Assembly: GCF_003337555.1 (NCBI RefSeq)
Contig: NZ_QPJK01000003.1
Span: 488,115 to 552,114 of the forward strand
Length of the DNA: 64,000 nucleotides
Source of the DNA: Pseudorhodoferax soli
GTDB lineage: Bacteria; Pseudomonadota; Gammaproteobacteria; Burkholderiales; Burkholderiaceae_C
Direction: 5' to 3'
Shown: positions 1-64,000 of the stretch, piece by piece
How positions within the stretch are numbered: the stretch's first letter is position 1
Layout: every line of letters starts with the position of its first letter
The notes under the pieces: model-generated
Seen by the model: the letters and a program-made list of their open reading frames with translations, nothing else
Told to the model about the DNA's origin: nothing
Database searches by the model: none
Made by a program: the position numbers and the translations under genes

Positions 1-95
1 CACTGCGCGCGCGCGGCGGCCACGGTCTCGTAGACCTTCGGGCCGGTGTTGTAGCTGGGGATCAGCAGGACATGGGTGGTCGATGCAGTGCGCAT
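1..95 (-). CDS. Glycosyltransferase family 2, N-terminal fragment (runs off left edge)
   Basis: Only the first 31 codons lie in the window. The protein begins MRTASTTHVLLIPSYNTG: a short tail, a hydrophobic strand and then P-S-Y-N, which is how GT-A fold family 2 glycosyltransferases start their nucleotide-sugar-binding domain. The ATG at 95 has AAGGAG five bases upstream, so I prefer it. An in-frame ATG at 143 overlaps the acyltransferase stop (ATGA) and is the alternative. It lies directly behind the acyltransferase on the same strand, so the two are probably one operon. Acyltransferase plus GT2 pairs occur in aryl-polyene-type clusters, but the rest of any cluster is outside the window, so that link is inference. 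Confidence 0.6.
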   Translation of the reverse strand, partial: MRTASTTHVLLIPSYNTGPKVYETVAAARAQ

Positions 96-139
96 CAAGA
101 CTCCTTCGCCCTCTCGGGCTGCGGGCGGCCGGACGGCGT

Positions 140-871
140 TCATGGACGCAGCTCCTCGGCGAAGTAGTGTTCCAGCCGCTGGAGCAGCCCGGCATGGTCG
201 GCCTCGGGCGCGAAGCGCTGGCCCAGCCGCACCGTGAACGCCATCGGGAACTGCGGCGCGCGCCAGATCGGCCAGCCCTTGCGCAGGTAATCGGTGCCGG
301 TCTCGATGAACACGGTCTGGATCGGCACCTGCGCCAGGTGGGCCATCAGCGTGATGCCGGGGCGGAACGGGTTGATCGGCGGCTGCACCGTGCGCGTGCC
401 CTCCGGGAACAGCACGAGCTGGCCGCCGGCGCGCAGATTCTGCACGGCGCCGCGGACCATGCCGCGCGGCGGGTCGTTGCGGATGTAGCGCGCCATGCGC
501 GCACCGGCCCCCAGGAAGGGGTTGCGCATGAGGCTGGCGCGCATGATGCAAATGCCGCGCGGCACCCGCGCCACGATCAGCAGCGCGTCCAGCATGCAGG
601 GGTGGTTGGCCGCGATGATGAGGCCCTGGTCGCGCGACAGGACGTCCAGCGCCTCGTAGTCGATGCGCATGAGGCCCAGCCACTGCGCGCAGGTCCAGAA
701 GCCGCGGTAGACCGAGGAGATGGCCGCGCGGCCGATCACCGTGCCATGCGCGCGCGGCAGCAGCGGATACAGCAGCACGCAGACCAGGTTCCATGTCAGC
801 GACATGGCGCCCAGGTGTGCGAGCAGCAGGTAGAACAGCGTGCACTGCCAGAGCCGGCGCAGCATGCTCAT
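140..871 (-). CDS. Lysophospholipid acyltransferase family (PlsC-like)
   Basis: 243 residues. An N-terminal hydrophobic segment (about residues 10-37) anchors it in the inner membrane. The acyltransferase block I motif HX4D is at residues 90-95 (NHPCMLD) and block III FPEGTR at 155-160, the catalytic and glycerol-phosphate-binding signatures of the PlsC family. The family transfers an acyl chain from acyl-ACP or acyl-CoA to an alcohol acceptor such as lysophosphatidate. Because a family 2 glycosyltransferase follows immediately, the acceptor here may be a special lipid rather than bulk phospholipid; that is inference. Family assignment is firm, substrate unknown. Confidence 0.85.
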   Translation of the reverse strand: MSMLRRLWQCTLFYLLLAHLGAMSLTWNLVCVLLYPLLPRAHGTVIGRAAISSVYRGFWTCAQWLGLMRIDYEALDVLSRDQGLIIAANHPCMLDALLIVARVPRGICIMRASLMRNPFLGAGARMARYIRNDPPRGMVRGAVQNLRAGGQLVLFPEGTRTVQPPINPFRPGITLMAHLAQVPIQTVFIETGTDYLRKGWPIWRAPQFPMAFTVRLGQRFAPEADHAGLLQRLEHYFAEELRP

Positions 872-929
872 GCGCGGCCGCCGCTGCGCCGCAACGACGG
901 CTCCCGGAGAGTCCTCGGCACGTTCCAGC

Positions 930-1820
930 TCAATCCCGGGCCGCCACCCGCTCGGACGAGGTGGCCAAAATCCACGACACGCCGATGCCGGCCGACAGCG
1001 CCGCGCTGCGCCGCATCAGCGGGCTGTCGTCGAAGGCGGCGCCGTCGAGCCGGTCGTAGCGCACGAAGGCGCCGACCCAGGTGTTGCCGAGCCGGCGCGA
1101 GGTCGAGGCCAGCGCCTGCCAGCCGCCGTAACCGCCGCGGGCCTGGTAAGCCGGCCGGCTCGCCGTGGCATCGCCTGCGCCGACGCCGTAGAAGTACGCG
1201 TGGTTCTTGCGGTCGCCGAACACGGGGCCTGTGAGCATGCCGAGGTTCCAGCCGCCAGCCACGTTGGCCAGGTCCAGGTTCAGGTGCGGCGAGAAGGTGG
1301 TGCCGGCAAAGCGCGGCGACTTCTCCAGCGTGAAGGCGGCGCGCACGGGCAGCCGCAGGTCCAGCTTCCAGCGCTCGCTCTCGGAGCGGGCCAGGCCGAG
1401 GTTGAGGTTGGGCCCGATCTCGGCCAGCCCCTTGAGGTTGCGCATGCCGCGGCGTGCGTCGTTGTCCTTGCTGCGCGCGGGGGCCGAGGCCGCCAGGCTG
1501 AGGTCGAACTTCACACGCGGCGTGTCCAGCAGCACGGCGCGTGCGCCGTCGCGGTCGGCCTTGAGCCAGTCGCCGCGGTAGACGATGTAGGGCAAGGGCA
1601 GCAGGTAGTTGCGGCCCTGGTCGGCACCGCGGTAGTCCGGCAGGCGCAATGCGGCCACGCCCAGGCCCAGCTCCCACAGCGGACGCTGGGCCGCGCCCGG
1701 GCCGTCGCCGACACCGGGGCCGGCGGCGATGGGCTCGGCTGCCAACAGCGCGGCGGGAAGGGCCGCGGCCAGCACGGCGGCCTGCCGCAGGCGCGGGGCC
1801 AGGAACGCGCGCGCGCGCAT
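930..1820 (-). CDS. MipA/OmpV family outer-membrane protein
   Basis: 296 residues with an N-terminal signal peptide (R-rich start, hydrophobic core around residues 14-27, cleavage near the Ala-Glu after LLAA). The mature part opens with the family hallmark PDYRGADQGRNYLLPLPY followed by alternating hydrophobic strands expected of a 12-stranded beta-barrel, and ends with a membrane strand. MipA-type proteins sit in the outer membrane; MipA of E. coli is a scaffold linking a murein transglycosylase to penicillin-binding protein 1B, and other members are porin-like. It stands alone, transcribed towards the acyltransferase with about 60 bases between them, and may belong to the same transcription unit. 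Confidence 0.85.
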   Translation of the reverse strand: MRARAFLAPRLRQAAVLAAALPAALLAAEPIAAGPGVGDGPGAAQRPLWELGLGVAALRLPDYRGADQGRNYLLPLPYIVYRGDWLKADRDGARAVLLDTPRVKFDLSLAASAPARSKDNDARRGMRNLKGLAEIGPNLNLGLARSESERWKLDLRLPVRAAFTLEKSPRFAGTTFSPHLNLDLANVAGGWNLGMLTGPVFGDRKNHAYFYGVGAGDATASRPAYQARGGYGGWQALASTSRRLGNTWVGAFVRYDRLDGAAFDDSPLMRRSAALSAGIGVSWILATSSERVAARD

Positions 1821-2018
1821 CAGGCCGGCGCGCCGGACATGGCGTCGGTGCGTTGCATTATTGGATCTGTCAATGCGAATCTCCGGAGGGCTGGGTGGGG
1901 GCTCCCGTCCCGAAGCGCGTGATTCTCCCTGGTTTTTTCTCGGCGCCGACGCCCCTCAGCCGCTGCCTGCTACCAGCTGTCACGCCCGGACGACCCGCGC
2001 CGCGTGAATAATGCCCGC

Positions 2019-2777
2019 ATGCATCCAACAGGACAGGCGCCCAGCGCATTGGCGCCGCACGCACCGCTGCGTGCCTACTACGCGGACGAATCCGAACGCG
2101 ACCGCTACCTGCGCCGCATCTTCGACGCCACCGCCTCCGACTACGACCGCATCGAGCGCCTGTTGGCGCTGGGCTCCGGCCCCTGGTACCGGCGCATGGC
2201 CTTGCAGCGCGCCGGGCTCGGCAGTGGCGCGCAGGTGCTGGACGTGGGCATCGGCACCGGCCTCGTGGCACGCGAGGCCTTGCGGCTGATCGGCTTCGAG
2301 GGCCGGCTGGTCGGCGTCGACCCGAGTCCCGGCATGATGGGCGAGGTCCGCCTGCCCAACGTGGAGCTGATCCAGGGCCGCGCCGAGGCCTTGCCGCAGC
2401 CCGATGCCAGCCACGATTTCCTGAGCATGGGCTATGCGCTGCGGCACATCGCCGACGTGCATGCGGCCTTTGCCGAATTCCAGCGCGTGCTGCGCCCGGG
2501 CGGCCGCTTGGTGATCCTGGAGATCACGCGGCCCGGGCACCGCGTCGGCCGCGCGCTGCTGCGCGCCTACATGCGTGCCTTCGTGCCGCTGGTGGCGCGC
2601 GTGGTCGGTCGCCGGCGCGACACGGCCGAACTGTGGCGCTACTACTGGGACACCATCGACGCCTGCATTGCGCCGGAATCCGTGCTGGCCGCGCTGCGCG
2701 AGGCCGGCTTCGAGCAGGTGCAGCGGCACACCGAACTGGGCGTGTTCTCCGAGTACACGGCGCGCAAGCCGGGCTGA
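2019..2777 (+). CDS. Class I SAM-dependent methyltransferase (UbiE-like)
   Basis: 252 residues from the ATG at 2019; a GTG at 2004 in the same frame would add five residues. Methyltransferase motif I is VLDVGIGTGLVAREAL, followed by an acidic residue in the next strand (GVDPSPGMM), a post-I pattern of S-adenosylmethionine-binding Rossmann folds; motif II/III (LRPGGRLVILEIT) resembles UbiE/COQ5. Those enzymes C-methylate quinone precursors, but this protein is divergent and alone, so its acceptor is unknown. It is divergent from mipA and is followed by a strong inverted repeat and the tRNA-Pro gene on the other strand. Confidence 0.75.
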   Translation: MHPTGQAPSALAPHAPLRAYYADESERDRYLRRIFDATASDYDRIERLLALGSGPWYRRMALQRAGLGSGAQVLDVGIGTGLVAREALRLIGFEGRLVGVDPSPGMMGEVRLPNVELIQGRAEALPQPDASHDFLSMGYALRHIADVHAAFAEFQRVLRPGGRLVILEITRPGHRVGRALLRAYMRAFVPLVARVVGRRRDTAELWRYYWDTIDACIAPESVLAALREAGFEQVQRHTELGVFSEYTARKPG

Positions 2778-2828
2778 GGGCCCGTCGACCACTGCGTGAC
2801 GATTGCGTGATGACTGCGCGATGACGCG

Positions 2829-2879
2829 TGCCGGACGCCCAATGACAAAGGGCGTCCGGCATGTCTGCCGGACGCCCTT
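2829..2879 (-). terminator. Hairpin with two alternative pairings downstream of tRNA-Pro
   Basis: A perfect 14-bp stem (2848-2861 with 2866-2879, loop TGTC) lies between the methyltransferase and the tRNA. On the minus strand the stem is followed by TTTGTCATT, a modest U-rich tract, so it probably ends the tRNA-Pro transcript and may also act on the converging methyltransferase transcript. The left arm is also complementary to a second copy of TGCCGGACGCCC at 2829-2840, so two mutually exclusive hairpins are possible. Confidence 0.55.
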
Positions 2880-2891
2880 CGCCGTCTCATG

Positions 2892-2968
<77 letters not shown>

Positions 2969-3025
2969 AAGCCCACCATTCTAGCCTGGAAGGGCGGGCG
3001 TTCCCGTAGAACGGAGACAAACAAC

Positions 3026-3421
3026 ATGAGCATCCGCATCGTTCGTCTCGGTTCGCCGCGCGCCGCCGACGAAGGCCTGCGCATCGGCACGGTCCGCCGT
3101 CCGCCGCGCGGCGTGCCCAAGACCGCGTTCGCCAGCCAGGACTGGTACGACTGCTGGTACCCCAACCTCGCGCCCAGCGCCGAGACCATGGCGCTCGGCC
3201 AGGCGGCCCAGGGCTCGGGCGATGCCAAGGCCTGGGCCGGCTTTCGCAGGCAGTACCTGCGCGAGATGAACCAGCCGGAGGCCAGCCGCAACCTGGACCT
3301 GCTGGCGGCGCTCTCACACGGGACCAACCTGTCGGTGGGCTGCTACTGCGAACACGAGGCGCGCTGCCACCGCTCGCTGCTGCGCGAGCTGCTGGCCGCG
3401 CGTGGCGCTGCCATCGGCTGA
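3026..3421 (+). CDS. DUF488 family protein
   Basis: 131 residues starting MSIRIVRLGSPR after the weak ribosome site GGAGACAAAC. The C-terminus has the DUF488 pattern of clustered cysteines and histidine, GCYCEHEARCHRSLL, and the middle carries WYDCWYPNLAPS, conserved among short DUF488 proteins. The biochemical role of the family is not established; the Cys/His cluster suggests metal or redox chemistry, which is inference. It stands between the tRNA gene and the HPP-CBS gene, with 38 bases to the latter, and could share its transcript. Confidence 0.8.
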   Translation: MSIRIVRLGSPRAADEGLRIGTVRRPPRGVPKTAFASQDWYDCWYPNLAPSAETMALGQAAQGSGDAKAWAGFRRQYLREMNQPEASRNLDLLAALSHGTNLSVGCYCEHEARCHRSLLRELLAARGAAIG

Positions 3422-3459
3422 AAACATCACGTCATGATAGGATTTGCGGTTTCCCGGAT

Positions 3460-4644
3460 GTGCCGCCCGCGTTGGCATCGCGCTTGACACCCTCCCCGCT
3501 TCTCGCCCGCCTCAAGGCCCTGGCCCACGGCTTCTGGACCACCGGCCTGGTCGCGGGTGGCCGCGTCAGTTCGCGCGAGATCGGCCGCGCCGCACTCGGC
3601 AGCGCGGTGGGCATCCTCGTCGCCTCGCTGGTGGCGCATGCGCTGGCGCCCGGCCTGCCCGCGCTGGGCCTGATCGCGCCCATGGGCGCCACGGCGGTGC
3701 TGGTCTTCGCGGTGCCGGCCAGTCCGCTCGCCCAGCCCTGGCCGGCGGTGGCGGGCAACACCGTGTCGGCCCTGGTGGGCGCGCTGTGCGCGCGCTACGC
3801 CGGCGACCTGGGCCTGGCCGCGCCGCTGGCCGTGGGCCTGGCGATCGCGGCCATGTTCGCGCTGCGGTGCCTGCACCCGCCGGGCGGCGCCACGGCGCTG
3901 CTGGCCGCGCTGTCGGGCGTGGAGCCCAGCTTCGCGCTGTCGCCCGTGTTGATGGACACGCTGGTCATCGTGCTGGTCGGCGTGGCCTACAACCGGCTCA
4001 CGGGCCGCGCCTATCCGCACACGCTGCCCCTGCGGCCCGCCGCGCCCGCGCCTGCGGGCGCGCCGGCCCGCTTTTCTGCCGCCGACCTGGACGCCGCGCT
4101 GGCCCACTACGACCAGGTGCTGGACATCAGCCGGCAGGACCTGGAGCAGCTGCTGCAGTTCGCCGAATCGGCCGCCTACGAGCGCAAGTTCGGCGAGCTG
4201 CGCTGCCGCGACGTGATGTCCACCCCGCCGCTCACGGTGCCCTTCGGCTGCACGCTGGAAGAAGCCTGGCGGCTGATGCGCGAGCGCCGCATCAAGGCCC
4301 TGCCGGTGGTCGACCGCGCCCAGCGCATCGTCGGCATCGTGACGGTGGCCGACTTCATGAAGCATGCGGACTTCGCGTCCATCGAGGGCCTGGGTGCGCG
4401 GCTGCGCAGCCTGATCCGTGCCAGCGGCCTCACGCACGACGACAAGCCGCATGTGGTTGGGCAGATCATGACGCGCCAGGTGCGCATCGCTAGCGCCGAC
4501 CGCTACATCAGCGAACTGCTGCCGCTGTTCTCCGAGGCCGGCCACCACCACATCCCAGTGCTCGACGAAGAGCGGCGCGTGGTCGGCGTGATCACGCAGT
4601 CCGACCTGATCCGTGCCCTGCACCGCACCGTGCGCGCGGGCTGA
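3460..4644 (+). CDS. HPP family integral membrane protein with C-terminal CBS pair
   Basis: 394 residues from a GTG start. The N-terminal half is an HPP domain of four or more transmembrane helices; it contains the name-giving signature CLHPPGGATAL and the preceding APMGATAVLVFAVP block. After a Pro/Ala-rich linker near residue 190 come two CBS modules (CRDVMSTPPLTVPFG... and GQIMTRQVRIA...), which usually bind adenine nucleotides and regulate attached transport domains. HPP proteins are implicated in nitrite or other small-ion transport in plants and cyanobacteria; here the substrate is unknown. A flavodoxin-like gene follows closely. Confidence 0.85.
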   Translation: MPPALASRLTPSPLLARLKALAHGFWTTGLVAGGRVSSREIGRAALGSAVGILVASLVAHALAPGLPALGLIAPMGATAVLVFAVPASPLAQPWPAVAGNTVSALVGALCARYAGDLGLAAPLAVGLAIAAMFALRCLHPPGGATALLAALSGVEPSFALSPVLMDTLVIVLVGVAYNRLTGRAYPHTLPLRPAAPAPAGAPARFSAADLDAALAHYDQVLDISRQDLEQLLQFAESAAYERKFGELRCRDVMSTPPLTVPFGCTLEEAWRLMRERRIKALPVVDRAQRIVGIVTVADFMKHADFASIEGLGARLRSLIRASGLTHDDKPHVVGQIMTRQVRIASADRYISELLPLFSEAGHHHIPVLDEERRVVGVITQSDLIRALHRTVRAG

Positions 4645-4668
4645 TTGGCCGGCGCTATGCTCGGCGCC

Positions 4669-5124
4669 ATGCAACTGAAGATCCTCGTCGGCACCGTGAC
4701 CGGCAACGCCATGTCGGTGGCCCAGGCCATCGCGCTGTCCTGCACCGACCTCGTGGCCGACATCGCCGTCCTGCCCATGGACGGGCTGGACATCGGCGTG
4801 TTCGAACAGGACGCGCTGTTCCTGGTCTGCACCTCCACCACCGGCGCGGGCGACGTGCCCGACAACGCCCAGGCGCTGTTCGCCTCGCTGCTGAACGAAC
4901 CGCGCTACCTGGGCGCGGTGCGCTACGGCCTCATCGCGCTCGGCGACGCGGGTGCGCATGCCGCCACCTTCGCCGAAGGCGGCCTCCGGTTCGACGCGGC
5001 GCTGCAGGACCTGGGCGCCAAGCGCATCGGCGAGGTCTTCACCCACGACGCCAGTGGCGACGAGGATGCCGAGACGGCCGGCGTGGACTGGTGCCGCGCC
5101 TGGCTCGCCCAAGCCCTCCACTGA
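4669..5124 (+). CDS. Flavodoxin-domain protein (MioC-like)
   Basis: 151 residues from the ATG at 4669; in-frame starts at 4645 (TTG) and 4657 (ATG) exist but the first strand MQLKILVGTVTGNAMSVA fits family N-termini best. VGTVTGN is the phosphate-binding loop for FMN and CTSTTGAGDVPDNA is the isoalloxazine-side loop. The protein is a short-chain flavodoxin, a cytoplasmic one-electron carrier; MioC is the closest named analogue. It begins 24 bases after the HPP-CBS gene and ends 10 bases before the LysE gene, so the three are likely co-transcribed. Confidence 0.8.
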   Translation: MQLKILVGTVTGNAMSVAQAIALSCTDLVADIAVLPMDGLDIGVFEQDALFLVCTSTTGAGDVPDNAQALFASLLNEPRYLGAVRYGLIALGDAGAHAATFAEGGLRFDAALQDLGAKRIGEVFTHDASGDEDAETAGVDWCRAWLAQALH

Positions 5125-5134
5125 AGCCCGGGCC

Positions 5135-5761
5135 ATGACGCTGTCGACCTACCTGCTCTACCTGGCTGCCGTGCTGCTGCTGGTGGTGACGCCCGGCCCC
5201 ACCATGCTCATGTGCATGACGCGCGCGCTGCACCACGGCCCGCGCGCCGCGATGACCAGCGTGGCCGGGTCGGTCAGCGCCGTGCTGTGCGTGATGCTGC
5301 TGTCGGCCATGGGACTGGGGGCGCTGCTGGCCTCCTCCGAGACGGCCTTCACGGTGGCCAAGACGCTGGGCGCGGCCTACCTGGTCTGGCTGGGCATCAA
5401 GACGCTGCGCAGCCCGGCACCGGCGCTCCAGGTCGATGCCGCGGCCCTGCCTTCGCGCCGCTCGTCCTACCTGCAAGGCTTCCTGGTGGGCGCCAGCAAC
5501 CCCAAGGCCGTCCTGTTCTTCGCGGCCTTCTTCCCGCAGTTCCTCGATCCGGCCGCGCCCATCGTGCCGCAGTTCGCGCTGTTGGCGCTGAGCTTCGTGC
5601 TGATCGAGTTCGCCGTGCTGACCGCCTGCGCCCTCGGCGTGGCGCGGCTGGCGCCCTGGCTCGTGCGCAGCGGGCCGGCGCGCTGGATCAACCGGGTCTG
5701 CGGCAGCCTCTTCGCGCTGATGGGCGCGCTGCTGCTGCTGCTGGCGCGGCGCAGCGCCTGA
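5135..5761 (+). CDS. LysE/RhtB family amino-acid exporter
   Basis: 208 residues, nearly all hydrophobic, with about six transmembrane helices. The N-terminal VTPGPTMLMCMTRAL is the LysE/RhtB family motif (TPGP after the first helix), followed by a small-residue-rich second helix and the GASNPKAVLFFAAFFPQF block typical of RhtB proteins. Members export amino acids such as lysine, threonine or homoserine lactone by proton exchange in the inner membrane. Its substrate cannot be read from sequence. It converges with dinG, with only six bases between the stop codons. Confidence 0.88.
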   Translation: MTLSTYLLYLAAVLLLVVTPGPTMLMCMTRALHHGPRAAMTSVAGSVSAVLCVMLLSAMGLGALLASSETAFTVAKTLGAAYLVWLGIKTLRSPAPALQVDAAALPSRRSSYLQGFLVGASNPKAVLFFAAFFPQFLDPAAPIVPQFALLALSFVLIEFAVLTACALGVARLAPWLVRSGPARWINRVCGSLFALMGALLLLLARRSA

Positions 5762-5767
5762 GGGCGC

Positions 5768-7894
5768 TCACTCCAGCGCGTGCATGCGCCCCTGCGCGTC
5801 GCGCCGCCAGCGCGCGAATGGCGGCAGCGCGGCCAGCAGCCGGCGGCCGAAGGCCGTGCCGACCAGGCGCCGGTCGTAGCAGTGGATGCTGCATTGGTCG
5901 TCCTCGGTGCGGATGGCACGGCCAGCCCATTGCGCCAGCCGCATCGCCGTGGCCGGCAGCACCAGTTCGGAGAAGGCGTCGCGCCCGTTGCTGCGCAGCC
6001 AGGCCGCGCGGGTCTCGCCGACCGGGTCGTCGGGCGAGGCGAACGGCAGCTTGGTGATGAACAGCTGCTCGCACTGCGCACCGGGCAGGTCCATGCCTTC
6101 GCCGAAGGACTGCAGGCCGAACACGATGGACGGCCCGCCGGCCGCCACGGCCGCGCGGTGGCGCTCCAGCAGCACGGTGCGCGGCAGCTCTCCCTGCACC
6201 AGCACCAGCGCGCGCAGTGCCGCAGGCAGCGCGGCCACGGCCTGGCGCATCTGCTCGCGCGAGGTGAACAGCACCAGCGCACCGCGCCGCACCTCGGCCA
6301 GGTCGGCCAGCAGCAGGCCCACCATCTCGGGCGTGAAGCGCGCCGCGTCCTTCGGATCGGCCCGCGTTTCCACGACGATGAAGCGGCCCTGGCGCGGGTA
6401 GTCGAAGGGGCTGGCCACGGCCAGCGTGGTGACGGCCGCATCGCCGGCCAGGCCCGCCTCGCGCAGGAAGAAGTCGAAGGCATCGCCGGCGCGCAGCGTG
6501 GCCGAACTCATGACCACGGCGCGCGCGCCGCTCCACAGCTGGGCACGCAGGCTGCCGCCCGGCAGCACATGGCTGGCATGGGCACGCACGCGTGGTCCGC
6601 GCACACCGCCGCCGTGCAGGCTGAACCACTTGGCGACGGGGGCGGAGGTGCCCGGTGACTCCTGCAGCAGCAGCTGCGCCGTGGCGTGCACCTGCTCCAG
6701 CCGCGGGGTGAGCATGCCCAGCTGCGCGTAGAGCACGGACAGGCGGCGCGCCTCGTCGGGCAGGTCGCGGATCTGCGCGCGCAGCGCCTTGGCCACGCCC
6801 GACAACGCCGCCAGGAAGCTGTCGGCCATGGCGCTGACCAGCTCCAGCGGCTCGACCAGCACGTCGGGCAGCCGGCTGTCGGGCACGCGCACGCGGCTGC
6901 CGTCCGGGCCTTCGCGGGCCTCGGCGAAATCGGCCGCGTAGACATCGAGCACCAGGCGCTGCAGGTCGGCCAGGCTCTGCTGCAGCTGGGCGGCCTGGCG
7001 CGGCGCGTCGGCCGCCTCGGACACCAGCATCAGGCCGCCGATGCGCCGGCAGCGCGCGCCCAGCGTCTCGATCCAGGCCGTCGCCGCCAGGTCCATGCTG
7101 CAGGCGAAGCGCTCCAGTGCCACCGCGGGCAGGTGGTGCGCTTCGTCGAGCACCAGCAGGCTGTTGTCCAGCGCCGGCAGGTTGCGCCCGCCCAGCGAGG
7201 CCAGCAGCAGGTCGTGGTTGACCACGATGACCTGGGCGCCGACCAGTTCGCGCCGCTTCTCGAAGTAGGTGCAGCCGTTGAATGCCGGACAGTGCTTGCC
7301 CGTGCAGGAACTGGCCTCGGCCGCCACCGGCCACCAGGCCTCGGGCGCGGGCTGTTGCGCCAGGTTGTCGCGGTCGCCGTCCCAGTCGCGGCCCAGGCTC
7401 TTGGACAGTGCACCGTAGAACTGCAGCCGCGCCTGGCGCTCGGCATCGGAGCCGGGCGGCAGGCCGCTGCCGTCGTCGCCGGCCTCGTCGGCGAACAGGT
7501 CGTCCTCGCCGCCGCCCTCCTCGCCGGCCTGGCGCGCGAGCTTGAGCTTGCAGACGTAGCGGCCGCGGCCCTTGGCCAGCGCAAAGCGGAAGGGCTCGTC
7601 CATGGCGGCGGCCAGCGCCGGCAGGTCCTTGTGCACGAGCTGTTCCTGCAGCGCCACGGTGGCCGTGGAAATCAGCACGCGGGTCTTGCGCGACAGGGCC
7701 AGCGCGATGGCCGGCGCCGCATATGCCAAGGACTTGCCCACACCGGTGCCGGCTTCGATCACAGCGATAGCGCGCTCGGGCTCCTCGCCCTCCTCGACCT
7801 GGCCCAGCTGGCCGGTGGCGAAGGTGCGCGCCACGCACTCGGCCATCTGGCGCTGGCCCTCGCGCGCGCGCAGGCCGGCGTTGCGCGCCAGCAC
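5768..7894 (-). CDS. dinG: ATP-dependent DNA helicase, DinG family
   Basis: 708 residues from the GTG at 7894. No ATG exists upstream, although the frame stays open to an in-frame stop at 8020; upstream residues such as AVGAFDRV also look coding, so the true start may be a rarer codon near 7936. Walker A is GTGVGKS (residues 49-55), motif II DEAHH is at 250-254. Four cysteines, at 115, 197, 202 and 208, have the spacing of the iron-sulfur cluster of XPD/DinG helicases. DinG unwinds R-loops and D-loops 5' to 3' and helps forks pass transcription complexes. A divergent DNA-binding neighbour is absent, so regulation is not evident. Confidence 0.9.
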   Translation of the reverse strand: MLARNAGLRAREGQRQMAECVARTFATGQLGQVEEGEEPERAIAVIEAGTGVGKSLAYAAPAIALALSRKTRVLISTATVALQEQLVHKDLPALAAAMDEPFRFALAKGRGRYVCKLKLARQAGEEGGGEDDLFADEAGDDGSGLPPGSDAERQARLQFYGALSKSLGRDWDGDRDNLAQQPAPEAWWPVAAEASSCTGKHCPAFNGCTYFEKRRELVGAQVIVVNHDLLLASLGGRNLPALDNSLLVLDEAHHLPAVALERFACSMDLAATAWIETLGARCRRIGGLMLVSEAADAPRQAAQLQQSLADLQRLVLDVYAADFAEAREGPDGSRVRVPDSRLPDVLVEPLELVSAMADSFLAALSGVAKALRAQIRDLPDEARRLSVLYAQLGMLTPRLEQVHATAQLLLQESPGTSAPVAKWFSLHGGGVRGPRVRAHASHVLPGGSLRAQLWSGARAVVMSSATLRAGDAFDFFLREAGLAGDAAVTTLAVASPFDYPRQGRFIVVETRADPKDAARFTPEMVGLLLADLAEVRRGALVLFTSREQMRQAVAALPAALRALVLVQGELPRTVLLERHRAAVAAGGPSIVFGLQSFGEGMDLPGAQCEQLFITKLPFASPDDPVGETRAAWLRSNGRDAFSELVLPATAMRLAQWAGRAIRTEDDQCSIHCYDRRLVGTAFGRRLLAALPPFARWRRDAQGRMHALE

Positions 7895-8017
7895 GCGGTC
7901 GAAGGCGCCGACGGCCGCTGCGGCGTCCGCGTGCAGGGAGGGGGATGGATCGGGGGACGGGATAAGAATCGCTCGGGATGCAGTGCGGCAGCGCGCAGTG
8001 CGCCGCCGGGGGCAGGA

Positions 8018-8959
8018 TTATGCGGCGGCCTGCGTGCTCAGGAAGGCGACCAGGGGTGCCAGCGGGCCTTCGGCGTCGCTGCGGCGGTACAGCATGCCCA
8101 GCGGTTCCAGTGGCGCCTGCAGGTCCAGCGGCAGCACCTGCACCAGCGCGCCGTCCAGCCGGTCCAGCGCCGATTGCGGCACGGGTGCCAGCACGCCGGC
8201 CTCGGCCAGCACCGTGGGCAGCAGCTCGGGCACCAGCACCTGGATGGCATGGACCAGCGGCGGGGCCGCCTCCCGCGCGAACGCCGCGTCCAGCGCCTGG
8301 CGCACCGCGAAGTGCGGCGGCGGCAGCACCCAGCGCGCCCCGGAGAGGTCGCGCAGCCGCAGGCGCTTGCGGCCGGTCCAGGGGTGGCCGGCGCCGGCCA
8401 GCACCACCATGCGGTCCGGCCGCAGCGCCTCGAACCGACAGCCCTCGGGCACCGTGGCCGGCTGGCGCAGCAGCACCAGGTCGAGCGCGCCGCCCTGCAG
8501 GCCGGCCAGCAGGCGTTCGATGCTGGCCTCCTCGATCGCCAGCCGCAGCATCGGATGCTGGGCGCGCAGGGCCGGCAGCGCCGGCCGCACCAGGCTCAGC
8601 GCCGCGAGGATGGCCCCCACGCGCAGCGGCCGCTGCTGCCCGGCGGCGTGCTGCGCCAGTGCCTCGGCCGTGCTGGCCAGCGCCTCGATCGCCACGCGCG
8701 CATGGCGGGCCAGCACGCGGCCCGCCTCGGTGATGCGCATGCCGCGCGCATGGCGCTCGAACAGCGCCAGGCCCAGCAGGTCTTCGAGCTCGCGCAGCAG
8801 CTGGGTTGCGGCGGGTTGGCTGATGTGCACGGCCTCGGCGGCGCGGCGCAGATGGGCTTGGGCCGCCAGCGCGTCGATGAGTTTCAGGTGGCGCAGCCGC
8901 AGCCGCGCGAGCAGGCGCTCGTGCAGCACGGGGCCGGTGGTGGGCGGGCTGGCGCTCAT
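8018..8959 (-). CDS. LysR-type transcriptional regulator
   Basis: 313 residues. The N-terminal winged helix reads LRHLKLIDALAAQAHLRRAAEAVHISQPAATQLLREL, with the recognition-helix Q-P-A-A-T-Q pattern of the GbpR/LysR group, followed by the LysR substrate-binding domain. The ATG at 8959 is used because the gene is divergent from the M20 amidohydrolase (ATG at 9052) and the 92-base gap contains two LysR-type inverted repeats. It very probably controls that exported amidohydrolase and itself. The inducer is unknown. Confidence 0.9.
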   Translation of the reverse strand: MSASPPTTGPVLHERLLARLRLRHLKLIDALAAQAHLRRAAEAVHISQPAATQLLRELEDLLGLALFERHARGMRITEAGRVLARHARVAIEALASTAEALAQHAAGQQRPLRVGAILAALSLVRPALPALRAQHPMLRLAIEEASIERLLAGLQGGALDLVLLRQPATVPEGCRFEALRPDRMVVLAGAGHPWTGRKRLRLRDLSGARWVLPPPHFAVRQALDAAFAREAAPPLVHAIQVLVPELLPTVLAEAGVLAPVPQSALDRLDGALVQVLPLDLQAPLEPLGMLYRRSDAEGPLAPLVAFLSTQAAA

Positions 8960-9008
8960 CGATAGGCAATGCTTATCAAGGCATCGATATTGGATTGGAC
9001 GCCTATCG
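8960..9008. promoter_or_regulatory. Candidate LysR operator between divergent genes
   Basis: Two dyads are visible. ATAGGCAATGCTTAT (8962-8976) is a near-perfect 15-bp inverted repeat with the T-N11-A layout of LysR boxes. Independently, CGATAGGC (8960-8967) and GCCTATCG (9001-9008) form perfect 8-bp arms 33 bases apart. The first lies directly at the regulator start codon, suggesting autorepression; the second arm lies about 45 bases before the amidohydrolase, fitting an activation site. Confidence 0.55.
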
Positions 9009-9051
9009 TAGCGCCGCCTAAGCTGGGGGCCTTCTCCTCTCCCAAACCCCC

Positions 9052-10398
9052 ATGACCACCGCCCTGCCCCTCCCCGCACGCCGGCTCCTGCCCGCGCTGC
9101 TCGCCACGCTGTCCTTCTGCGCCGCGGCCCAGACCCCGCCGCCGCCGGCTGCCGCCCAGGCGCTGTATCCGCTGATCGCGCAGCGCTCGCAGGCCATCGA
9201 GCAGAAGGTCATCGCCTGGCGCCGCGACATCCACGCGCACCCCGAGCTCGGCAACCAGGAAAAGCGCACCGCTGCACTGGTCGCGGCGCACCTGCGGCAG
9301 CTGGGTTTCGAGGTGCGCGAGGGCGTGGCCGTAACCGGGCTGGTCGCCACCTTGCAGGGCGGCAAGCCCGGCCCGGTGGTGGCGCTGCGCGCCGACATGG
9401 ACGCATTGCCGGTCAAGGAGCAGGTCGACCTGCCGTTCGCCTCCAAGGCCCGTGCGGTCTGGGACGGCAAGGAGGTCGACGTGATGCACGCCTGCGGCCA
9501 CGACGGCCATGTGGCCATCCTCATGGGCGTGGCCGAGGTGCTGGCGTCGATGAAGGCGCAGCTGCCCGGCACCGTCAAGCTGCTGTTCCAGCCGGCCGAG
9601 GAGAAGCTGCCCAATGGCGAGATCGGCGGCTCGCGCCGCATGCTGGCCGAAGGTGCCTTCGACGCACCCAGGCCCGAGGTGGTGTTCGGCCTGCACCTGA
9701 TGTCGGGCGGCAACACCGGCACCATCGGCTACAAGGCCGGCCCCATCCTGGCGGGCTCGGATGCCTTCAAGGTGGACGTGAAGGGCCGCCAGACGCACGG
9801 CTCGCAGCCCTGGTCCGGCATCGACCCCATCGTGCTGGCCTCGCAGATCGTGCTGGGTTTCCAGACCATCCAGAGCCGGCAGGTCAACGTGACCAAGGAA
9901 CCCTCGGTGCTCAGCGTGGGCACAATCAACGGCGGCACGCGCTACAACATCATCCCCGACGAGGTGAAGATGAGCGGCACGCTGCGCACCTACGACGAGG
10001 ACATGCGCAAGTTCATCATGCAGCGCATGGGCGAGACGGCCTCGCTGATCGCGCAGAGCGGCGGCGGCCAGGCCCATGTGCACTTCGAGCCCGATGGCTA
10101 CGCGCCCACCGTGAACGACGCTGCGCTGACCGAGAAGATGGCCCCGAGCCTGCGCCGCGTGCCGGGCGCGCGCGCCGAGACCGTGCCCAAGAGCACCGGC
10201 GGCGAGGACTTCTCGTTCTTCGCGCAGGCCGTGCCGGGGCTGTTCGTGTTCATCGGCGCCACGCCGCCGGGCCAGGACGCGGCCAAGGCCGAGCCCAACC
10301 ATTCGCCGCGCTTCTTCGTCGACGAGGCCAGCCTGCTGGTCGGCGTGCGCACGCTGTCGCACCTGACGGTGGACTACATGGCGATGGCGGGCCGCTGA
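9052..10398 (+). CDS. Exported M20 family amidohydrolase/peptidase
   Basis: 448 residues with a signal peptide (cleavage near CAAAQ, residue about 26), so it acts in the periplasm. The M20D pattern is present: RRDIHAHPELGNQE, the aspartate strand LRADMDALPV, the metal-binding HACGHDGH, and the catalytic glutamate in FQPAEE. A dimerisation/lid domain follows. Relatives hydrolyse N-acyl amino acids, amide conjugates or hippurate-like compounds. The divergent LysR gene probably regulates it. The exact amide substrate cannot be inferred; export is less common for the family and suggests an extracytoplasmic substrate. Confidence 0.88.
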   Translation: MTTALPLPARRLLPALLATLSFCAAAQTPPPPAAAQALYPLIAQRSQAIEQKVIAWRRDIHAHPELGNQEKRTAALVAAHLRQLGFEVREGVAVTGLVATLQGGKPGPVVALRADMDALPVKEQVDLPFASKARAVWDGKEVDVMHACGHDGHVAILMGVAEVLASMKAQLPGTVKLLFQPAEEKLPNGEIGGSRRMLAEGAFDAPRPEVVFGLHLMSGGNTGTIGYKAGPILAGSDAFKVDVKGRQTHGSQPWSGIDPIVLASQIVLGFQTIQSRQVNVTKEPSVLSVGTINGGTRYNIIPDEVKMSGTLRTYDEDMRKFIMQRMGETASLIAQSGGGQAHVHFEPDGYAPTVNDAALTEKMAPSLRRVPGARAETVPKSTGGEDFSFFAQAVPGLFVFIGATPPGQDAAKAEPNHSPRFFVDEASLLVGVRTLSHLTVDYMAMAGR

Positions 10399-10402
10399 AC
10401 GG

Positions 10403-11971
10403 CTAGAGCTGTTCTTCGCCGACGAACAGCGAACTGAACCAGTTCCAGATCTCGGCCATCCAGTTGGTGCCGGGGTTGTCGTGGTGCACGGTGAAGCCGC
10501 CGTCATCGCGCGGCTCCAGCCACTCCACGCGGCCGCTGTCGGACAGCCGCAGCCGGTAGGCCGACTGGAAGCCGCGTGCCGGGATCAGCCGGCGGAACTC
10601 GCGCACCACTTCGGCGCTTTCCACCACCAGGCCGATCTCGGTGTTGATGCGGGCGGAGCGGCTGTCCGAGTTCATCGAGCCGACGAAGATGCGGTCGTCG
10701 TCGATCACGGCGATCTTGGCGTGCAGCCGAGAGATCGAGGTGCCGAACGCGCCCAGGTTCGTGGCGCCGCCACGGTGCGGTGCCACCTCGTAGATCTCGA
10801 AGCCCAGCTTGAGCAGGTCGTCGCGGTAGCGCGCATAGCCCAGGTACACCAGCGGCTCGTCGGTCGATGCCAGCGAATTGGTGTAGATCGTCACCTTGAC
10901 GCCGTTGCCCACGGCACGGCCCAGGCGCTGCATGCCGAGCCGGCCCGGGATGAAGTACGGCGAGATGATCAGCACCTGCGAACGCGCCGAATCCATCAGC
11001 TCCATCACCCGCAGCGTGACGCTGCCGGCCAGCCGCGCATCGGGATCGGTGCGCGTGATCTTGTCGGGGTCGTCCACCAGCACGCTGGCCTTGGCGAACA
11101 TCAGGTCGAGCCGGCCGTCGGCCAGCTGCTTGCTCACCGCCGTCTTGCCCAGCGCGTCGTGCGGGCGCAGCACGATGTCGGGCTGCGTCGGGCCGACGAT
11201 CTCGTCGAAGCGCGCGCGCAACTGCGCCGGGGCCAGGAACGGCGGCACCACCTGCGCGATGGGCCAGACGTGCGCGCTGTTCCAGTACAGGTCGAACGCG
11301 GCAGACTGCTCGCGCACCACCGGCCCGGTGGCCAGCACATCGGCGTCGATGAAGTTGGCCGTCTCGCTCTGCATGAAGTATTCGTCGCCGATGTTGCGCC
11401 CACCGGACACCGAGATGCTGTTGTCGGCCACGAACAGCTTGTTGTGCATGCGGTGGTTGATGCGCTTGAACGCCCCTGCCGAGCCGATGAACCGGCCGAC
11501 GAAGCTGCCCTTGCGTTCGGGCAGCGGATTGAAGAGCCGCACCTCCACGTTGGGGTTCGCGTTCAGTGTGCTGAAGAGCTCGTCCTGCCCTGCGGTGTAG
11601 AAGTCGTCGACCAGCAGGCGCACGCGCACGCCCCGCGCGGCCGCATCGCGCAGCGCCTGCAGCAGGCGAAAGCCCACGCTGTCGCTCTGCAGCTGGTAGT
11701 ACTGCACGTCCAGCGACTTCTGCGCCGCAGCGGCCAGCGCCAGCCGCGCGTCGAGCGAGAACGGCCCCTCGGGCAGCATGCGCAGGCCCGATTTGCCACC
11801 CGCCTCCGCGGGCGTGCTGGCGGCGGCCAGGCGGGCCAGGGTGGTGCCGCCCACGTCGGCCAGGGCATGGGTCGGCGGTGGCTGCTGGCGGTCGGGCAGT
11901 GCAGCACAGCCAGTGAGCCAGGCTGCGCATGCGAGCAGGCAGGCAAGTAGGAGCGATCTTGTGGTTGTCAT
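10403..11971 (-). CDS. Phospholipase D-family lipoprotein, cardiolipin synthase-like
   Basis: 522 residues. The N-terminus is a lipoprotein signal ending LTGC, so the protein is lipid-anchored in the envelope. Two HKD motifs mark the PLD superfamily: HNKLFVADNSISVSGGRN near residue 174 and HAKIAVIDDDRIFVGSMN near 415, each followed by Ser/Gly and Asn. The two-domain layout and length resemble ClsC of E. coli, which makes cardiolipin from phosphatidylethanolamine and phosphatidylglycerol, but a lipobox is unusual for it. It converges with the amidohydrolase (stops four bases apart). I am sure of the family, less of the reaction. Confidence 0.85.
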   Translation of the reverse strand: MTTTRSLLLACLLACAAWLTGCAALPDRQQPPPTHALADVGGTTLARLAAASTPAEAGGKSGLRMLPEGPFSLDARLALAAAAQKSLDVQYYQLQSDSVGFRLLQALRDAAARGVRVRLLVDDFYTAGQDELFSTLNANPNVEVRLFNPLPERKGSFVGRFIGSAGAFKRINHRMHNKLFVADNSISVSGGRNIGDEYFMQSETANFIDADVLATGPVVREQSAAFDLYWNSAHVWPIAQVVPPFLAPAQLRARFDEIVGPTQPDIVLRPHDALGKTAVSKQLADGRLDLMFAKASVLVDDPDKITRTDPDARLAGSVTLRVMELMDSARSQVLIISPYFIPGRLGMQRLGRAVGNGVKVTIYTNSLASTDEPLVYLGYARYRDDLLKLGFEIYEVAPHRGGATNLGAFGTSISRLHAKIAVIDDDRIFVGSMNSDSRSARINTEIGLVVESAEVVREFRRLIPARGFQSAYRLRLSDSGRVEWLEPRDDGGFTVHHDNPGTNWMAEIWNWFSSLFVGEEQL

Positions 11972-12014
11972 GGCGCGTCCGCCCGGGATCCAGGCGGCAC
12001 CCATCGTAGCTTGA

Positions 12015-14120
<2,106 letters not shown>

Positions 14121-14312
14121 GCCCCACGCAAGCGGGCTGACTGTTAACAGCAACAGCTCGCACCAAAGACGCTCCCCGCCGTGCGCCAATGCGGGGAGCC
14201 CACTTCACGGCGCACCAACCCGGCGCTCTGCAGCCGAGGTTTTTCATTCCCTCCACCAAGATTTCCCTGGCATCGAGGGACGCTTCCTCTGGCACGCTCC
14301 CTGCTTGATAAT

Positions 14313-14334
14313 GATTGATTGTCGACAATCAATC
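14313..14334. promoter_or_regulatory. 22-bp palindromic operator (GntR-type) before the HAD gene
   Basis: A perfect 22-bp palindrome with core ATTGTCGACAAT lies 28 bases upstream of the HAD-hydrolase start. The same core recurs at 19915-19928 in front of the GntR gene at the far end of the cluster. Two copies at the two ends of one gene set, one beside a FadR-type GntR gene, is what an autoregulated repressor and its target operon look like. The rest of the 240-base gap after pobA shows nothing recognisable. Confidence 0.7.
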
Positions 14335-14361
14335 TTAATGATCGAGAAAGGAAGTACCCAG

Positions 14362-15072
14362 ATGTTCGCAAGCAACTTCGGCAGCAAGCCCCAGTGGCTG
14401 ACCTTCGACTGCTATGGCACGCTGATCCAGTGGGACGAGGGGCTGGTGGAGGCCGTGCGCCAGATCCTCGCCACCAAGCCCGGCGCCGCCGGTGTCACGC
14501 CGCAGCAGCTCATCACCGCCTACGACACGCATGAACACGCGCTGGAAGCCGAGCGTCCCCATCGCAACTTCCGCGACGTGGCCGGCGCCGCCCTGGGCCT
14601 GGCCCTGCGCGACCTGGGCCTGCCCTACACGCCGGCCGACATCGAACTGCTGACCGGTCGCATCGCCGCCATGCCGCCTTTCCAGGAAGTGGTGCCGGCG
14701 CTGGCGCAGCTCAAGCGCATGGGCTTTCGGTTGTGCGTCGTCTCCAACACCGACGACGACATCATCGCGGGCAATGTCGCCCAGCTCGGCGGCCACATCG
14801 ATCACGTGATCACCGCCCAGCAGTCCCAGGCCTACAAGCCGACGCGCGAGATCTTCGCCCACGCGCACCAGGCCCTGGGGGTGACACACGCAGATGTCGT
14901 CCACATCTGCGCCAGCCCGCACCTGGACCTGCAGGCCGCGCGGGACATCGGCTTTCGCTGCGTATGGATCGACCGCGCCACTGCGCGCCGGCCCCTGCCC
15001 GACTACACGCCCGACGCCATCCTGTCCCGCCTGGACCGCGTGCCGGTCCTTTTCAAGAACCTCGGCTGGTAG
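14362..15072 (+). CDS. HAD superfamily hydrolase, haloacid dehalogenase type II-like
   Basis: 236 residues from the ATG at 14362, which has AGGAAG eight bases upstream; an in-frame ATG at 14338 is possible. HAD motif I is FDCYGTLIQWD (nucleophile Asp), motif II VVSNTDDD, motif III Lys in QAYKPTREIF, and a modified motif IV around SPHLDLQAARDIGF, where the usual acidic pair is reduced. Type II haloacid dehalogenases remove halide from 2-haloacids, while many relatives are phosphatases. As first gene of a GntR-controlled ABC-transporter and class II aldolase set, it more likely serves that pathway than dehalogenation. Confidence 0.8.
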   Translation: MFASNFGSKPQWLTFDCYGTLIQWDEGLVEAVRQILATKPGAAGVTPQQLITAYDTHEHALEAERPHRNFRDVAGAALGLALRDLGLPYTPADIELLTGRIAAMPPFQEVVPALAQLKRMGFRLCVVSNTDDDIIAGNVAQLGGHIDHVITAQQSQAYKPTREIFAHAHQALGVTHADVVHICASPHLDLQAARDIGFRCVWIDRATARRPLPDYTPDAILSRLDRVPVLFKNLGW

Positions 15073-15099
15073 GCTGAACCCCATCGCAGGAGTCCATTC

Positions 15100-16287
15100 A
15101 TGAACGCATCCAAACTCATCGCCGCGGCGCTGCTGGCCACCGCCGCCGGCACCGCGCTCGCCCAGGACATCAAGCTGGGCTTCATGTGCCCGCTGACCGG
15201 TGGCTCGGCACCGTTCGGCGTCTCGGCGCGCGACGGTGCAAGCCTCGCCGTCAAGGAAATCAACGCCCGGGGCGGCGTGCTCGGTCGCAAGCTGGTTTTG
15301 GCCGAGCGCGACACCGAATCGAAGAACGAGCGCGGCGTGCAGTTGGCGCAGGAACTGATCCAGACGGAGAAGGTCGCGGCCGGCATCGGCTTTTGCAACA
15401 CCGGCGTGTCGTTGGCCGCGCAAAAGTACTTCCAGGAAGCCCGCATCCCGGTGTTCGATCCGGTCGCCACGGGCACGGCAGTCACGCGCCAGTTCCCCGC
15501 GCCCTCCTACGTCTTTCGCGTCGGCCCGCGCGACGAACTGCAGGCCCGCATGCTCGTGGACGAGACGCTGCGGCAGAGCAAGGCACGCGTGGCCATCCTG
15601 GCCGACTCGACGAACTACGGCCAGCTCGGCCGCGCGGACGTGGAAAAAGCGCTCATCGCCAAAGGCATGAAGCCGGTGGCGGTCGAGAAGTTCAACGTGC
15701 GCGACGTCGACATGACGCCGCAGCTGCTCAAGGCCCGCCAGGCCGGTGCCGACATCATCGTCGCCTACGGAATCGGCCCCGAACTGGCGCAGATCGCCAA
15801 CAGCATGGCCAAGCTGGGCTGGAAGGTGCCGCTGGTGACGAGCTGGAACTCGGCAATGAGCAACTTCATCGACACGGCCCAGGCCAATGGCAACGGCGTG
15901 CGCATGCCGCAGACCTTCATCCAGGAGGCGACCGATCAGCGCAAACAGGCCTTCATCGCCAGCTATGCGCGCGACTACCAGCTCGAGCGCATTCCCTCGC
16001 CGAGTTCGGCCGCCCAGGCCTACGACGCCGTGCTGCTGCTCGCGGCGGCGCTGCAGCAGGCCGGCTCCACCGACGGCGTGAAGGTCCGCGAGGCGCTGGA
16101 GCAGTTGCGCCAGCCCGTGGCCGGCGTGATCGGCACCTACACGCGGCCCTTCGACGCCAACGAACGCGATGCCACGCCGGCCGGCATGATCGTCTGGGGC
16201 GAGGTCCGCGACGGCCGCGTCGTCTATGCCTACGCACACGAACGCAGTGCGGGCAACGCGGGCAGCACGGCTGCCTCGTCCAAGTAA
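15100..16287 (+). CDS. Branched-chain-type ABC transporter substrate-binding protein
   Basis: 395 residues with a Sec signal peptide (cleaved after ALA, residue about 22). The mature start DIKLGFMCPLTGGSAPFG and the two Rossmann-like lobes are typical of the LivK/AmiC periplasmic family (Peripla_BP_6). It follows the HAD gene by 27 bases and precedes the two permease genes, completing a LivKHMGF-type importer. Ligands of this family range from leucine to amides and aromatic acids, so the substrate is open. A C-terminal Ala/Ser-rich tail follows the last strand. Confidence 0.88.
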   Translation: MNASKLIAAALLATAAGTALAQDIKLGFMCPLTGGSAPFGVSARDGASLAVKEINARGGVLGRKLVLAERDTESKNERGVQLAQELIQTEKVAAGIGFCNTGVSLAAQKYFQEARIPVFDPVATGTAVTRQFPAPSYVFRVGPRDELQARMLVDETLRQSKARVAILADSTNYGQLGRADVEKALIAKGMKPVAVEKFNVRDVDMTPQLLKARQAGADIIVAYGIGPELAQIANSMAKLGWKVPLVTSWNSAMSNFIDTAQANGNGVRMPQTFIQEATDQRKQAFIASYARDYQLERIPSPSSAAQAYDAVLLLAAALQQAGSTDGVKVREALEQLRQPVAGVIGTYTRPFDANERDATPAGMIVWGEVRDGRVVYAYAHERSAGNAGSTAASSK

Positions 16288-16396
16288 CCATCCCCCCGCG
16301 GCAACGCGCCCCCCCCCGGCACTGCACCAAGGCGCGCCCCCGCGGCACGCCCGGCGCAGCCCTGCCCGGACGGCGCGCCGCGCACCAGGAGTCCAC

Positions 16397-17272
16397 GTGC
16401 AAATCGCTCTACAGCTGTGCATCAGCGGGGTGTCGCTCGGCATGATCTACGCGGTCATCGCCTTCGGCTACCAACTGACCTACGTCACCTCCAAGACGCT
16501 GAACTTCGGCCAGGGGGAAGCCCTGGCGCTCGGCGCGCTGGTCGGCCTGTCGCTGTCCGCCTGGGTCGGCTACTGGGCCATGCTGCCCCTGGTCCTGCTG
16601 TTCGGCCTGGCGCACGGCGCGCTGGTCGAGCGGCTGGGCGTGCGGCCCGCGCTCCAGACCCGTTCTGAGTTCGGCTGGATCATGGCCACCATCGCCATCG
16701 GCATCATCGGCAAGAACCTTGCCGAGACCATCTGGGGCAAGGACGACCTCAAGTTCCCGTCGCCGCTGCCCGAGACGCCCATCGTCTTCGGCGACGGGCT
16801 GCGCGTCATGCCGATGGAGATCCTGGTGCTGGCCGGCGCGCTGTCGATGATGCTGCTCATCGAGTTCCTGAGCCGGCGCACCCTGGTCGGCAAGGCGGTC
16901 GTGGCCACCGCCGACGACCGCGAGGCCGCCAGTCTCATGGGCATCCACACCGGCTCCATGATCACGCTGTCGTACGGTCTGAGCTCGGCCGTCGCCGCGC
17001 TGGCCGGCGTGCTCGTCGCGCCGCTCACGCTCACCGGTGCCTCCATGGGCGTCTCGCTGGCGCTCAAGGCCTTCGCCGTGGCCATCATCGGCGGGCTCAA
17101 CAGCGGCCTGGGCGTCATCGTGGGCGGCGTGCTGCTGGGTGTGGTCGAGCAGTTCACCGCCTTCTACATCTCCACGGGCTACAAGGACGTGCCCGGCCTG
17201 CTCATGCTGCTGGCGGTGCTGGCGATCCGGCCCACCGGCCTGTTCGGCAAGACCGCGATCAAGAAAGTCTAG
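16397..17272 (+). CDS. Branched-chain-type ABC transporter permease (LivH-like)
   Basis: 291 residues starting at a GTG with AGGAGT six bases upstream; the frame is open further upstream but that part is not protein-like. The start QIALQLCISGVSLGMIYAVI and the later FAVAIIGGLNSGLGVIVGG segment are conserved LivH features, with about eight membrane helices. It forms the inner-membrane channel with the LivM half of the next gene. Confidence 0.9.
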   Translation: MQIALQLCISGVSLGMIYAVIAFGYQLTYVTSKTLNFGQGEALALGALVGLSLSAWVGYWAMLPLVLLFGLAHGALVERLGVRPALQTRSEFGWIMATIAIGIIGKNLAETIWGKDDLKFPSPLPETPIVFGDGLRVMPMEILVLAGALSMMLLIEFLSRRTLVGKAVVATADDREAASLMGIHTGSMITLSYGLSSAVAALAGVLVAPLTLTGASMGVSLALKAFAVAIIGGLNSGLGVIVGGVLLGVVEQFTAFYISTGYKDVPGLLMLLAVLAIRPTGLFGKTAIKKV

Positions 17273-17281
17273 GAAACCACC

Positions 17282-19174
17282 ATGTTCCAGAGAACCCGTC
17301 TGCCCTGGGCGATGCTGGCGCTCAGCGCCGTGGCGCTGCCGCTGGCCGTGCCGCTCCCCTACTACTTGCACCTGGCCATCATCGTCGGCATCTACGCCAT
17401 CGTGCTGCTGGGCATGGACCTGCTCGTGGGCTACACCGGCCAGGTGTCGCTCGGCCACGCCGCGTTCTTCGGGATCGGCGCCTATGCCGCCGGGCTGCTG
17501 ATGACCCGGCTGGGCTTGCCGTTCGGCCTGGCGCTGCTGGCCGCGGCAGCCATTGCAGCCGGCTTCGGCGTGCTGCTGGCGGCGGCGGCGCTGCGCGTGT
17601 CCGGCCCCTACCTGGCCATGGTCACGCTGGCGTTCGGCACCATCGTGCAGATCCTCATCAACGAGATGGACTGGCTGACCCTGGGCCCCATCGGGCTGGC
17701 GGTCGACAAGCCCCGCTGGTTCGGCGAGAAGCTGACGACCACGCAGTACTACTACGTGGTCTGGGGCTTCGTCGCGCTGGCGCTGGTGTGCACCGGCCGC
17801 TGGGCCAGCAGCCACCTGGGCCGCGCCTTCGAGGCCCTGCGCGACAGCCCGATCGCCACCGAGTGCATGGGCATCGGCGTGGCGCGCTACAAGGCCATCG
17901 CCTTCGCGCTCAGCGCGGCCATGGCCGGCATCGGCGGCGCGCTGTACGCGGTGTCGGAGGAATACATCTCGCCCAACACCTACAACTTCGAGCTGAGCCT
18001 GCTGTTCCTGCTGGGCGTGATCTTCGGCGGCCGCAAGTCGCGCGCGGGCTCGCTGCTGGGCGCCACGGTGGTCGTGATGCTGCCCACGCTGCTGGACAGC
18101 ATGGCCATGTTCCGCTGGCTGGCCGCCGGCGCCACGGCGGCGGCGCTGTACTTCGCCGTGCGCAGCCTGCGTGGCGACGGTGCCGCCGCGCTGCGGCGCG
18201 CCGGCCCTCCCTTGCTGGTGACGGCCGGCATGCTGGTGTTCTCGTACCAGGTGCAAAACCTCAACGAGCACCGCCTGAGCATCTTCGGCCTTCTGATCCT
18301 GCTGGCGGTGTTCTACCTGCCCGACGGGCTGATGGGGCTGTTCAAGGCCCGGCCGCAGGGCCGCGCGACGACCGCGCCGAGCAGTGCGCTACTGCGTATC
18401 GCATCCGAACCCAAGGCGCTGGGCATTCGCGATGTCACCATGCGCTTCGGCGGCCTGACGGCGCTCGATAGCGTGAGCCTGGACGTGCAGCCCGGCACCA
18501 TCCACGGGCTGATCGGGCCCAACGGCTCGGGCAAGAGCACCATGATGAACGTGCTGACCGGCGTGTACACGCCGACCGCCGGCCGCGTTCTGCTGGCCGG
18601 CCGGCCGATTCAGGGGACCAGCCCCGCGCGCATCGCCAGCCAGGGCATCGCGCGCACGTTCCAGAATGTGCAGCTGTTCTGGGAAATGACGGCCCTGCAG
18701 AACGTGAAGGTGGGCCTGCACCGCGGCATGCGCAGCGGCCTGCTGGCCCTGGCGCTGGACACACGGGCCGCGCGCGAGCACGAGGCCGGTGCCGACGCGC
18801 AGGCCATGGCGCTGCTGGAGCTGGTCGGCCTGGCCGGCGACGCCGCCACCGACGCGCGCGACCTGCCCTACGGCAAGCAGCGACTGCTGGAGATCGCCCG
18901 GGCATTGGCGCTGCAGCCCGCCGTGCTGCTGCTGGACGAGCCGGCCGCGGGGCTGACCGCACCCGATGTGGCGGCGCTCATGCAGGTGCTGCGCAAAGTC
19001 AAGGGCTTCGGCGTGACGATGGTCCTGATCGAGCACCACATGGACATAGTGATGGCGCTGTGCGATGCGGTCACCGTGCTGGACTTCGGCCAGAAGATCT
19101 CCGAGGGCCAGGCGCACACGGTGCGCAACGATCCGCGCGTGATTTCCGCCTACCTGGGCACGGCCGCAGCCTGA
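17282..19174 (+). CDS. Fused LivM-like permease and LivG-like ATPase
   Basis: 630 residues with two parts normally encoded separately. Residues 1 to about 360 are a LivM permease (GYTGQVSLGHAAFFGIGAY is its signature). From about 380 an ABC ATPase follows: Walker A GPNGSGKST near 411, a variant signature LPYGKQR near 527, Walker B LLLDEP near 548, and the H-loop IEHHMD. No stop or start lies between them. Such LivM-LivG fusions are known in Burkholderiales. The fusion fixes channel and motor stoichiometry; LivF is encoded 9 bases downstream. Confidence 0.92.
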   Translation: MFQRTRLPWAMLALSAVALPLAVPLPYYLHLAIIVGIYAIVLLGMDLLVGYTGQVSLGHAAFFGIGAYAAGLLMTRLGLPFGLALLAAAAIAAGFGVLLAAAALRVSGPYLAMVTLAFGTIVQILINEMDWLTLGPIGLAVDKPRWFGEKLTTTQYYYVVWGFVALALVCTGRWASSHLGRAFEALRDSPIATECMGIGVARYKAIAFALSAAMAGIGGALYAVSEEYISPNTYNFELSLLFLLGVIFGGRKSRAGSLLGATVVVMLPTLLDSMAMFRWLAAGATAAALYFAVRSLRGDGAAALRRAGPPLLVTAGMLVFSYQVQNLNEHRLSIFGLLILLAVFYLPDGLMGLFKARPQGRATTAPSSALLRIASEPKALGIRDVTMRFGGLTALDSVSLDVQPGTIHGLIGPNGSGKSTMMNVLTGVYTPTAGRVLLAGRPIQGTSPARIASQGIARTFQNVQLFWEMTALQNVKVGLHRGMRSGLLALALDTRAAREHEAGADAQAMALLELVGLAGDAATDARDLPYGKQRLLEIARALALQPAVLLLDEPAAGLTAPDVAALMQVLRKVKGFGVTMVLIEHHMDIVMALCDAVTVLDFGQKISEGQAHTVRNDPRVISAYLGTAAA

Positions 19175-19183
19175 GGAACCGAC

Positions 19184-19903
<720 letters not shown>

Positions 19904-19914
19904 CAACACCCGCC

Positions 19915-19928
19915 GATTGTCGACAATC
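19915..19928. promoter_or_regulatory. Palindromic operator (GntR-type) before the GntR gene
   Basis: GATTGTCGACAATC is a perfect 14-bp palindrome sharing the core ATTGTCGACAAT with the 22-bp palindrome at 14313-14334. It lies 36 bases upstream of the GntR start, consistent with autoregulation, and only here and before the HAD gene did I find this core in the window. Confidence 0.7.
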
Positions 19929-19964
19929 AACCGAATTTCGGCGTCACCACGCAAGCACTCCAAC

Positions 19965-20645
19965 ATGAAACCCTCCTCCCAGCCACGTCCTGTTGCCAAG
20001 CAGTCCGTGGAGAACCAGACGACCGACAACCTGCGCGAGTTCATCCTGTCCGGCGCGGTGCGACCCGGCACGCGCCTCACGGAAGTCGCGCTGGCCGACC
20101 AGATGGGCGTGGCCCGCGCCACGCTGCGCACCGGCCTGCAGCGCCTGGCCAGCGAAGGCATCGTGGTGCAGATACCCTACACCGGCTGGCAGGTGGCCGA
20201 CCTCAGCGCCAACGATGTGTGGGAACTCTGGACCCTGCGCGCCAGCCTGGAAAGCCTGGCCGCCAAGCTGGCCGCGCAGAGCACCGAGCCGGGCGTGCGC
20301 GAGCACATCGCCGAGGCCTACGAGAACCTGCTCGCCGCCTGCCGGCGCGGCAACATGAAGAAGATCGGCGACTGCGACTTTGCCCTGCACCGCGCGATCG
20401 TGGAGTCGGCAGGCCACTCCCGGTTGGAACGCCAGTACCAGCTGGTTGAGCAGCAGGTGCGGCTGTACATCGTCACCAGCAACAACGTGGCCGAAGGCCC
20501 GGACGACATCGTGCAGCAGCACCGGCCGATGGCGGAGGCGCTGCTGGCAGGCGATGCCGAGCGCGCCGCGCACGAGGCCTGGCAGCACAGCGAAAGCGAA
20601 GGCAAGCGCCTGCTCGACTGGCTGCGGCGCAAGTCCACGGCCTGA
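19965..20645 (+). CDS. GntR family regulator (FCD/FadR subfamily)
   Basis: 226 residues. The winged helix is recognisable in NLREFILSGAVRPGTRLTEVALADQMGVARATLRTGLQRLASEGIV, though the usual S-R-T-P-V-R-E recognition helix is A-R-A-T-L-R-T. A helical FCD domain with metal/ligand-binding histidine pattern follows (DCDFALHRAIVESAGHS). FadR-type regulators usually repress sugar-acid or carboxylic-acid catabolism and release DNA on binding substrate. The matching palindromes at both ends of the cluster identify the likely regulon. The aldolase gene begins 153 bases downstream. Confidence 0.9.
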   Translation: MKPSSQPRPVAKQSVENQTTDNLREFILSGAVRPGTRLTEVALADQMGVARATLRTGLQRLASEGIVVQIPYTGWQVADLSANDVWELWTLRASLESLAAKLAAQSTEPGVREHIAEAYENLLAACRRGNMKKIGDCDFALHRAIVESAGHSRLERQYQLVEQQVRLYIVTSNNVAEGPDDIVQQHRPMAEALLAGDAERAAHEAWQHSESEGKRLLDWLRRKSTA

Positions 20646-20798
20646 AGCGGCGCCGCAGGCTGCGCGGACTGCGGTGCCGGCCGGCCTGGCCGGCGCAAGC
20701 TGCGCAAACGCACACCATCCAACAACTGCTTGCGCACGGGTGCAGCCAGCCCGCCGGGCCGGCCGCGCCTGTACGCTCCCCAACCCGTGAGATCCCCC

Positions 20799-21518
20799 AT
20801 GAGTTCCGACGACTTCGACAATCCCACCGTCACCGCCCTGCGCACCGATCTGGCACTGGCCCTGCGCGCTGCCGCGCACCACGGATTGGGAGAAGGTGTG
20901 TGCAACCATTTCAGCGTGGAGGTGCCCGACGGCAGCGGCCGCTTCCTGCTGAACCCGCGCGGGCTGCTCTGGTCGGAGGTGCAGGCCGACGATGTGGTGT
21001 TGATCGACGCCCATGGCGAGCGCCTGGCTGGGCGACACGCGGTGGAGCCCACCGCCATGTTCATCCACGCCGCAATCCATCGCCTGTGCGGCCACCGCGT
21101 GGTGCTGCATTCGCACATGCCCTACGCGACTGCACTGGCTCTGACGACGGATGGCGCGCTGGACACCTGCCTGTCGCAGAACGCCATGCGCTACCACGGC
21201 CGGGTGGCGGTCGACCACCGCTACAACGGCCTGGCGCTCGACGCGGCCGAGGGCGAACGCATCGCCGATGCCATGCAGGGCGCGGACGTGGCCTTCCTCG
21301 CCAACCACGGCGTGGTGGTCTGCGGCGCGCGCATCGACCACGCCTACGACGACCTCTACTATCTGGAGCGCGCCTGCATGGCCCAGGTGCTGGCCCAGTC
21401 CAGCGGCCGGCCGCTGCGCAGCGCCGACCCGGCGCTGGCAGCGCGCGTCTGCGCGCAGACACTGGGCGAGAGACTGCAGTCCGAACTGTTCTTCGAGGCG
21501 CTGCGGCGCCAGCTGTGA
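20799..21518 (+). CDS. Class II aldolase/adducin family protein
   Basis: 239 residues. The zinc-binding pair H-x-H is in VLHSHMPYATAL, the third histidine in FLANHGVVVCG, and the glutamate-containing EPTAMFIHAAIH helix precedes them, as in fuculose-phosphate aldolase and related decarboxylases/dehydratases. The family cleaves or decarboxylates phosphorylated or free sugar acids. In this cluster it is probably the carbon-carbon-breaking step for whatever the ABC importer takes in, and the HAD protein may act as its phosphatase; that is inference. Confidence 0.85.
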   Translation: MSSDDFDNPTVTALRTDLALALRAAAHHGLGEGVCNHFSVEVPDGSGRFLLNPRGLLWSEVQADDVVLIDAHGERLAGRHAVEPTAMFIHAAIHRLCGHRVVLHSHMPYATALALTTDGALDTCLSQNAMRYHGRVAVDHRYNGLALDAAEGERIADAMQGADVAFLANHGVVVCGARIDHAYDDLYYLERACMAQVLAQSSGRPLRSADPALAARVCAQTLGERLQSELFFEALRRQL

Positions 21519-21666
21519 GGCCCGCATAGAACGGGCCTGGCCACGGCGGTCCAGTGCAAGGCATTCAGTTTGCCCGGGTATGCACCGCCCGAAATAGTCG
21601 CTTCCGACGATGCCGCCTCCCGGGAGCGGTCACTACCGTGGCCGCTCCAACAACGAAGGAGACGAC

Positions 21667-22854
21667 ATGCACCACCCCATTCAGCGCCGTGCCCTGGTGC
21701 TCGCGCTGGCTGCCGCACCGCTCGCAGGCCGTACCCAGGCCAAGAAGTACGGCCCCGGCACCAGCGACACCGAGATCCGCATCGGCCAGACCCTGCCCTA
21801 CAGCGGCCCGGCCTCCGCCTACGCGCAACTGGGCCGGGCCGAGGCCGCGCACTTCAAGTTCCTGAACGACAACGGCGGCATCAACGGCCGCAAGATCAAC
21901 TTCATGTCGCTCGATGACGGCTACGCGCCGCCCAAGGCGGTAGAGCTCACGCGCAAGCTGGTCGAGCAGGACGAGGTGGCGCTGATCTTCGGCGTGCTGG
22001 GCACGGCCGTGAACGTCGGCACGCGCCGCTATCTGAACCAGAAGAAGGTGCCGCAGCTCTTCATCTCTGCCGGCTCGGACACCTTCGCCCAGCCCGAGCA
22101 GTTCCCCTGGACCATGGGCTGGCAGCCCACGTTGCGGGCCGAGGCGCGCTTCTACGCGCGCAGCATCCTCGCCGAGCGGCCCGACGCCAAGATCGGCGTG
22201 CTCTACCAGGACGACGACTTCGGCAAGGAACTCCTGGCCGGCCTGACCGATGGCCTGGGCGACAAGGCCAAGCAGATCGTCTCCGCGCAAAGCTTCCAGG
22301 CCACCGACCCGACGGTGGACTCGCAGCTCATCACGCTCAAGGACAAGGGCGCCGACACGCTGATGCTGTTCGCCTACGCGCGGCACTCCGCGCAGAGCAT
22401 CCGCAAGGCGGCGGACCTGCGCTGGCAGCCCGACATCTACCTGCACCTGGGCTCGGCCTCGGTCAGCGCCACGCTGGCGCCGGCCGGGCTGGAGAACGCG
22501 ACCAAGGTGCGCACCGCGGGCTTCATCAAGGACATCACCGACCCGCAATGGGCCAAGGACCCGGACCTGGCCCCCTTCATCGCCACGATGAAGAAGTACC
22601 AGCCTGACGCCAACCTGGACGACGCGCTCTACATCATGGGCTGGGCCATCGCGCTGACGCTGGAGCAGGTGCTGCGCCAGTGCGGCGACGATCTCACGCG
22701 CGAGAACATCATGCGCCAGGCCGCCAACCTCAAGGAGTGGCGCAACCCCGCGCTGCTGCCGGGCAGCCTGATCAGCACCAGCCCGACCGACTTCCGCGTG
22801 GTGGAGTACATGAAGCTGCAGCGCTTCAACGGGAAGACCTGGGCCTTCGTCTGA
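21667..22854 (+). CDS. Branched-chain-type ABC transporter substrate-binding protein (second)
   Basis: 395 residues from the ATG at 21667 with GAAGGAGACG upstream. A signal peptide (LVLALAAAPLAGRTQA) leads into GPGTSDTEIRIGQTLPYSGPASAY, the Peripla_BP_6 start. It belongs to a subgroup with the long loop DNGGINGRKINFMSLDDGY. No permease or ATPase is beside it, so it may use the transporter at 16.4-19.9 kb or act alone. It is separated from the aldolase by 148 bases. Confidence 0.85.
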   Translation: MHHPIQRRALVLALAAAPLAGRTQAKKYGPGTSDTEIRIGQTLPYSGPASAYAQLGRAEAAHFKFLNDNGGINGRKINFMSLDDGYAPPKAVELTRKLVEQDEVALIFGVLGTAVNVGTRRYLNQKKVPQLFISAGSDTFAQPEQFPWTMGWQPTLRAEARFYARSILAERPDAKIGVLYQDDDFGKELLAGLTDGLGDKAKQIVSAQSFQATDPTVDSQLITLKDKGADTLMLFAYARHSAQSIRKAADLRWQPDIYLHLGSASVSATLAPAGLENATKVRTAGFIKDITDPQWAKDPDLAPFIATMKKYQPDANLDDALYIMGWAIALTLEQVLRQCGDDLTRENIMRQAANLKEWRNPALLPGSLISTSPTDFRVVEYMKLQRFNGKTWAFV

Positions 22855-22907
22855 GTCTGACCGGGCCGGCGCCGTGCCAAGATCGCGCCCATCAACGGGA
22901 GATGGCA

Positions 22908-23435
22908 ATGGGCAGCAAACTGGTGGTGATGGGCGTGTCGGGCTGCGGCAAGTCGTCGCTGGGCGCCGCGCTGGCGCAGGCGCTGGGCAGCCGGCTGATC
23001 GAGGGCGACGACTACCACCCGCAGGCCAACCAGGACAAGATGCAGCAGGGTGTCGCGCTGACCGATGCCGACCGCTGGCCCTGGCTCGACCAGCTCGGCG
23101 CCATGGTGCACAGCGAGACTGCGCGCAGCGTGGTACTGACCTGCTCCGCGCTCAAGCGCAGCTACCGCGACCGGCTGCGCATGCTGGCGCCCGGCCTGCA
23201 GTTCGTCTTCATCGACATCAACGAGGCCGAGGCACGTGCGCGCGTGGGTGCACGCCAAGGCCACTTCTTCCCGGCGCAACTGGTGGCCGACCAGTTCGCG
23301 GCGCTGCAGCCGCCGCTGGGCGAGCCGGGCGTGTTCCGTGTCGACGCCCTGCTGGACATCGACGCCCAGCGCGACGCGGTACTGCAGCAGCTGGCGGCCG
23401 CCCCCATCCCGACTTTGAAGGAACCTGCCCCGTGA
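22908..23435 (+). CDS. gntK: Gluconokinase
   Basis: 175 residues. The P-loop GVSGCGKSS is at the N-terminus (residues 10-18), followed by the gluconokinase signature LIEGDDYHPQANQDKMQQG and the lid-region ALKRSYRDRLR. GGGAG stands six bases before the ATG at 22908; an ATG at 22902 is also in frame. It phosphorylates D-gluconate to 6-phosphogluconate in the cytoplasm. Its stop overlaps the GTG start of a dehydrogenase remnant by four bases (GTGA), so the two genes were once translationally coupled. Confidence 0.92.
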   Translation: MGSKLVVMGVSGCGKSSLGAALAQALGSRLIEGDDYHPQANQDKMQQGVALTDADRWPWLDQLGAMVHSETARSVVLTCSALKRSYRDRLRMLAPGLQFVFIDINEAEARARVGARQGHFFPAQLVADQFAALQPPLGEPGVFRVDALLDIDAQRDAVLQQLAAAPIPTLKEPAP

Positions 23436-23552
23436 CTGCCGACCCCAGCCGTAGCGCGCCGGCGCCATTCGATCTGGCTGGCCAGCGATGCCTCGCGCTT
23501 TGTCAACGGGCACCTCCTGTACGTGGATGGCGGCGTGACGGCCACCCTCTGG
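23432..23552 (+). pseudogene. Short-chain dehydrogenase remnant (gluconate 5-dehydrogenase type) with large internal deletion
   Basis: Codons from the GTG at 23432 give VTADPSRSAPAPFDLAG, the usual N-terminus of an SDR just before its TGxxxGIG motif. In another frame, 23475-23552 gives WLASDASRFVNGHLLYVDGG plus VTATLW, the conserved SDR C-terminus. The coenzyme-binding loop and the Tyr-x-x-x-Lys active site, roughly 200 residues, are missing. The join lies in TGGCTGGCC (23475-23483), which fits both halves and could have mediated the deletion. The remaining 115 bases to the IclR gene show nothing I can name. Confidence 0.8.
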
Positions 23553-23667
23553 CGATGCCGTCGATGCGCGCGCCGTCTTCGGCCAACGCCGCGGCCCAGG
23601 CAGCAGCCTTGCCTGCGCAGCGGGCCGCGGACGGTTCGGTCCTGCGCGCACGGCGCTGGCCGCGGCG

Positions 23668-24405
23668 ATGACAAAGGTTCCTGCGGAGCAGGCGCCGCAG
23701 GTCGCGTCGGTGGCGCGCGCGCTGGGGGTGCTCAAGGCGTTCTCGGGCGACGAGAGCTTCGTTTCGCTGGCCGAGCTGGCACGCCGCACCGGCATGCACA
23801 AGCCCACGGTGCTCCGGCTGGCGCGCACGCTGGCAGCCGAAGGCTTCCTGGTCTACCGGGCCGATGGCGCATGGCGCCTGGGACCGAGCGCCGGCTCCCT
23901 CGGCGCGCGCTACCAGGCGCAGTTCGACGTCAACGACATCATCGAGCCGCAGCTCATGGCACTGTCGGCTGCGACGGGCGAAAGCGCCTCCTTCTATGTC
24001 TACGAGGACAACATCCGCAGCTGCCTGCTGCGCTGCGAGGGACCGCGCGGCATCCGCCGCCATGTGCGTTCCGGGGAGCTGCTGCCCCTGGACAGGGGCT
24101 CCGCGGGGCGCGTGATCCTGGCGGCGCTCGGCGCACCCGGCGCGGCGTACGACGACATCCGCCGCGAAGGCTTCAGCGTCACGCGCGGTGAACGCAGCGC
24201 CGGTGCCGCCAGCATCTCGGCAGCGGTGCACGGCGCCAACCGGGCGGTGCTGGGCTCGGTCGGCGTGTCCGGTCCCATCGAGCGGCTCACGCAGGCACTG
24301 CTGCACTCCTACGCGCCGGCCACCGTGCAGGCCGCGGCACAGATTTCCTGGAAGCTGGGCGGCGTGTCCGTGGCGGCGCTGCGCTCCAGCTGGCATCCGG
24401 GCTGA
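23668..24405 (+). CDS. IclR family transcriptional regulator
   Basis: 245 residues: winged helix ARALGVLKAFSGDESFVSLAELARRTGMHKPTVLRL with the M-H-K-P-T-V recognition helix, then the effector domain ending in IERLTQALLHSYAPATVQAAAQISWKLG. It precedes a Bug-type binding protein and a LigJ-type hydratase on the same strand, so it likely regulates that set. A hairpin (24413-24433) separates it from the next gene. Confidence 0.9.
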   Translation: MTKVPAEQAPQVASVARALGVLKAFSGDESFVSLAELARRTGMHKPTVLRLARTLAAEGFLVYRADGAWRLGPSAGSLGARYQAQFDVNDIIEPQLMALSAATGESASFYVYEDNIRSCLLRCEGPRGIRRHVRSGELLPLDRGSAGRVILAALGAPGAAYDDIRREGFSVTRGERSAGAASISAAVHGANRAVLGSVGVSGPIERLTQALLHSYAPATVQAAAQISWKLGGVSVAALRSSWHPG

Positions 24406-24412
24406 GGCGCGG

Positions 24413-24433
24413 CCGTTACGCCAGCCGTAACGG
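24413..24433 (+). terminator. Hairpin after the IclR gene
   Basis: CCGTTACG and CGTAACGG pair perfectly across a five-base loop (CCAGC), starting eight bases after the IclR stop and followed by TCTTCC. This could end the IclR transcript. A further imperfect dyad (ATGGT-TCCT-ACCAT) at about 24451-24464 may be an operator for the following gene. Confidence 0.5.
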
Positions 24434-24511
24434 TCTTCCCCCCAGGTGGCAATGGTTCCTACCATGGAGCCGGCAACCCCGTGTTGAGGGTTCCAGCCTT
24501 CGGAGGCATCC

Positions 24512-25492
24512 ATGACCAGCAAGCGAGCCCTGCTCCGCGCCGCCCTGTGCGCCTGTGCCACCCTCACCGTGCCACTGGCATTCGCCCAACCGGCCAGCTA
24601 TCCCGACAAGACCATCCGCCTCATCGTTCCGTTCGCCGCCGGTGGGCCTGCCGACGTCGTCGCCCGCGAAATGTCCATCGCGCTCGGCCAGGATCTCGGC
24701 CAGACGGTGGTGGTCGAGAACATGGGCGGCGGTGCCGGCGTGCCCGCCACCAACACGGTGTCGCGGGCACTCGCCGATGGCTACACGCTGCTGTTCGCGG
24801 CCTCGGGCAACGTCGTCATCCAGCCCCTGCTGGCGAAGAAGCGGGTGGACATCCTGAGCCAGCTGTCGCCGGTGGCGATGGTCACCAGCAGCCCCCACGT
24901 GCTGGTGGTGTCGAGCAAGCTGCCGGTGCGCACGGTGAAGGAGTTCACGGACTACGCCAAGGCCCACCCCGGCAGCGTGAACTTCGCCTCGGCAGGCGTG
25001 GGCGGCCTGGCGCACCTGGCATCCGAGCTGTTCATGCGGGACGCCGGCATCGACGCCCGCCACCTGGCCTACAAGGGCTCTTCGCAGGCGATGACGGACC
25101 TGGTCTCGGGCCAGGTGCAGGCCATGTTCAGCAGCCAGCCCTCGATGAAGGGAATGATCGACAAGGGGCTGCTGCGCGTCATCGGCCTCACGTCGGCATC
25201 GTCCTCCCCCGCCTACAAGGGCATCCCGCTGATCAAGGAGGCCGGGGTTCCCGGCTTCGAGTACATGACCTGGTACGGGGTCTACGGCCCCGCCGGCTTG
25301 CCGCCGGCGGTGGTCCAGCGGCTGGGTGGCGCGCTGTCCAAGCTGGCGGCGGACAAGGGCTTCGAGGGGCGCCTGCGCGAACAGGGCGTCGACCTGCACG
25401 TCAGCACGCCCGAGGAGCTGGCGGATCGCACGCGCAAGGAAACGGCCGCCTGGGACAAGGTGATCCGCGACTCCGGCATCCACTTGAACTGA
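24512..25492 (+). CDS. Bug family (tripartite tricarboxylate) substrate-binding protein
   Basis: 326 residues with a Sec signal peptide ending AFAQ. The hallmark YPDKTIRLIVPFAAGGPADVVAR follows, then ENMGGGAGVPATN and SVNFASAGVGGLAHLASELF, all Bug/TctC signatures. These periplasmic proteins bind carboxylates and typically outnumber their TctAB membrane partners in Burkholderiales; none is nearby. It directly precedes the oxalomesaconate hydratase gene (31 bases), suggesting it binds an aromatic acid or its ring-cleavage product. Confidence 0.92.
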   Translation: MTSKRALLRAALCACATLTVPLAFAQPASYPDKTIRLIVPFAAGGPADVVAREMSIALGQDLGQTVVVENMGGGAGVPATNTVSRALADGYTLLFAASGNVVIQPLLAKKRVDILSQLSPVAMVTSSPHVLVVSSKLPVRTVKEFTDYAKAHPGSVNFASAGVGGLAHLASELFMRDAGIDARHLAYKGSSQAMTDLVSGQVQAMFSSQPSMKGMIDKGLLRVIGLTSASSSPAYKGIPLIKEAGVPGFEYMTWYGVYGPAGLPPAVVQRLGGALSKLAADKGFEGRLREQGVDLHVSTPEELADRTRKETAAWDKVIRDSGIHLN

Positions 25493-25523
25493 TGCCGGCC
25501 CATCCACTTGGCGGCCAACGCCC

Positions 25524-26549
25524 ATGATCATCGACTGCCACGGCCACTACACCACCGCGCCCAAGGCCCTGGGCGACTACCGCCAGCGGCAGACCGCGCG
25601 CCTTGGCGAGCCGGGTGCGCCCGCGCTGCGCCTGGACTTTCGCATCGGCGATGACGAGATCCGCGACAGCCTGGAGCCGCACCAGCTGGCCACGCAGCGC
25701 CAGCGCGGTGTGGACATGACCGTGTTCTCGCCGACTGCCGGCGCCATGGCGCACCACGTCGGCAACGCCGAGACCAGCGCGCATTGGGCCCAGGCCTGCA
25801 ACGACCTGGTGCACCGCGTGACGCAGCTGTACCCGCTGGAATATGCGGGCGTGTGCCAGCTGCCGCAGTCGCCGCGCGCCAGCCTGGCGAACTGTGTCGC
25901 GGAACTCGAACGCTGCGTGACCGGACTGGGTTTCGTCGGCTGCAACATCAATCCGGACCCGTCGGACGGCTACTGGACCGACCCGCCGATGACAGACCGC
26001 CACTGGTATCCGCTGTACGAGAAGATGGTGGAACTCGATGTGCCCGGCATGGTGCATGTCAGTTGCTCCTGCAATCCGAACTTCCACCACACGGGCGCCC
26101 ACTACCTGAACGGCGACACGGCGGTGTTCATGCAGCTCGTGCTGTCGGACCTGTTCAAGGACTTCCCCACCCTGCGCCTGGTCATCCCGCACGGCGGCGG
26201 CGCCGTGCCCTACCACTGGGGCCGGTACCGCGGCCTGGCGCAGCAACTGGGCCGCCCGCCGATGCCCGAGCTGCTGCGCAACGTGTTCTTCGACACCTGC
26301 GTGTACCACCAGAGCGGCATCAACCTGCTGCTGGACGTGATCCCGGTGGAGAACGTGCTCTTCGCCTCGGAGATCCACGGTGCCGTGAAGGGCGTCGATC
26401 CGCAGACCGGCTTCCACTTCGACGACACGCGGCGCTATGTCGATGCGGTGCACGGACTGGCGGCGCCGGACCTGCACAAGGTGTTCGAACTGAATGCGCG
26501 CCGCGTCTATCCGCGGCTCGATGCCCTGCTGGCGGCCCAGGGCCGTTGA
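25524..26549 (+). CDS. ligJ: 4-oxalomesaconate hydratase, LigJ type (amidohydrolase fold)
   Basis: 341 residues. MIIDCHGHYTTAPKAL supplies the first metal-binding H-x-H (His6, His8), FSPTAGAMAHHVG, LGFVGCNINPDPS, CNPNFHHTGAHYLNGD, VIPHGGGAVPYHWGR and FDTCVYH match LigJ-type enzymes of the protocatechuate 4,5-cleavage pathway. The enzyme adds water to 4-oxalomesaconate, giving 4-carboxy-4-hydroxy-2-oxoadipate, in the cytoplasm. The other 4,5-pathway genes are not in the window, so this copy may serve a related acid (for example gallate or a substituted protocatechuate). Close family match, substrate moderately certain. Confidence 0.85.
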   Translation: MIIDCHGHYTTAPKALGDYRQRQTARLGEPGAPALRLDFRIGDDEIRDSLEPHQLATQRQRGVDMTVFSPTAGAMAHHVGNAETSAHWAQACNDLVHRVTQLYPLEYAGVCQLPQSPRASLANCVAELERCVTGLGFVGCNINPDPSDGYWTDPPMTDRHWYPLYEKMVELDVPGMVHVSCSCNPNFHHTGAHYLNGDTAVFMQLVLSDLFKDFPTLRLVIPHGGGAVPYHWGRYRGLAQQLGRPPMPELLRNVFFDTCVYHQSGINLLLDVIPVENVLFASEIHGAVKGVDPQTGFHFDDTRRYVDAVHGLAAPDLHKVFELNARRVYPRLDALLAAQGR

Positions 26550-26752
26550 GCGGCGTCCGACCTGCAGGACCTGGTCGGCACCCGCGGCGCCCGTGGCGAC
26601 ACGCAGGTGCTGGCCCGCGGCCGACAGCAGGTGCGTGCCACGCAGGTGCAAACCGGTCCCGCCGCTGAAATCCGGTGGCAAGCATGGTCGGTCCCGCAGG
26701 AGAACGTGCAGATGTCGCCAGGCGGCATCGCCGCCCCTGCGTCGACGCGGAC

Positions 26753-27643
26753 CTAAGCAGCCTGCGCGGAGCGCATCCAGGGCTTCGGAAATCTGGGTGT
26801 GGCGGCCACCAGCGCGTCCCACACCTGGCGGACCGCCAGCGTATGGTGGCGCGTGCGCGAGCGGACGAGGCAGGCTTGGCGGCGCAGGGTCTTGTCCAGG
26901 ATCGGAATGGCGCCGTCGACCCCCAGGCTCAACGCAGCAGCGCCGTTCAGCAGGGCCACCGTGCCGCCGTCCTGCGTGGCGCGCACCAGATCCTCCAGCA
27001 CATCGGACTCCAGGCGGACCTGGGGTTTGAGGCCGAGCGCGGCGAACGCCCCATCGAGCTGGCGCCGCATCGCGTACTCGCTGGGCAACAAGGCCAGGCG
27101 GCACGGAGCGAGCTGGGCCAGCCGCAGCGCGCGCCCCTTCCCGGGCACCGCGCCGACGGCCACCACCGGCTCGACGAAGCACGGCAGGATCTCCAGGTCC
27201 GCATGCGGCTCCGGGTCGAAACTGACCGCCAGGTCGAAGTCGCCGCGCAACACGCCCTCGACCAGGGCCTGTGCCGTGCGCACCACGGGCAGCACCCAGC
27301 AACCCGCATAGGACTGCACGAGCCCGACCCGCACCAGCCCTGCCACGGTGTTGGCGCGCGCCTGCGCGTCGCGCAGCGCGGCCTGCAGTTCACCGAGGCA
27401 GGCCGCGACGCGCCGGTCCAGTTCGTGGCCCGACGCGGTGGCCACGGCGCGCCCGCTCGCGCGGTCGAACAACTGCACGTCGAGCGTCGCCTCCAGCAGT
27501 GCGATCTGCTCCGACAGGGCCGCCTGCGAGATCGCCGCATCGCGCGATGCGGCGTTGAAGCTGCGGGCGCGCATGGCGGCCGTGAAGTAGCGCAGCTGGC
27601 GCAGCGAAACGAGATCGAGCGGGTCGCGCTGGCGTCGGGTCAT
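26753..27643 (-). CDS. LysR-type regulator, shortened effector domain
   Basis: 296 residues. The winged helix LVSLRQLRYFTAAMRARSFNAASRDAAISQAALSEQIALLE is normal. In the effector domain, LVRVGLVQSYAGCWVLPVVRTAQALVEG joins LP to the later strand (GDFDLAVSF) with only about 16 residues where most LysR proteins have over 30. That suggests an in-frame loss of about 17 residues near 27280. It is divergent from the second Bug gene with a LysR-type dyad at its start codon. The 203-base gap before its stop (26550-26752) shows nothing I recognise. Confidence 0.85.
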   Translation of the reverse strand: MTRRQRDPLDLVSLRQLRYFTAAMRARSFNAASRDAAISQAALSEQIALLEATLDVQLFDRASGRAVATASGHELDRRVAACLGELQAALRDAQARANTVAGLVRVGLVQSYAGCWVLPVVRTAQALVEGVLRGDFDLAVSFDPEPHADLEILPCFVEPVVAVGAVPGKGRALRLAQLAPCRLALLPSEYAMRRQLDGAFAALGLKPQVRLESDVLEDLVRATQDGGTVALLNGAAALSLGVDGAIPILDKTLRRQACLVRSRTRHHTLAVRQVWDALVAATPRFPKPWMRSAQAA

Positions 27644-27647
27644 GGTG

Positions 27648-27662
27648 ATCGGATTGTCCGAT
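27648..27662. promoter_or_regulatory. Candidate LysR box between LysR and Bug genes
   Basis: ATCGGATTGTCCGAT has perfect 6-bp arms around TTG and includes a T-N11-A core (27649-27661). It lies five bases upstream of the LysR start codon and about 85 bases before the divergent Bug gene, the usual place for an autorepression/activation site. Confidence 0.55.
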
Positions 27663-27747
27663 AGCACCGCCCAGAAAAAGCGGATTGTGGCGGCGCAGGG
27701 ACGGTCCGACACTGCTCTTCGCGAGACAACTTCCAGCGAGAACCCCG

Positions 27748-28728
27748 ATGCAACGACGCCATTTCCTGCAGTACACCAGCGCCGCGGCCGCCGCCCCGGC
27801 ACTCGGTGCCGCGCCTTCCGCACACGCCCAGGCCTTTCCGTCCAGGCCGATCCGCATCGTCTGCCCGTATCCGGCGGGAGCGACCACCGACGCCGTCTCC
27901 CGCCTGATGGCGAATGCGCTGCAAACGCAGAGCGGCGCCACCGTCATCGTCGACAACCGCAGCGGCGCCGGCGGCAACATCGGCACCGAATCGGTCGCAC
28001 GCGGCGAGGCCGACGGCCACACGCTGCTGCTGGGCGCGCTCGGCCCGATGGCCGCCAACCCGGCGCTGTATCCCAAGCTGAACTTCGACCCGGCCAAGGA
28101 CTTCACGCCGCTGGCGCTGGCCGCCTCCGTGCCGCTGGTCTGGGCCGTGCACCCCTCGTTTCCCGCCACGACGGTGCAGGAGGCGCTGGCACTGCTGCGC
28201 GCGCAGCCCGGCAAGTTCTCGTACGCCTCGGCCGGCAACGGCACGCCGCAACACCTGGCGGGCGAACTCGTCAAGCGGCAGACCGGCACGTCCATCCTGC
28301 ACATCCCCTACCGCGGCTCGGCCCCTGCGCTCAACGACGTGCTGGGCGGCACGGTGCAGATGGTGTTCGAGGCGTCACCGGCAATCCTGCAGCATGTGCA
28401 GGGCGGGCGGCTCAAGGCGCTGGCCGTCACGTCGGCCGAACGCATCCCGGCGCTGCCGCAGGTGCCCACGCTCAAGGCCGCCGGCGTGGACGCGGTGATC
28501 GGCGGGTGGTACGGCTTTCTCGCACCGGCCGCAACACCGGCCGACCGCACCGCTTGGCTGGTCCAGCAGATGCGCGCGGCGCTGGCGCAGCAGGCCACGC
28601 AGGACAAGCTGGCCGAACTCGGGTCCGTGCGCATCGACAACTCGCCGCAGGCCTTCGCCAGCCTCATGGCGAGCGAGCGTTCGCGCTGGCAGAAGTTGAT
28701 CCGCGACGTCGGCATCAAGCCCGATTGA
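27748..28728 (+). CDS. Bug family substrate-binding protein (second)
   Basis: 326 residues. The signal peptide begins MQRRHFLQ, a twin-arginine-like motif, and ends AHAQ; then FPSRPIRIVCPYPAGATTDAVSR, DNRSGAGGNIGTESVARGEADG and SYASAGNGTPQHLAGELVK identify a Bug/TctC protein. It shares the transcript with the tautomerase-like gene 12 bases downstream. Divergence from a LysR gene is the standard arrangement for Bug proteins. Its ligand is unknown, presumably the carboxylate degraded by the neighbouring enzymes. Confidence 0.92.
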   Translation: MQRRHFLQYTSAAAAAPALGAAPSAHAQAFPSRPIRIVCPYPAGATTDAVSRLMANALQTQSGATVIVDNRSGAGGNIGTESVARGEADGHTLLLGALGPMAANPALYPKLNFDPAKDFTPLALAASVPLVWAVHPSFPATTVQEALALLRAQPGKFSYASAGNGTPQHLAGELVKRQTGTSILHIPYRGSAPALNDVLGGTVQMVFEASPAILQHVQGGRLKALAVTSAERIPALPQVPTLKAAGVDAVIGGWYGFLAPAATPADRTAWLVQQMRAALAQQATQDKLAELGSVRIDNSPQAFASLMASERSRWQKLIRDVGIKPD

Positions 28729-28740
28729 GGGACGAGGCCC

Positions 28741-29121
28741 ATGCCGCACATCGTCATCGAGGCTTCGCCGCCCTTGCTGGCCGCGATCCCCTGGGCGCCG
28801 GTCCTGCAGTCGCTCCACCTGGCGCTGGCGGAGCCCGGCTGGGCTGCGCTGGCGGACCTCAAGTCACGCGTGACACCGATTGCCGTCGCGCTCAGCGGCA
28901 CCGATCCGCACGCGCAGCAACTCGTCGCGACCCTCTGGCTCACCAACCCGCGGCCGCCCGAGATGTGCGCGGCCATGATGCAGACGGTGTCCGACCATCT
29001 TGGCCGCGCGGCGGACACCCACCGGGACGCATCGACCTGGGTGCAGTGTTGCGTGTTCCTGCGAGAGCATCCGAAAGTGCACTACCTCAAGCGGGAGTGG
29101 GCGGCCCCGCCACATCGATGA
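28741..29121 (+). CDS. 5-carboxymethyl-2-hydroxymuconate isomerase-like tautomerase
   Basis: 126 residues, the size of HpaF/CHMI proteins. It starts MPHIVIEASPPL, keeping the catalytic Pro that becomes residue 1 and the MPHxxxEYS-like strand; LKSRVTP and the C-terminal HPKVHYLKREW also align with the CHMI family. These trimeric enzymes ketonise dienol ring-cleavage products. Beside a LigJ-type hydratase it may perform the 4-oxalomesaconate keto-enol step that other organisms assign to LigU/GalD; that is inference. Similarity is modest overall. Confidence 0.7.
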   Translation: MPHIVIEASPPLLAAIPWAPVLQSLHLALAEPGWAALADLKSRVTPIAVALSGTDPHAQQLVATLWLTNPRPPEMCAAMMQTVSDHLGRAADTHRDASTWVQCCVFLREHPKVHYLKREWAAPPHR

Positions 29122-29199
29122 CGGGCGCAGCAGCGGCTGCGCCCGCGGCGAAGGGAACTGCCGGGGCCCGCGGCCGCACGCGTGCCGGACAATGGCGCG

Positions 29200-29706
29200 A
29201 TGACCGACATTCCCGACGATGCACCTCACGGCGAAGCTGCCGACACTGCCATCCAGGAGCCCCGCCTGTGGCGCGATGAACGCTGGACGGCCCGCGTGAT
29301 CAAGAACGAGGACGACGACGGCTGGGCCGTGTCGATGACGTTGCACGGCGAATCCGAACCCGCACTGACAGGCCCCTGGACCATGGGCCGCGACAAGAAG
29401 AACCCCAAGCCGCTGGACGCACCCGCCTTCCACACGCTGGTGAAGACCGCCAATGAAGTGCTGCGCCGGCACGAGCAGCAACTGCATGCGCGGCTGCACA
29501 AGGAGGTCAGCGTGGGCGCAGGCTCCGAGCGCATCCGCGTCGCCTTGACCATCGTGCCGGACGAGGAGTACCCCTATGCGGTGCTCACGGCGCAGGACGA
29601 AGCGGGCGAGACGCTGGGCCAGGCCCGCGTGGCGGCCGATTTCAAGCTCAACACGGACAAGGCGCAGGCCTGGATCGACAGCGGCTACACCGCGCGCATG
29701 CGCTGA
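29200..29706 (+). CDS. Conserved hypothetical protein, acidic
   Basis: 168 residues from the ATG at 29200; an ATG at 29182 is also in frame. No signal peptide or membrane segment. The sequence is rich in Trp and charged residues (RLWRDERWTARVIKNEDDDG, GPWTMGRDKKNPKPLD) with alternating strands, and reads as a soluble, well-conserved cytoplasmic protein rather than a chance frame. I do not recognise a named domain. It converges with the MFS gene, with 16 bases between stops. Confidence 0.7.
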   Translation: MTDIPDDAPHGEAADTAIQEPRLWRDERWTARVIKNEDDDGWAVSMTLHGESEPALTGPWTMGRDKKNPKPLDAPAFHTLVKTANEVLRRHEQQLHARLHKEVSVGAGSERIRVALTIVPDEEYPYAVLTAQDEAGETLGQARVAADFKLNTDKAQAWIDSGYTARMR

Positions 29707-29722
29707 GCGGGCACACCGGGCT

Positions 29723-30922
29723 TCAGCGGCGCAGCTCGCGCGCCAGCCGGCCCAGTGCGAGGCAGGCGGCCAGGCCCAGCCCGGCCGACAGCCACAGCGC
29801 GCCCGCACCCAGCCGCTGCACCGCCAGCCCGAAGAGGAAGGGCGCGCCGGCCTGCACGATGCGGGCCGGCACCATCAGCAGGCCCTGCCGCTCGCCATAG
29901 CCCCTGGCGCCGAACAGCAGCAGCGGCAGCGTTCCGATGGCGATGGTCAGGATGCCGTTGCCCAGCCCATGCAGTACCGCGAAGGCCGCCGCCGCGGGGC
30001 TGCCGATGAGCACGATGCACAGCACGCCCAGCGGATGGCCGAGCGTGGCCAGGCGCGCCGACAGCAGCGGATGCGCCCGGGCCAGGAATGCGAATTCGAT
30101 CAGACGCCCAGCGACCTGCGCCGGCCCCACCAGCGCGGCCGTGCCGACCGCTGCCGCCATGCCGGCCCCCGCGGCCAGCAGCAGTTGCGGCAGATGCGCC
30201 GCCATGGCCGTGCTGATGAACCAGGTCACGGCGAACACGAAGGCCAGCAGCAGGGCCGCAGCGCGTTGCTGCGGCGGGGCCAGGGCGGCCGGTGGGCTGG
30301 CCGGGCTTGCGGCCTCTGCAGGGGCGGCAGGCGCGCGCGCAGCCGCAGGCAGCATGGCATTGAGCGGCAGGCCCACCAGCAGGTGCAGGCCTGCCCACAC
30401 CAGGCAGGCACCACGCCAGCCCAGGCTGCTTTCCAGCCAGGCCGTGAGCGGCCAGCCCACGGTGCTGGCGAAGCCGGCGAACAAGGTGATCCCCGTGATC
30501 GTGCGCCTGGCCTGCGCTCCATGCAGCCGCACCGCGGTGGCGAACGCGGCTTCGTAGAGGCCGCTGCCCATCGCCAGGCCCATCACGGCCCAGGCCCCGA
30601 ACACCTGCAGTGGCTGCTGCGCGAGGCCCAGGGCCCCCAGCCCCGCGGCGAACACCAGGTTGCTGGCCACGAGCACCGGCCGGCCGCCGTGCCGGTCGAT
30701 CAGCCGGCCTGCGAACGGCCCCGTGGCCGCAGCCACCAGCAAGGCCACCGAGAACGCACCGAACACGGTGGCGCGCGACATGCCCAGGTCCTGGCCGATG
30801 GCACCCGCAAGAATGGCCGGCAGGTAGTACGACGAGGCCCAGGCCAGCGTCTGCGCCAGGCCCAGCAGCACCGTCGTCGTGCGCGTGCCCTGCAGCCTTG
30901 CGCCGGCGTTCAGTTGCGGCAC
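29723..30922 (-). CDS. MFS transporter
   Basis: 399 residues from a GTG at 30922, with about twelve hydrophobic helices. The second loop GRLIDRHGGRPVLV is the MFS motif A, and the preceding YYLPAILAGAIGQDLGMSRATVFGAFS is typical of the monocarboxylate/oxalate-like subgroup. No ATG or clear ribosome site is available near the start, and the frame stays open up to 31138 through the iteron region, so the start is uncertain. Substrate unknown. Confidence 0.8.
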   Translation of the reverse strand: MPQLNAGARLQGTRTTTVLLGLAQTLAWASSYYLPAILAGAIGQDLGMSRATVFGAFSVALLVAAATGPFAGRLIDRHGGRPVLVASNLVFAAGLGALGLAQQPLQVFGAWAVMGLAMGSGLYEAAFATAVRLHGAQARRTITGITLFAGFASTVGWPLTAWLESSLGWRGACLVWAGLHLLVGLPLNAMLPAAARAPAAPAEAASPASPPAALAPPQQRAAALLLAFVFAVTWFISTAMAAHLPQLLLAAGAGMAAAVGTAALVGPAQVAGRLIEFAFLARAHPLLSARLATLGHPLGVLCIVLIGSPAAAAFAVLHGLGNGILTIAIGTLPLLLFGARGYGERQGLLMVPARIVQAGAPFLFGLAVQRLGAGALWLSAGLGLAACLALGRLARELRR

Positions 30923-31054
30923 CGCTGCACCGGCGTGGAGTGCACGCGCTTTCCGATGGGCTGTCTCATGCAGCCATGGTAGGGGCTGCCATGCCGCGGG
31001 CCGCAGCTGTCTCAAACCACGAATCGCCGCATGCACGGCTGGAGCAACCCATCG

Positions 31055-31291
31055 TCGTGGTTTGACGCACGCTGCCGCGGAACGCTTCTCGTGGCATGAC
31101 GCACGCGTTGGCGACAAGCCCATCGTGGTTTGAGGCACGGTACCGACGCGCCTCTGTCGGGGTTTGAATCACGCCGAGGCACAGGCCGCCCATCGGGACA
31201 TGAATCAGCCCGTGTCGTGGGATGACGCCGGCCGCATCGCGGGATGAAGCCGCTGCACTCGTCTGATGAGGCGCCACCACTCGGCGAATGA
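31055..31291 (-). repeat. Left iteron array, nine direct repeats with 34- then 22-bp spacing
   Basis: Eleven-base sites of form TCGnGnnnTGA start at 31055, 31089, 31123, 31157, 31193, 31215, 31237, 31259 and 31281. The first four lie 34 bases apart, one step is 36, then four steps are exactly 22. The best copies (31055, 31123) are TCGTGGTTTGA; the right-hand ones drift in the middle (TCGTGGGATGA, TCGCGGGATGA, TCGTCTGATGA, TCGGCGAATGA). Spacings close to 2 and 3 helical turns put every site on one DNA face, as in RK2 oriV iterons bound by TrfA. Confidence 0.85.
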
Positions 31292-31352
31292 ATCGGAGGG
31301 GTTTCGAAAAGTTCCATGCAGATCAACGACTTGCATGGACATTGGCGCCCCA

Positions 31353-31406
31353 CTAATCACTCTCTAATCCGTCTCTAATCCTTGTTGATTAATCAAATTC
31401 TTAATC
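31353..31406. other. AT-rich segment with TAATC repeats, candidate unwinding element
   Basis: In otherwise GC-rich DNA this stretch is mainly A and T. TAATC occurs at 31354, 31365, 31376, 31390 and 31402, the first three exactly 11 bases apart (CTAATC). It lies between the two iteron groups, where an iteron origin has its AT-rich 13-mer unwinding region. Confidence 0.65.
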
Positions 31407-31525
31407 AGTGAACGCAGCCGCCGTCGATTCCGGCTTGCCGGAATCGATGGCGGAAGGGGTCCGGGGCTGGCCCCGGGTGGTTCCTGGCGCATGGGCCCGC
31501 GCGACCGGGTGCGCAAGAAGCTGTC

Positions 31526-31754
31526 TCAAACCACGAATCCCGCTGGTCGCCGCATCGGTGTCAAACCACGACAAACAGGCCTGCTTCAAACCACGATCCA
31601 GCGGGTCTGCAGGCCTGCAACGCCCCGATCATTGCCTCAAACGACGACAGATGCCGTTTCCAGGGCGCTGCACACGCTGGCCAGCCAACCCGCCGGCTGC
31701 ATCAAGGCACGAACAGCTTGATTCAAACCACGAGACTCCTGCGTCAAGCGACGA
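31526..31754 (+). repeat. Right iteron group, opposite orientation
   Basis: Forward-type sites TCAAACCACGA occur at 31526, 31561, 31586 and 31723, with variants TCAAACGACGA (31637), TCAAGGCACGA (31702) and TCAAGCGACGA (31744). The last three are 21 bases apart and end 26 bases before the initiator start codon, so they probably cover its promoter and allow autorepression as well as origin control. Confidence 0.8.
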
Positions 31755-31780
31755 CAGGCGGCTGATATCGTCGCGGCCCG

Positions 31781-32623
31781 ATGACCGACCTCGCCACCCT
31801 TCCCAAGTCCAAACGCAAGTCCCACGGCATGCTGCTCGCCGGGCCCACCCAGCTGCCGCTGTGGGGCGAACGCGTGCGTGGCGCGCCCAACGCGCTGGCC
31901 CGCTCGGCCCTGTTCACCTGCGCCGACAAGCGCAAGCCGCGCCGCAGCTTCGACCGCCAGGTCATCGTCTCCGTGGCCGGCCAGGAGATCCGCTACACCG
32001 GCAAGGAACTGCGCCAGGACGACCTGACCGTGTGGCTGCAGGTCGTCCACCTGGCCCGCATGCAGCCCATCGGCGACCAGGTGGAGGTGTCTGCGAGTTC
32101 GCTCGGCGTGGCCATCGGCTGGGGCAACAGCGGCGACACCTACAAGCGCCTGCGCGACTCCATCGCCCGCATGCGAGAAGGCTCCGTCTGGGTCGACAAG
32201 CCCAATGGCAAGGGCTTCTCGGGCAACCTGATCATGCGGCTGGAGTGGTCCGATGCAGGCTCCAAGTCGCGCGAGAAGTGGCGGCTCTACCTCGACCCCA
32301 ACATCCTGGAGTTGTTCCAGCCCGATGCCTTCACCTTGCTCAATGGCGAAGAACGCCTGGGCCTGACGCCGCTGGCGCAGTGGATCTACGGCTTCTTCAG
32401 CACGCACGAGACGCCGTTTCCGTACAAGGTCGAGACCCTGTTCGGCCTCAGCGGCTCGACGGCCACCTGCCTGTCGGGCTTTCGCCGCAACCTGCTGGAG
32501 GCGCTGGACGTGCTCAAGGAACGCCGGCTGATCTCCGACTTCATCTACGACACCAAGACCAAAACTGTGCACGTGCTGCGCCGCCCGCACATGCCGGTGG
32601 TCGAAGCCCCGCTCGCGGCCTGA
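31781..32623 (+). CDS. trfA: TrfA-family plasmid replication initiator protein
   Basis: 280 residues. Blocks shared with RK2 TrfA are visible: LPLWGERVRGAPNALARSALF, CADKRKPRRSF, the beta-strand QEIRYTGKELRQDDLTVWLQ, VHLARMQP, the LAQWIYGFFSTHETPFPYKVE segment and LSGSTATCLSGFRRNLLEAL, covering both winged-helix halves. TrfA binds iterons, opens the AT-rich region and loads the host helicase. The ATG at 31781 is the first in frame. Iterons in both orientations surround the gene. It is complete and shows no frameshift. No parAB, mobilisation or integrase gene is within 10 kb on either side, and surrounding genes look chromosomal, so it may be a domesticated or chromid-type origin. Confidence 0.9.
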   Translation: MTDLATLPKSKRKSHGMLLAGPTQLPLWGERVRGAPNALARSALFTCADKRKPRRSFDRQVIVSVAGQEIRYTGKELRQDDLTVWLQVVHLARMQPIGDQVEVSASSLGVAIGWGNSGDTYKRLRDSIARMREGSVWVDKPNGKGFSGNLIMRLEWSDAGSKSREKWRLYLDPNILELFQPDAFTLLNGEERLGLTPLAQWIYGFFSTHETPFPYKVETLFGLSGSTATCLSGFRRNLLEALDVLKERRLISDFIYDTKTKTVHVLRRPHMPVVEAPLAA

Positions 32624-32635
32624 GCCGCCTCTGCT

Positions 32636-32665
32636 TCAAACCACGAGGCGGCAGTCGTGGTTTGA
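32636..32665. repeat. Inverted iteron pair downstream of trfA
   Basis: TCAAACCACGA (32636-32646) and TCGTGGTTTGA (32655-32665) are exact inverted copies eight bases apart, starting 13 bases after the trfA stop. They could bind the initiator as a pair, or fold as a hairpin ending both convergent transcripts. A weaker copy, TCGGCGTTTGA, lies at 32705-32715. Confidence 0.75.
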
Positions 32666-32770
32666 GGCACCGCCCTCGGAAACGTCCCCCAGACCCTCCA
32701 ACATTCGGCGTTTGAGGCAGGCACAGCGCGCCGCCCTCGTCCTGCCCTTGCCCGCCCTCTTCCGCGCTTT

Positions 32771-34663
32771 CTACGGCTGCTGCCGTGCCAGGTGCCTGTA
32801 GACGGTGCTGCGGTGCACGCCCAGCAGCCGGGCCGCCTGCGCCACGTCGTTGCCCGTGGCCTCCAGCGCCTGCGCGATGGCCGACCGGGTTGCATCGCGC
32901 AGCGACTCGGTGGCAGCGGCCGGCCGGCCCACCGCGCCGGCAGGCACCGCGGGCGCAGCAGCCGCCGGCATGGCAGCGCACAGGGCCGCCGGCAATGCGT
33001 CCAGCCCCAGCGCGTCGCCCTCCTCCGCCAGTGCAACCAGCGACTTCAGCACGCTGCGCAGTTCGCGCACATTGCCGGGCCAGCTGTGCGCGGCCAGCCT
33101 GTCCAGCGCTTCTGCGCAGAGCCGCAGGCGGCGCTGCCGGCCGCCCAGCTCATCGAACAAGCGTGCGATGAGGGCGCGCCGGTCGGCACGCTCGCGCAGC
33201 GCCGGCAGGCTCGCCGTGAAGCCGGCCAGGCGGTACATGAGGTCGGCACGGAAGCGGCCGGCCTGCACCATGGCCTCCAGGCTCTGGTGCGTGGCGCAGA
33301 CCAGGTCGAAATCCACCGGCACGGGACGCCCGCCACCCAGCGGCACCACCACGCGGTTCTCCAGCACGCGCAGCAGCCGGCTCTGCAGGCCGAGCGGCAT
33401 CTCGCCGATCTCGTCCAGGAACAGGATGCCGCCATCGGCCTCGCGCACGCGGCCCGGGCTGCCGCGCTTGCGCGCGCCGGTGAAGGCGCCGTCCTCGTAG
33501 CCGAACAGTTCGGCCTCGATCAGGTTCTCGGGCAGCGAGGCACAGTCCAGCGCCACGAAGGGGCCGGCGCTGCGCCGGCTGGCCGCATGCAGCCGCCGCG
33601 CGAACACGTCCTTGCCGCTGCCGGTCTCGCCGGTCACGAGCACGGGCACGCCCTGGTCGAGCACGCGCGCCGCCTTGGCCAGCAGCGGTGCCAGCGGATC
33701 GGCGTCGGGCCCGATGTCCTGCACCTCGTCGGCACGGCGGCGCGGCGCGGCATGCAGGGGTGCGCCCAGGCGCTCGACCACGCCGGCGATCTGGCGGCCG
33801 CCCGGCAGCGTGAGCAGGCCGCGCTGGTGCTCCAGCCGGCCCCAGTCGCGGCCCAGCAGGCTGCGGATGTCGCGGTCCAGCAGGCCGAGCCAGTCGCTGT
33901 CGAACAGCTCCAGCGCGAGCCGGTTGGCCGCGGCGATGCGGCCATCGGTGATCACCAGCATGGCCTCGCGCGGCGTGCCGATCAGGCTGGGGCGGGCATG
34001 GAAGCGCAGCACATGGCCCTGGGCACCGGCCAGCAGCATGCGGTGCTCGACCTGCTGGGCCGACATGCGCACCAGGCCCAGCGCATGCTGGTTCACGCGC
34101 TGCGTGTCGCCCGAGATGTCCAGCACGCCGGCCACCGCGCCGCGGCCGTCCAGGATGGGCGCGGCGGCGCAGCCGAGCTGCGCATAGGGGGCCAGGTAGT
34201 GCTCGCCGCCCAGCACCATGACGGCATGGCGCTCGACGAGCGCCATGCCGATGGCATTGGTGCCGCGCAGGCCTTCGGACCACTCCACGCCGGGCTTGAG
34301 CGCGATGCGCTCGGCCTTGGGCAGGAAATCGGGGCTGCCGATCTCGTGCAGGATCAGCCCCCTCGGATCGGTCAGGATCACCACGCAGCCGTTGCCCGCC
34401 GCATGCTCGGCCAGGCCGTCGAGCTCCGGCTGGGCGCAGGCCAGAAGGCGCAGCGACTGCTCGCGCCGCTCGTCCAGTTCACCCAGTGTGATCGGCTCCA
34501 GCTGGTGGTGCTGCCAGGGCAGGTGCCGGCTGCGCAGCCAGGAGCGCGCGATGGGCTCGGCAATGCCGGTGGCCTCGCGGCCCTGGCGGAAGAACAGGTC
34601 GCGGGCCAGGTCGATCGGATCGCACCCGTCGAGCGGGTGGGCCGGGGCGGGGGCCTCCGTCAT
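32771..34663 (-). CDS. Sigma-54-dependent activator with GAF domain (AcoR-like)
   Basis: 630 residues. N-terminal GAF-type sensor (about 60-220), AAA+ domain with Walker A GETGSGKD near 343, the sigma-54 contact loop GAFTGA near 391 and Walker B GGILFLDEIGEM, then a Fis-type helix-turn-helix at the C-terminus (NDVAQAARLLGVHRSTVYRHL). AcoR-like proteins activate acetoin, aldehyde or alcohol oxidation genes. Its own promoter region carries the same dyad (34725-34741) found twice before the aldehyde dehydrogenase at 39.1 kb, so I infer it activates that operon. The ATG at 34663 begins MTEAPAPAHPLD. Confidence 0.9.
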   Translation of the reverse strand: MTEAPAPAHPLDGCDPIDLARDLFFRQGREATGIAEPIARSWLRSRHLPWQHHQLEPITLGELDERREQSLRLLACAQPELDGLAEHAAGNGCVVILTDPRGLILHEIGSPDFLPKAERIALKPGVEWSEGLRGTNAIGMALVERHAVMVLGGEHYLAPYAQLGCAAAPILDGRGAVAGVLDISGDTQRVNQHALGLVRMSAQQVEHRMLLAGAQGHVLRFHARPSLIGTPREAMLVITDGRIAAANRLALELFDSDWLGLLDRDIRSLLGRDWGRLEHQRGLLTLPGGRQIAGVVERLGAPLHAAPRRRADEVQDIGPDADPLAPLLAKAARVLDQGVPVLVTGETGSGKDVFARRLHAASRRSAGPFVALDCASLPENLIEAELFGYEDGAFTGARKRGSPGRVREADGGILFLDEIGEMPLGLQSRLLRVLENRVVVPLGGGRPVPVDFDLVCATHQSLEAMVQAGRFRADLMYRLAGFTASLPALRERADRRALIARLFDELGGRQRRLRLCAEALDRLAAHSWPGNVRELRSVLKSLVALAEEGDALGLDALPAALCAAMPAAAAPAVPAGAVGRPAAATESLRDATRSAIAQALEATGNDVAQAARLLGVHRSTVYRHLARQQP

Positions 34664-34724
34664 GGCTTGTCTCCGTAGTGCGGGGTGCTGGCCAGGATCG
34701 TAGCGGGCAGCGCGCCGGCCGGTT

Positions 34725-34741
34725 TGTCGCAAGTTGCGAAT
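34725..34741. promoter_or_regulatory. Activator-binding dyad upstream of the AcoR-like gene
   Basis: TGTCGCAAGTTGCGAAT contains perfect 6-bp arms TCGCAA/TTGCGA around G, 61 bases before the activator start. It matches the consensus TGTCGCAA-N3-GCGACA of the two dyads at 38924-38940 and 38968-38984. Confidence 0.6.
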
Positions 34742-34769
34742 CTTCCTGTCGCTTTCCCCCAGGCAGCGC

Positions 34770-35684
34770 TCAGCCCACCTGCCAAGGCGGCAGCGCCTTG
34801 ACGAAGTCCACGAAGGCCCGCAGCGGGGCCGGCTGGTGGCGCCGGCCAGGGTAGTAGAGGAAGGGCCCGGAGAAACGCGGCCACCAGGGCTCCAGCACGG
34901 GCTCGAGTTCGCCGCGTGCGATGTAGGGCCGCAGCCAGTCCTCGAACAGGTAGATCACGCCGACGCCGGCCACGGCCGCATCCACGGCGAGGTCGGCCGC
35001 CGCGCCGATGCGCACCAGCAAAGGCCCGGTGGGCTCGATCTTGACTTGCTCGCCCCTGCGCTCGAACTCCCACGCCGGCTTGGCCCCGCTGGCGAACTGG
35101 CCGCGCAGGCAGGCGTGGGCCAGCAGGTCGCGCGGGTGCCTGGGCCGCCCGCGCTGCGCCAGGTAGGCCGGCGAAGCGGCCGCGGCGAAGCGCTGCTCGC
35201 GCGGTCCGATGGGGATGGCGATCATGTCCTGCTCCAGCCGCTCGTCGTAGCGGATGCCGGCATCGCAGCCGGCGGCCAGCACGTCGACGAAGCCGTCTTC
35301 GGCGACCACTTCGAGCCGGATGTCCGGATAGGCCGCGAGAAACGCCGGGACGATGCGCGGCAGCACGAGCCGCGATGCGCTGACGGGCACATTGAGCCGC
35401 AGCGTGCCGGCGGGCTTGCCGCGGAATCCGTTGGCCAGGTCGAGCGCGGCGTGCACCTCCTTCAGTGCAGGTTCCAGCCGCTCCAGCAGCTGCGCGCCGG
35501 CCTCGGTCGGCGCCACGCTGCGCGTGGTGCGGTTGAGCAGCCGCACGCCCAGCCGGTCTTCCAGGCGCCGCACGGCCTCGCTGAGGCGCGAGGCGCTGCT
35601 GCCCGTGGCGCGGGCGGCCTCGCGAAAGCCCGCGGCGCGCGCCACGGCGACGAAGGCGTGGATGTCGGCAAGCTCGGTGGTCAT
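34770..35684 (-). CDS. LysR-type regulator
   Basis: 304 residues. Winged helix IHAFVAVARAAGFREAARATGSSASRLSEAVRRLE; the recognition helix S-S-A-S-R-L-S and the effector domain starting GTLRLNVPVSASRLVLPRIVP are of the CrgA/DsdC-like subgroup that often regulates an adjacent oxidoreductase. It is divergent from the aldo/keto reductase, with a 106-base gap that includes GCACA-ACC-TGTGC (35707-35719), a possible binding dyad. Confidence 0.9.
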   Translation of the reverse strand: MTTELADIHAFVAVARAAGFREAARATGSSASRLSEAVRRLEDRLGVRLLNRTTRSVAPTEAGAQLLERLEPALKEVHAALDLANGFRGKPAGTLRLNVPVSASRLVLPRIVPAFLAAYPDIRLEVVAEDGFVDVLAAGCDAGIRYDERLEQDMIAIPIGPREQRFAAAASPAYLAQRGRPRHPRDLLAHACLRGQFASGAKPAWEFERRGEQVKIEPTGPLLVRIGAAADLAVDAAVAGVGVIYLFEDWLRPYIARGELEPVLEPWWPRFSGPFLYYPGRRHQPAPLRAFVDFVKALPPWQVG

Positions 35685-35790
35685 GCGGTTGATTGTTCAC
35701 GATTCCGCACAACCTGTGCCGATTGCACGGATTGTCGAACGCCGACCGGCCGCCTACATTGGCCTTCAACCCAACCCATCGAGCACTTGC

Positions 35791-36669
35791 ATGACCTCTT
35801 CGAACCTTGCCGCAGCAGGCACTTATCTTCTTGGCGACCGCCGCGTCGGCCGGCTCGGCTACGGCGCCATGCAGCTGGCCGGGCCCGGCGTGTTCGGACC
35901 GCCGAAGGACCGGGCGGCCGCGCTGGCGGTGTTGCGCGCAGCCGTCGACGCGGGCGTGGACCACATCGACACCAGCGACTTCTACGGCCCGCACACCACC
36001 AACCAGCTGATCCGCGAGGCGCTGCAGCCCTACACGCAGGCGCTGACCATCGTCACGAAGATCGGCGCCGTGCGCGGCGCGGACGCCTCGTGGCAGCCCG
36101 CGTTCTCGGCCGAAGCGCTGAAGGCCGCGGTGCACGACAACCTGCGCCATCTCGGCCTGGACGTGCTCGAGGTGGTCAACCTTCGGGCCATGTTCGACGT
36201 GCACGGGCCTGCCGAGGGATCCCTCGAGCCGCCGCTGACGGTCTTGGCCGAGCTGCAACGCCAGGGTCTGGTGCGCCACATCGGTCTGTCCAACGTCACG
36301 CGCACCCAGGTCGCGCAGGGCCGCAGCATCGCCCCCATCGTCTGCGTGCAGAACCAGTACAACCTGGCGCACCGCGGCGACGATGCGCTGATCGACGAAC
36401 TGGCGGCCGCGGGCATCGCCTACGTGCCCTTCTTCCCGCTGGGCGGGTTCACGCCGCTGCAGTCGACGGCGCTGTCCGACGTCGCCAGCGCACTCGGTGC
36501 CACGCCCATGCAGGTGGCACTGGCCTGGCTGCTGCAGCGCTCGCCCAACCTGCTGCTGATCCCGGGCACCTCGTCGGTGGCACACCTGCACGAGAACCTG
36601 GCGGCGGCGTCGCTGGTGCTGCCTGCCGCTGCGCTGGCGACGCTCCAGCAGATCGGCGCCGTGGCCTGA
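35791..36669 (+). CDS. Aldo/keto reductase
   Basis: 292 residues from the ATG at 35791. The catalytic residues are Asp and Tyr in HIDTSDFYGP and Lys in IVTKIG; the usual His strand reads VVNLRAMF, with Asn in place of His, as in the YdbC-like subgroup. The NADPH-binding C-terminal part has the IPGTSSVAHLHENLAA pattern. It reduces carbonyls with NADPH in the cytoplasm; the divergent LysR probably controls it. Natural substrate unknown. Confidence 0.9.
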   Translation: MTSSNLAAAGTYLLGDRRVGRLGYGAMQLAGPGVFGPPKDRAAALAVLRAAVDAGVDHIDTSDFYGPHTTNQLIREALQPYTQALTIVTKIGAVRGADASWQPAFSAEALKAAVHDNLRHLGLDVLEVVNLRAMFDVHGPAEGSLEPPLTVLAELQRQGLVRHIGLSNVTRTQVAQGRSIAPIVCVQNQYNLAHRGDDALIDELAAAGIAYVPFFPLGGFTPLQSTALSDVASALGATPMQVALAWLLQRSPNLLLIPGTSSVAHLHENLAAASLVLPAAALATLQQIGAVA

Positions 36670-36738
36670 AGCGCTGGACGGGGCGCGCGCTGCACTACAG
36701 TCGCGGCCTGATCCACAAGCCCCGGCGAGCCTCGCACG

Positions 36739-38910
36739 GTGGCGCAACCAGAGCACGTGCCGGTCCCAGCGGATTCCCTTTCCATCGAGAACCAGTGGCT
36801 GCGGCGGCCCAGGCTGCGTCCGGGTGCCGGGCTGCTGCGCGGCGTGCTGGGCTCGCTGCTGGTGCATGCGCTGGTGCTGAGCCTGACCTTCGGCAGCGCG
36901 GAGTACGGCCTGCCGGGCCTGGTCTTTCCGTGGCAGGAACGGCGCGGTGCGCTGCCGGAACTGCGCGTGGTGCTGCAAGCAGAGGCCCCGGCCGCCGCCG
37001 CACCCGCAGCGCAGACGCCGCCGGCGCCCGCAACGGCAGCGGCCCCGGCACCTGCTGTCGTGGCACCCGTCAGGGTTCCCGCGCCTCAACCTCTACCTGC
37101 GCCGACACCTGCGCCAGCGCCGAGCCCGAAGCCTGCCGTGCTGGCCATGCCATCCGCCGACGCGGGCACACCCGCCGCCGACACCGCCGAGCAGGACGCC
37201 GCACGGGCGGCCCTGGCACAGCGAGAGGCAGACCGTGAAGCCGCTGCCCGGCAGGCCGAGGAGCAGCAGCAGGCCGAGCAACGCGCACAGGCCGTGCAGC
37301 AAGCCGCTCGGGACGCGGCACGCGCCCGGGCCGCGCAGGCCGAAGCGGCCCGCATCGAGGCTGAACGCCAGGCCATCCTGCAGGCCGAACAGGCGCAGCG
37401 CGATGCCGCACAACAGCAGCCATCGCAGGCCCAGGCCGCCGAGCGCGAGGTCGAACGCCAGCAAGTCCTGCAGCGCGAGGCCCTGCATGCGCAAGCCGAA
37501 CGGGAAGAGGCAGCACAGCAGGACATGGCGCGCCAGCAGGCGGCGCAGGCCGAGGCTGCGCGGCTGGCGCTGGAGCGCCGCGAGGCCGCCGCGGACGCTG
37601 CGGCACAGGAACAGGCGGCGCGCCAGGAGGCCGCTCGCAGGGCAGCCGTCCGCGCCGAAGCTGAACGGCAAGCGCAGGTGCAGGCGCAGGTGCAGGTGCA
37701 ACAGGCGGCGGCGCAACAGGAAGCCGAGCGCACCGAAGCCTTGCGCCGCGAGGCCACACAGCAGGAGGCAGCCCAACGCGTCGCCCGCGAAGAAGCCGTG
37801 CGCGCCGAAGCCGCCGAGCGCGAGGCCCGGCTGCAGGAAGCAACGCGCCAGGCCGCGGCACGGCAGGAAGAGGCTGCGCGGCGGGATGCCGCCCGGCAAG
37901 AGGCGGAACGCCAGGCCGCGCAGCGGCAGGAGGCAGCACGCCAGCTAGCGGCCAGCGAAGAAGCTGCGCTCGCCGAAGCGGCCAGGCGCGAGGCCGAGCG
38001 CCAGGAAGCAAGGCGCCAAGCCGCGGCACGCCAGGAAGAGACTGCGCGCCAGGAAGAGGCCGCACGTCAGGAAGAGGCTGCACGCCAGGAAGAGGCTGCA
38101 CGCCGGGAGGCCGCCCGGCAGGACGCGGAACGCCAGGCCGCTGCGCAACAGGAGACCGCGCGCCGCGAGGCCGCCCAGGCCGCAGCAGCCCGCCAGGAGG
38201 CTGAGCGGCAACAAGCTGCGCAAGCCGCAGCCGCACGGGAGGCGGCCGACCGCCAGGCCGCAGCCCAGGCACAAGCCCAAGCGGAAGCCGCCCAGCGGGC
38301 CGCAGCCCAGCAGGCCGCGGAGCAGGACAGCGCCCGGCGCGCCACAGCCCAGGACGCGGCTGCACCGCAGGCTGCAGAGCAGCGCCCGGCGGCCGCCCTG
38401 GCCGAGGCCGCCAAACGCGAGGCCGCCCGCGCCTACGAGGCGCAGCGCGAAGAGCGGCTGCGTGCGATCGGCCGGCAGTTGAACGCCGAGGCCGACCAGC
38501 GTGCCGCCGCCGAAGCCGCGGCGCGCGCGGCGCCCGACCTGCCCTCGTCGTGGAGCAATGCCAGGCGCGGCCGCAACCTCGCGCGCGGCGATCCGAACGA
38601 GGAGTTGCGCCTGTACGGCGACGCCTGGAGCCGCAAGATCGAACTCAACATGACGATCGAGCCGGTGCGTGAACTGCTCCGACAGCCGCACCAGCCACCC
38701 GTCGTGACGGTCGCCGTGCGCCGCGACGGCTCGGTCGAATCGATCACCTTCGTGCGCTCCAGCGGCGTTGCGGCCATCGACGATGCGGTGCGCGGCATCG
38801 TGCAGGGCCAGGCCAACTACCCGGCGTTTCCGCCGCGGCTGGCGCGCGACTTCGATGTGGTGGAGATCCGCCGCACCTGGCACTTCGACATCGCGATCCG
38901 GCTGTACTAG
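36739..38910 (+). CDS. TonB-like energy-transducer with very long Ala/Glu/Arg/Gln coiled coil
   Basis: 723 residues from a GTG. A single membrane helix (31-52) is followed by an extracytoplasmic Pro/Ala-rich stretch (80-135), then about 430 residues composed almost only of A, E, R and Q (155-585), then a TonB C-terminal domain (VTVAVRRDGSVESITFVRSSGVAAIDDAV... WHFDIAIRLY). The central part should form a long charged helix spanning the periplasm; near 38045-38110 the DNA has 18-base tandem repeats encoding ARQEEA. Ordinary TonB is about 240 residues. No ExbBD is adjacent. It may power a receptor or bridge the envelope; the partner is unknown. Confidence 0.85.
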   Translation: MAQPEHVPVPADSLSIENQWLRRPRLRPGAGLLRGVLGSLLVHALVLSLTFGSAEYGLPGLVFPWQERRGALPELRVVLQAEAPAAAAPAAQTPPAPATAAAPAPAVVAPVRVPAPQPLPAPTPAPAPSPKPAVLAMPSADAGTPAADTAEQDAARAALAQREADREAAARQAEEQQQAEQRAQAVQQAARDAARARAAQAEAARIEAERQAILQAEQAQRDAAQQQPSQAQAAEREVERQQVLQREALHAQAEREEAAQQDMARQQAAQAEAARLALERREAAADAAAQEQAARQEAARRAAVRAEAERQAQVQAQVQVQQAAAQQEAERTEALRREATQQEAAQRVAREEAVRAEAAEREARLQEATRQAAARQEEAARRDAARQEAERQAAQRQEAARQLAASEEAALAEAARREAERQEARRQAAARQEETARQEEAARQEEAARQEEAARREAARQDAERQAAAQQETARREAAQAAAARQEAERQQAAQAAAAREAADRQAAAQAQAQAEAAQRAAAQQAAEQDSARRATAQDAAAPQAAEQRPAAALAEAAKREAARAYEAQREERLRAIGRQLNAEADQRAAAEAAARAAPDLPSSWSNARRGRNLARGDPNEELRLYGDAWSRKIELNMTIEPVRELLRQPHQPPVVTVAVRRDGSVESITFVRSSGVAAIDDAVRGIVQGQANYPAFPPRLARDFDVVEIRRTWHFDIAIRLY

Positions 38911-38923
38911 GCAAACCCGCGCC

Positions 38924-38984
38924 TGTCGCAAGGCGCGACAAGCGCGTCGCCGCCTGCACGCCGCGGCTGTCGCAATTCGCGGCA
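38924..38984. promoter_or_regulatory. Two activator-binding dyads upstream of the aldehyde dehydrogenase
   Basis: TGTCGCAAGGCGCGACA (38924-38940, perfect 6-bp arms) and TGTCGCAATTCGCGGCA (38968-38984, one mismatch) lie 44 bases apart centre to centre, about four helical turns, and 65-140 bases upstream of a sigma-54-like promoter. This is the usual layout of enhancer sites for a sigma-54 activator, and the same motif lies before the AcoR-like gene. Confidence 0.65.
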
Positions 38985-39047
38985 TGCCAGCCCGCGTCAG
39001 CACCGTCTCCCTCTGAACACCCCCCCGGTGTTTGTGTCCATGCCGGC

Positions 39048-39063
39048 GGGCCTGCCGCTTGCA
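39048..39063 (+). promoter_or_regulatory. Sigma-54 (-24/-12) promoter candidate
   Basis: GGGCCTGCCGCTTGCA carries GG and GC with the required ten-base spacing and a TTGCA -12 element. It is 59 bases before the aldehyde dehydrogenase start and downstream of two enhancer-like dyads. Confidence 0.6.
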
Positions 39064-39121
39064 CTGGTCCAGGCCAGCCACCGCATGTCGCGGGGCGGAT
39101 CACACACAGACGGAGTCAACA

Positions 39122-40642
<1,521 letters not shown>

Positions 40643-40672
40643 GCCGCTAGTACCCCCACGACGACGCCCTCG

Positions 40673-40693
40673 CCTGCTGCGCAACGCAGCAGG
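40673..40693 (+). other. Stem-loop between aldehyde dehydrogenase and pedF
   Basis: CCTGCTGCG and CGCAGCAGG pair perfectly around CAA, 30 bases after the aldehyde dehydrogenase stop. No T-run follows, so it is more likely a partial terminator or mRNA-processing element than a strong terminator. Confidence 0.4.
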
Positions 40694-40730
40694 CCGGGCC
40701 GCTGCATGCCCGAACGACGAGACACACCCC

Positions 40731-41207
40731 ATGAAAACCGTACGCACCCTGATCGCAGCGCTGGCCCTGGCACTGGGCCAGGCCGGGCCCGCCTTCGCCC
40801 ACGGCGACATGGCCCCGCAGGCCGTGGACACCCACACCCTGCCGCCCCTCGGCGACAAGCCGCTGGAGGACAACCCCTACAGCGTGGTCGGCAGCAAGGC
40901 CGCAGCCAATGGCGAGGCCGTGCGCATCGGCAGCTCGGCCTACAACGCCAACTGCGCACGCTGCCATGGGCTGGAGGCCAAGTCGGGCGGCATCGCGCCC
41001 GACCTGCGCAAGCTCAACGCCGACTGCGGCGACGCGAAGAAGCCAGACAAGGCCTGCATGGTGGAGATGGACCAGTACTTCTTCACCACCGTGATGCAGG
41101 GCCGCACGCGCGACGGGCGCGTGTACATGCCGCCGTTCAAGGAGATCTTCACGCAGGAGGCCATCTGGGCCATCCGCAGCTACGTCGACAGCAAGAAGCC
41201 CGATTGA
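40731..41207 (+). CDS. pedF: Cytochrome c-550, PedF type
   Basis: 158 residues with a signal peptide (cleaved after AFA). The mature start HGDMAPQAVDTHTLPPLG is the PedF signature, and the single haem site is CARCH; Met ligands are available in YMPPFKEIF. PedF/ExaB-type cytochromes take electrons from PQQ alcohol dehydrogenases in the periplasm and pass them to the oxidase. It stands immediately before the PQQ dehydrogenase gene. Confidence 0.92.
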   Translation: MKTVRTLIAALALALGQAGPAFAHGDMAPQAVDTHTLPPLGDKPLEDNPYSVVGSKAAANGEAVRIGSSAYNANCARCHGLEAKSGGIAPDLRKLNADCGDAKKPDKACMVEMDQYFFTTVMQGRTRDGRVYMPPFKEIFTQEAIWAIRSYVDSKKPD

Positions 41208-41241
41208 CACGGCACCCATCCAACCACCGAGGAGACCACCC

Positions 41242-43092
41242 ATGCACAAGACCACCATCGCCATCGCCGCAGCCCTGCTGCTGGCCACGGCGGCCCACGC
41301 GCAGACCGACAGCCCCGGCGTCAGCTGGGACGAGATCGCCAACGACCACGCCAGCCCCAAGGACGTGCTGAGCTACGGCATGGGCCTGAAGGGCCAGCGC
41401 TTCTCCACGCTCAAGCAGATCGACCGCAGCAACGTGGCCAAGCTGGCGCCGGCCTGGAGCTTCTCGTTCGGTGGCGAGAAGCAGCGTGGCCAGGAGACGC
41501 AGGCGCTGGTGCACAACGGCGTGGTCTACGTGACGGCCTCGTACTCGCGCATCTTTGCGCTCGACGCCAAGACCGGCAAGCAGCTCTGGGCCTACGAGCA
41601 CCGCCTGCCCGACGACATTCGGCCGTGCTGCGACGTGGTCAACCGCGGCGCCGCCATCTACGGCGACAAGGTCTACTTCGGCACGCTGGATGCGCGCGTG
41701 GTGGCGCTCAACAAGGACACCGGCAAGGTGGTCTGGAACAAGAAGTTCGGCGACCACAAGGTGGGCTACACCATGACCGGCGCTCCCACGCTGGTGAAGG
41801 AGAAGAACGGCCGCGTGCTGCTGATCCACGGCAGCTCGGGCGACGAATTCGGCGTGGTCGGCTGGCTGTTCGCCCGCGACCCGGAGACCGGGGAGGAGGT
41901 CTGGGCCCGGCCGCTGGTCGAGGGCCACCAGGGCCGGCTGGATGGCAAGCCCGGGACCCACACCGGCGACCCCAAGGCGCCGTCCTGGCCCAGCGACCCC
42001 AAGAGCGCCACCGGCAAGGTCCAGCCCTGGAGCCAGGGCGGCGGCGCGCCATGGCAGAGTGCCACCTTCGACCCCGAAACCAACACCATCGTGATCGGCG
42101 CGGGCAACCCCGCGCCCTGGAACGGCAACCTGCGCACGCCGCAGGGCGGCGACCCGGCCAAGTACGACAGCCTGTTCACCTCGGGCCAGGCGTATGTCGA
42201 TGCGACGACGGGCGAGCTCAAGGGCTTCTTCCAGCACACGCCGAACGACACCTGGGACTTCTCGGGCAACAACGAGATCGTGCTGTTCGACTACAAGGAC
42301 AAGAACGGCAAGACCATCAAGGCCGGCGGACACGCCGACCGCAACGGCTTCTTCTTCGTGACCGACGTGAACAAGCTGGCCACGGGCGCGGGCTACCCCA
42401 ACAAGCCCACGGCGCTGCTGGCCGCGTTCCCGTTCGTCGATGGCGTGACCTGGGCCAAGGGCTTCGACCTGAAGACCGGCCGGCCGATCGAGAACCCGAA
42501 CCAGCGGCCCAAGCAGCCGCCCGAGGGACAGGACAAGGGCGAGTCGGTGTTCGTCTCGCCCCCTTTCCTGGGCGGCAAGAACTGGAACCCGATGAGCTAC
42601 AGCCCGGAGACCGGCCTGTTCTACATCGCGGCCAACCACTGGGGCATGGACTACTGGGCCGAGCACCTGGCCTACAAGCCCGGCTCGGCCTACCTGGGCA
42701 TGGGCTTTCGCATCAAGCGCCTGCACGACGACCACGTGGGCACGCTGCGCGCGCTCGACCCGCAGACCGGCAAGATCGCCTGGGAGAAGAAGGAGGTCTA
42801 TCCGCTGTGGGCCGGCACGCTGGCGACGGCCGGCGGCCTGGTGGTGACAGGCACCTCCAACGGCTACGTGAAGATCTTCGACGCCAAGGACGGCACCGAA
42901 CTGTGGAAGTTCCAGACCGGCTCGGGGATCATTGCGATCCCGACCACCTGGGAGCAGGACGGCGAGCAGTACATCGGCATCGCTTCGGGCTACGGCGGCG
43001 CCGTGCCGCTGTGGGGCGGCGACATGGCCGACCTGACCAAGACCGTCACGCAGGGCGGCTCGTTCTGGGTGTTCAAGCTGCCGAAGGTCTGA
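41242..43092 (+). CDS. exaA: PQQ-dependent alcohol dehydrogenase (quinoprotein ethanol dehydrogenase type)
   Basis: 616 residues with a signal peptide ending AHAQ. The vicinal disulfide Cys129-Cys130 (RPCCDVVNRG), the SSGDEFG Glu, and the catalytic Asp339 in NDTWDFSGNNE mark an eight-bladed quinoprotein alcohol dehydrogenase. The residue two after the catalytic Asp is Ser341, not Asp, so this is a calcium-type enzyme (ExaA/PedE) rather than a lanthanide-dependent one. It oxidises ethanol and other primary alcohols in the periplasm, giving electrons to PedF. No pqq biosynthesis genes are in the window. Confidence 0.93.
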   Translation: MHKTTIAIAAALLLATAAHAQTDSPGVSWDEIANDHASPKDVLSYGMGLKGQRFSTLKQIDRSNVAKLAPAWSFSFGGEKQRGQETQALVHNGVVYVTASYSRIFALDAKTGKQLWAYEHRLPDDIRPCCDVVNRGAAIYGDKVYFGTLDARVVALNKDTGKVVWNKKFGDHKVGYTMTGAPTLVKEKNGRVLLIHGSSGDEFGVVGWLFARDPETGEEVWARPLVEGHQGRLDGKPGTHTGDPKAPSWPSDPKSATGKVQPWSQGGGAPWQSATFDPETNTIVIGAGNPAPWNGNLRTPQGGDPAKYDSLFTSGQAYVDATTGELKGFFQHTPNDTWDFSGNNEIVLFDYKDKNGKTIKAGGHADRNGFFFVTDVNKLATGAGYPNKPTALLAAFPFVDGVTWAKGFDLKTGRPIENPNQRPKQPPEGQDKGESVFVSPPFLGGKNWNPMSYSPETGLFYIAANHWGMDYWAEHLAYKPGSAYLGMGFRIKRLHDDHVGTLRALDPQTGKIAWEKKEVYPLWAGTLATAGGLVVTGTSNGYVKIFDAKDGTELWKFQTGSGIIAIPTTWEQDGEQYIGIASGYGGAVPLWGGDMADLTKTVTQGGSFWVFKLPKV

Positions 43093-43094
43093 CC

Positions 43095-43664
43095 ATGCAC
43101 GCGCTGCGCACCCTGATCGGCGTGGCGGCGCTCGCGGCATCCCTGGGTGCCGCGGCGCAGACCACCACCACGATAGCCTCCGCCTGCACCCCCGGCCCGC
43201 GCGCGCAGTGCGCCGGCGCCGACCTGCGCTTCGCCAACCTCGTGGGCCGCGACCTGCAGGGCGCGAACTTCCGCGGCGCCAACCTGGACCGCGCCGACCT
43301 GCGCGCGGCCAACCTGGTCGGCGCCGACTTCACCGACGCCAGCGCGCTGGCCGCGCAGTTCGGCAAGGCCTACCTGGCGCAATCGCGCTTCGTGCGCGCC
43401 AAGCTCATTGGCGCGGACTTCGAATCGGCACGCATGAGCAAGTCCGACTTCGCGCAGGCCGACCTCACGGCCGCCAACCTCTCGGGCGCCTGGTCCATCG
43501 GCACGCGCTACGAGGGCGCGCGGCTGGACAGCGCCGACGTGCAGGAGACCAAGTTCAGCACGTCGACCTTCCGCAATGCCTCGATGCGCGGCACCAAGCT
43601 GCGCTTCGCGGTGTTCTCCGATGTGGACTTCGAGGGCTGCACCGGCTGCCCTGTCGATTGGTAA
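43095..43664 (+). CDS. Exported pentapeptide-repeat protein
   Basis: 189 residues beginning two bases after the PQQ dehydrogenase stop. A signal peptide (LIGVAALAASLGAAAQ) is followed by A-(D/N)-L-x-x repeats, for example GADLRFANLVGRDLQGANF, forming about 20 five-residue units of a right-handed quadrilateral helix. Four cysteines, two in the leading CTPGPRAQC and two in the final CTGC, could form disulfides. Such a protein in a PQQ-dehydrogenase operon probably acts as a periplasmic assembly or docking factor; that is inference. Confidence 0.85.
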   Translation: MHALRTLIGVAALAASLGAAAQTTTTIASACTPGPRAQCAGADLRFANLVGRDLQGANFRGANLDRADLRAANLVGADFTDASALAAQFGKAYLAQSRFVRAKLIGADFESARMSKSDFAQADLTAANLSGAWSIGTRYEGARLDSADVQETKFSTSTFRNASMRGTKLRFAVFSDVDFEGCTGCPVDW

Positions 43665-43667
43665 GAA

Positions 43668-44120
43668 ATGGCCTCCATGCAACACACACTCATCGCATTC
43701 GCCGGGCTGCTGCTGGCCGGCGCCGCGCAGGCCAAGACCTGCGCGCTCACCATCGCCTCCAACGACCAGATGCAGTTCGACCAGGCCGAGCTCAAGGTCG
43801 CGGGCGACTGCACCACGGTCGAGCTCACGCTCAAGCACACCGGCAGCTTGCCGGCCACGGCCATGGGCCACAACTGGGTGCTGACCGCGACCGCCGCGAT
43901 GCGCTCGGTCGCGCTGGCCGGCATGAACGCCGGCGCCGCGGCGAACTACGTCAAGCCTGGCGACGAGCGCGTGCTGGCCGCCACGCCCGTGGTCGGCGGC
44001 GGTGGCAGCACCAAGATCAGCTTCTCGACCGCCAAGCTCGCCAAGGGCGGCGACTACAGCTTCTTCTGCTCCTTCCCCGGCCACTGGTCGGTGATGAAGG
44101 GCAAGCTGGTGTTCGGATGA
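43668..44120 (+). CDS. azu: Azurin
   Basis: 150 residues. After a signal peptide ending AQA comes KTCALTIASNDQMQFD. The type-1 copper ligands are His in MGHNW, then Cys, His and Met in FFCSFPGHWSVMKG, and the azurin disulfide Cys pair (TCAL and GDCTTV) is present. Azurin shuttles electrons in the periplasm; here it likely accepts them from PedF or directly from the dehydrogenase. The start at 43668 (three bases after the pentapeptide gene) or at 43677 are both possible. Confidence 0.94.
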   Translation: MASMQHTLIAFAGLLLAGAAQAKTCALTIASNDQMQFDQAELKVAGDCTTVELTLKHTGSLPATAMGHNWVLTATAAMRSVALAGMNAGAAANYVKPGDERVLAATPVVGGGGSTKISFSTAKLAKGGDYSFFCSFPGHWSVMKGKLVFG

Positions 44121-44506
44121 CGGTCGACCGCGTCACCGCCACGTCCGCCGCGCTGGTGCTGATCGCGCAACTGCGCGCGCAGCACGGCCCGCTGATGTTC
44201 CACCAGTCGGGCGGCTGCTGCGACGGCAGCGCGCCCATGTGCTACGCGCAGGGCGAGTTCATCGTGGGCGACTACGACCGGCTGCTAGGCCATATCGGCG
44301 GCATGCCGTTCTACATCAGCGGGCCGCAGTTCGAATATTGGCAGCACACGCAGCTCATCATCGACGTGGTGCCGGGCCGTGGCGGCATGTTCTCGCTGGA
44401 GGGTCCGACAGGGCAGCGCTTCCTGACGCGCTCGCGGCTGTTCACGGATGCGGAATGGGCCGAACTGCAGGCTACAGAAACCGCGGGAAATGCCGATACG
44501 GCGTGA
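44117..44506 (+). CDS. DUF779 protein
   Basis: 129 residues, start overlapping the azurin stop by four bases (ATGA), so translation is coupled. The sequence QSGGCCDGSAPMCYAQGEF with clustered cysteines, followed by PFYISGPQFEYWQHTQLIIDVVPGRGGMFSLE, is the DUF779 family pattern. DUF779 genes often follow AcoD-type aldehyde dehydrogenases, and here the two bracket the alcohol-oxidation operon. Its role is not known; a redox or metal role for the cysteines is inference. Confidence 0.88.
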   Translation: MTVDRVTATSAALVLIAQLRAQHGPLMFHQSGGCCDGSAPMCYAQGEFIVGDYDRLLGHIGGMPFYISGPQFEYWQHTQLIIDVVPGRGGMFSLEGPTGQRFLTRSRLFTDAEWAELQATETAGNADTA

Positions 44507-44554
44507 ACGGGCGCGCCATCCGGGCGCCCTCTCCCACCGAGGCGCCCGACCCGC

Positions 44555-45994
44555 ATGACCACCGTATCCGCCATCGGCAGCACGGCATGGACCGCCAGCA
44601 CGGCCCTGGCGCGCACGCCCGTGGCCGAGGCCACCGCCGCACCCCCGTCCACCGTGCTGGAGCTCGCGCGCACTGCACCCGCGCCGACGGTCTACGAACG
44701 CCCGACCGGTCCGACCCGCAGCTGGGCCAGCGCGCCCGGCGATGCGATCAGCAGCCTGATGCAGCGCAACGCCGCCAACGGCACGGGCAGCCTGGCGTCC
44801 CAATGGCGCGGCCTGGGCGGCGCACTGCTCACGCGCCTGGCCGAGCAAGGCGGCGACTACCGGCAGACCCTGGTGCAGCACGCCAGCGGCGTGGCCGCCA
44901 GCGACGCGCTGGCCAGCGCACGCGACAGCGCGGTGACGCTGCAGCTGCGCATCCGCACGCAGTCGGGTGCGACGGTGGAGCTGTCCATCGCCGTCAGCCG
45001 CGGATCGGGGCAGATCCAGGGCGCGCTGCAGGTCGACATGCGCAGCAGCGGCGCTCTGACCGATGCCGAGCGCAAGGCCCTGGGCGCGCTGGCCGAGGGC
45101 CTGGACAAGGCACTCGCGGGCCTCGGCCGTGCGGACCAGCCGCAGCTGGACCTGTCGGGCCTGCTGGCCTATGACGACAAGCAGCTGTCGTCCATCGAAC
45201 TCACGGTGCGCAGCCCCCGGGCGGACGATCCGCTGCGCAGCTTCAGCCTGCAGGCCAGCGCGCGCGAGAAACGCATCGACATGCAGGGCGTGGCCGGCAC
45301 GCTGTCGCTGCGCCTGGACAACGCCCAGCCGCTGGCCACCGCGCGCGAGGAGGTGCGACAGGCCAGCATCGCGCAGTACCTCGCGCAGTTCGAGGCGGCC
45401 GGCCAACGCGGCCACATCGGCGCCGAACTCGTGGACCAGCTGCGCCAGGCCTTCGCGCAGCTGCACGGTGCGCACAACACGAGCGGCGGCCAGGCGCAGG
45501 CGCTGGACGGCACGCCGCAGGCGCTGCAGAACCAGGTGGCACCGCTGCTGAGCGGGCTGGCCGATTTCGAACTGCGCATCGCGGGCGAATTCCGCAAGAC
45601 CAACGACGACGGCTACCTGACCGAGGTCAGCCAGGCCCGCTACGAGGTCGCGCAGCAGACCAGCGTGCAGCGCACGGGCAACACTGGCCCCACGGGCGAC
45701 ATCACCGTCACGCAGACGCGCAGCGCCGTGCTGCAGGCGCAAGTCCTGCGGGCGCTCGGCGAGGCCGAGATCGATCTCAAGGGCGGCAACTACCACCGCA
45801 CCGACATCGACGACCAGAGCCGCGGCGCGACCACGGTGGCGACCGTCCAGGGCCGGCTCGTGCGCGCAGAGTCCGAGCAGGCGGACCAGCAGTTGCTGAC
45901 CTACGCCAAGCTGTTGAACCACCGTGCCGTGCAGACGCACACCGAGCCGCGTGAGCGACACACGCGCGAGGATCTGCTGCCCACCGTGCGGTAG
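44555..45994 (+). CDS. Hypothetical protein of 479 residues, no recognised domain
   Basis: A long, clearly coding frame of typical codon use, with no signal peptide or membrane segment. The N-terminus (1-60) is Ala/Thr/Pro-rich and looks disordered; the middle (125-290) alternates strands such as VTLQLRIRTQSGATVELSIAVS with a helical segment ALTDAERKALGALAEGLDKAL; the C-terminus (340-470) is helical with repeated Gln/Arg. An actively expressed cytoplasmic or secreted effector is possible, but I recognise no family. It lies alone, 48 bases after the DUF779 gene. Confidence 0.7.
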   Translation: MTTVSAIGSTAWTASTALARTPVAEATAAPPSTVLELARTAPAPTVYERPTGPTRSWASAPGDAISSLMQRNAANGTGSLASQWRGLGGALLTRLAEQGGDYRQTLVQHASGVAASDALASARDSAVTLQLRIRTQSGATVELSIAVSRGSGQIQGALQVDMRSSGALTDAERKALGALAEGLDKALAGLGRADQPQLDLSGLLAYDDKQLSSIELTVRSPRADDPLRSFSLQASAREKRIDMQGVAGTLSLRLDNAQPLATAREEVRQASIAQYLAQFEAAGQRGHIGAELVDQLRQAFAQLHGAHNTSGGQAQALDGTPQALQNQVAPLLSGLADFELRIAGEFRKTNDDGYLTEVSQARYEVAQQTSVQRTGNTGPTGDITVTQTRSAVLQAQVLRALGEAEIDLKGGNYHRTDIDDQSRGATTVATVQGRLVRAESEQADQQLLTYAKLLNHRAVQTHTEPRERHTREDLLPTVR

Positions 45995-46024
45995 ATTGCG
46001 GCCCTTTCGGCCGCCTTCACCCGC

Positions 46025-46930
46025 ATGACCAGCACGACCACCCGTTCCGCCCGCGCGCCGCGCCCCCTGGCCGGCGTGCGCATCCTGAGCCTGGCGCTCA
46101 ACCTGCCCGGTCCTGCAGCGCTGATGCGCTGCCGCACGATGGGTGCGACCTGCGTCAAGCTGGAGCCGCCCGGGCCCGACGGCGGCCCGGGCGACCCCAT
46201 GGCCACCTACGCACCCGGCGCCTACGCCACCCTGCACGAGGGAGTGCGGGTGCTACAGGCCAACCTGAAAACCGAGCCGGGCCAGAAGGCGCTGCACCGC
46301 GAACTGGCACGCACCGATGTGCTGCTGACCTCGTTCCGCCCCTCGGCGCTGGCCAAGCTCGACCTCGGCTGGCGCAGGCTGCACAAGCTGTACCCGCAGC
46401 TGTCGCAAGCGGCCATCGTCGGCGCCACCGGCGCGCGCGCCGAGGAGCCCGGCCACGACCTGACCTACGTGGCCGAGCACGGCCTGGTCAACGGCCTGGA
46501 GCTGCCGCCCACGCTGTACGCCGACATGGGCGGCTCGCTGGCTGCCAGCGAGGCCGTGCTGCAGGCCCAGCTGCTGCGCGCGGCCAAGGGCTCAGGGGTG
46601 TTCCTGGAGGTCGCGCTGGCCGATGCGGCGGCCTACCTCGCGCTGCCGCGCGCCTGGGGCCTCACCACGCCGCAGGGCTCGGTCGGCGGCGCGCATGCGG
46701 GCTACCGCGTCTATCCCTGCAAGGACGGCCGCGTGGCCGTGGCTGCGCTGGAGCCGCATTTCGCCAAGGCGCTGTGCACGGCCGCTGGCGTGGCCGATGC
46801 GTCGCGCAAGGGCATGCTGTCCGCGTCCACGCACGCTGCCGTGGCCGCTTTCTTCGCCACGCGCACGCGCAAGCAGCTGGAGAAGCTCGGCCACGAACAG
46901 GACATTCCGCTGCACGGCTTGCCGCGCTGA
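46025..46930 (+). CDS. CoA-transferase family III (CaiB/BaiF)
   Basis: 301 residues, shorter than the usual 360-400. The family start PLAGVRILSLALNLPGPAAL and the phosphate-loop KLEPPGPDGG are clear; the catalytic Asp appears in GHDLTYVAEHGL. The C-terminal part is compressed but retains YRVYPCKDGRVAVAALEP. Members move CoA between carboxylic acids or racemise acyl-CoAs; the length is closest to alpha-methylacyl-CoA racemase. Substrate unknown. Confidence 0.85.
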   Translation: MTSTTTRSARAPRPLAGVRILSLALNLPGPAALMRCRTMGATCVKLEPPGPDGGPGDPMATYAPGAYATLHEGVRVLQANLKTEPGQKALHRELARTDVLLTSFRPSALAKLDLGWRRLHKLYPQLSQAAIVGATGARAEEPGHDLTYVAEHGLVNGLELPPTLYADMGGSLAASEAVLQAQLLRAAKGSGVFLEVALADAAAYLALPRAWGLTTPQGSVGGAHAGYRVYPCKDGRVAVAALEPHFAKALCTAAGVADASRKGMLSASTHAAVAAFFATRTRKQLEKLGHEQDIPLHGLPR

Positions 46931-46979
46931 TGCAACGCTGAGCCGGCTGGGCTCGGGCGCCTCGCGGGCTCGAAGACGG

Positions 46980-47363
46980 TCAGCGTCGGGGCCCGGGCGG
47001 GACAAGTGCCAACTGCGCGCCCACGTCCATCCGCTGGTGCAGGATGCGCACCACGTCGATCACGCCGTTCACCCCGACGCGAAAGAACATCACATGCGTG
47101 CCGACGATCTGCCGGCGGTATCCGGCGCGGATGTGTTCCGCACTCTGCCCACGCATCGGCCCGCTGGCCAGCGCACCACAGGCATCGCGCAAAGCCATCA
47201 CATAGCGGTCCGCTTGCGCCGTGCCCCATTCGCGCGCCGAGTAGTCCCAGATCTCCGAGAGATCGGCGATCGCTTGGGGCGACAGCAGATACGCACCTGC
47301 TGAGCTCTCCGCGCCGCCCTTCGTGCCGCGCGGACGCGCAGGGCGGCGGGGTGCGGTCGTCAT
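46980..47363 (-). CDS. parE: ParE-type toxin (RelE/ParE superfamily)
   Basis: 127 residues. From residue 25, YLLSPQAIADLSEIWDYSAREWG and the final VMFFRVGVNGVIDVVRILHQRMD are the ParE fold. The first 24 residues, rich in Arg, Pro and Gly, are an extension beyond normal ParE, but the start overlaps the antitoxin stop (ATGA), supporting it. ParE poisons DNA gyrase. A Lys/Arg-rich extension may alter binding. Confidence 0.9.
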   Translation of the reverse strand: MTTAPRRPARPRGTKGGAESSAGAYLLSPQAIADLSEIWDYSAREWGTAQADRYVMALRDACGALASGPMRGQSAEHIRAGYRRQIVGTHVMFFRVGVNGVIDVVRILHQRMDVGAQLALVPPGPRR

Positions 47364-47617
47364 GGCGATTCGGATTCCCGCAGGGCCTGGTGCTTTCCCG
47401 CCAGAAACTCGTCGAAGTCGAACGCCTTGGACGGCCCGCTGCGTTCGCCGGCCTCCAGCGCTTGCCGCAACGCTTTGAGGCGGGTTTCCTGCTCTTCCAA
47501 CAGGCGCAGACCCGCCCGCACGACCTCGCTGGCCGAACCGTAGCGGCCCTGAACGATCTGCGCGTCGATGAAGTCGCCGAAGTGGTCGCCCAGCGAGATG
47601 GATGTGTTTCTGGTCAT
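47360..47617 (-). CDS. parD: ParD-type antitoxin
   Basis: 85 residues from the ATG at 47617. TRNTSISLGDHFGDFIDAQI is the ribbon-helix-helix DNA-binding part and YGSASEVVRAGLRLLEEQE continues it; the acidic C-terminal half (SGPSKAFDFDEFLAGKHQ) should wrap the toxin. It neutralises ParE and represses the operon through the dyad at 47650-47674. Confidence 0.92.
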   Translation of the reverse strand: MTRNTSISLGDHFGDFIDAQIVQGRYGSASEVVRAGLRLLEEQETRLKALRQALEAGERSGPSKAFDFDEFLAGKHQALRESESP

Positions 47618-47649
47618 GGCGGTCCTCCGTGCGGTTAGAGGCGACATGC

Positions 47650-47674
47650 TACCAATGGATCGCATCCATTGGTA
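47650..47674. promoter_or_regulatory. parDE operator dyad
   Basis: Perfect 11-bp arms TACCAATGGAT and ATCCATTGGTA surround CGC, 32 bases upstream of the parD start. This is the expected place and strength for the ParD-ParE autorepression site. Confidence 0.75.
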
Positions 47675-47698
47675 CACAGCAACAGAGTAGACGGACGC

Positions 47699-48706
47699 TC
47701 AGCGCGTAGTCGCCCGCGCCTTCTCCAGCTCCTCCCGGTACAGCTTGACCATCGCCGGGTCATAACTCGCCGCGAACTTCTCGGCCACCGGCGCCGTCAA
47801 CTCGCGCATGCGCGTCAGCACGGCGGGCGGCACGTCGTTGACCTGCATCTTGCCCTCCAGCTCCTTGCGCGCGGCGACCGAGGTGTCGCGGCTCAGCTTG
47901 CGCTGGTAGGCGCCGGCTTCGGCAGCGGCGTCCTGCAGGATCTTCTGCTCGGTGGTGCTGAGCTTGTCCCACAAGCGCTTGCTGACCAGCACCGGGCTGG
48001 CGGTGTAGACATGGTTGGTCACGCTCAGGTACTTCTGCACCTCGTACAGCTTGGCGCTCAGCGTGATCGCGAACGGGTTCTCCTGCGCGTCCATGGCCTT
48101 GGACTCGAGCGCGCCGTACAGCTCCGGGAACGCCATGGGCACGGGGTTGGTGCCGAGCGCGGCGAAGCTCTCGACGAACATGGGGTTCGGGATCACGCGG
48201 ACCTTCAGGCCCTTGAGATCGTCCACCGTCTGGATCGGCCGGCGGCTGTTGGTGAACTGGCGGAAACCGGCCTCCCAGAAACCCAGGCCGACCAGGCCCT
48301 TGTCGGGCAGCCGCTTGAGCAAAGCCTGCCCGAACGGGCCCTGCAGCAGCGCATCGACCTGCTCGCCGCGCGCGAACGAGAACGGGATGTCCAGCAGCGT
48401 GAATTCCTTGACCGTGGCCCCGGTGACGGTGGCCGACAGCACCGTCATCTCTTGCACGCCGCCCTGCGTGGCGCTGAACTGCTGCTGCTCGCCGCCCAGC
48501 GCACTGGCGGCGAATTCCTTCACCGTGATCTTGCCGCCGCTGCGGGCCGCCACGATCTCGGCGAACTTCTGCACGCCCATGGACAGGTGGTGGCCCTGCG
48601 GATTCACGTGGCCGAACTTGATCACGCGTTCCTGGATGTCCTGCGCCGTGGCCGCGGCGCAGGCGGCCAGCAGCGCGAGCGACACGATGTGCTTCTTCAC
48701 GTTCAA
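47699..48706 (-). CDS. TRAP transporter substrate-binding protein (DctP type)
   Basis: 335 residues from a TTG at 48706 preceded by GGAGGAG; a GTG at 48700 is the alternative. Signal peptide ends AATAQ. The DctP fold is shown by RVIKFGHVNPQGHHLSMGVQKFAE, the LKGLKVRVIPNPMFVESFAALGTNPVPM block with the ligand-binding Arg, and QKILQDAAAEAGAYQR. Such proteins bind C4-acids, sugar acids or related carboxylates. The membrane DctQ/DctM partners are not nearby. It is divergent from the SMP-30 lactonase gene. Confidence 0.9.
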   Translation of the reverse strand: MNVKKHIVSLALLAACAAATAQDIQERVIKFGHVNPQGHHLSMGVQKFAEIVAARSGGKITVKEFAASALGGEQQQFSATQGGVQEMTVLSATVTGATVKEFTLLDIPFSFARGEQVDALLQGPFGQALLKRLPDKGLVGLGFWEAGFRQFTNSRRPIQTVDDLKGLKVRVIPNPMFVESFAALGTNPVPMAFPELYGALESKAMDAQENPFAITLSAKLYEVQKYLSVTNHVYTASPVLVSKRLWDKLSTTEQKILQDAAAEAGAYQRKLSRDTSVAARKELEGKMQVNDVPPAVLTRMRELTAPVAEKFAASYDPAMVKLYREELEKARATTR

Positions 48707-48793
48707 AACGGTCTCCTCCAAAAGGTTCGGCGGCGATTCTAGGCGGCAGAATTGAACGTCTTTCAGATCAGAAAACATTTTCCAGGAGATTCC

Positions 48794-49684
48794 ATGCAAA
48801 CAACCGAAGGGCTGCGCTGCGTCGTGCCCGGCAGCGATGTGTTGGGCGAAACGCCGCTGTGGTGCGAACAGACCCAGAGCGTGCTGTGGCTGGACATCGA
48901 GGAGGCGAAGCTGCAGCGCTTCCACCCGGCCAGCGGCCGCCATGACGTCTACCAGTTCGACGAACGCCATGTCGGATCGCTCGCGCTGCTGCGCCAGCCG
49001 GGCCGCGTGCTGCTGGGCATCGACCTGGCGCTGGAGATCTTCGACCTTGGCACCGGCGCGCGCGAGAAGCTGTGCCAGGTGGAACCCGCCGGCACCGACA
49101 ACCGGCTCAACGACGGGCGCTGCGACAGCCGGGGCCGCTTCTGGGTGGGCACCATGGACAACCAGCTGTCGCGCGGCAACGGCGCGCTGTACCGCGTGGA
49201 CCCGGATGGCAGCGTGCACCACCAGTTCGGCGACGTGATCGTCGCCAACACGGTGGCGTTCTCGCCATTGGAAGACACGCTGTATTTTTCCGACACGCGC
49301 CGCTACACCACCTGGCGCTTCGGGCTGGACGTGGCCGCCGGCACGCTGAGGCCACGCGAGGTGTTCGTCGACTACACGGCGCAGCGCGACCGCCCGGACG
49401 GTGCCTGCACCGACAGCGAAGGCTATGTATGGAACGCCATCTTCGGCGGCGGGCGCGTGGTGCGCTACGCACCGGACGGCACGGTCGACCGGGTGCTGCA
49501 GTTGCCCGTGAGCAACCCGACCTGCGTGTGCTTCGGCGGCCCGGAGCTGCGCACGCTGTTCATCACCACGGCGCAGCGCTTTCTCACGCGCGCGCAGTTG
49601 CGCGAGCAGCCATGGGCCGGCTCGCTGCTGGCCATCGATGTCGATGTCGCCGGGCTGCCCGAGCGGCGCTTCGGGCGCGACTGA
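48794..49684 (+). CDS. SMP-30/gluconolactonase family lactonase
   Basis: 296 residues from the ATG at 48794 (AGGAGAT upstream). The metal-site features of the six-bladed propeller are visible: LGETPLWCEQTQSVLWLDIE (Glu), TDNRLNDGRCDSRGRFWVGTM (Asn/Asp) and RPDGACTDSEGYVW (Asp). The family opens sugar-acid lactones with a divalent metal. Divergence from a TRAP binding protein suggests a sugar-acid or lactone catabolic unit. Confidence 0.9.
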   Translation: MQTTEGLRCVVPGSDVLGETPLWCEQTQSVLWLDIEEAKLQRFHPASGRHDVYQFDERHVGSLALLRQPGRVLLGIDLALEIFDLGTGAREKLCQVEPAGTDNRLNDGRCDSRGRFWVGTMDNQLSRGNGALYRVDPDGSVHHQFGDVIVANTVAFSPLEDTLYFSDTRRYTTWRFGLDVAAGTLRPREVFVDYTAQRDRPDGACTDSEGYVWNAIFGGGRVVRYAPDGTVDRVLQLPVSNPTCVCFGGPELRTLFITTAQRFLTRAQLREQPWAGSLLAIDVDVAGLPERRFGRD

Positions 49685-49687
49685 AGC

Positions 49688-51121
49688 TCAGGCCCGGCTC
49701 GCGCGCCGCGCCAGCCACGCGGCCAGCGCCGGCGCCAGGGCAAAGCTCGCGAACAGCCAGACCGCGGCCGATTGCGCACCCGCCACGCCTCCCGGTACCG
49801 TGAGCCCCGCGGCATTGGCGACCAGGCCGGCCACCGCCGCGCCGATGGCCATGCCGTACAACTGCACGGTGGTGATGGCGGCCGAAGCCAGGCCGCCCTC
49901 GCCGGGGGGGGCCAGGCGCAGCACGCGCGTGAGCAAATGTGGCCAGCCCACCCCCACGCCTGCCCCCACGCTGGCCAGCGCGAGGCCGCACAGCAGCATG
50001 TGCGCGCCTGCGGCAAGGCCTTCGCCCAGCGCGATCAGCACGGCCAGGGCGACCAGGCCGAGCGCGCACAGCACGGGGCCGGCGCGCAGCAAGCGCGCCG
50101 CGCCGACGCCGGCGCGGCCCGAGGACAGCAGCGAGCCCGCGCTCCAGCCGGCCGCCATCGCCGCCGTCAGGTAGCCGGCCGCCAGCGGCTCGTAGCCGTT
50201 CAGGGTCTGCAGGAAGTACGGCACGTAGATCTCGGTCGTGGTGCCGACCAGCAGCAGCGCCACGCAGCCGTAGACCGCACCCAGTGGCGATGCCAGCGCC
50301 GTCGCTCCATGCGGCAACAGGCGCACGGTCGCGCGCCGGTCCAGCGCGATGGCCGCGGCGCCCAGTGCCAACCCCAGCAGCACACCTGCGCCCTGCCAGG
50401 CCAGCTTCGGCGAAAGGCTGGCAGCCGCGACCGCGAGCACCGAGGCCGCCAGCAGCGCGATCTGGCGCACCGGAATGGCCGGGCTGGCTTCCTGGGACGC
50501 CGCTGGGCGCAACTGCACCGCGACCAGCAGCGCCTGCAGAGCCGAGACGGGCAACAAGGTCCAGAACGCCCAGCGCCAATGCCCGGCCTGCGCGAACAGC
50601 CCGCCCACGGCCGGCCCGCACAGCGTGGCCACGCCCCACATGCCCGAGACCAGCGCCACGGCACGCGGCCACAGTGGCGGCGCGAACACCACGCGGATCA
50701 GCGCGTAGCTCAGCGCGGCCAGCATGCCGCCGCCCAGGCCCTGCACGCTGCGCCCGGCCAGCATCCAGGGCATGGACATGGCGCTGGCACACGCGGCCGA
50801 GCCGAGCGCGAACACACCCAATGCCGCGAGGCAGGCGCCGCGCGGCCCCAATGCGGCGAGCAGCCGCACCGACACCGCAGCGCCCACGATGGACGCCACG
50901 ACGAACAGCGTGGTGTTCCAGGCGTACCAGGCCAGTCCGCCGATGTCCTGCACGACCGAGGGCAACACGGTGGTGACGATGTGCACGTTGATGGCGTGCA
51001 GCGCCACGCCGCCGGTCAACGCGACGGCGAGCAGGCCATTGCGCCCGCGCAGCAGATCGCCCCAGGACGCGGTGGCGGGCGGCGGAACAGGCGACGAAAC
51101 GGGAGATGCAACAGCAGACAT
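49688..51121 (-). CDS. MFS exporter (DHA2-like)
   Basis: 477 residues with about 14 hydrophobic segments. ALHAINVHIVTTVLPSVVQDIGG and the RSVQGLGGGMLAALSYALI motif C region are typical of drug:proton antiporters of the DHA2 group. It is divergent from the winged-helix regulator with a strong shared dyad, so it is likely induced by the compound or redox signal that regulator senses. Confidence 0.87.
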   Translation of the reverse strand: MSAVASPVSSPVPPPATASWGDLLRGRNGLLAVALTGGVALHAINVHIVTTVLPSVVQDIGGLAWYAWNTTLFVVASIVGAAVSVRLLAALGPRGACLAALGVFALGSAACASAMSMPWMLAGRSVQGLGGGMLAALSYALIRVVFAPPLWPRAVALVSGMWGVATLCGPAVGGLFAQAGHWRWAFWTLLPVSALQALLVAVQLRPAASQEASPAIPVRQIALLAASVLAVAAASLSPKLAWQGAGVLLGLALGAAAIALDRRATVRLLPHGATALASPLGAVYGCVALLLVGTTTEIYVPYFLQTLNGYEPLAAGYLTAAMAAGWSAGSLLSSGRAGVGAARLLRAGPVLCALGLVALAVLIALGEGLAAGAHMLLCGLALASVGAGVGVGWPHLLTRVLRLAPPGEGGLASAAITTVQLYGMAIGAAVAGLVANAAGLTVPGGVAGAQSAAVWLFASFALAPALAAWLARRASRA

Positions 51122-51152
51122 GGGGGTTCTCGACAGCGCGGCAGGCACGCCT

Positions 51153-51180
51153 TAATATCCAAGTAGTTGTTTGGATATTA
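51153..51180. promoter_or_regulatory. Operator dyad between MFS exporter and regulator
   Basis: TAATATCCAA and TTGGATATTA are perfect 10-bp inverted arms separated by eight bases, in the 69-base gap between the divergent genes and the only AT-rich stretch nearby. One arm pair probably binds a dimer of the adjacent regulator and shuts both promoters. Confidence 0.75.
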
Positions 51181-51190
51181 GCGGAACCCC

Positions 51191-51865
51191 ATGACTTCTC
51201 CTAGCAATGACTTGGATAACCCGGCGACCAGCTCGGCCGGCGAGCGCATGCTGTTCCAGGTCAAGACCCGCGGCCCGGTGTCGACGGCGCAGCTCGCCCA
51301 GGCCCTGGACATGACGCCCGAAGCCGCGCGCCAGCAGGTGCACAAGCTGCTGGCGGCCGGTCTCATCGCGGGCCAGCAGGAGGCTGCCGCGGGCGTCGGC
51401 CGGCCGCGCCAGAACTGGGTGCTGACCGAGGCCGGCCACCGCCGGTTTCCGGACACGCATGCGCAGCTCAGCGTGCAGCTGATCGGCTCGATCCGCCAGC
51501 TGTTCGGCGAAGACGGGCTGGACCGCCTGATCGCGCAGCGCGAGGACGAGGCGCGCGCGGCCTACCGCCGCGCCTGCACCGGCAAGACGCTGGGCCAGCG
51601 GCTGCAGCAGCTGGCCGCAGTGCGCAGCGACGAGGGCTACATGGCACGCGTGGAGCGCGACGGCGGAGCCTGGCTGCTGGCCGAGGACCACTGCCCCATC
51701 AGCGCCGCAGCCCGCAGCTGCCAGGGCTTTTGCCGTTCCGAGCTGCAGCTGTTCCAGGAGGTCGCAGGCCCCGGCGCGACGGTCGCACGCGAGCAGCACC
51801 TGCTGGCCGGCGCCGCGCGCTGCGTGTACCGCATCACGCCGGTGGGTCCGCGTCAGAACTTGTAG
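51191..51865 (+). CDS. Winged-helix regulator with cysteine cluster (SufR/ArsR-like)
   Basis: 224 residues. The DNA-binding part is RMLFQVKTRGPVSTAQLAQALDMTPEAARQQVHKLLAAGLI. The C-terminal half holds Cys residues in EDHCPISAAARSCQGFCRSELQLF, the C-x8-C-x3-C pattern used by SufR-like regulators to bind an iron-sulfur cluster. It probably senses redox state or iron and represses the divergent exporter through the dyad at 51153-51180. Its end overlaps the convergent receptor gene by 13 bases. Confidence 0.85.
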   Translation: MTSPSNDLDNPATSSAGERMLFQVKTRGPVSTAQLAQALDMTPEAARQQVHKLLAAGLIAGQQEAAAGVGRPRQNWVLTEAGHRRFPDTHAQLSVQLIGSIRQLFGEDGLDRLIAQREDEARAAYRRACTGKTLGQRLQQLAAVRSDEGYMARVERDGGAWLLAEDHCPISAAARSCQGFCRSELQLFQEVAGPGATVAREQHLLAGAARCVYRITPVGPRQNL

Positions 51866-54270
51866 TTGAGCGTGGCCAGCGCGGTGCGCGGCGTGCCGAA
51901 CTGGCCCTGTCCATCGATGTTGACGTAGTATTTCTTGTCGGTCACGTTGTTCAGGTTGACCTGCAGCGACAGCTGCGGGCTGAACGCATAGCGGGCCATC
52001 AGCTGCACCAGGGCCAGGGACTGCTGCACGTAGGCCACGTCGGCGGTGCCCGTCGAAAACGCCGCCGACGTGCGCGATTGCCAGTTCAGCCCGCCGCCCA
52101 CGGTGAGCTGGCTCCAGGCGCCCTGCAGCCGGTAGGCGCTGAACAGCTGGGCCTGCGTGCGCGGCGCCCAGGTGTTGATGGCAACGCCCTGCGCGTCGTC
52201 CGCGATGGTGTGCGAGATGCCGGCCGAGAGCATCCAGCCGCTGGCGATCTCGCCGGTCAGCTGCGCCTCGAATCCCTTGCTGGTGACGCCCTTCGCGCCG
52301 ACGTAGGCGAAGTCCGTGGAGCCCGGCACCACGTTCTGGCCGTCCTGCTGCGCCACGTTGTCCTGCGCGATGCGGAACACCGCCAGCGAACTGTGCAGGC
52401 GGCCATTCAGGTGCTCGCCCTTGAGGCCGAGCTCGTAGCTCTTGCCGGTCACCGGGTCCAGCGTGGCCCCCGTGCGGTCGCGGTAGTTCTGCGGCTGGAA
52501 GATGTCGGTGTAGCTGGCGTAGGCCGAGAGGCTGTCGCTCAGCGTGAAGACCAGGCCGGCATAGGGTGTGAACACCTCGTGGTCGCGCGGATCCTCCAGC
52601 CCTTTCAGCTGCCAGCGGCTCTGGCGGCCGCCGACGATGAGCTTGAGCGGCTCGGCCAGCGACAGCCGCAGCGCGCCGTACAGGCCGTCCTGCCGCGTGC
52701 GGTTCGCCGTGTGGATGGCCAGCGGCCCCCAGGTCGGCTCGGCGTAGCTGCCGTCCCATTGGTTGAAGTCGCCCGTGTCCTGCAGCGCGCTGGTGCGGCC
52801 GTGCCCGCCCTGCACCTCGCGGGCGCGGCTGCTGCTGAACCCGAGCACCGCTTCGTGCCGGCGCCCGAGCAGCGCGAAGGGGCCGGTGGCCTGCAGGTCG
52901 GCGCTGTTCTGCTGGAAGTCGTACTCGGAGTAGTTGGGCAGCGCCGCCATGCCCGTTCCCGTGGTGCGGTCGGGCTGGCGGTACAGGTACAGCAGCTTGG
53001 CGTCGTAGTCGCTCTGGCGGTGCGACAGGTTGCCCTTGAGCGCCCAGTCGCTGTCGAAGCGGTGCGCCAGGCTGGCGAACACGGTGCGGTTGCTGCTGTT
53101 CCAGCGCGTCCAGCGGGCGGCCGTGGTCTTGGAGGTGTCCCAGTCGGTCGGCGAGCCATCGCTGTACACCAGCGGCAGCCCGCCCCAGGTCGAGCCGGTG
53201 GGCCGGTTGGACTGGTAGTCCGCCCCCACGCTGAGCCGGGTGGATGGCGTGAGGTCGGCATCGACCACGCCGTAGAGCACCTGCTTGCGCGTGTGGTACA
53301 GGTCGACATGCGAATCGCGCTCTTCGGCCATGGCCGCGAACCGGCCGCGGATGCGGCCATCGGCGGTCAGCGGCGTGCTCAGGTCGACGGTCGCGCGGTG
53401 CTGGTTCCAGGAGCCGATGCCGACCGAGGCCGCGCCCGTGAACACCTTGCTGTCGGCGTGCTTGCGCACGAGGTTGATCGATGCCGAGGGATTGCCCGCA
53501 CCGGTCAGCAGCCCCGTGGCGCCGCGCACCACCTCGACCCGGTCGTAGATGGTGGTGTCGTTGCCCGAGTCGCCGTAGAAGGACAGGCCGAGCGAGGTCG
53601 GCACGCCGTCGTACTGGAGGTTGTCGATGTAGAAGCCGCGCGCGTAGAAGTCGGAGCGGTCGCTGTCCGAACTGGCGACATAGATGCCGGTGACGCTGCG
53701 CATGGCCTGGTCCAGCGACACCAGGGCCTGGTCCTCGATCTGCTGGCGCGTGAGCACGCTGACCGATTGCGGCGTGTCGCGCAGCGACAGCGCCAAACCG
53801 GTGGCGGCCGCGGTGGCGCGCGTGGTGTAGGTGCCCGTGTCTTCGGTGGTGCCGCTGCGGTCGGCGTCGGCGCTGACCGTGACCGTAGGCAGCACGTCCG
53901 CCGCAGGCCTGGCCGACGCGGGCGCGGCCGCTGCGCGCTGGCGCAGCGCGTAGCTGCCGTCGCTGCGCGGCACGGCTTCCAGCCCGCTGCCGGCCAGCAG
54001 CGCGGCCATGGCCTCGCGGCCGGTGTGGCGGCCCTTCACGGGCGGGCTGCTGCGGCCCTCGGTCAGCACCGGATCGAAGGACAGCGCCACGCCGGCTTCG
54101 ACCGCGAAGGCAGACAGCGTGCGGCCCAGCGGGCCGGCGGGAATGTCGTAGCTGCGCGCGGGAATGGCGTCCAGCGCCACCGGGTCGGCGGCGAAGGCCG
54201 GCGTGGCGGCGGCCAGTGCGAGCACCAGCAGGCTGCGCCGGAAGGCGGCGCGGGGGAAACGTGCGGACAT
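51853..54270 (-). CDS. TonB-dependent siderophore receptor with signalling domain
   Basis: 805 residues with a signal peptide ending AFAA. Residues 30-110 are the periplasmic STN signalling domain (YDIPAGPLGRTLSAFAVEAG), followed by a plug with SLRDTPQSVSVLTRQQIED and YDRVEVVRGATGLLTGAGNP and a 22-stranded barrel ending in LNNVTDKKYYVNIDG... LNYKF with terminal Phe. Such receptors import ferric siderophores and signal through FecR to FecI, both encoded upstream in the right order. The siderophore is not identifiable from sequence. Confidence 0.93.
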   Translation of the reverse strand: MSARFPRAAFRRSLLVLALAAATPAFAADPVALDAIPARSYDIPAGPLGRTLSAFAVEAGVALSFDPVLTEGRSSPPVKGRHTGREAMAALLAGSGLEAVPRSDGSYALRQRAAAAPASARPAADVLPTVTVSADADRSGTTEDTGTYTTRATAAATGLALSLRDTPQSVSVLTRQQIEDQALVSLDQAMRSVTGIYVASSDSDRSDFYARGFYIDNLQYDGVPTSLGLSFYGDSGNDTTIYDRVEVVRGATGLLTGAGNPSASINLVRKHADSKVFTGAASVGIGSWNQHRATVDLSTPLTADGRIRGRFAAMAEERDSHVDLYHTRKQVLYGVVDADLTPSTRLSVGADYQSNRPTGSTWGGLPLVYSDGSPTDWDTSKTTAARWTRWNSSNRTVFASLAHRFDSDWALKGNLSHRQSDYDAKLLYLYRQPDRTTGTGMAALPNYSEYDFQQNSADLQATGPFALLGRRHEAVLGFSSSRAREVQGGHGRTSALQDTGDFNQWDGSYAEPTWGPLAIHTANRTRQDGLYGALRLSLAEPLKLIVGGRQSRWQLKGLEDPRDHEVFTPYAGLVFTLSDSLSAYASYTDIFQPQNYRDRTGATLDPVTGKSYELGLKGEHLNGRLHSSLAVFRIAQDNVAQQDGQNVVPGSTDFAYVGAKGVTSKGFEAQLTGEIASGWMLSAGISHTIADDAQGVAINTWAPRTQAQLFSAYRLQGAWSQLTVGGGLNWQSRTSAAFSTGTADVAYVQQSLALVQLMARYAFSPQLSLQVNLNNVTDKKYYVNIDGQGQFGTPRTALATLNYKF

Positions 54271-54366
54271 GGGAGAGACGGGCCTTTCGGATGGACAAGC
54301 AGAAGTGCGTTCACCCCTGTTGCCAGCCGAAACCGAAAAAGGTATCAGCGCCGCGCGAAATTCTTT

Positions 54367-55356
54367 TCAGCCATCGCTGCGCGGCACCAGCGTGACCCAA
54401 TGCCCGCGCAGCCGCATCACGGCATCGACCCGGTAGGTGGAGACCAGCATGCCCAGCGCGCGGTCCGTGTCGGTGGCGGGGAACGCGCCCGAGACGCGCA
54501 GCTCGGCCACGGCCGGATCGCAGCGCAGCACACCGGGCCGGTAGCGCGCCAGTTCGGCCACCACATCCGCCAGGCGCATGCCGTCGGCCAGCAGCATGCC
54601 GCGGGTCCAGGCCGTGCCGGCCGCGTCGAGGGCGACCGGCACGTCGACCTGCTGCGCGCCGAAACGCGTCTGCCGGCCTGCGTCCAGCACCACGGCCTCG
54701 CCGCCCTGCGCCGGCACGATGCGCACCGCGCCCTCCAGCACGGCGATGCGCGTGCGGCCATCGTCCTGGCGCACCGTGAAGCGCGTGCCGAGGGCCTGGG
54801 CCACGCCCTCGCGCGTGGCCACGCGCAGTGGGCGCGGCGTGGCCGCGGGGTCGGGCGCGGTCTCCACCAGCATCTCGCCGGCGCGCAGCCACAGCAGCCG
54901 CTGTGCCGCGTCGAAACGCAGGTCGAGCGCGCTGGCGGTGTTCAGCGTCACGCGCGTGCCATCGGGCAAGCGCAGCGCGCGTTGCTCGCCGTTCGCGGTG
55001 CGGTGCTCGGCCAGCCAGCCCTGCGCGTCGGTGGCGCGCCAGCCGAGCCACAGGGAAGGCCCGAGTGCCAGCAGCGCCGCGGTCTTGGCGAGGGTGGCGC
55101 GGCGTGTTGCGCGCACGGGCCGGCCGAGTGCCGGCAGCGCCAGGCCGGGCGGCAGCCCGCCCAGCTTGTGCACCAGCGCCTCGGCGCGGGCCCAGGCACG
55201 GGCGTGGGCCGGGTCGCTCTGGCGCCAGCGTTCGCAGGCACGGCGGTCGTCGTCAGTGGCGGCGCTGTCGTGCAGGCGCACCAGCCAGGCGGCTGCGGCG
55301 TCGAGCACGTGCGGGTCCAGCGCCTGCGCCGCAGTGTGGAAGGCGACGGGCTGCAT
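54367..55356 (-). CDS. fecR: FecR family anti-sigma/sigma-regulator
   Basis: 329 residues. N-terminal DUF4880-like cytoplasmic segment (AAAWLVRLHDSAATDDDRRACERWRQSDPAHARAWARAE), one membrane helix near 85-105, then the periplasmic FecR domain (RALRLPDGTRVTLNTASALD, LGTRFTVRQDDGRTRIAVLEGAV) and a C-terminal STN-like part. It carries the receptor's signal across the inner membrane to FecI. Its ATG overlaps the fecI stop by one base (TGATG). Confidence 0.92.
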   Translation of the reverse strand: MQPVAFHTAAQALDPHVLDAAAAWLVRLHDSAATDDDRRACERWRQSDPAHARAWARAEALVHKLGGLPPGLALPALGRPVRATRRATLAKTAALLALGPSLWLGWRATDAQGWLAEHRTANGEQRALRLPDGTRVTLNTASALDLRFDAAQRLLWLRAGEMLVETAPDPAATPRPLRVATREGVAQALGTRFTVRQDDGRTRIAVLEGAVRIVPAQGGEAVVLDAGRQTRFGAQQVDVPVALDAAGTAWTRGMLLADGMRLADVVAELARYRPGVLRCDPAVAELRVSGAFPATDTDRALGMLVSTYRVDAVMRLRGHWVTLVPRSDG

Positions 55357-55886
55357 CAGTCGGTCATCAAGGCCAGGCAGCCGCGGAAGCCCTGCTGCAT
55401 GTAGCGCTTGACCGTGACCAGCGACACGCCCAATTCACGCGCGATGTCTTCGTACTTCAGGCCGTCGATCTGCGACAGCAGGAAGGCGCGGCGGGCCTGC
55501 GGCTTGAGCGCGTCCAGCATGGCGTCGACCTCGTGCAGCGTCTGCAGGATCAGCAGCCGCTGCTCGGGCGATGGCGACAGCGCCTCGGGCATGGCGGCCA
55601 GGGCTTGCAGGTAGGCACGTTCCAGCGCCTGGCGCTGGCACCAGTTGGCCAGCAGGTTCTGGGCGATGCGCGTCAGGTAGGCGCGCGGCTGGGCGATGGT
55701 GGGCGGGTGCTGCCCGGCCAGCATGCGCACGAAGGTGTCGTGCGCCAGGTCGGCGGCGTCGAAGGTGTTGCCCAGCTTCTTGCGCAGCCACGATTGCAGC
55801 CAGCCGTGGTGGTCGGCGTAGAGCGCGTGGATTGGGCTGTGCGGAGCAGGCTCGGCGGGCATGGGCAGCGGTGGAGCGAAGGGCAT
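55356..55886 (-). CDS. fecI: FecI-type ECF sigma factor
   Basis: 176 residues. Region 2 reads GNTFDAADLAHDTFVRMLAG and region 4 RAFLLSQIDGLKYEDIARELGVSLVTVKRYMQQG, the standard ECF FecI pattern. It directs transcription of the receptor gene when the siderophore is bound. A Fur-box-like sequence lies just upstream, giving iron repression of the whole set. Confidence 0.94.
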   Translation of the reverse strand: MPFAPPLPMPAEPAPHSPIHALYADHHGWLQSWLRKKLGNTFDAADLAHDTFVRMLAGQHPPTIAQPRAYLTRIAQNLLANWCQRQALERAYLQALAAMPEALSPSPEQRLLILQTLHEVDAMLDALKPQARRAFLLSQIDGLKYEDIARELGVSLVTVKRYMQQGFRGCLALMTD

Positions 55887-55909
55887 CGAACGGCCTGGGC
55901 CTGGCCATA

Positions 55910-55930
55910 TAAACGAGAACCGTTCGCATT
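55910..55930 (-). promoter_or_regulatory. Fur-box-like sequence before fecI
   Basis: On the minus strand AATGCGAACGGTTCTCGTTT resembles the beta-proteobacterial Fur box (AATGCGAATGATTCTCATTT). It is about 25-45 bases before the fecI start, where it would repress the operon when iron is plentiful. Confidence 0.65.
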
Positions 55931-56053
55931 GTAGACCGCGCCCCTGCCCTGTCCAACCACTTTCCGCGGCCGCTCAGCCGCGCTGCTGCACCCAGCGCCG
56001 CTGGAAGCGCTGCGCGCCGGTGCTGCTGCAGCCGGGAAGCCGTCCAGGGCTTG

Positions 56054-57151
56054 TCAGCCCAGCCGCAACCAATGGTTGTCCAGCCGCAGCGCCGGCACGG
56101 GCCGGGAGGCGACGGCACCCGCCTCCGACACCAAGGCCGCGTCGCGCCCGCCGGCCCACAGCCGGCCTGGCTCGCCCGCCAGCGCGCAGGCCTCGGCCAG
56201 CGGCGTGAAGCCCTGCCAGCGGCCGTCCGCGCCATAGCGCGCAAAGCCGTCCACCTTGGGCGTGCTGACGGCGAAGGCGCCATTGGCCCAGGCGATGTCG
56301 CCGCCGTAGCCGCCCAGCGGCTGGGGCGCTGGTACAGCGCGCAACGACTGGCCATCGAACAGGGCCAGCAGCGGCGCGGCGCGCTTGGCGGCCGGGTCGC
56401 TGTGCTCGGCCTGCAGCGCGATGCCGAGCAGGCGGCCGCCCTGGCCACCCCAGGCGATGTGGCGCAGGCTCAGCCGCGGATCGGGCAGGCGCCACTGGCC
56501 GCGCACGGCACCATCGCCTGTGTCCAGCCGGACCAGCGACGCGTCCATGCGCTCCAGGCCGATCTTCAGGCGCCCGGTCTCGGGCAGTGTGGGGATGCCG
56601 CCGTTGGCCACGATCAGGCTGCCATCGGCATCGAGCAGCAGCTCGTGCGGGTCCATGCCGCGGGTCGGCCACTCCGCCAGTTTTTCGAGCGTGGTGGCGT
56701 CGCGCACGCCGATGAGGCCGGCGCCTGTCTCCAGGTCGGTCTCGGTGGTGTACAGGCGCTGGCCGTCGCGGCTGGCGATCACATGGCCGTTGAAGGCGCG
56801 GTCGGGCTCGATCCAGGCGGTCTGCGGCTCGTCTTCGCCGGGCTTCCAGCGCAGCAGCCAGTCGCCGGGGCGGCGCGCCACGGCCAGCACCGTGCCGCCG
56901 GCTTCGACCAGCAGGCCGTGGGCGCGCGTGGGCACGTCGAGCGCGCGGGCCACGACCAACGCGTCCGCCTGGGCGGCCAGCAGGCCGATCTGGTAGCGCG
57001 CGGCTTCGGCGGTGTCGCGCGGCGCGCACTGCCAGGCGGCGAGCAGGCGCGCAGCGGGTGGAAGGGCAGACCAGGCAGGGCCGGCCAGCGCGGCGGCGCC
57101 CAGGGCCAGCCAGTGCCGGCGTGAGAGCACGGACTCAATCGCCATCGGCAT
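56054..57151 (-). CDS. DUF1513 protein, Tat-exported
   Basis: 365 residues from an ATG at 57151 (ATG at 57145 also possible). The N-terminus has the twin-arginine motif SRRHWLA and a hydrophobic stretch, so it is exported folded. The body is propeller-like, with repeated motifs GGTVLAVARRPGDWL, FNGHVIASRDGQRLYTTETD and RGMDPHELLLDADGSLIVANGG of DUF1513. It is last in an imelysin/di-heme operon seen in Pseudomonas and Burkholderiales iron regulons; its activity is unknown. Confidence 0.88.
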   Translation of the reverse strand: MPMAIESVLSRRHWLALGAAALAGPAWSALPPAARLLAAWQCAPRDTAEAARYQIGLLAAQADALVVARALDVPTRAHGLLVEAGGTVLAVARRPGDWLLRWKPGEDEPQTAWIEPDRAFNGHVIASRDGQRLYTTETDLETGAGLIGVRDATTLEKLAEWPTRGMDPHELLLDADGSLIVANGGIPTLPETGRLKIGLERMDASLVRLDTGDGAVRGQWRLPDPRLSLRHIAWGGQGGRLLGIALQAEHSDPAAKRAAPLLALFDGQSLRAVPAPQPLGGYGGDIAWANGAFAVSTPKVDGFARYGADGRWQGFTPLAEACALAGEPGRLWAGGRDAALVSEAGAVASRPVPALRLDNHWLRLG

Positions 57152-58213
57152 CGGAGAACCCAATCCGGATGTTCAGTGCCGGTGCCAGTTCGGCCTCGGC
57201 GAGTTGCTTCAGCCCGGCCACGGCCTTGGACGCCGCCTGCACGCTGGCCGGCGCGTCGGGCCGCGCGGCGGCCACGGCCGCGTCGACCTTGCGCACCGTG
57301 GCGGCCCAGCGGTCGGCCAGCGGGTTGAGGCCGCGGCCGCGCATGTAGGTCTCCAGCGCCACGAGGTCCTGGCCCGGTTGCGCGACGCTGTCGTCGGGCG
57401 CCACGGCCAGCGTGCGCAGGCCCTGCCATTGCGCGGCCCAGGCTTCGCGCGACAGGCCGCTGGCCGCGCGCGGGTACGCCGGTGGCTTGCCCTTGGGCGC
57501 GCTCTTGAGCGGCTTGTCCATGAACGGCCAGCGCAGGCGCTCGACGCCGCCGACCCATTGGTTCACGAGCTCGGCCATGGCGACGGCGGCGGCCTCGTCG
57601 GCATCCTCGTCGTCGGGGCCGGGCTGGGCGCTGGCCAGCGCGGTGAACGCCTGGGCCAAGGCCTGGCCCTCAGCAAGCACGTTCTCGGCCAGCAGCTGGG
57701 CATAGCGGCAGGCCGGCGTGCCCGGCGCTGGAGGCTGCGTCCAGAGCAGCCATTCGAGCGCGGGCAAGCCCTTGGCCGGCGTGCCGATGCGCTCCAGCGC
57801 GGCGGCGTCGAGCGGCGCAGCGGCGATGGCGCGGCGGATCAGCTCGGGCCGCGTGGGCGCGAAATCGATCTGGCGCAGCGTGCGCCGTTGCAGCAGCGGG
57901 CCGACCGAGACCGACGACAGCCGGCCGAGCGCGAGTGCGGCCTCGCCCCAGGCATTGCGCGCCGCAGCCAGCGCGGCGCTGTCGCCGGCGGGTGCCGCGC
58001 ACTGGGCCGACAGCGCCGCCACCAGCGCCTGCGCGCACTGCACGAATTCCTGCGCGCGCGGCGCGTACCAGCGGCGCCAGGCGCCCTGCATGAAATCCGG
58101 CGGGGCGTAGAACGGCAGCGCCACGTTGCCCGGCACATGCTGGGCTGCGGCAGGCAGCGCCAGCGCCGCCAGGCCGCTCAGGACGAGGCGCCTGCGCGCC
58201 ACATTGCAATGCA

Positions 58214-58214
<1 letters not shown>
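57135..58214 (-). CDS. Imelysin family protein (second in operon)
   Basis: 359 residues with a signal peptide ending AAAQ. The imelysin fold is indicated by GLPALEWLLWTQPPAPGTPACRYAQLLAENVLAEG, a variant of the GxHxxE region in which His is replaced by Pro, and by the N-terminal helical half. Imelysin-like proteins are periplasmic or outer-membrane iron-related proteins. Its start overlaps the di-heme stop by one base, and the DUF1513 gene overlaps its end, so the operon is translationally linked. Confidence 0.85.
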
Positions 58215-59634
<1,420 letters not shown>

Positions 59635-59638
<4 letters not shown>

Positions 59639-60825
59639 GGTTGCACCAGGGTCAGTTTGGTGATGCCCAGCGCGCTGGCGGCGTCCACGATGTCCTTGGA
59701 CTGCTGCGTCAGGCTGTCGATGGTCGCCTGGATCTTGGCGCGGCCCGGGTTGCCGACCTTGATGGCCTGGTCGAACGGCGCGGGGATGGCCTCGGCCGCG
59801 GCCACGGAGGTCGCGATCTGCTTGGTGGTGCGCTCCGCAACGGCGGCGTCGCGCGCGGCCACCAGGTCGCGCAGGCCGGGGCCCTGCAACTGGCTGCCGT
59901 CGCGGCGCTTGAACTGGCCGAGCCAGACGTTCTGGATGCCCGTGGCGTTGGCCACGGCGTCGCGGTTGGTGTTGTCGGAGAAACAGGAGTGCTCGTCCTC
60001 CTGGTCCTGGCTGGCGAGCGCCACCTCGAGCCGCTCGCCGGCCAGTTCGCCGCGCGACAGCGAGCCCAGGCCCACGAGCATCTTGCGCACCGACTCCATG
60101 CCGCCACGCTCGAAGCGCGCGCGGTAGTTCCTGGCCTGGTTCGGCGCCCAGGCGCGGGCCACGGACCCCAGGTCGTCGACCAGCAGATCGGTCACCACGC
60201 GCAGGTACTGGCGGCGGCGGTCGGCGTTGGGCTTGCCGCCATCGACGAAGTCGGAGAACGGGCGTGCGCCCGGGCCGGTTTCCGACAGGTCCTGGCCCCA
60301 GAGCAGGAATTCGATCGCGTGCCAGCCGGTGGCGATGTTTTCTTCGCCGTCGCGCTCGTTGAGCGAGGACAACTGCTTCTTGCCGATCTGCACCTTGCGG
60401 TTGTTGATGATGCCGGCGTCGGGCGCGTCGACCACGTAGTCGACATACGACTCGTCCATGGGCCAGGCGTTGATGCGGCCTTCGGGGCCATCGTCGCTGT
60501 CGATCGGGCCGCCGTAGAAGCGGAATGCCTCGGTCTGGCCGTAGAACTCGCGCGCCTGGAGCCAGGCCTTGCGCGCGGCGTCCAGGCCCTCCTGCGAGGG
60601 CTTGCCGAGGAAGGCGTGGATGGCGGCCTGCAGTGCCTGTGCGCCGGCCAATGCGTCGTCGTAAGCAGCGCTCACGAGCACGGCGTGGTGGCGCACGGCC
60701 GGCCCCACGTCGGCAGCGACGGTCTTGCTGGCGGCGGCCGGCTTGGCGGCAGGGCTCTGGGCCCAAGCCGGTGCGCAGGCCGCGGCGGAGGCGGCAAGAA
60801 TCCAGGCAATGGTGGTGTGCTTCAC
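59635..60825 (-). CDS. Imelysin family protein (first in operon; IcmP/EfeO-like)
   Basis: 396 residues from a GTG at 60825; a TTG at 60852 is also in frame. A signal peptide ends AWAQ. The GxHxxE motif is intact (GWHAIEFLLWGQD), as are FRFYGGPID and the C-terminal helical bundle. The family includes insulin-cleaving IcmP of Pseudomonas and the EfeO-type iron carriers. A Fur-box-like sequence precedes it, so the operon is probably iron-repressed. Confidence 0.92.
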
Positions 60826-60864
60826 GTCGGTGCTTTTCGGAGTTGCAGGCAAGCTGCGATTCTA

Positions 60865-60884
60865 GATGCGACTGATTATCAAAT
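60865..60884 (-). promoter_or_regulatory. Fur-box-like sequence before the imelysin operon
   Basis: GATGCGACTGATTATCAAAT on the plus strand contains TGATTATCA and resembles a Fur box (GATAATGATTATC-type). It lies 40-60 bases before the first imelysin gene. Confidence 0.55.
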
Positions 60885-60981
60885 TGGCGAGGCTGACGGC
60901 CGCCTGACCAGCCCGCAGGACGGCCAGCCTGGCCGATGTGCGATCATCCCGGGTTTGTCAACGTCCGATCTGGAGAACACC

Positions 60982-61152
60982 ATGGGCAACAAACTCGTTA
61001 CCGAAGCCGACCGCCGCGCCACCCCCGCACCCACGCCCGCAGGCGGCCTGAGCGCCCGCCGTGCCGGCAACGGCCAGCGCGTGAGCCTGGAGCGCGGTGT
61101 CGCCACGCGCAGCAAGAAGAACCCGGGCAAGCGCCCGCACAAAGGCGGCTGA
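60982..61152 (+). CDS. Small basic protein, conserved in appearance
   Basis: 56 residues from an ATG preceded by TGGAGAACACC. The sequence starts MGNKLVTEADRRATPAP and ends SKKNPGKRPHKGG; it is rich in Arg, Lys, Gly and Pro and predicted disordered, with no signal peptide. A good ribosome site and coding-like composition argue that it is real. I cannot assign a role. Confidence 0.6.
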   Translation: MGNKLVTEADRRATPAPTPAGGLSARRAGNGQRVSLERGVATRSKKNPGKRPHKGG

Positions 61153-61230
61153 TCGGCAGTTGACCGCCCCTCAAGCGGCCCGTGCAACGCGGGCCGCCTG
61201 CGTGCCACCACCTCGTTGAGGCATCCCGCC

Positions 61231-62127
61231 ATGGCCACGCAATACGACATCCACCACACCACCACCTACCGCTACCGCTCGCCGGTCCGCTTCGGCCTGC
61301 ACCGCGTGATGTTCCGTCCGCGCGACAGCCACGACCTGCGTGTGCTGGCGACCGACCTGCAGGTCAGCCCCGCCTCCACCGTGCGCCTGATCCAGGACCC
61401 GCACTCCAACTCCGTGGCGCTGGTGCAGCCCGGCGATGAGGCGACCGAGCTGACCATCGTCTGCGCGTTCACGGTCGAGCATGTGCCCTCCCCTGGCGAT
61501 CTGCTGGCCCTGGCACCGGCGGCCGAGTTCCTGCCGTTCGCCTATTCGCTGCAGGACCGGCTGGACCTGGAGCACTACCTGCGTCCGCACCACGAAGACC
61601 CCGACGGCGCGCTACTGCGCTGGGCCCACCAGTTCCTGCAAAGCGACGCGCCGGTCAGCACGCGCGAGACGCTCCAGCGCATGAACGCGCACATCCACAC
61701 CGAGTTCAGCTACCAGTCGCGCGACGAGGAAGGCACGCAGACGCCGCTGCAGACCCTGGCCGCGCAAGGCGGCAGCTGCCGCGACTACGCGCTGCTCATG
61801 ATGGAGGCCGTGCGCCGCCTGGGCATCGCCACGCGCTTCGTCTCCGGCTACCTGTACGACCCGGCGCTGGACGCCGCGGGCCAGCAGGCCGGCGACAGCA
61901 TGGTGGGCGCCGGCGCCACGCACGCCTGGCTGCAGGCCTACCTGCCCGGCGCCGGTTGGGTGGCCTTCGACCCGACCAACGACCTCATGGGCAGCGGCCA
62001 CCTGCTGCGCGTGGGCGTGGCGCGCGACCCAGCCCTGGCCACGCCGATCAGCGGCAGCTGGTTCGGCGAGCCCGACGCCTACGAAGGCATGGACGTGGCC
62101 GTGAAGGTCACCCGCCGCCAGGGCTGA
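61231..62127 (+). CDS. Transglutaminase-like cysteine protease-fold protein
   Basis: 298 residues from the ATG at 61231. N-terminal DUF/bacterial transglutaminase-N strand region TTTYRYRSPVRFGLHRVMFRPRDSHD, then the catalytic triad: Cys in QGGSCRDYALLMMEAVRRLG, His in GATHAWLQAYLP and Asp in AFDPTND. No signal peptide, so it is cytoplasmic. Relatives act as peptidases or amidases of unknown targets; it is often found near circularly permuted ATP-grasp genes, none of which is here. Confidence 0.92.
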   Translation: MATQYDIHHTTTYRYRSPVRFGLHRVMFRPRDSHDLRVLATDLQVSPASTVRLIQDPHSNSVALVQPGDEATELTIVCAFTVEHVPSPGDLLALAPAAEFLPFAYSLQDRLDLEHYLRPHHEDPDGALLRWAHQFLQSDAPVSTRETLQRMNAHIHTEFSYQSRDEEGTQTPLQTLAAQGGSCRDYALLMMEAVRRLGIATRFVSGYLYDPALDAAGQQAGDSMVGAGATHAWLQAYLPGAGWVAFDPTNDLMGSGHLLRVGVARDPALATPISGSWFGEPDAYEGMDVAVKVTRRQG

Positions 62128-62140
62128 CGGGGCAGGAAAC

Positions 62141-64000
<1,860 letters not shown>

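Follow-up and report, generated by a model that had tools for sequence, protein, structure and literature searches.

The evidence points to a plasmid-descended replicon, made of a TrfA initiator and its iterons, that is fixed on the primary chromosome of Pseudorhodoferax soli and kept there as a working conditional origin of replication (probability about 0.57). Judged from sequence, a cryptic second chromosomal origin is the favoured reading of its function. The observations beneath this reading are the parts of the module and their order, their conservation, a place proximal to dif, a design found also in two plasmids, and the lack of excess sites elsewhere in the genome. The window, by which we mean the whole stretch of 64,000 nucleotides that was analysed, corresponds to G000:C3:488115-552114, within contig C3 (672,710 bp) of a genome of 8.16 Mb in 30 contigs. 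The features of the module, in window positions, are as follows.

31008..31022, forward strand: outermost upstream iteron, an exact core (scan)
31055..31295, reverse strand: origin array of nine iteron-like sites (scans)
31353..31405, unstranded: AT-rich putative DNA unwinding element (up to 62% AT over 60 bases)
31418-31453 and 31461-31476, unstranded: two hairpins (folding against shuffles)
31522..31754, forward strand: promoter-side array of seven iteron-like sites (scan; in all five species)
31781..32623, forward strand: trfA, replication initiator, 280 amino acids (PF07042 match; conserved in the genus)
32632..32669, unstranded: inverted iteron pair downstream of trfA (15-bp stem, 8-nt loop)
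32705..32719, reverse strand: last downstream iteron-like site (scan)

The 11-mer iteron core, TCAAACCACGA/TCGTGGTTTGA, occurs nine times in the whole genome, and all nine copies are located at 31012-32665, compared with one occurrence of the reversed control. A weight-matrix scan of the window detected 18 iteron-like sites, and two more in phase with them (31259 and 31281, four mismatches each) were added from a looser scan, giving a total of 20 sites in two orientations, the weakest two being accepted by their phase; an overlapping five-mismatch site at 31210 was left out of the count. A preliminary description of this DNA had proposed a TrfA initiator, iterons in two orientations, an AT-rich segment and a downstream inverted pair, and each of these parts was found again, together with the third downstream site. 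Its limits for the module, 30961-32715, hold approximately, the outermost iteron-like sites lying slightly inside at one end (31008) and slightly outside at the other (32719).

The origin array starts at 31055, 31089, 31123, 31157, 31193, 31215, 31237, 31259 and 31281, with spacings of 34, 34, 34, 36, 22, 22, 22 and 22 bp. The sites at the outer end are nearer to the core sequence, and they become degenerate toward the AT-rich element. The order of the array is retained in the other four species, with almost identical spacing, and the scan threshold excludes some of its weakest members there. The outermost upstream exact core lies at about the same place in four of the five species, and in the fifth (G005) a one-mismatch site is located further out. 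Within the AT-rich element, TAAT starts at 31354, 31365 and 31376, with an 11-bp period, and again at 31390 and 31402; the first TAAT repeat is at a distance of 73 bp from the last iteron. The stretch with the two hairpins (31405-31485) folds with a stability of z -4.6, and none of 200 shuffles was as stable. The promoter-side sites start at 31522, 31557, 31582, 31633, 31698, 31719 and 31740, and the last three, at 21-bp spacing, reach the trfA start and are likely to form the operator of trfA. The core of the downstream inverted pair is kept in the five species, except for one base in G002. Repeats beside an initiator gene in numbers beyond chance, and an AT-rich element of short repeats, with a putative unwinding role, adjoining the array, are both present as in iteron-type replicons. 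No DnaA box with fewer than two mismatches was detected in the module, the single match, at 31383, having two. DnaA is not required by every plasmid, R1 being named as one such case, while in RK2 inversion of one of the four DnaA boxes abolished replication (PMC4980987).

The product of trfA matches PF07042 with an E value of 3e-30 (105.7 bits, the cut-off being 22) over residues 10-253, corresponding to profile positions 25-270 of 282, and it is the sole PF07042 match in the genome. The AlphaFold model, built from five near-identical sequences, is poor (mean pLDDT 33.8) as a guide to the twin winged-helix Rep fold, and a sequence search of the PDB gave no match at E 0.001. The pentapeptide QLPLW at residues 24-28 fits a clamp-binding motif. 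Such a motif is present in the TrfA of RK2 (PMC4980987). A search of a phage collection with TrfA gave no match at 1e-5.

Among the six Pseudorhodoferax genomes compared, TrfA is 98-100% identical across the five that carry trfA, the present genome included. For comparison with other genes, the genes of C3 were ranked against contig C23 of G003, a ranking limited to this one species pair and made with simple gene calls and by simply counting changes. The caller gave 524 genes, of which 458 encode at least 120 amino acids; among the latter, 196 begin past 400 kb. A counterpart with more than 70% coverage and 60% identity was found for 147 C3 genes, and 144 were ranked after a place filter, which required a start past 400 kb and a collinear offset, had removed three. 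TrfA is the most identical of the 144 collinear proteins (99.6%; DnaK 99.1%), and the dN/dS of trfA is the lowest, 0.007, compared with a median of 0.146, 0.039 for dnaK and 0.193 for the adjacent sigma-54 regulator. The dS of trfA, 0.237, is ordinary (median 0.224, rank 84 of 144), by which recent transfer is ruled out as the cause of the near-identity. Since dS is ordinary while dN/dS is extreme, the conservation of TrfA reflects selection. Across the 10 pairs that the five species form, dN/dS of trfA ranges from 0.007 to 0.077. As read from the coding sequences, TrfA is under far stronger constraint than the proteins of its neighbours and, in the one species pair, this initiator is more constrained than DnaK.

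The non-coding parts are conserved as well. In the five-species alignment 186 of 240 iteron columns (78%) are invariant, against 61 of 300 spacer columns (20%). The contrast given by the iteron mask, 0.57, was matched by none of 539 shifts, one-base shifts giving 0.55 and shifts of eight bases or more 0.16 at most; defining the mask on the present genome, by similarity to the core, somewhat inflates this contrast. Invariance is almost as high in weak sites (113 of 150 columns) as in exact-core sites (73 of 90), and some weak sites retain their own deviation from the core, such as TCGTGGCATGA, which all five species have at the array's second position. Invariant columns make up 77% of the AT-rich stretch (31350-31405) and 93% of the hairpin stretch (31411-31477).

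Conserved iteron-like sites are in agreement also with plasmid exclusion, in which the chromosomal iterons and TrfA bar plasmids with the same iterons through titration and pairing, their own replication being unimportant. Cross-incompatibility is plausible, as the same 11-bp core is found in two Burkholderia plasmids. We regard exclusion as unlikely, the best placed of the alternatives. The AT-rich repeats, the 73-bp distance, the hairpins and a TrfA with a dN/dS of 0.007 would be expected to be superfluous in a decoy, and all of these are kept. The best plasmid relatives among the matches listed are only about 44-48% identical in TrfA. Furthermore, the paired-iteron pattern was detected in just 6 of 399 genomes of the family, five of this genus and one (G057) beside another TrfA match. 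An origin, unlike a decoy, would be expected to keep the AT-rich repeats at an exact distance from the array, as is seen here, and the module is therefore most likely able to initiate replication.

PF07042 matches occur in 37 of the 399 family genomes. The exact core is absent from the 20-kb TrfA stretches of two single-contig genomes, G083 and G133, and from two extra loci of G002; the short loci of the other TrfA matches in the family were scanned for the core only, with up to two mismatches. A resolvase-like ORF was seen by eye near the TrfA gene of G083. Two viral contigs carry the paired-iteron pattern, the nearby ORF lists being without obvious TrfA by eye, and these occurrences were treated as chance.

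Another use of TrfA would be as a co-opted transcription regulator or structural protein, beside an origin that no longer fires. Precedents exist, in that plasmid TrfA can regulate host genes of Pseudomonas aeruginosa (PMC12691604), and a functional second origin can be silenced, as in the Vibrio cholerae strain NSCV2 (PMC6284228). With up to two mismatches, however, 33 sites were detected outside the module in the whole genome, against 38 for the reversed control, indicating that iteron-like sites outside the module are at chance level; with up to one mismatch, 11 of the 12 sites of the genome are within the module. From both counts, no regulon of such sites is visible for TrfA. The neighbours also differ between species, the MFS gene beside the module being absent in G003 and G005 and a match to the sigma-54 regulator absent in G005, and therefore there is no conserved neighbour to regulate. 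We rank co-option below exclusion, as a poor prospect; the constraint on TrfA is best explained by work at the module.

The contig itself looks like part of the main chromosome. C3 carries ligA, grpE-dnaK-dnaJ, ilvIH (acetolactate synthase) and five assigned tRNAs. A tRNA-Pro is located at 2892-2968, in line with the tRNA noted previously at 28 kb from the module. Between 21.6 and 43.1 kb of the window, 17 genes were called with a simple GC-frame caller and scanned with Pfam, 14 of them (trfA included) being assigned to a family and three to none. Neither partition, mobilisation nor integrase families were found among the 17, nor parAB, which bears out the previous claim that such genes are lacking within 10 kb for all but the gene at 19944-21527, which just reaches into the 10-kb zone from outside the scan. 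The module therefore shares its contig with core genes and with the single dif-like site of the genome, and its scanned neighbours include no Par genes.

For the dif site, E. coli dif was used as query, and seven sites on C3 tied at 17 of 28 matches; the candidate was picked among them by eye, for its half-site, and its support was obtained afterwards. It is 24/28 identical to the published dif of Rhodoferax ferrireducens (PMC2731167). With up to two mismatches, beyond which a more divergent site could escape, exactly one such site was found per genome in all six genomes, and control matches were none. The gap between trfA and the dif-like site is 134 kb in G000, 117 kb in G002 (edge to edge), 138 kb in G005 and 196 kb in G003, so that the module lies 117-196 kb from dif in the four genomes with both on one contig; in G001 the two are on separate contigs, and G004 is without trfA. 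As the five species share one inheritance, this closeness represents a single event, and it could be by chance, 200 kb on each side of dif being about 5-6% of such a chromosome. GC skew, proposed in the preliminary description as a check, was plotted for C3 and for C23 of G003, with no clear inversion at the module. The skew is weak and, on the dnaA contig C10, shows no minimum at dnaA either, which makes it uninformative on firing. On C3 the skew peaks at about 336 kb, corresponding only roughly to the dif-like site (385 kb).

That C3 might be part of a chromid, with TrfA simply as its origin, had been raised previously. TrfA replicons are normally extrachromosomal and the assembly is in 30 contigs. 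In a comparison with ten E. coli housekeeping stretches, 15 ORFs had C3 matches over more than half their length, and no ribosomal protein was among them. Three further ParB_N matches of 32-35 bits stand above the Pfam curated cut-off, on C3, C11 and C13; the one on C3, the one examined, resembles ParB of the PRTRC type, below the cut-off of that family. Against this stand the core genes and tRNAs of C3, the sole dif-like site of the genome, and the location of the single strong ParB (119 bits) on C10, the contig that carries dnaA separately from C3. In addition, a chromid origin would be expected opposite dif, although C3 alone is 673 kb. We therefore disfavour the chromid, giving it even less credence than co-option. 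With the assembly in 30 contigs, one circle carrying both oriC and the module is the presumed arrangement.

The search of relatives for TrfA at the same place, also proposed earlier, found the module in five of the six Pseudorhodoferax genomes, with the nearest neighbours partly differing; the sixth, G004, is without it, which shows that one species can dispense with it. Collinearity between C3 and C23 of G003 extends over about 255 kb (410 to 665 kb on C3), a stretch that includes trfA and has a single match out of place. The two conserved flanking genes are, in coordinates of the present genome, an unassigned gene at 29182-29706 and a gene with a TonB C-terminal domain at 36739-38910. In G005 the module stands alone between them, resembling a 1.7-kb insert, unlike in the other module-bearing species, in which further genes flank it on one side or on both. 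In G004 these two genes enclose a different stretch of about 1.6 kb, with another gene and without the iteron core. A small unrooted tree, from two genes joined, pairs G004 with G005 (support 0.95), compatible with loss of the module in G004 or with a split of G004 before the module arrived. A further alternative, a mini-replicon that inserted recently or is still mobile, or else a plasmid remnant decaying after its integration, would suit the insert-like state in G005 and the replacement in G004, yet it is largely refuted and scarcely credible in view of the same place in five species, the ordinary dS with extreme dN/dS and the lack of an integrase among the scanned flanking genes. The best reading is that the replicon became fixed in the primary chromosome ahead of the divergence of at least five Pseudorhodoferax species. 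Of the readings offered in the preliminary description, a domesticated plasmid origin is thereby well supported, by the shared place, the dN/dS of 0.007, and iterons and geometry like those of the two Burkholderia plasmids.

For the working conditional origin, we infer initiation at the module, its normal quiet, autorepression and a rescue role along the following lines. TrfA monomers would fill the strong outer iterons first and then the 22-bp-phased weak iterons beside the AT-rich element; TrfA would then melt the TAAT repeats and recruit helicase and sliding clamp. Through the iterons over the trfA start, TrfA would repress its own gene. In each cycle, forks from oriC would copy the module, and iteron copy control, by pairing of TrfA-bound iterons, would keep it quiet. 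If these forks are late or do not reach the terminus, the module would be under-copied and could fire, rescuing the part of the chromosome replicated last; its place near the terminus would allow it to sense late or failed forks. Several points count against a conditional origin: the lack of parAB nearby, of a good DnaA box and of a skew signal, the absence from G004, the cost reported for integrated origins far from oriC, and the nearness to dif, which may be chance.

A broader proposal, for which we would give slightly less than even odds, is that these bacteria have two natural origins, DnaA-oriC and, 117-196 kb from dif, a plasmid-derived TrfA origin that is fixed and passed on vertically, the latter selected as a backup or late terminus origin of a large chromosome, with a graded array resembling strong and weak DnaA sites. 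Firing of the module would mean that a plasmid origin can be domesticated by bacteria as a permanent additional site of initiation, and would make the genus a natural system for two initiators sharing one chromosome. The conserved weak iterons bear on whether iteron plasmids have weak initiator sites, a point to which Table 1 of a review from 2016 attaches a question mark (PMC4980987).

The closest known systems are two Burkholderia TrfA plasmids of PLSDB rep_cluster_1449, pTY921B of B. cenocepacia and unnamed2 of B. glumae 336gr-1, with TrfA 48 and 47% identical, respectively, and the same 11-bp iteron core. Both have arrays in two orientations around an AT-rich element and, on the matching strand, strong sites followed by mostly degenerate sites in 21-22-bp phase. 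The gap from iteron to TAAT is 74 bp in each, compared with 73 bp in the module, and their TAAT repeats are spaced at 10-11 bp, compared with 11 bp. In the B. glumae plasmid the site nearest to the TAAT repeats is an exact core, the gradient from strong to weak being imperfect there. In contrast to the module, both plasmids carry a ParA-family gene just upstream and lack the regular 34-bp-phased outer sites. The array of matching geometry is on the trfA side in the plasmids and on the far side in Pseudorhodoferax, the origin core being inverted relative to trfA. The origin stretches of the two plasmids yielded no inverted repeats of at least 10 bp. In RK2, the iteron sequence differs from that of the module and oriV is distant from trfA. 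The TrfA-oriV system of RK2/IncP-1 is alike in the Pfam TrfA family, the iterons, the AT-rich element of short repeats and the likely clamp-binding motif; it differs in having four 13-mers and four DnaA boxes, and in that the module is chromosomal (PMC4980987).

Other second origins are known from strain-level fusions, or as plasmid and phage origins in strains defective in dnaA or oriC (PMC6284228, PMC12153318, PMC4287441). V. cholerae NSCV1 has two active origins on a fused chromosome (PMC6284228), as have natural Agrobacterium isolates (PMC12153318); a chromosome-chromid fusion has been reported in Cupriavidus, with the activity of its second origin left open in that account (PMC8729776). 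NSCV1, NSCV2 and Agrobacterium are like Pseudorhodoferax in having a second origin on the chromosome that bears the primary one, but they are single strains with whole second chromosomes fused, instead of five species with a 1.7-kb par-less module. In integrative suppression of E. coli, replication of the chromosome can likewise be driven from an integrated plasmid origin, the strains described having a defect in dnaA or oriC, whereas the Pseudorhodoferax module is natural and conserved; integrated origins far from oriC are reported to be costly when driving replication (PMC4287441). No report of a chromosomal TrfA origin in Pseudorhodoferax or its relatives was found among the titles and abstract openings listed, a weak negative as the search reached few subscription papers. 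From these fusions of whole replicons, a small par-less origin common to five species at one place differs in the kind of evidence and in age.

Within the TrfA/iteron origin module, beside it and elsewhere on contig C3 of P. soli, the following features were recorded.

29723-31138, MFS transporter
31418-31476, two adjacent hairpins, flanked by the AT-rich element on one side and the promoter-side iterons on the other
36739-38910, long ORF, repetitive in its middle part, that matches a TonB C-terminal domain
C3:5363-7420 (outside the window), ORF of 685 aa with a weak ParB_N match

The closest family of the MFS transporter is ArsK, at a score (245 bits) below the family cut-off of 400 bits. This gene adjoins the module in three Pseudorhodoferax genomes, P. 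soli (G000), G001 and G002, and is absent beside the module in G003 and G005. Around the TonB C-terminal ORF, the AT skew rises up to 0.45 (37-39 kb), and alignments of the region to relatives fragment into many overlapping pieces. The ParB_N-type ORF gave a sub-threshold score against the PRTRC ParB family (63.6 bits; cut-off, 278.6), and may belong to a mobile element.

The record labelled Variovorax boronicumulans DE0202 (genome G002, locus L012) was grouped by genome with Pseudorhodoferax, and this label may therefore be wrong. Two additional, distant TrfA matches, L007 (G002:C33) and L008 (G002:C132), 41% and 32% identical, were detected in G002; the exact iteron core was found at neither locus, and both are perhaps other plasmid-type replicons. 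In the family search, genome G316 showed five TrfA matches, spread over different contigs. Among the 399 genomes searched, the paired-iteron pattern was identified outside the genus only in G057 (C24:54872-54904), 335 bases ahead of a TrfA match at C24:55239.

In an alignment of five species, 93% of the columns of the hairpin segment are invariant. In the two Burkholderia plasmids, pTY921B (B. cenocepacia) and unnamed2 (B. glumae 336gr-1), no inverted repeat of at least 10 bp was found in the origin stretch.
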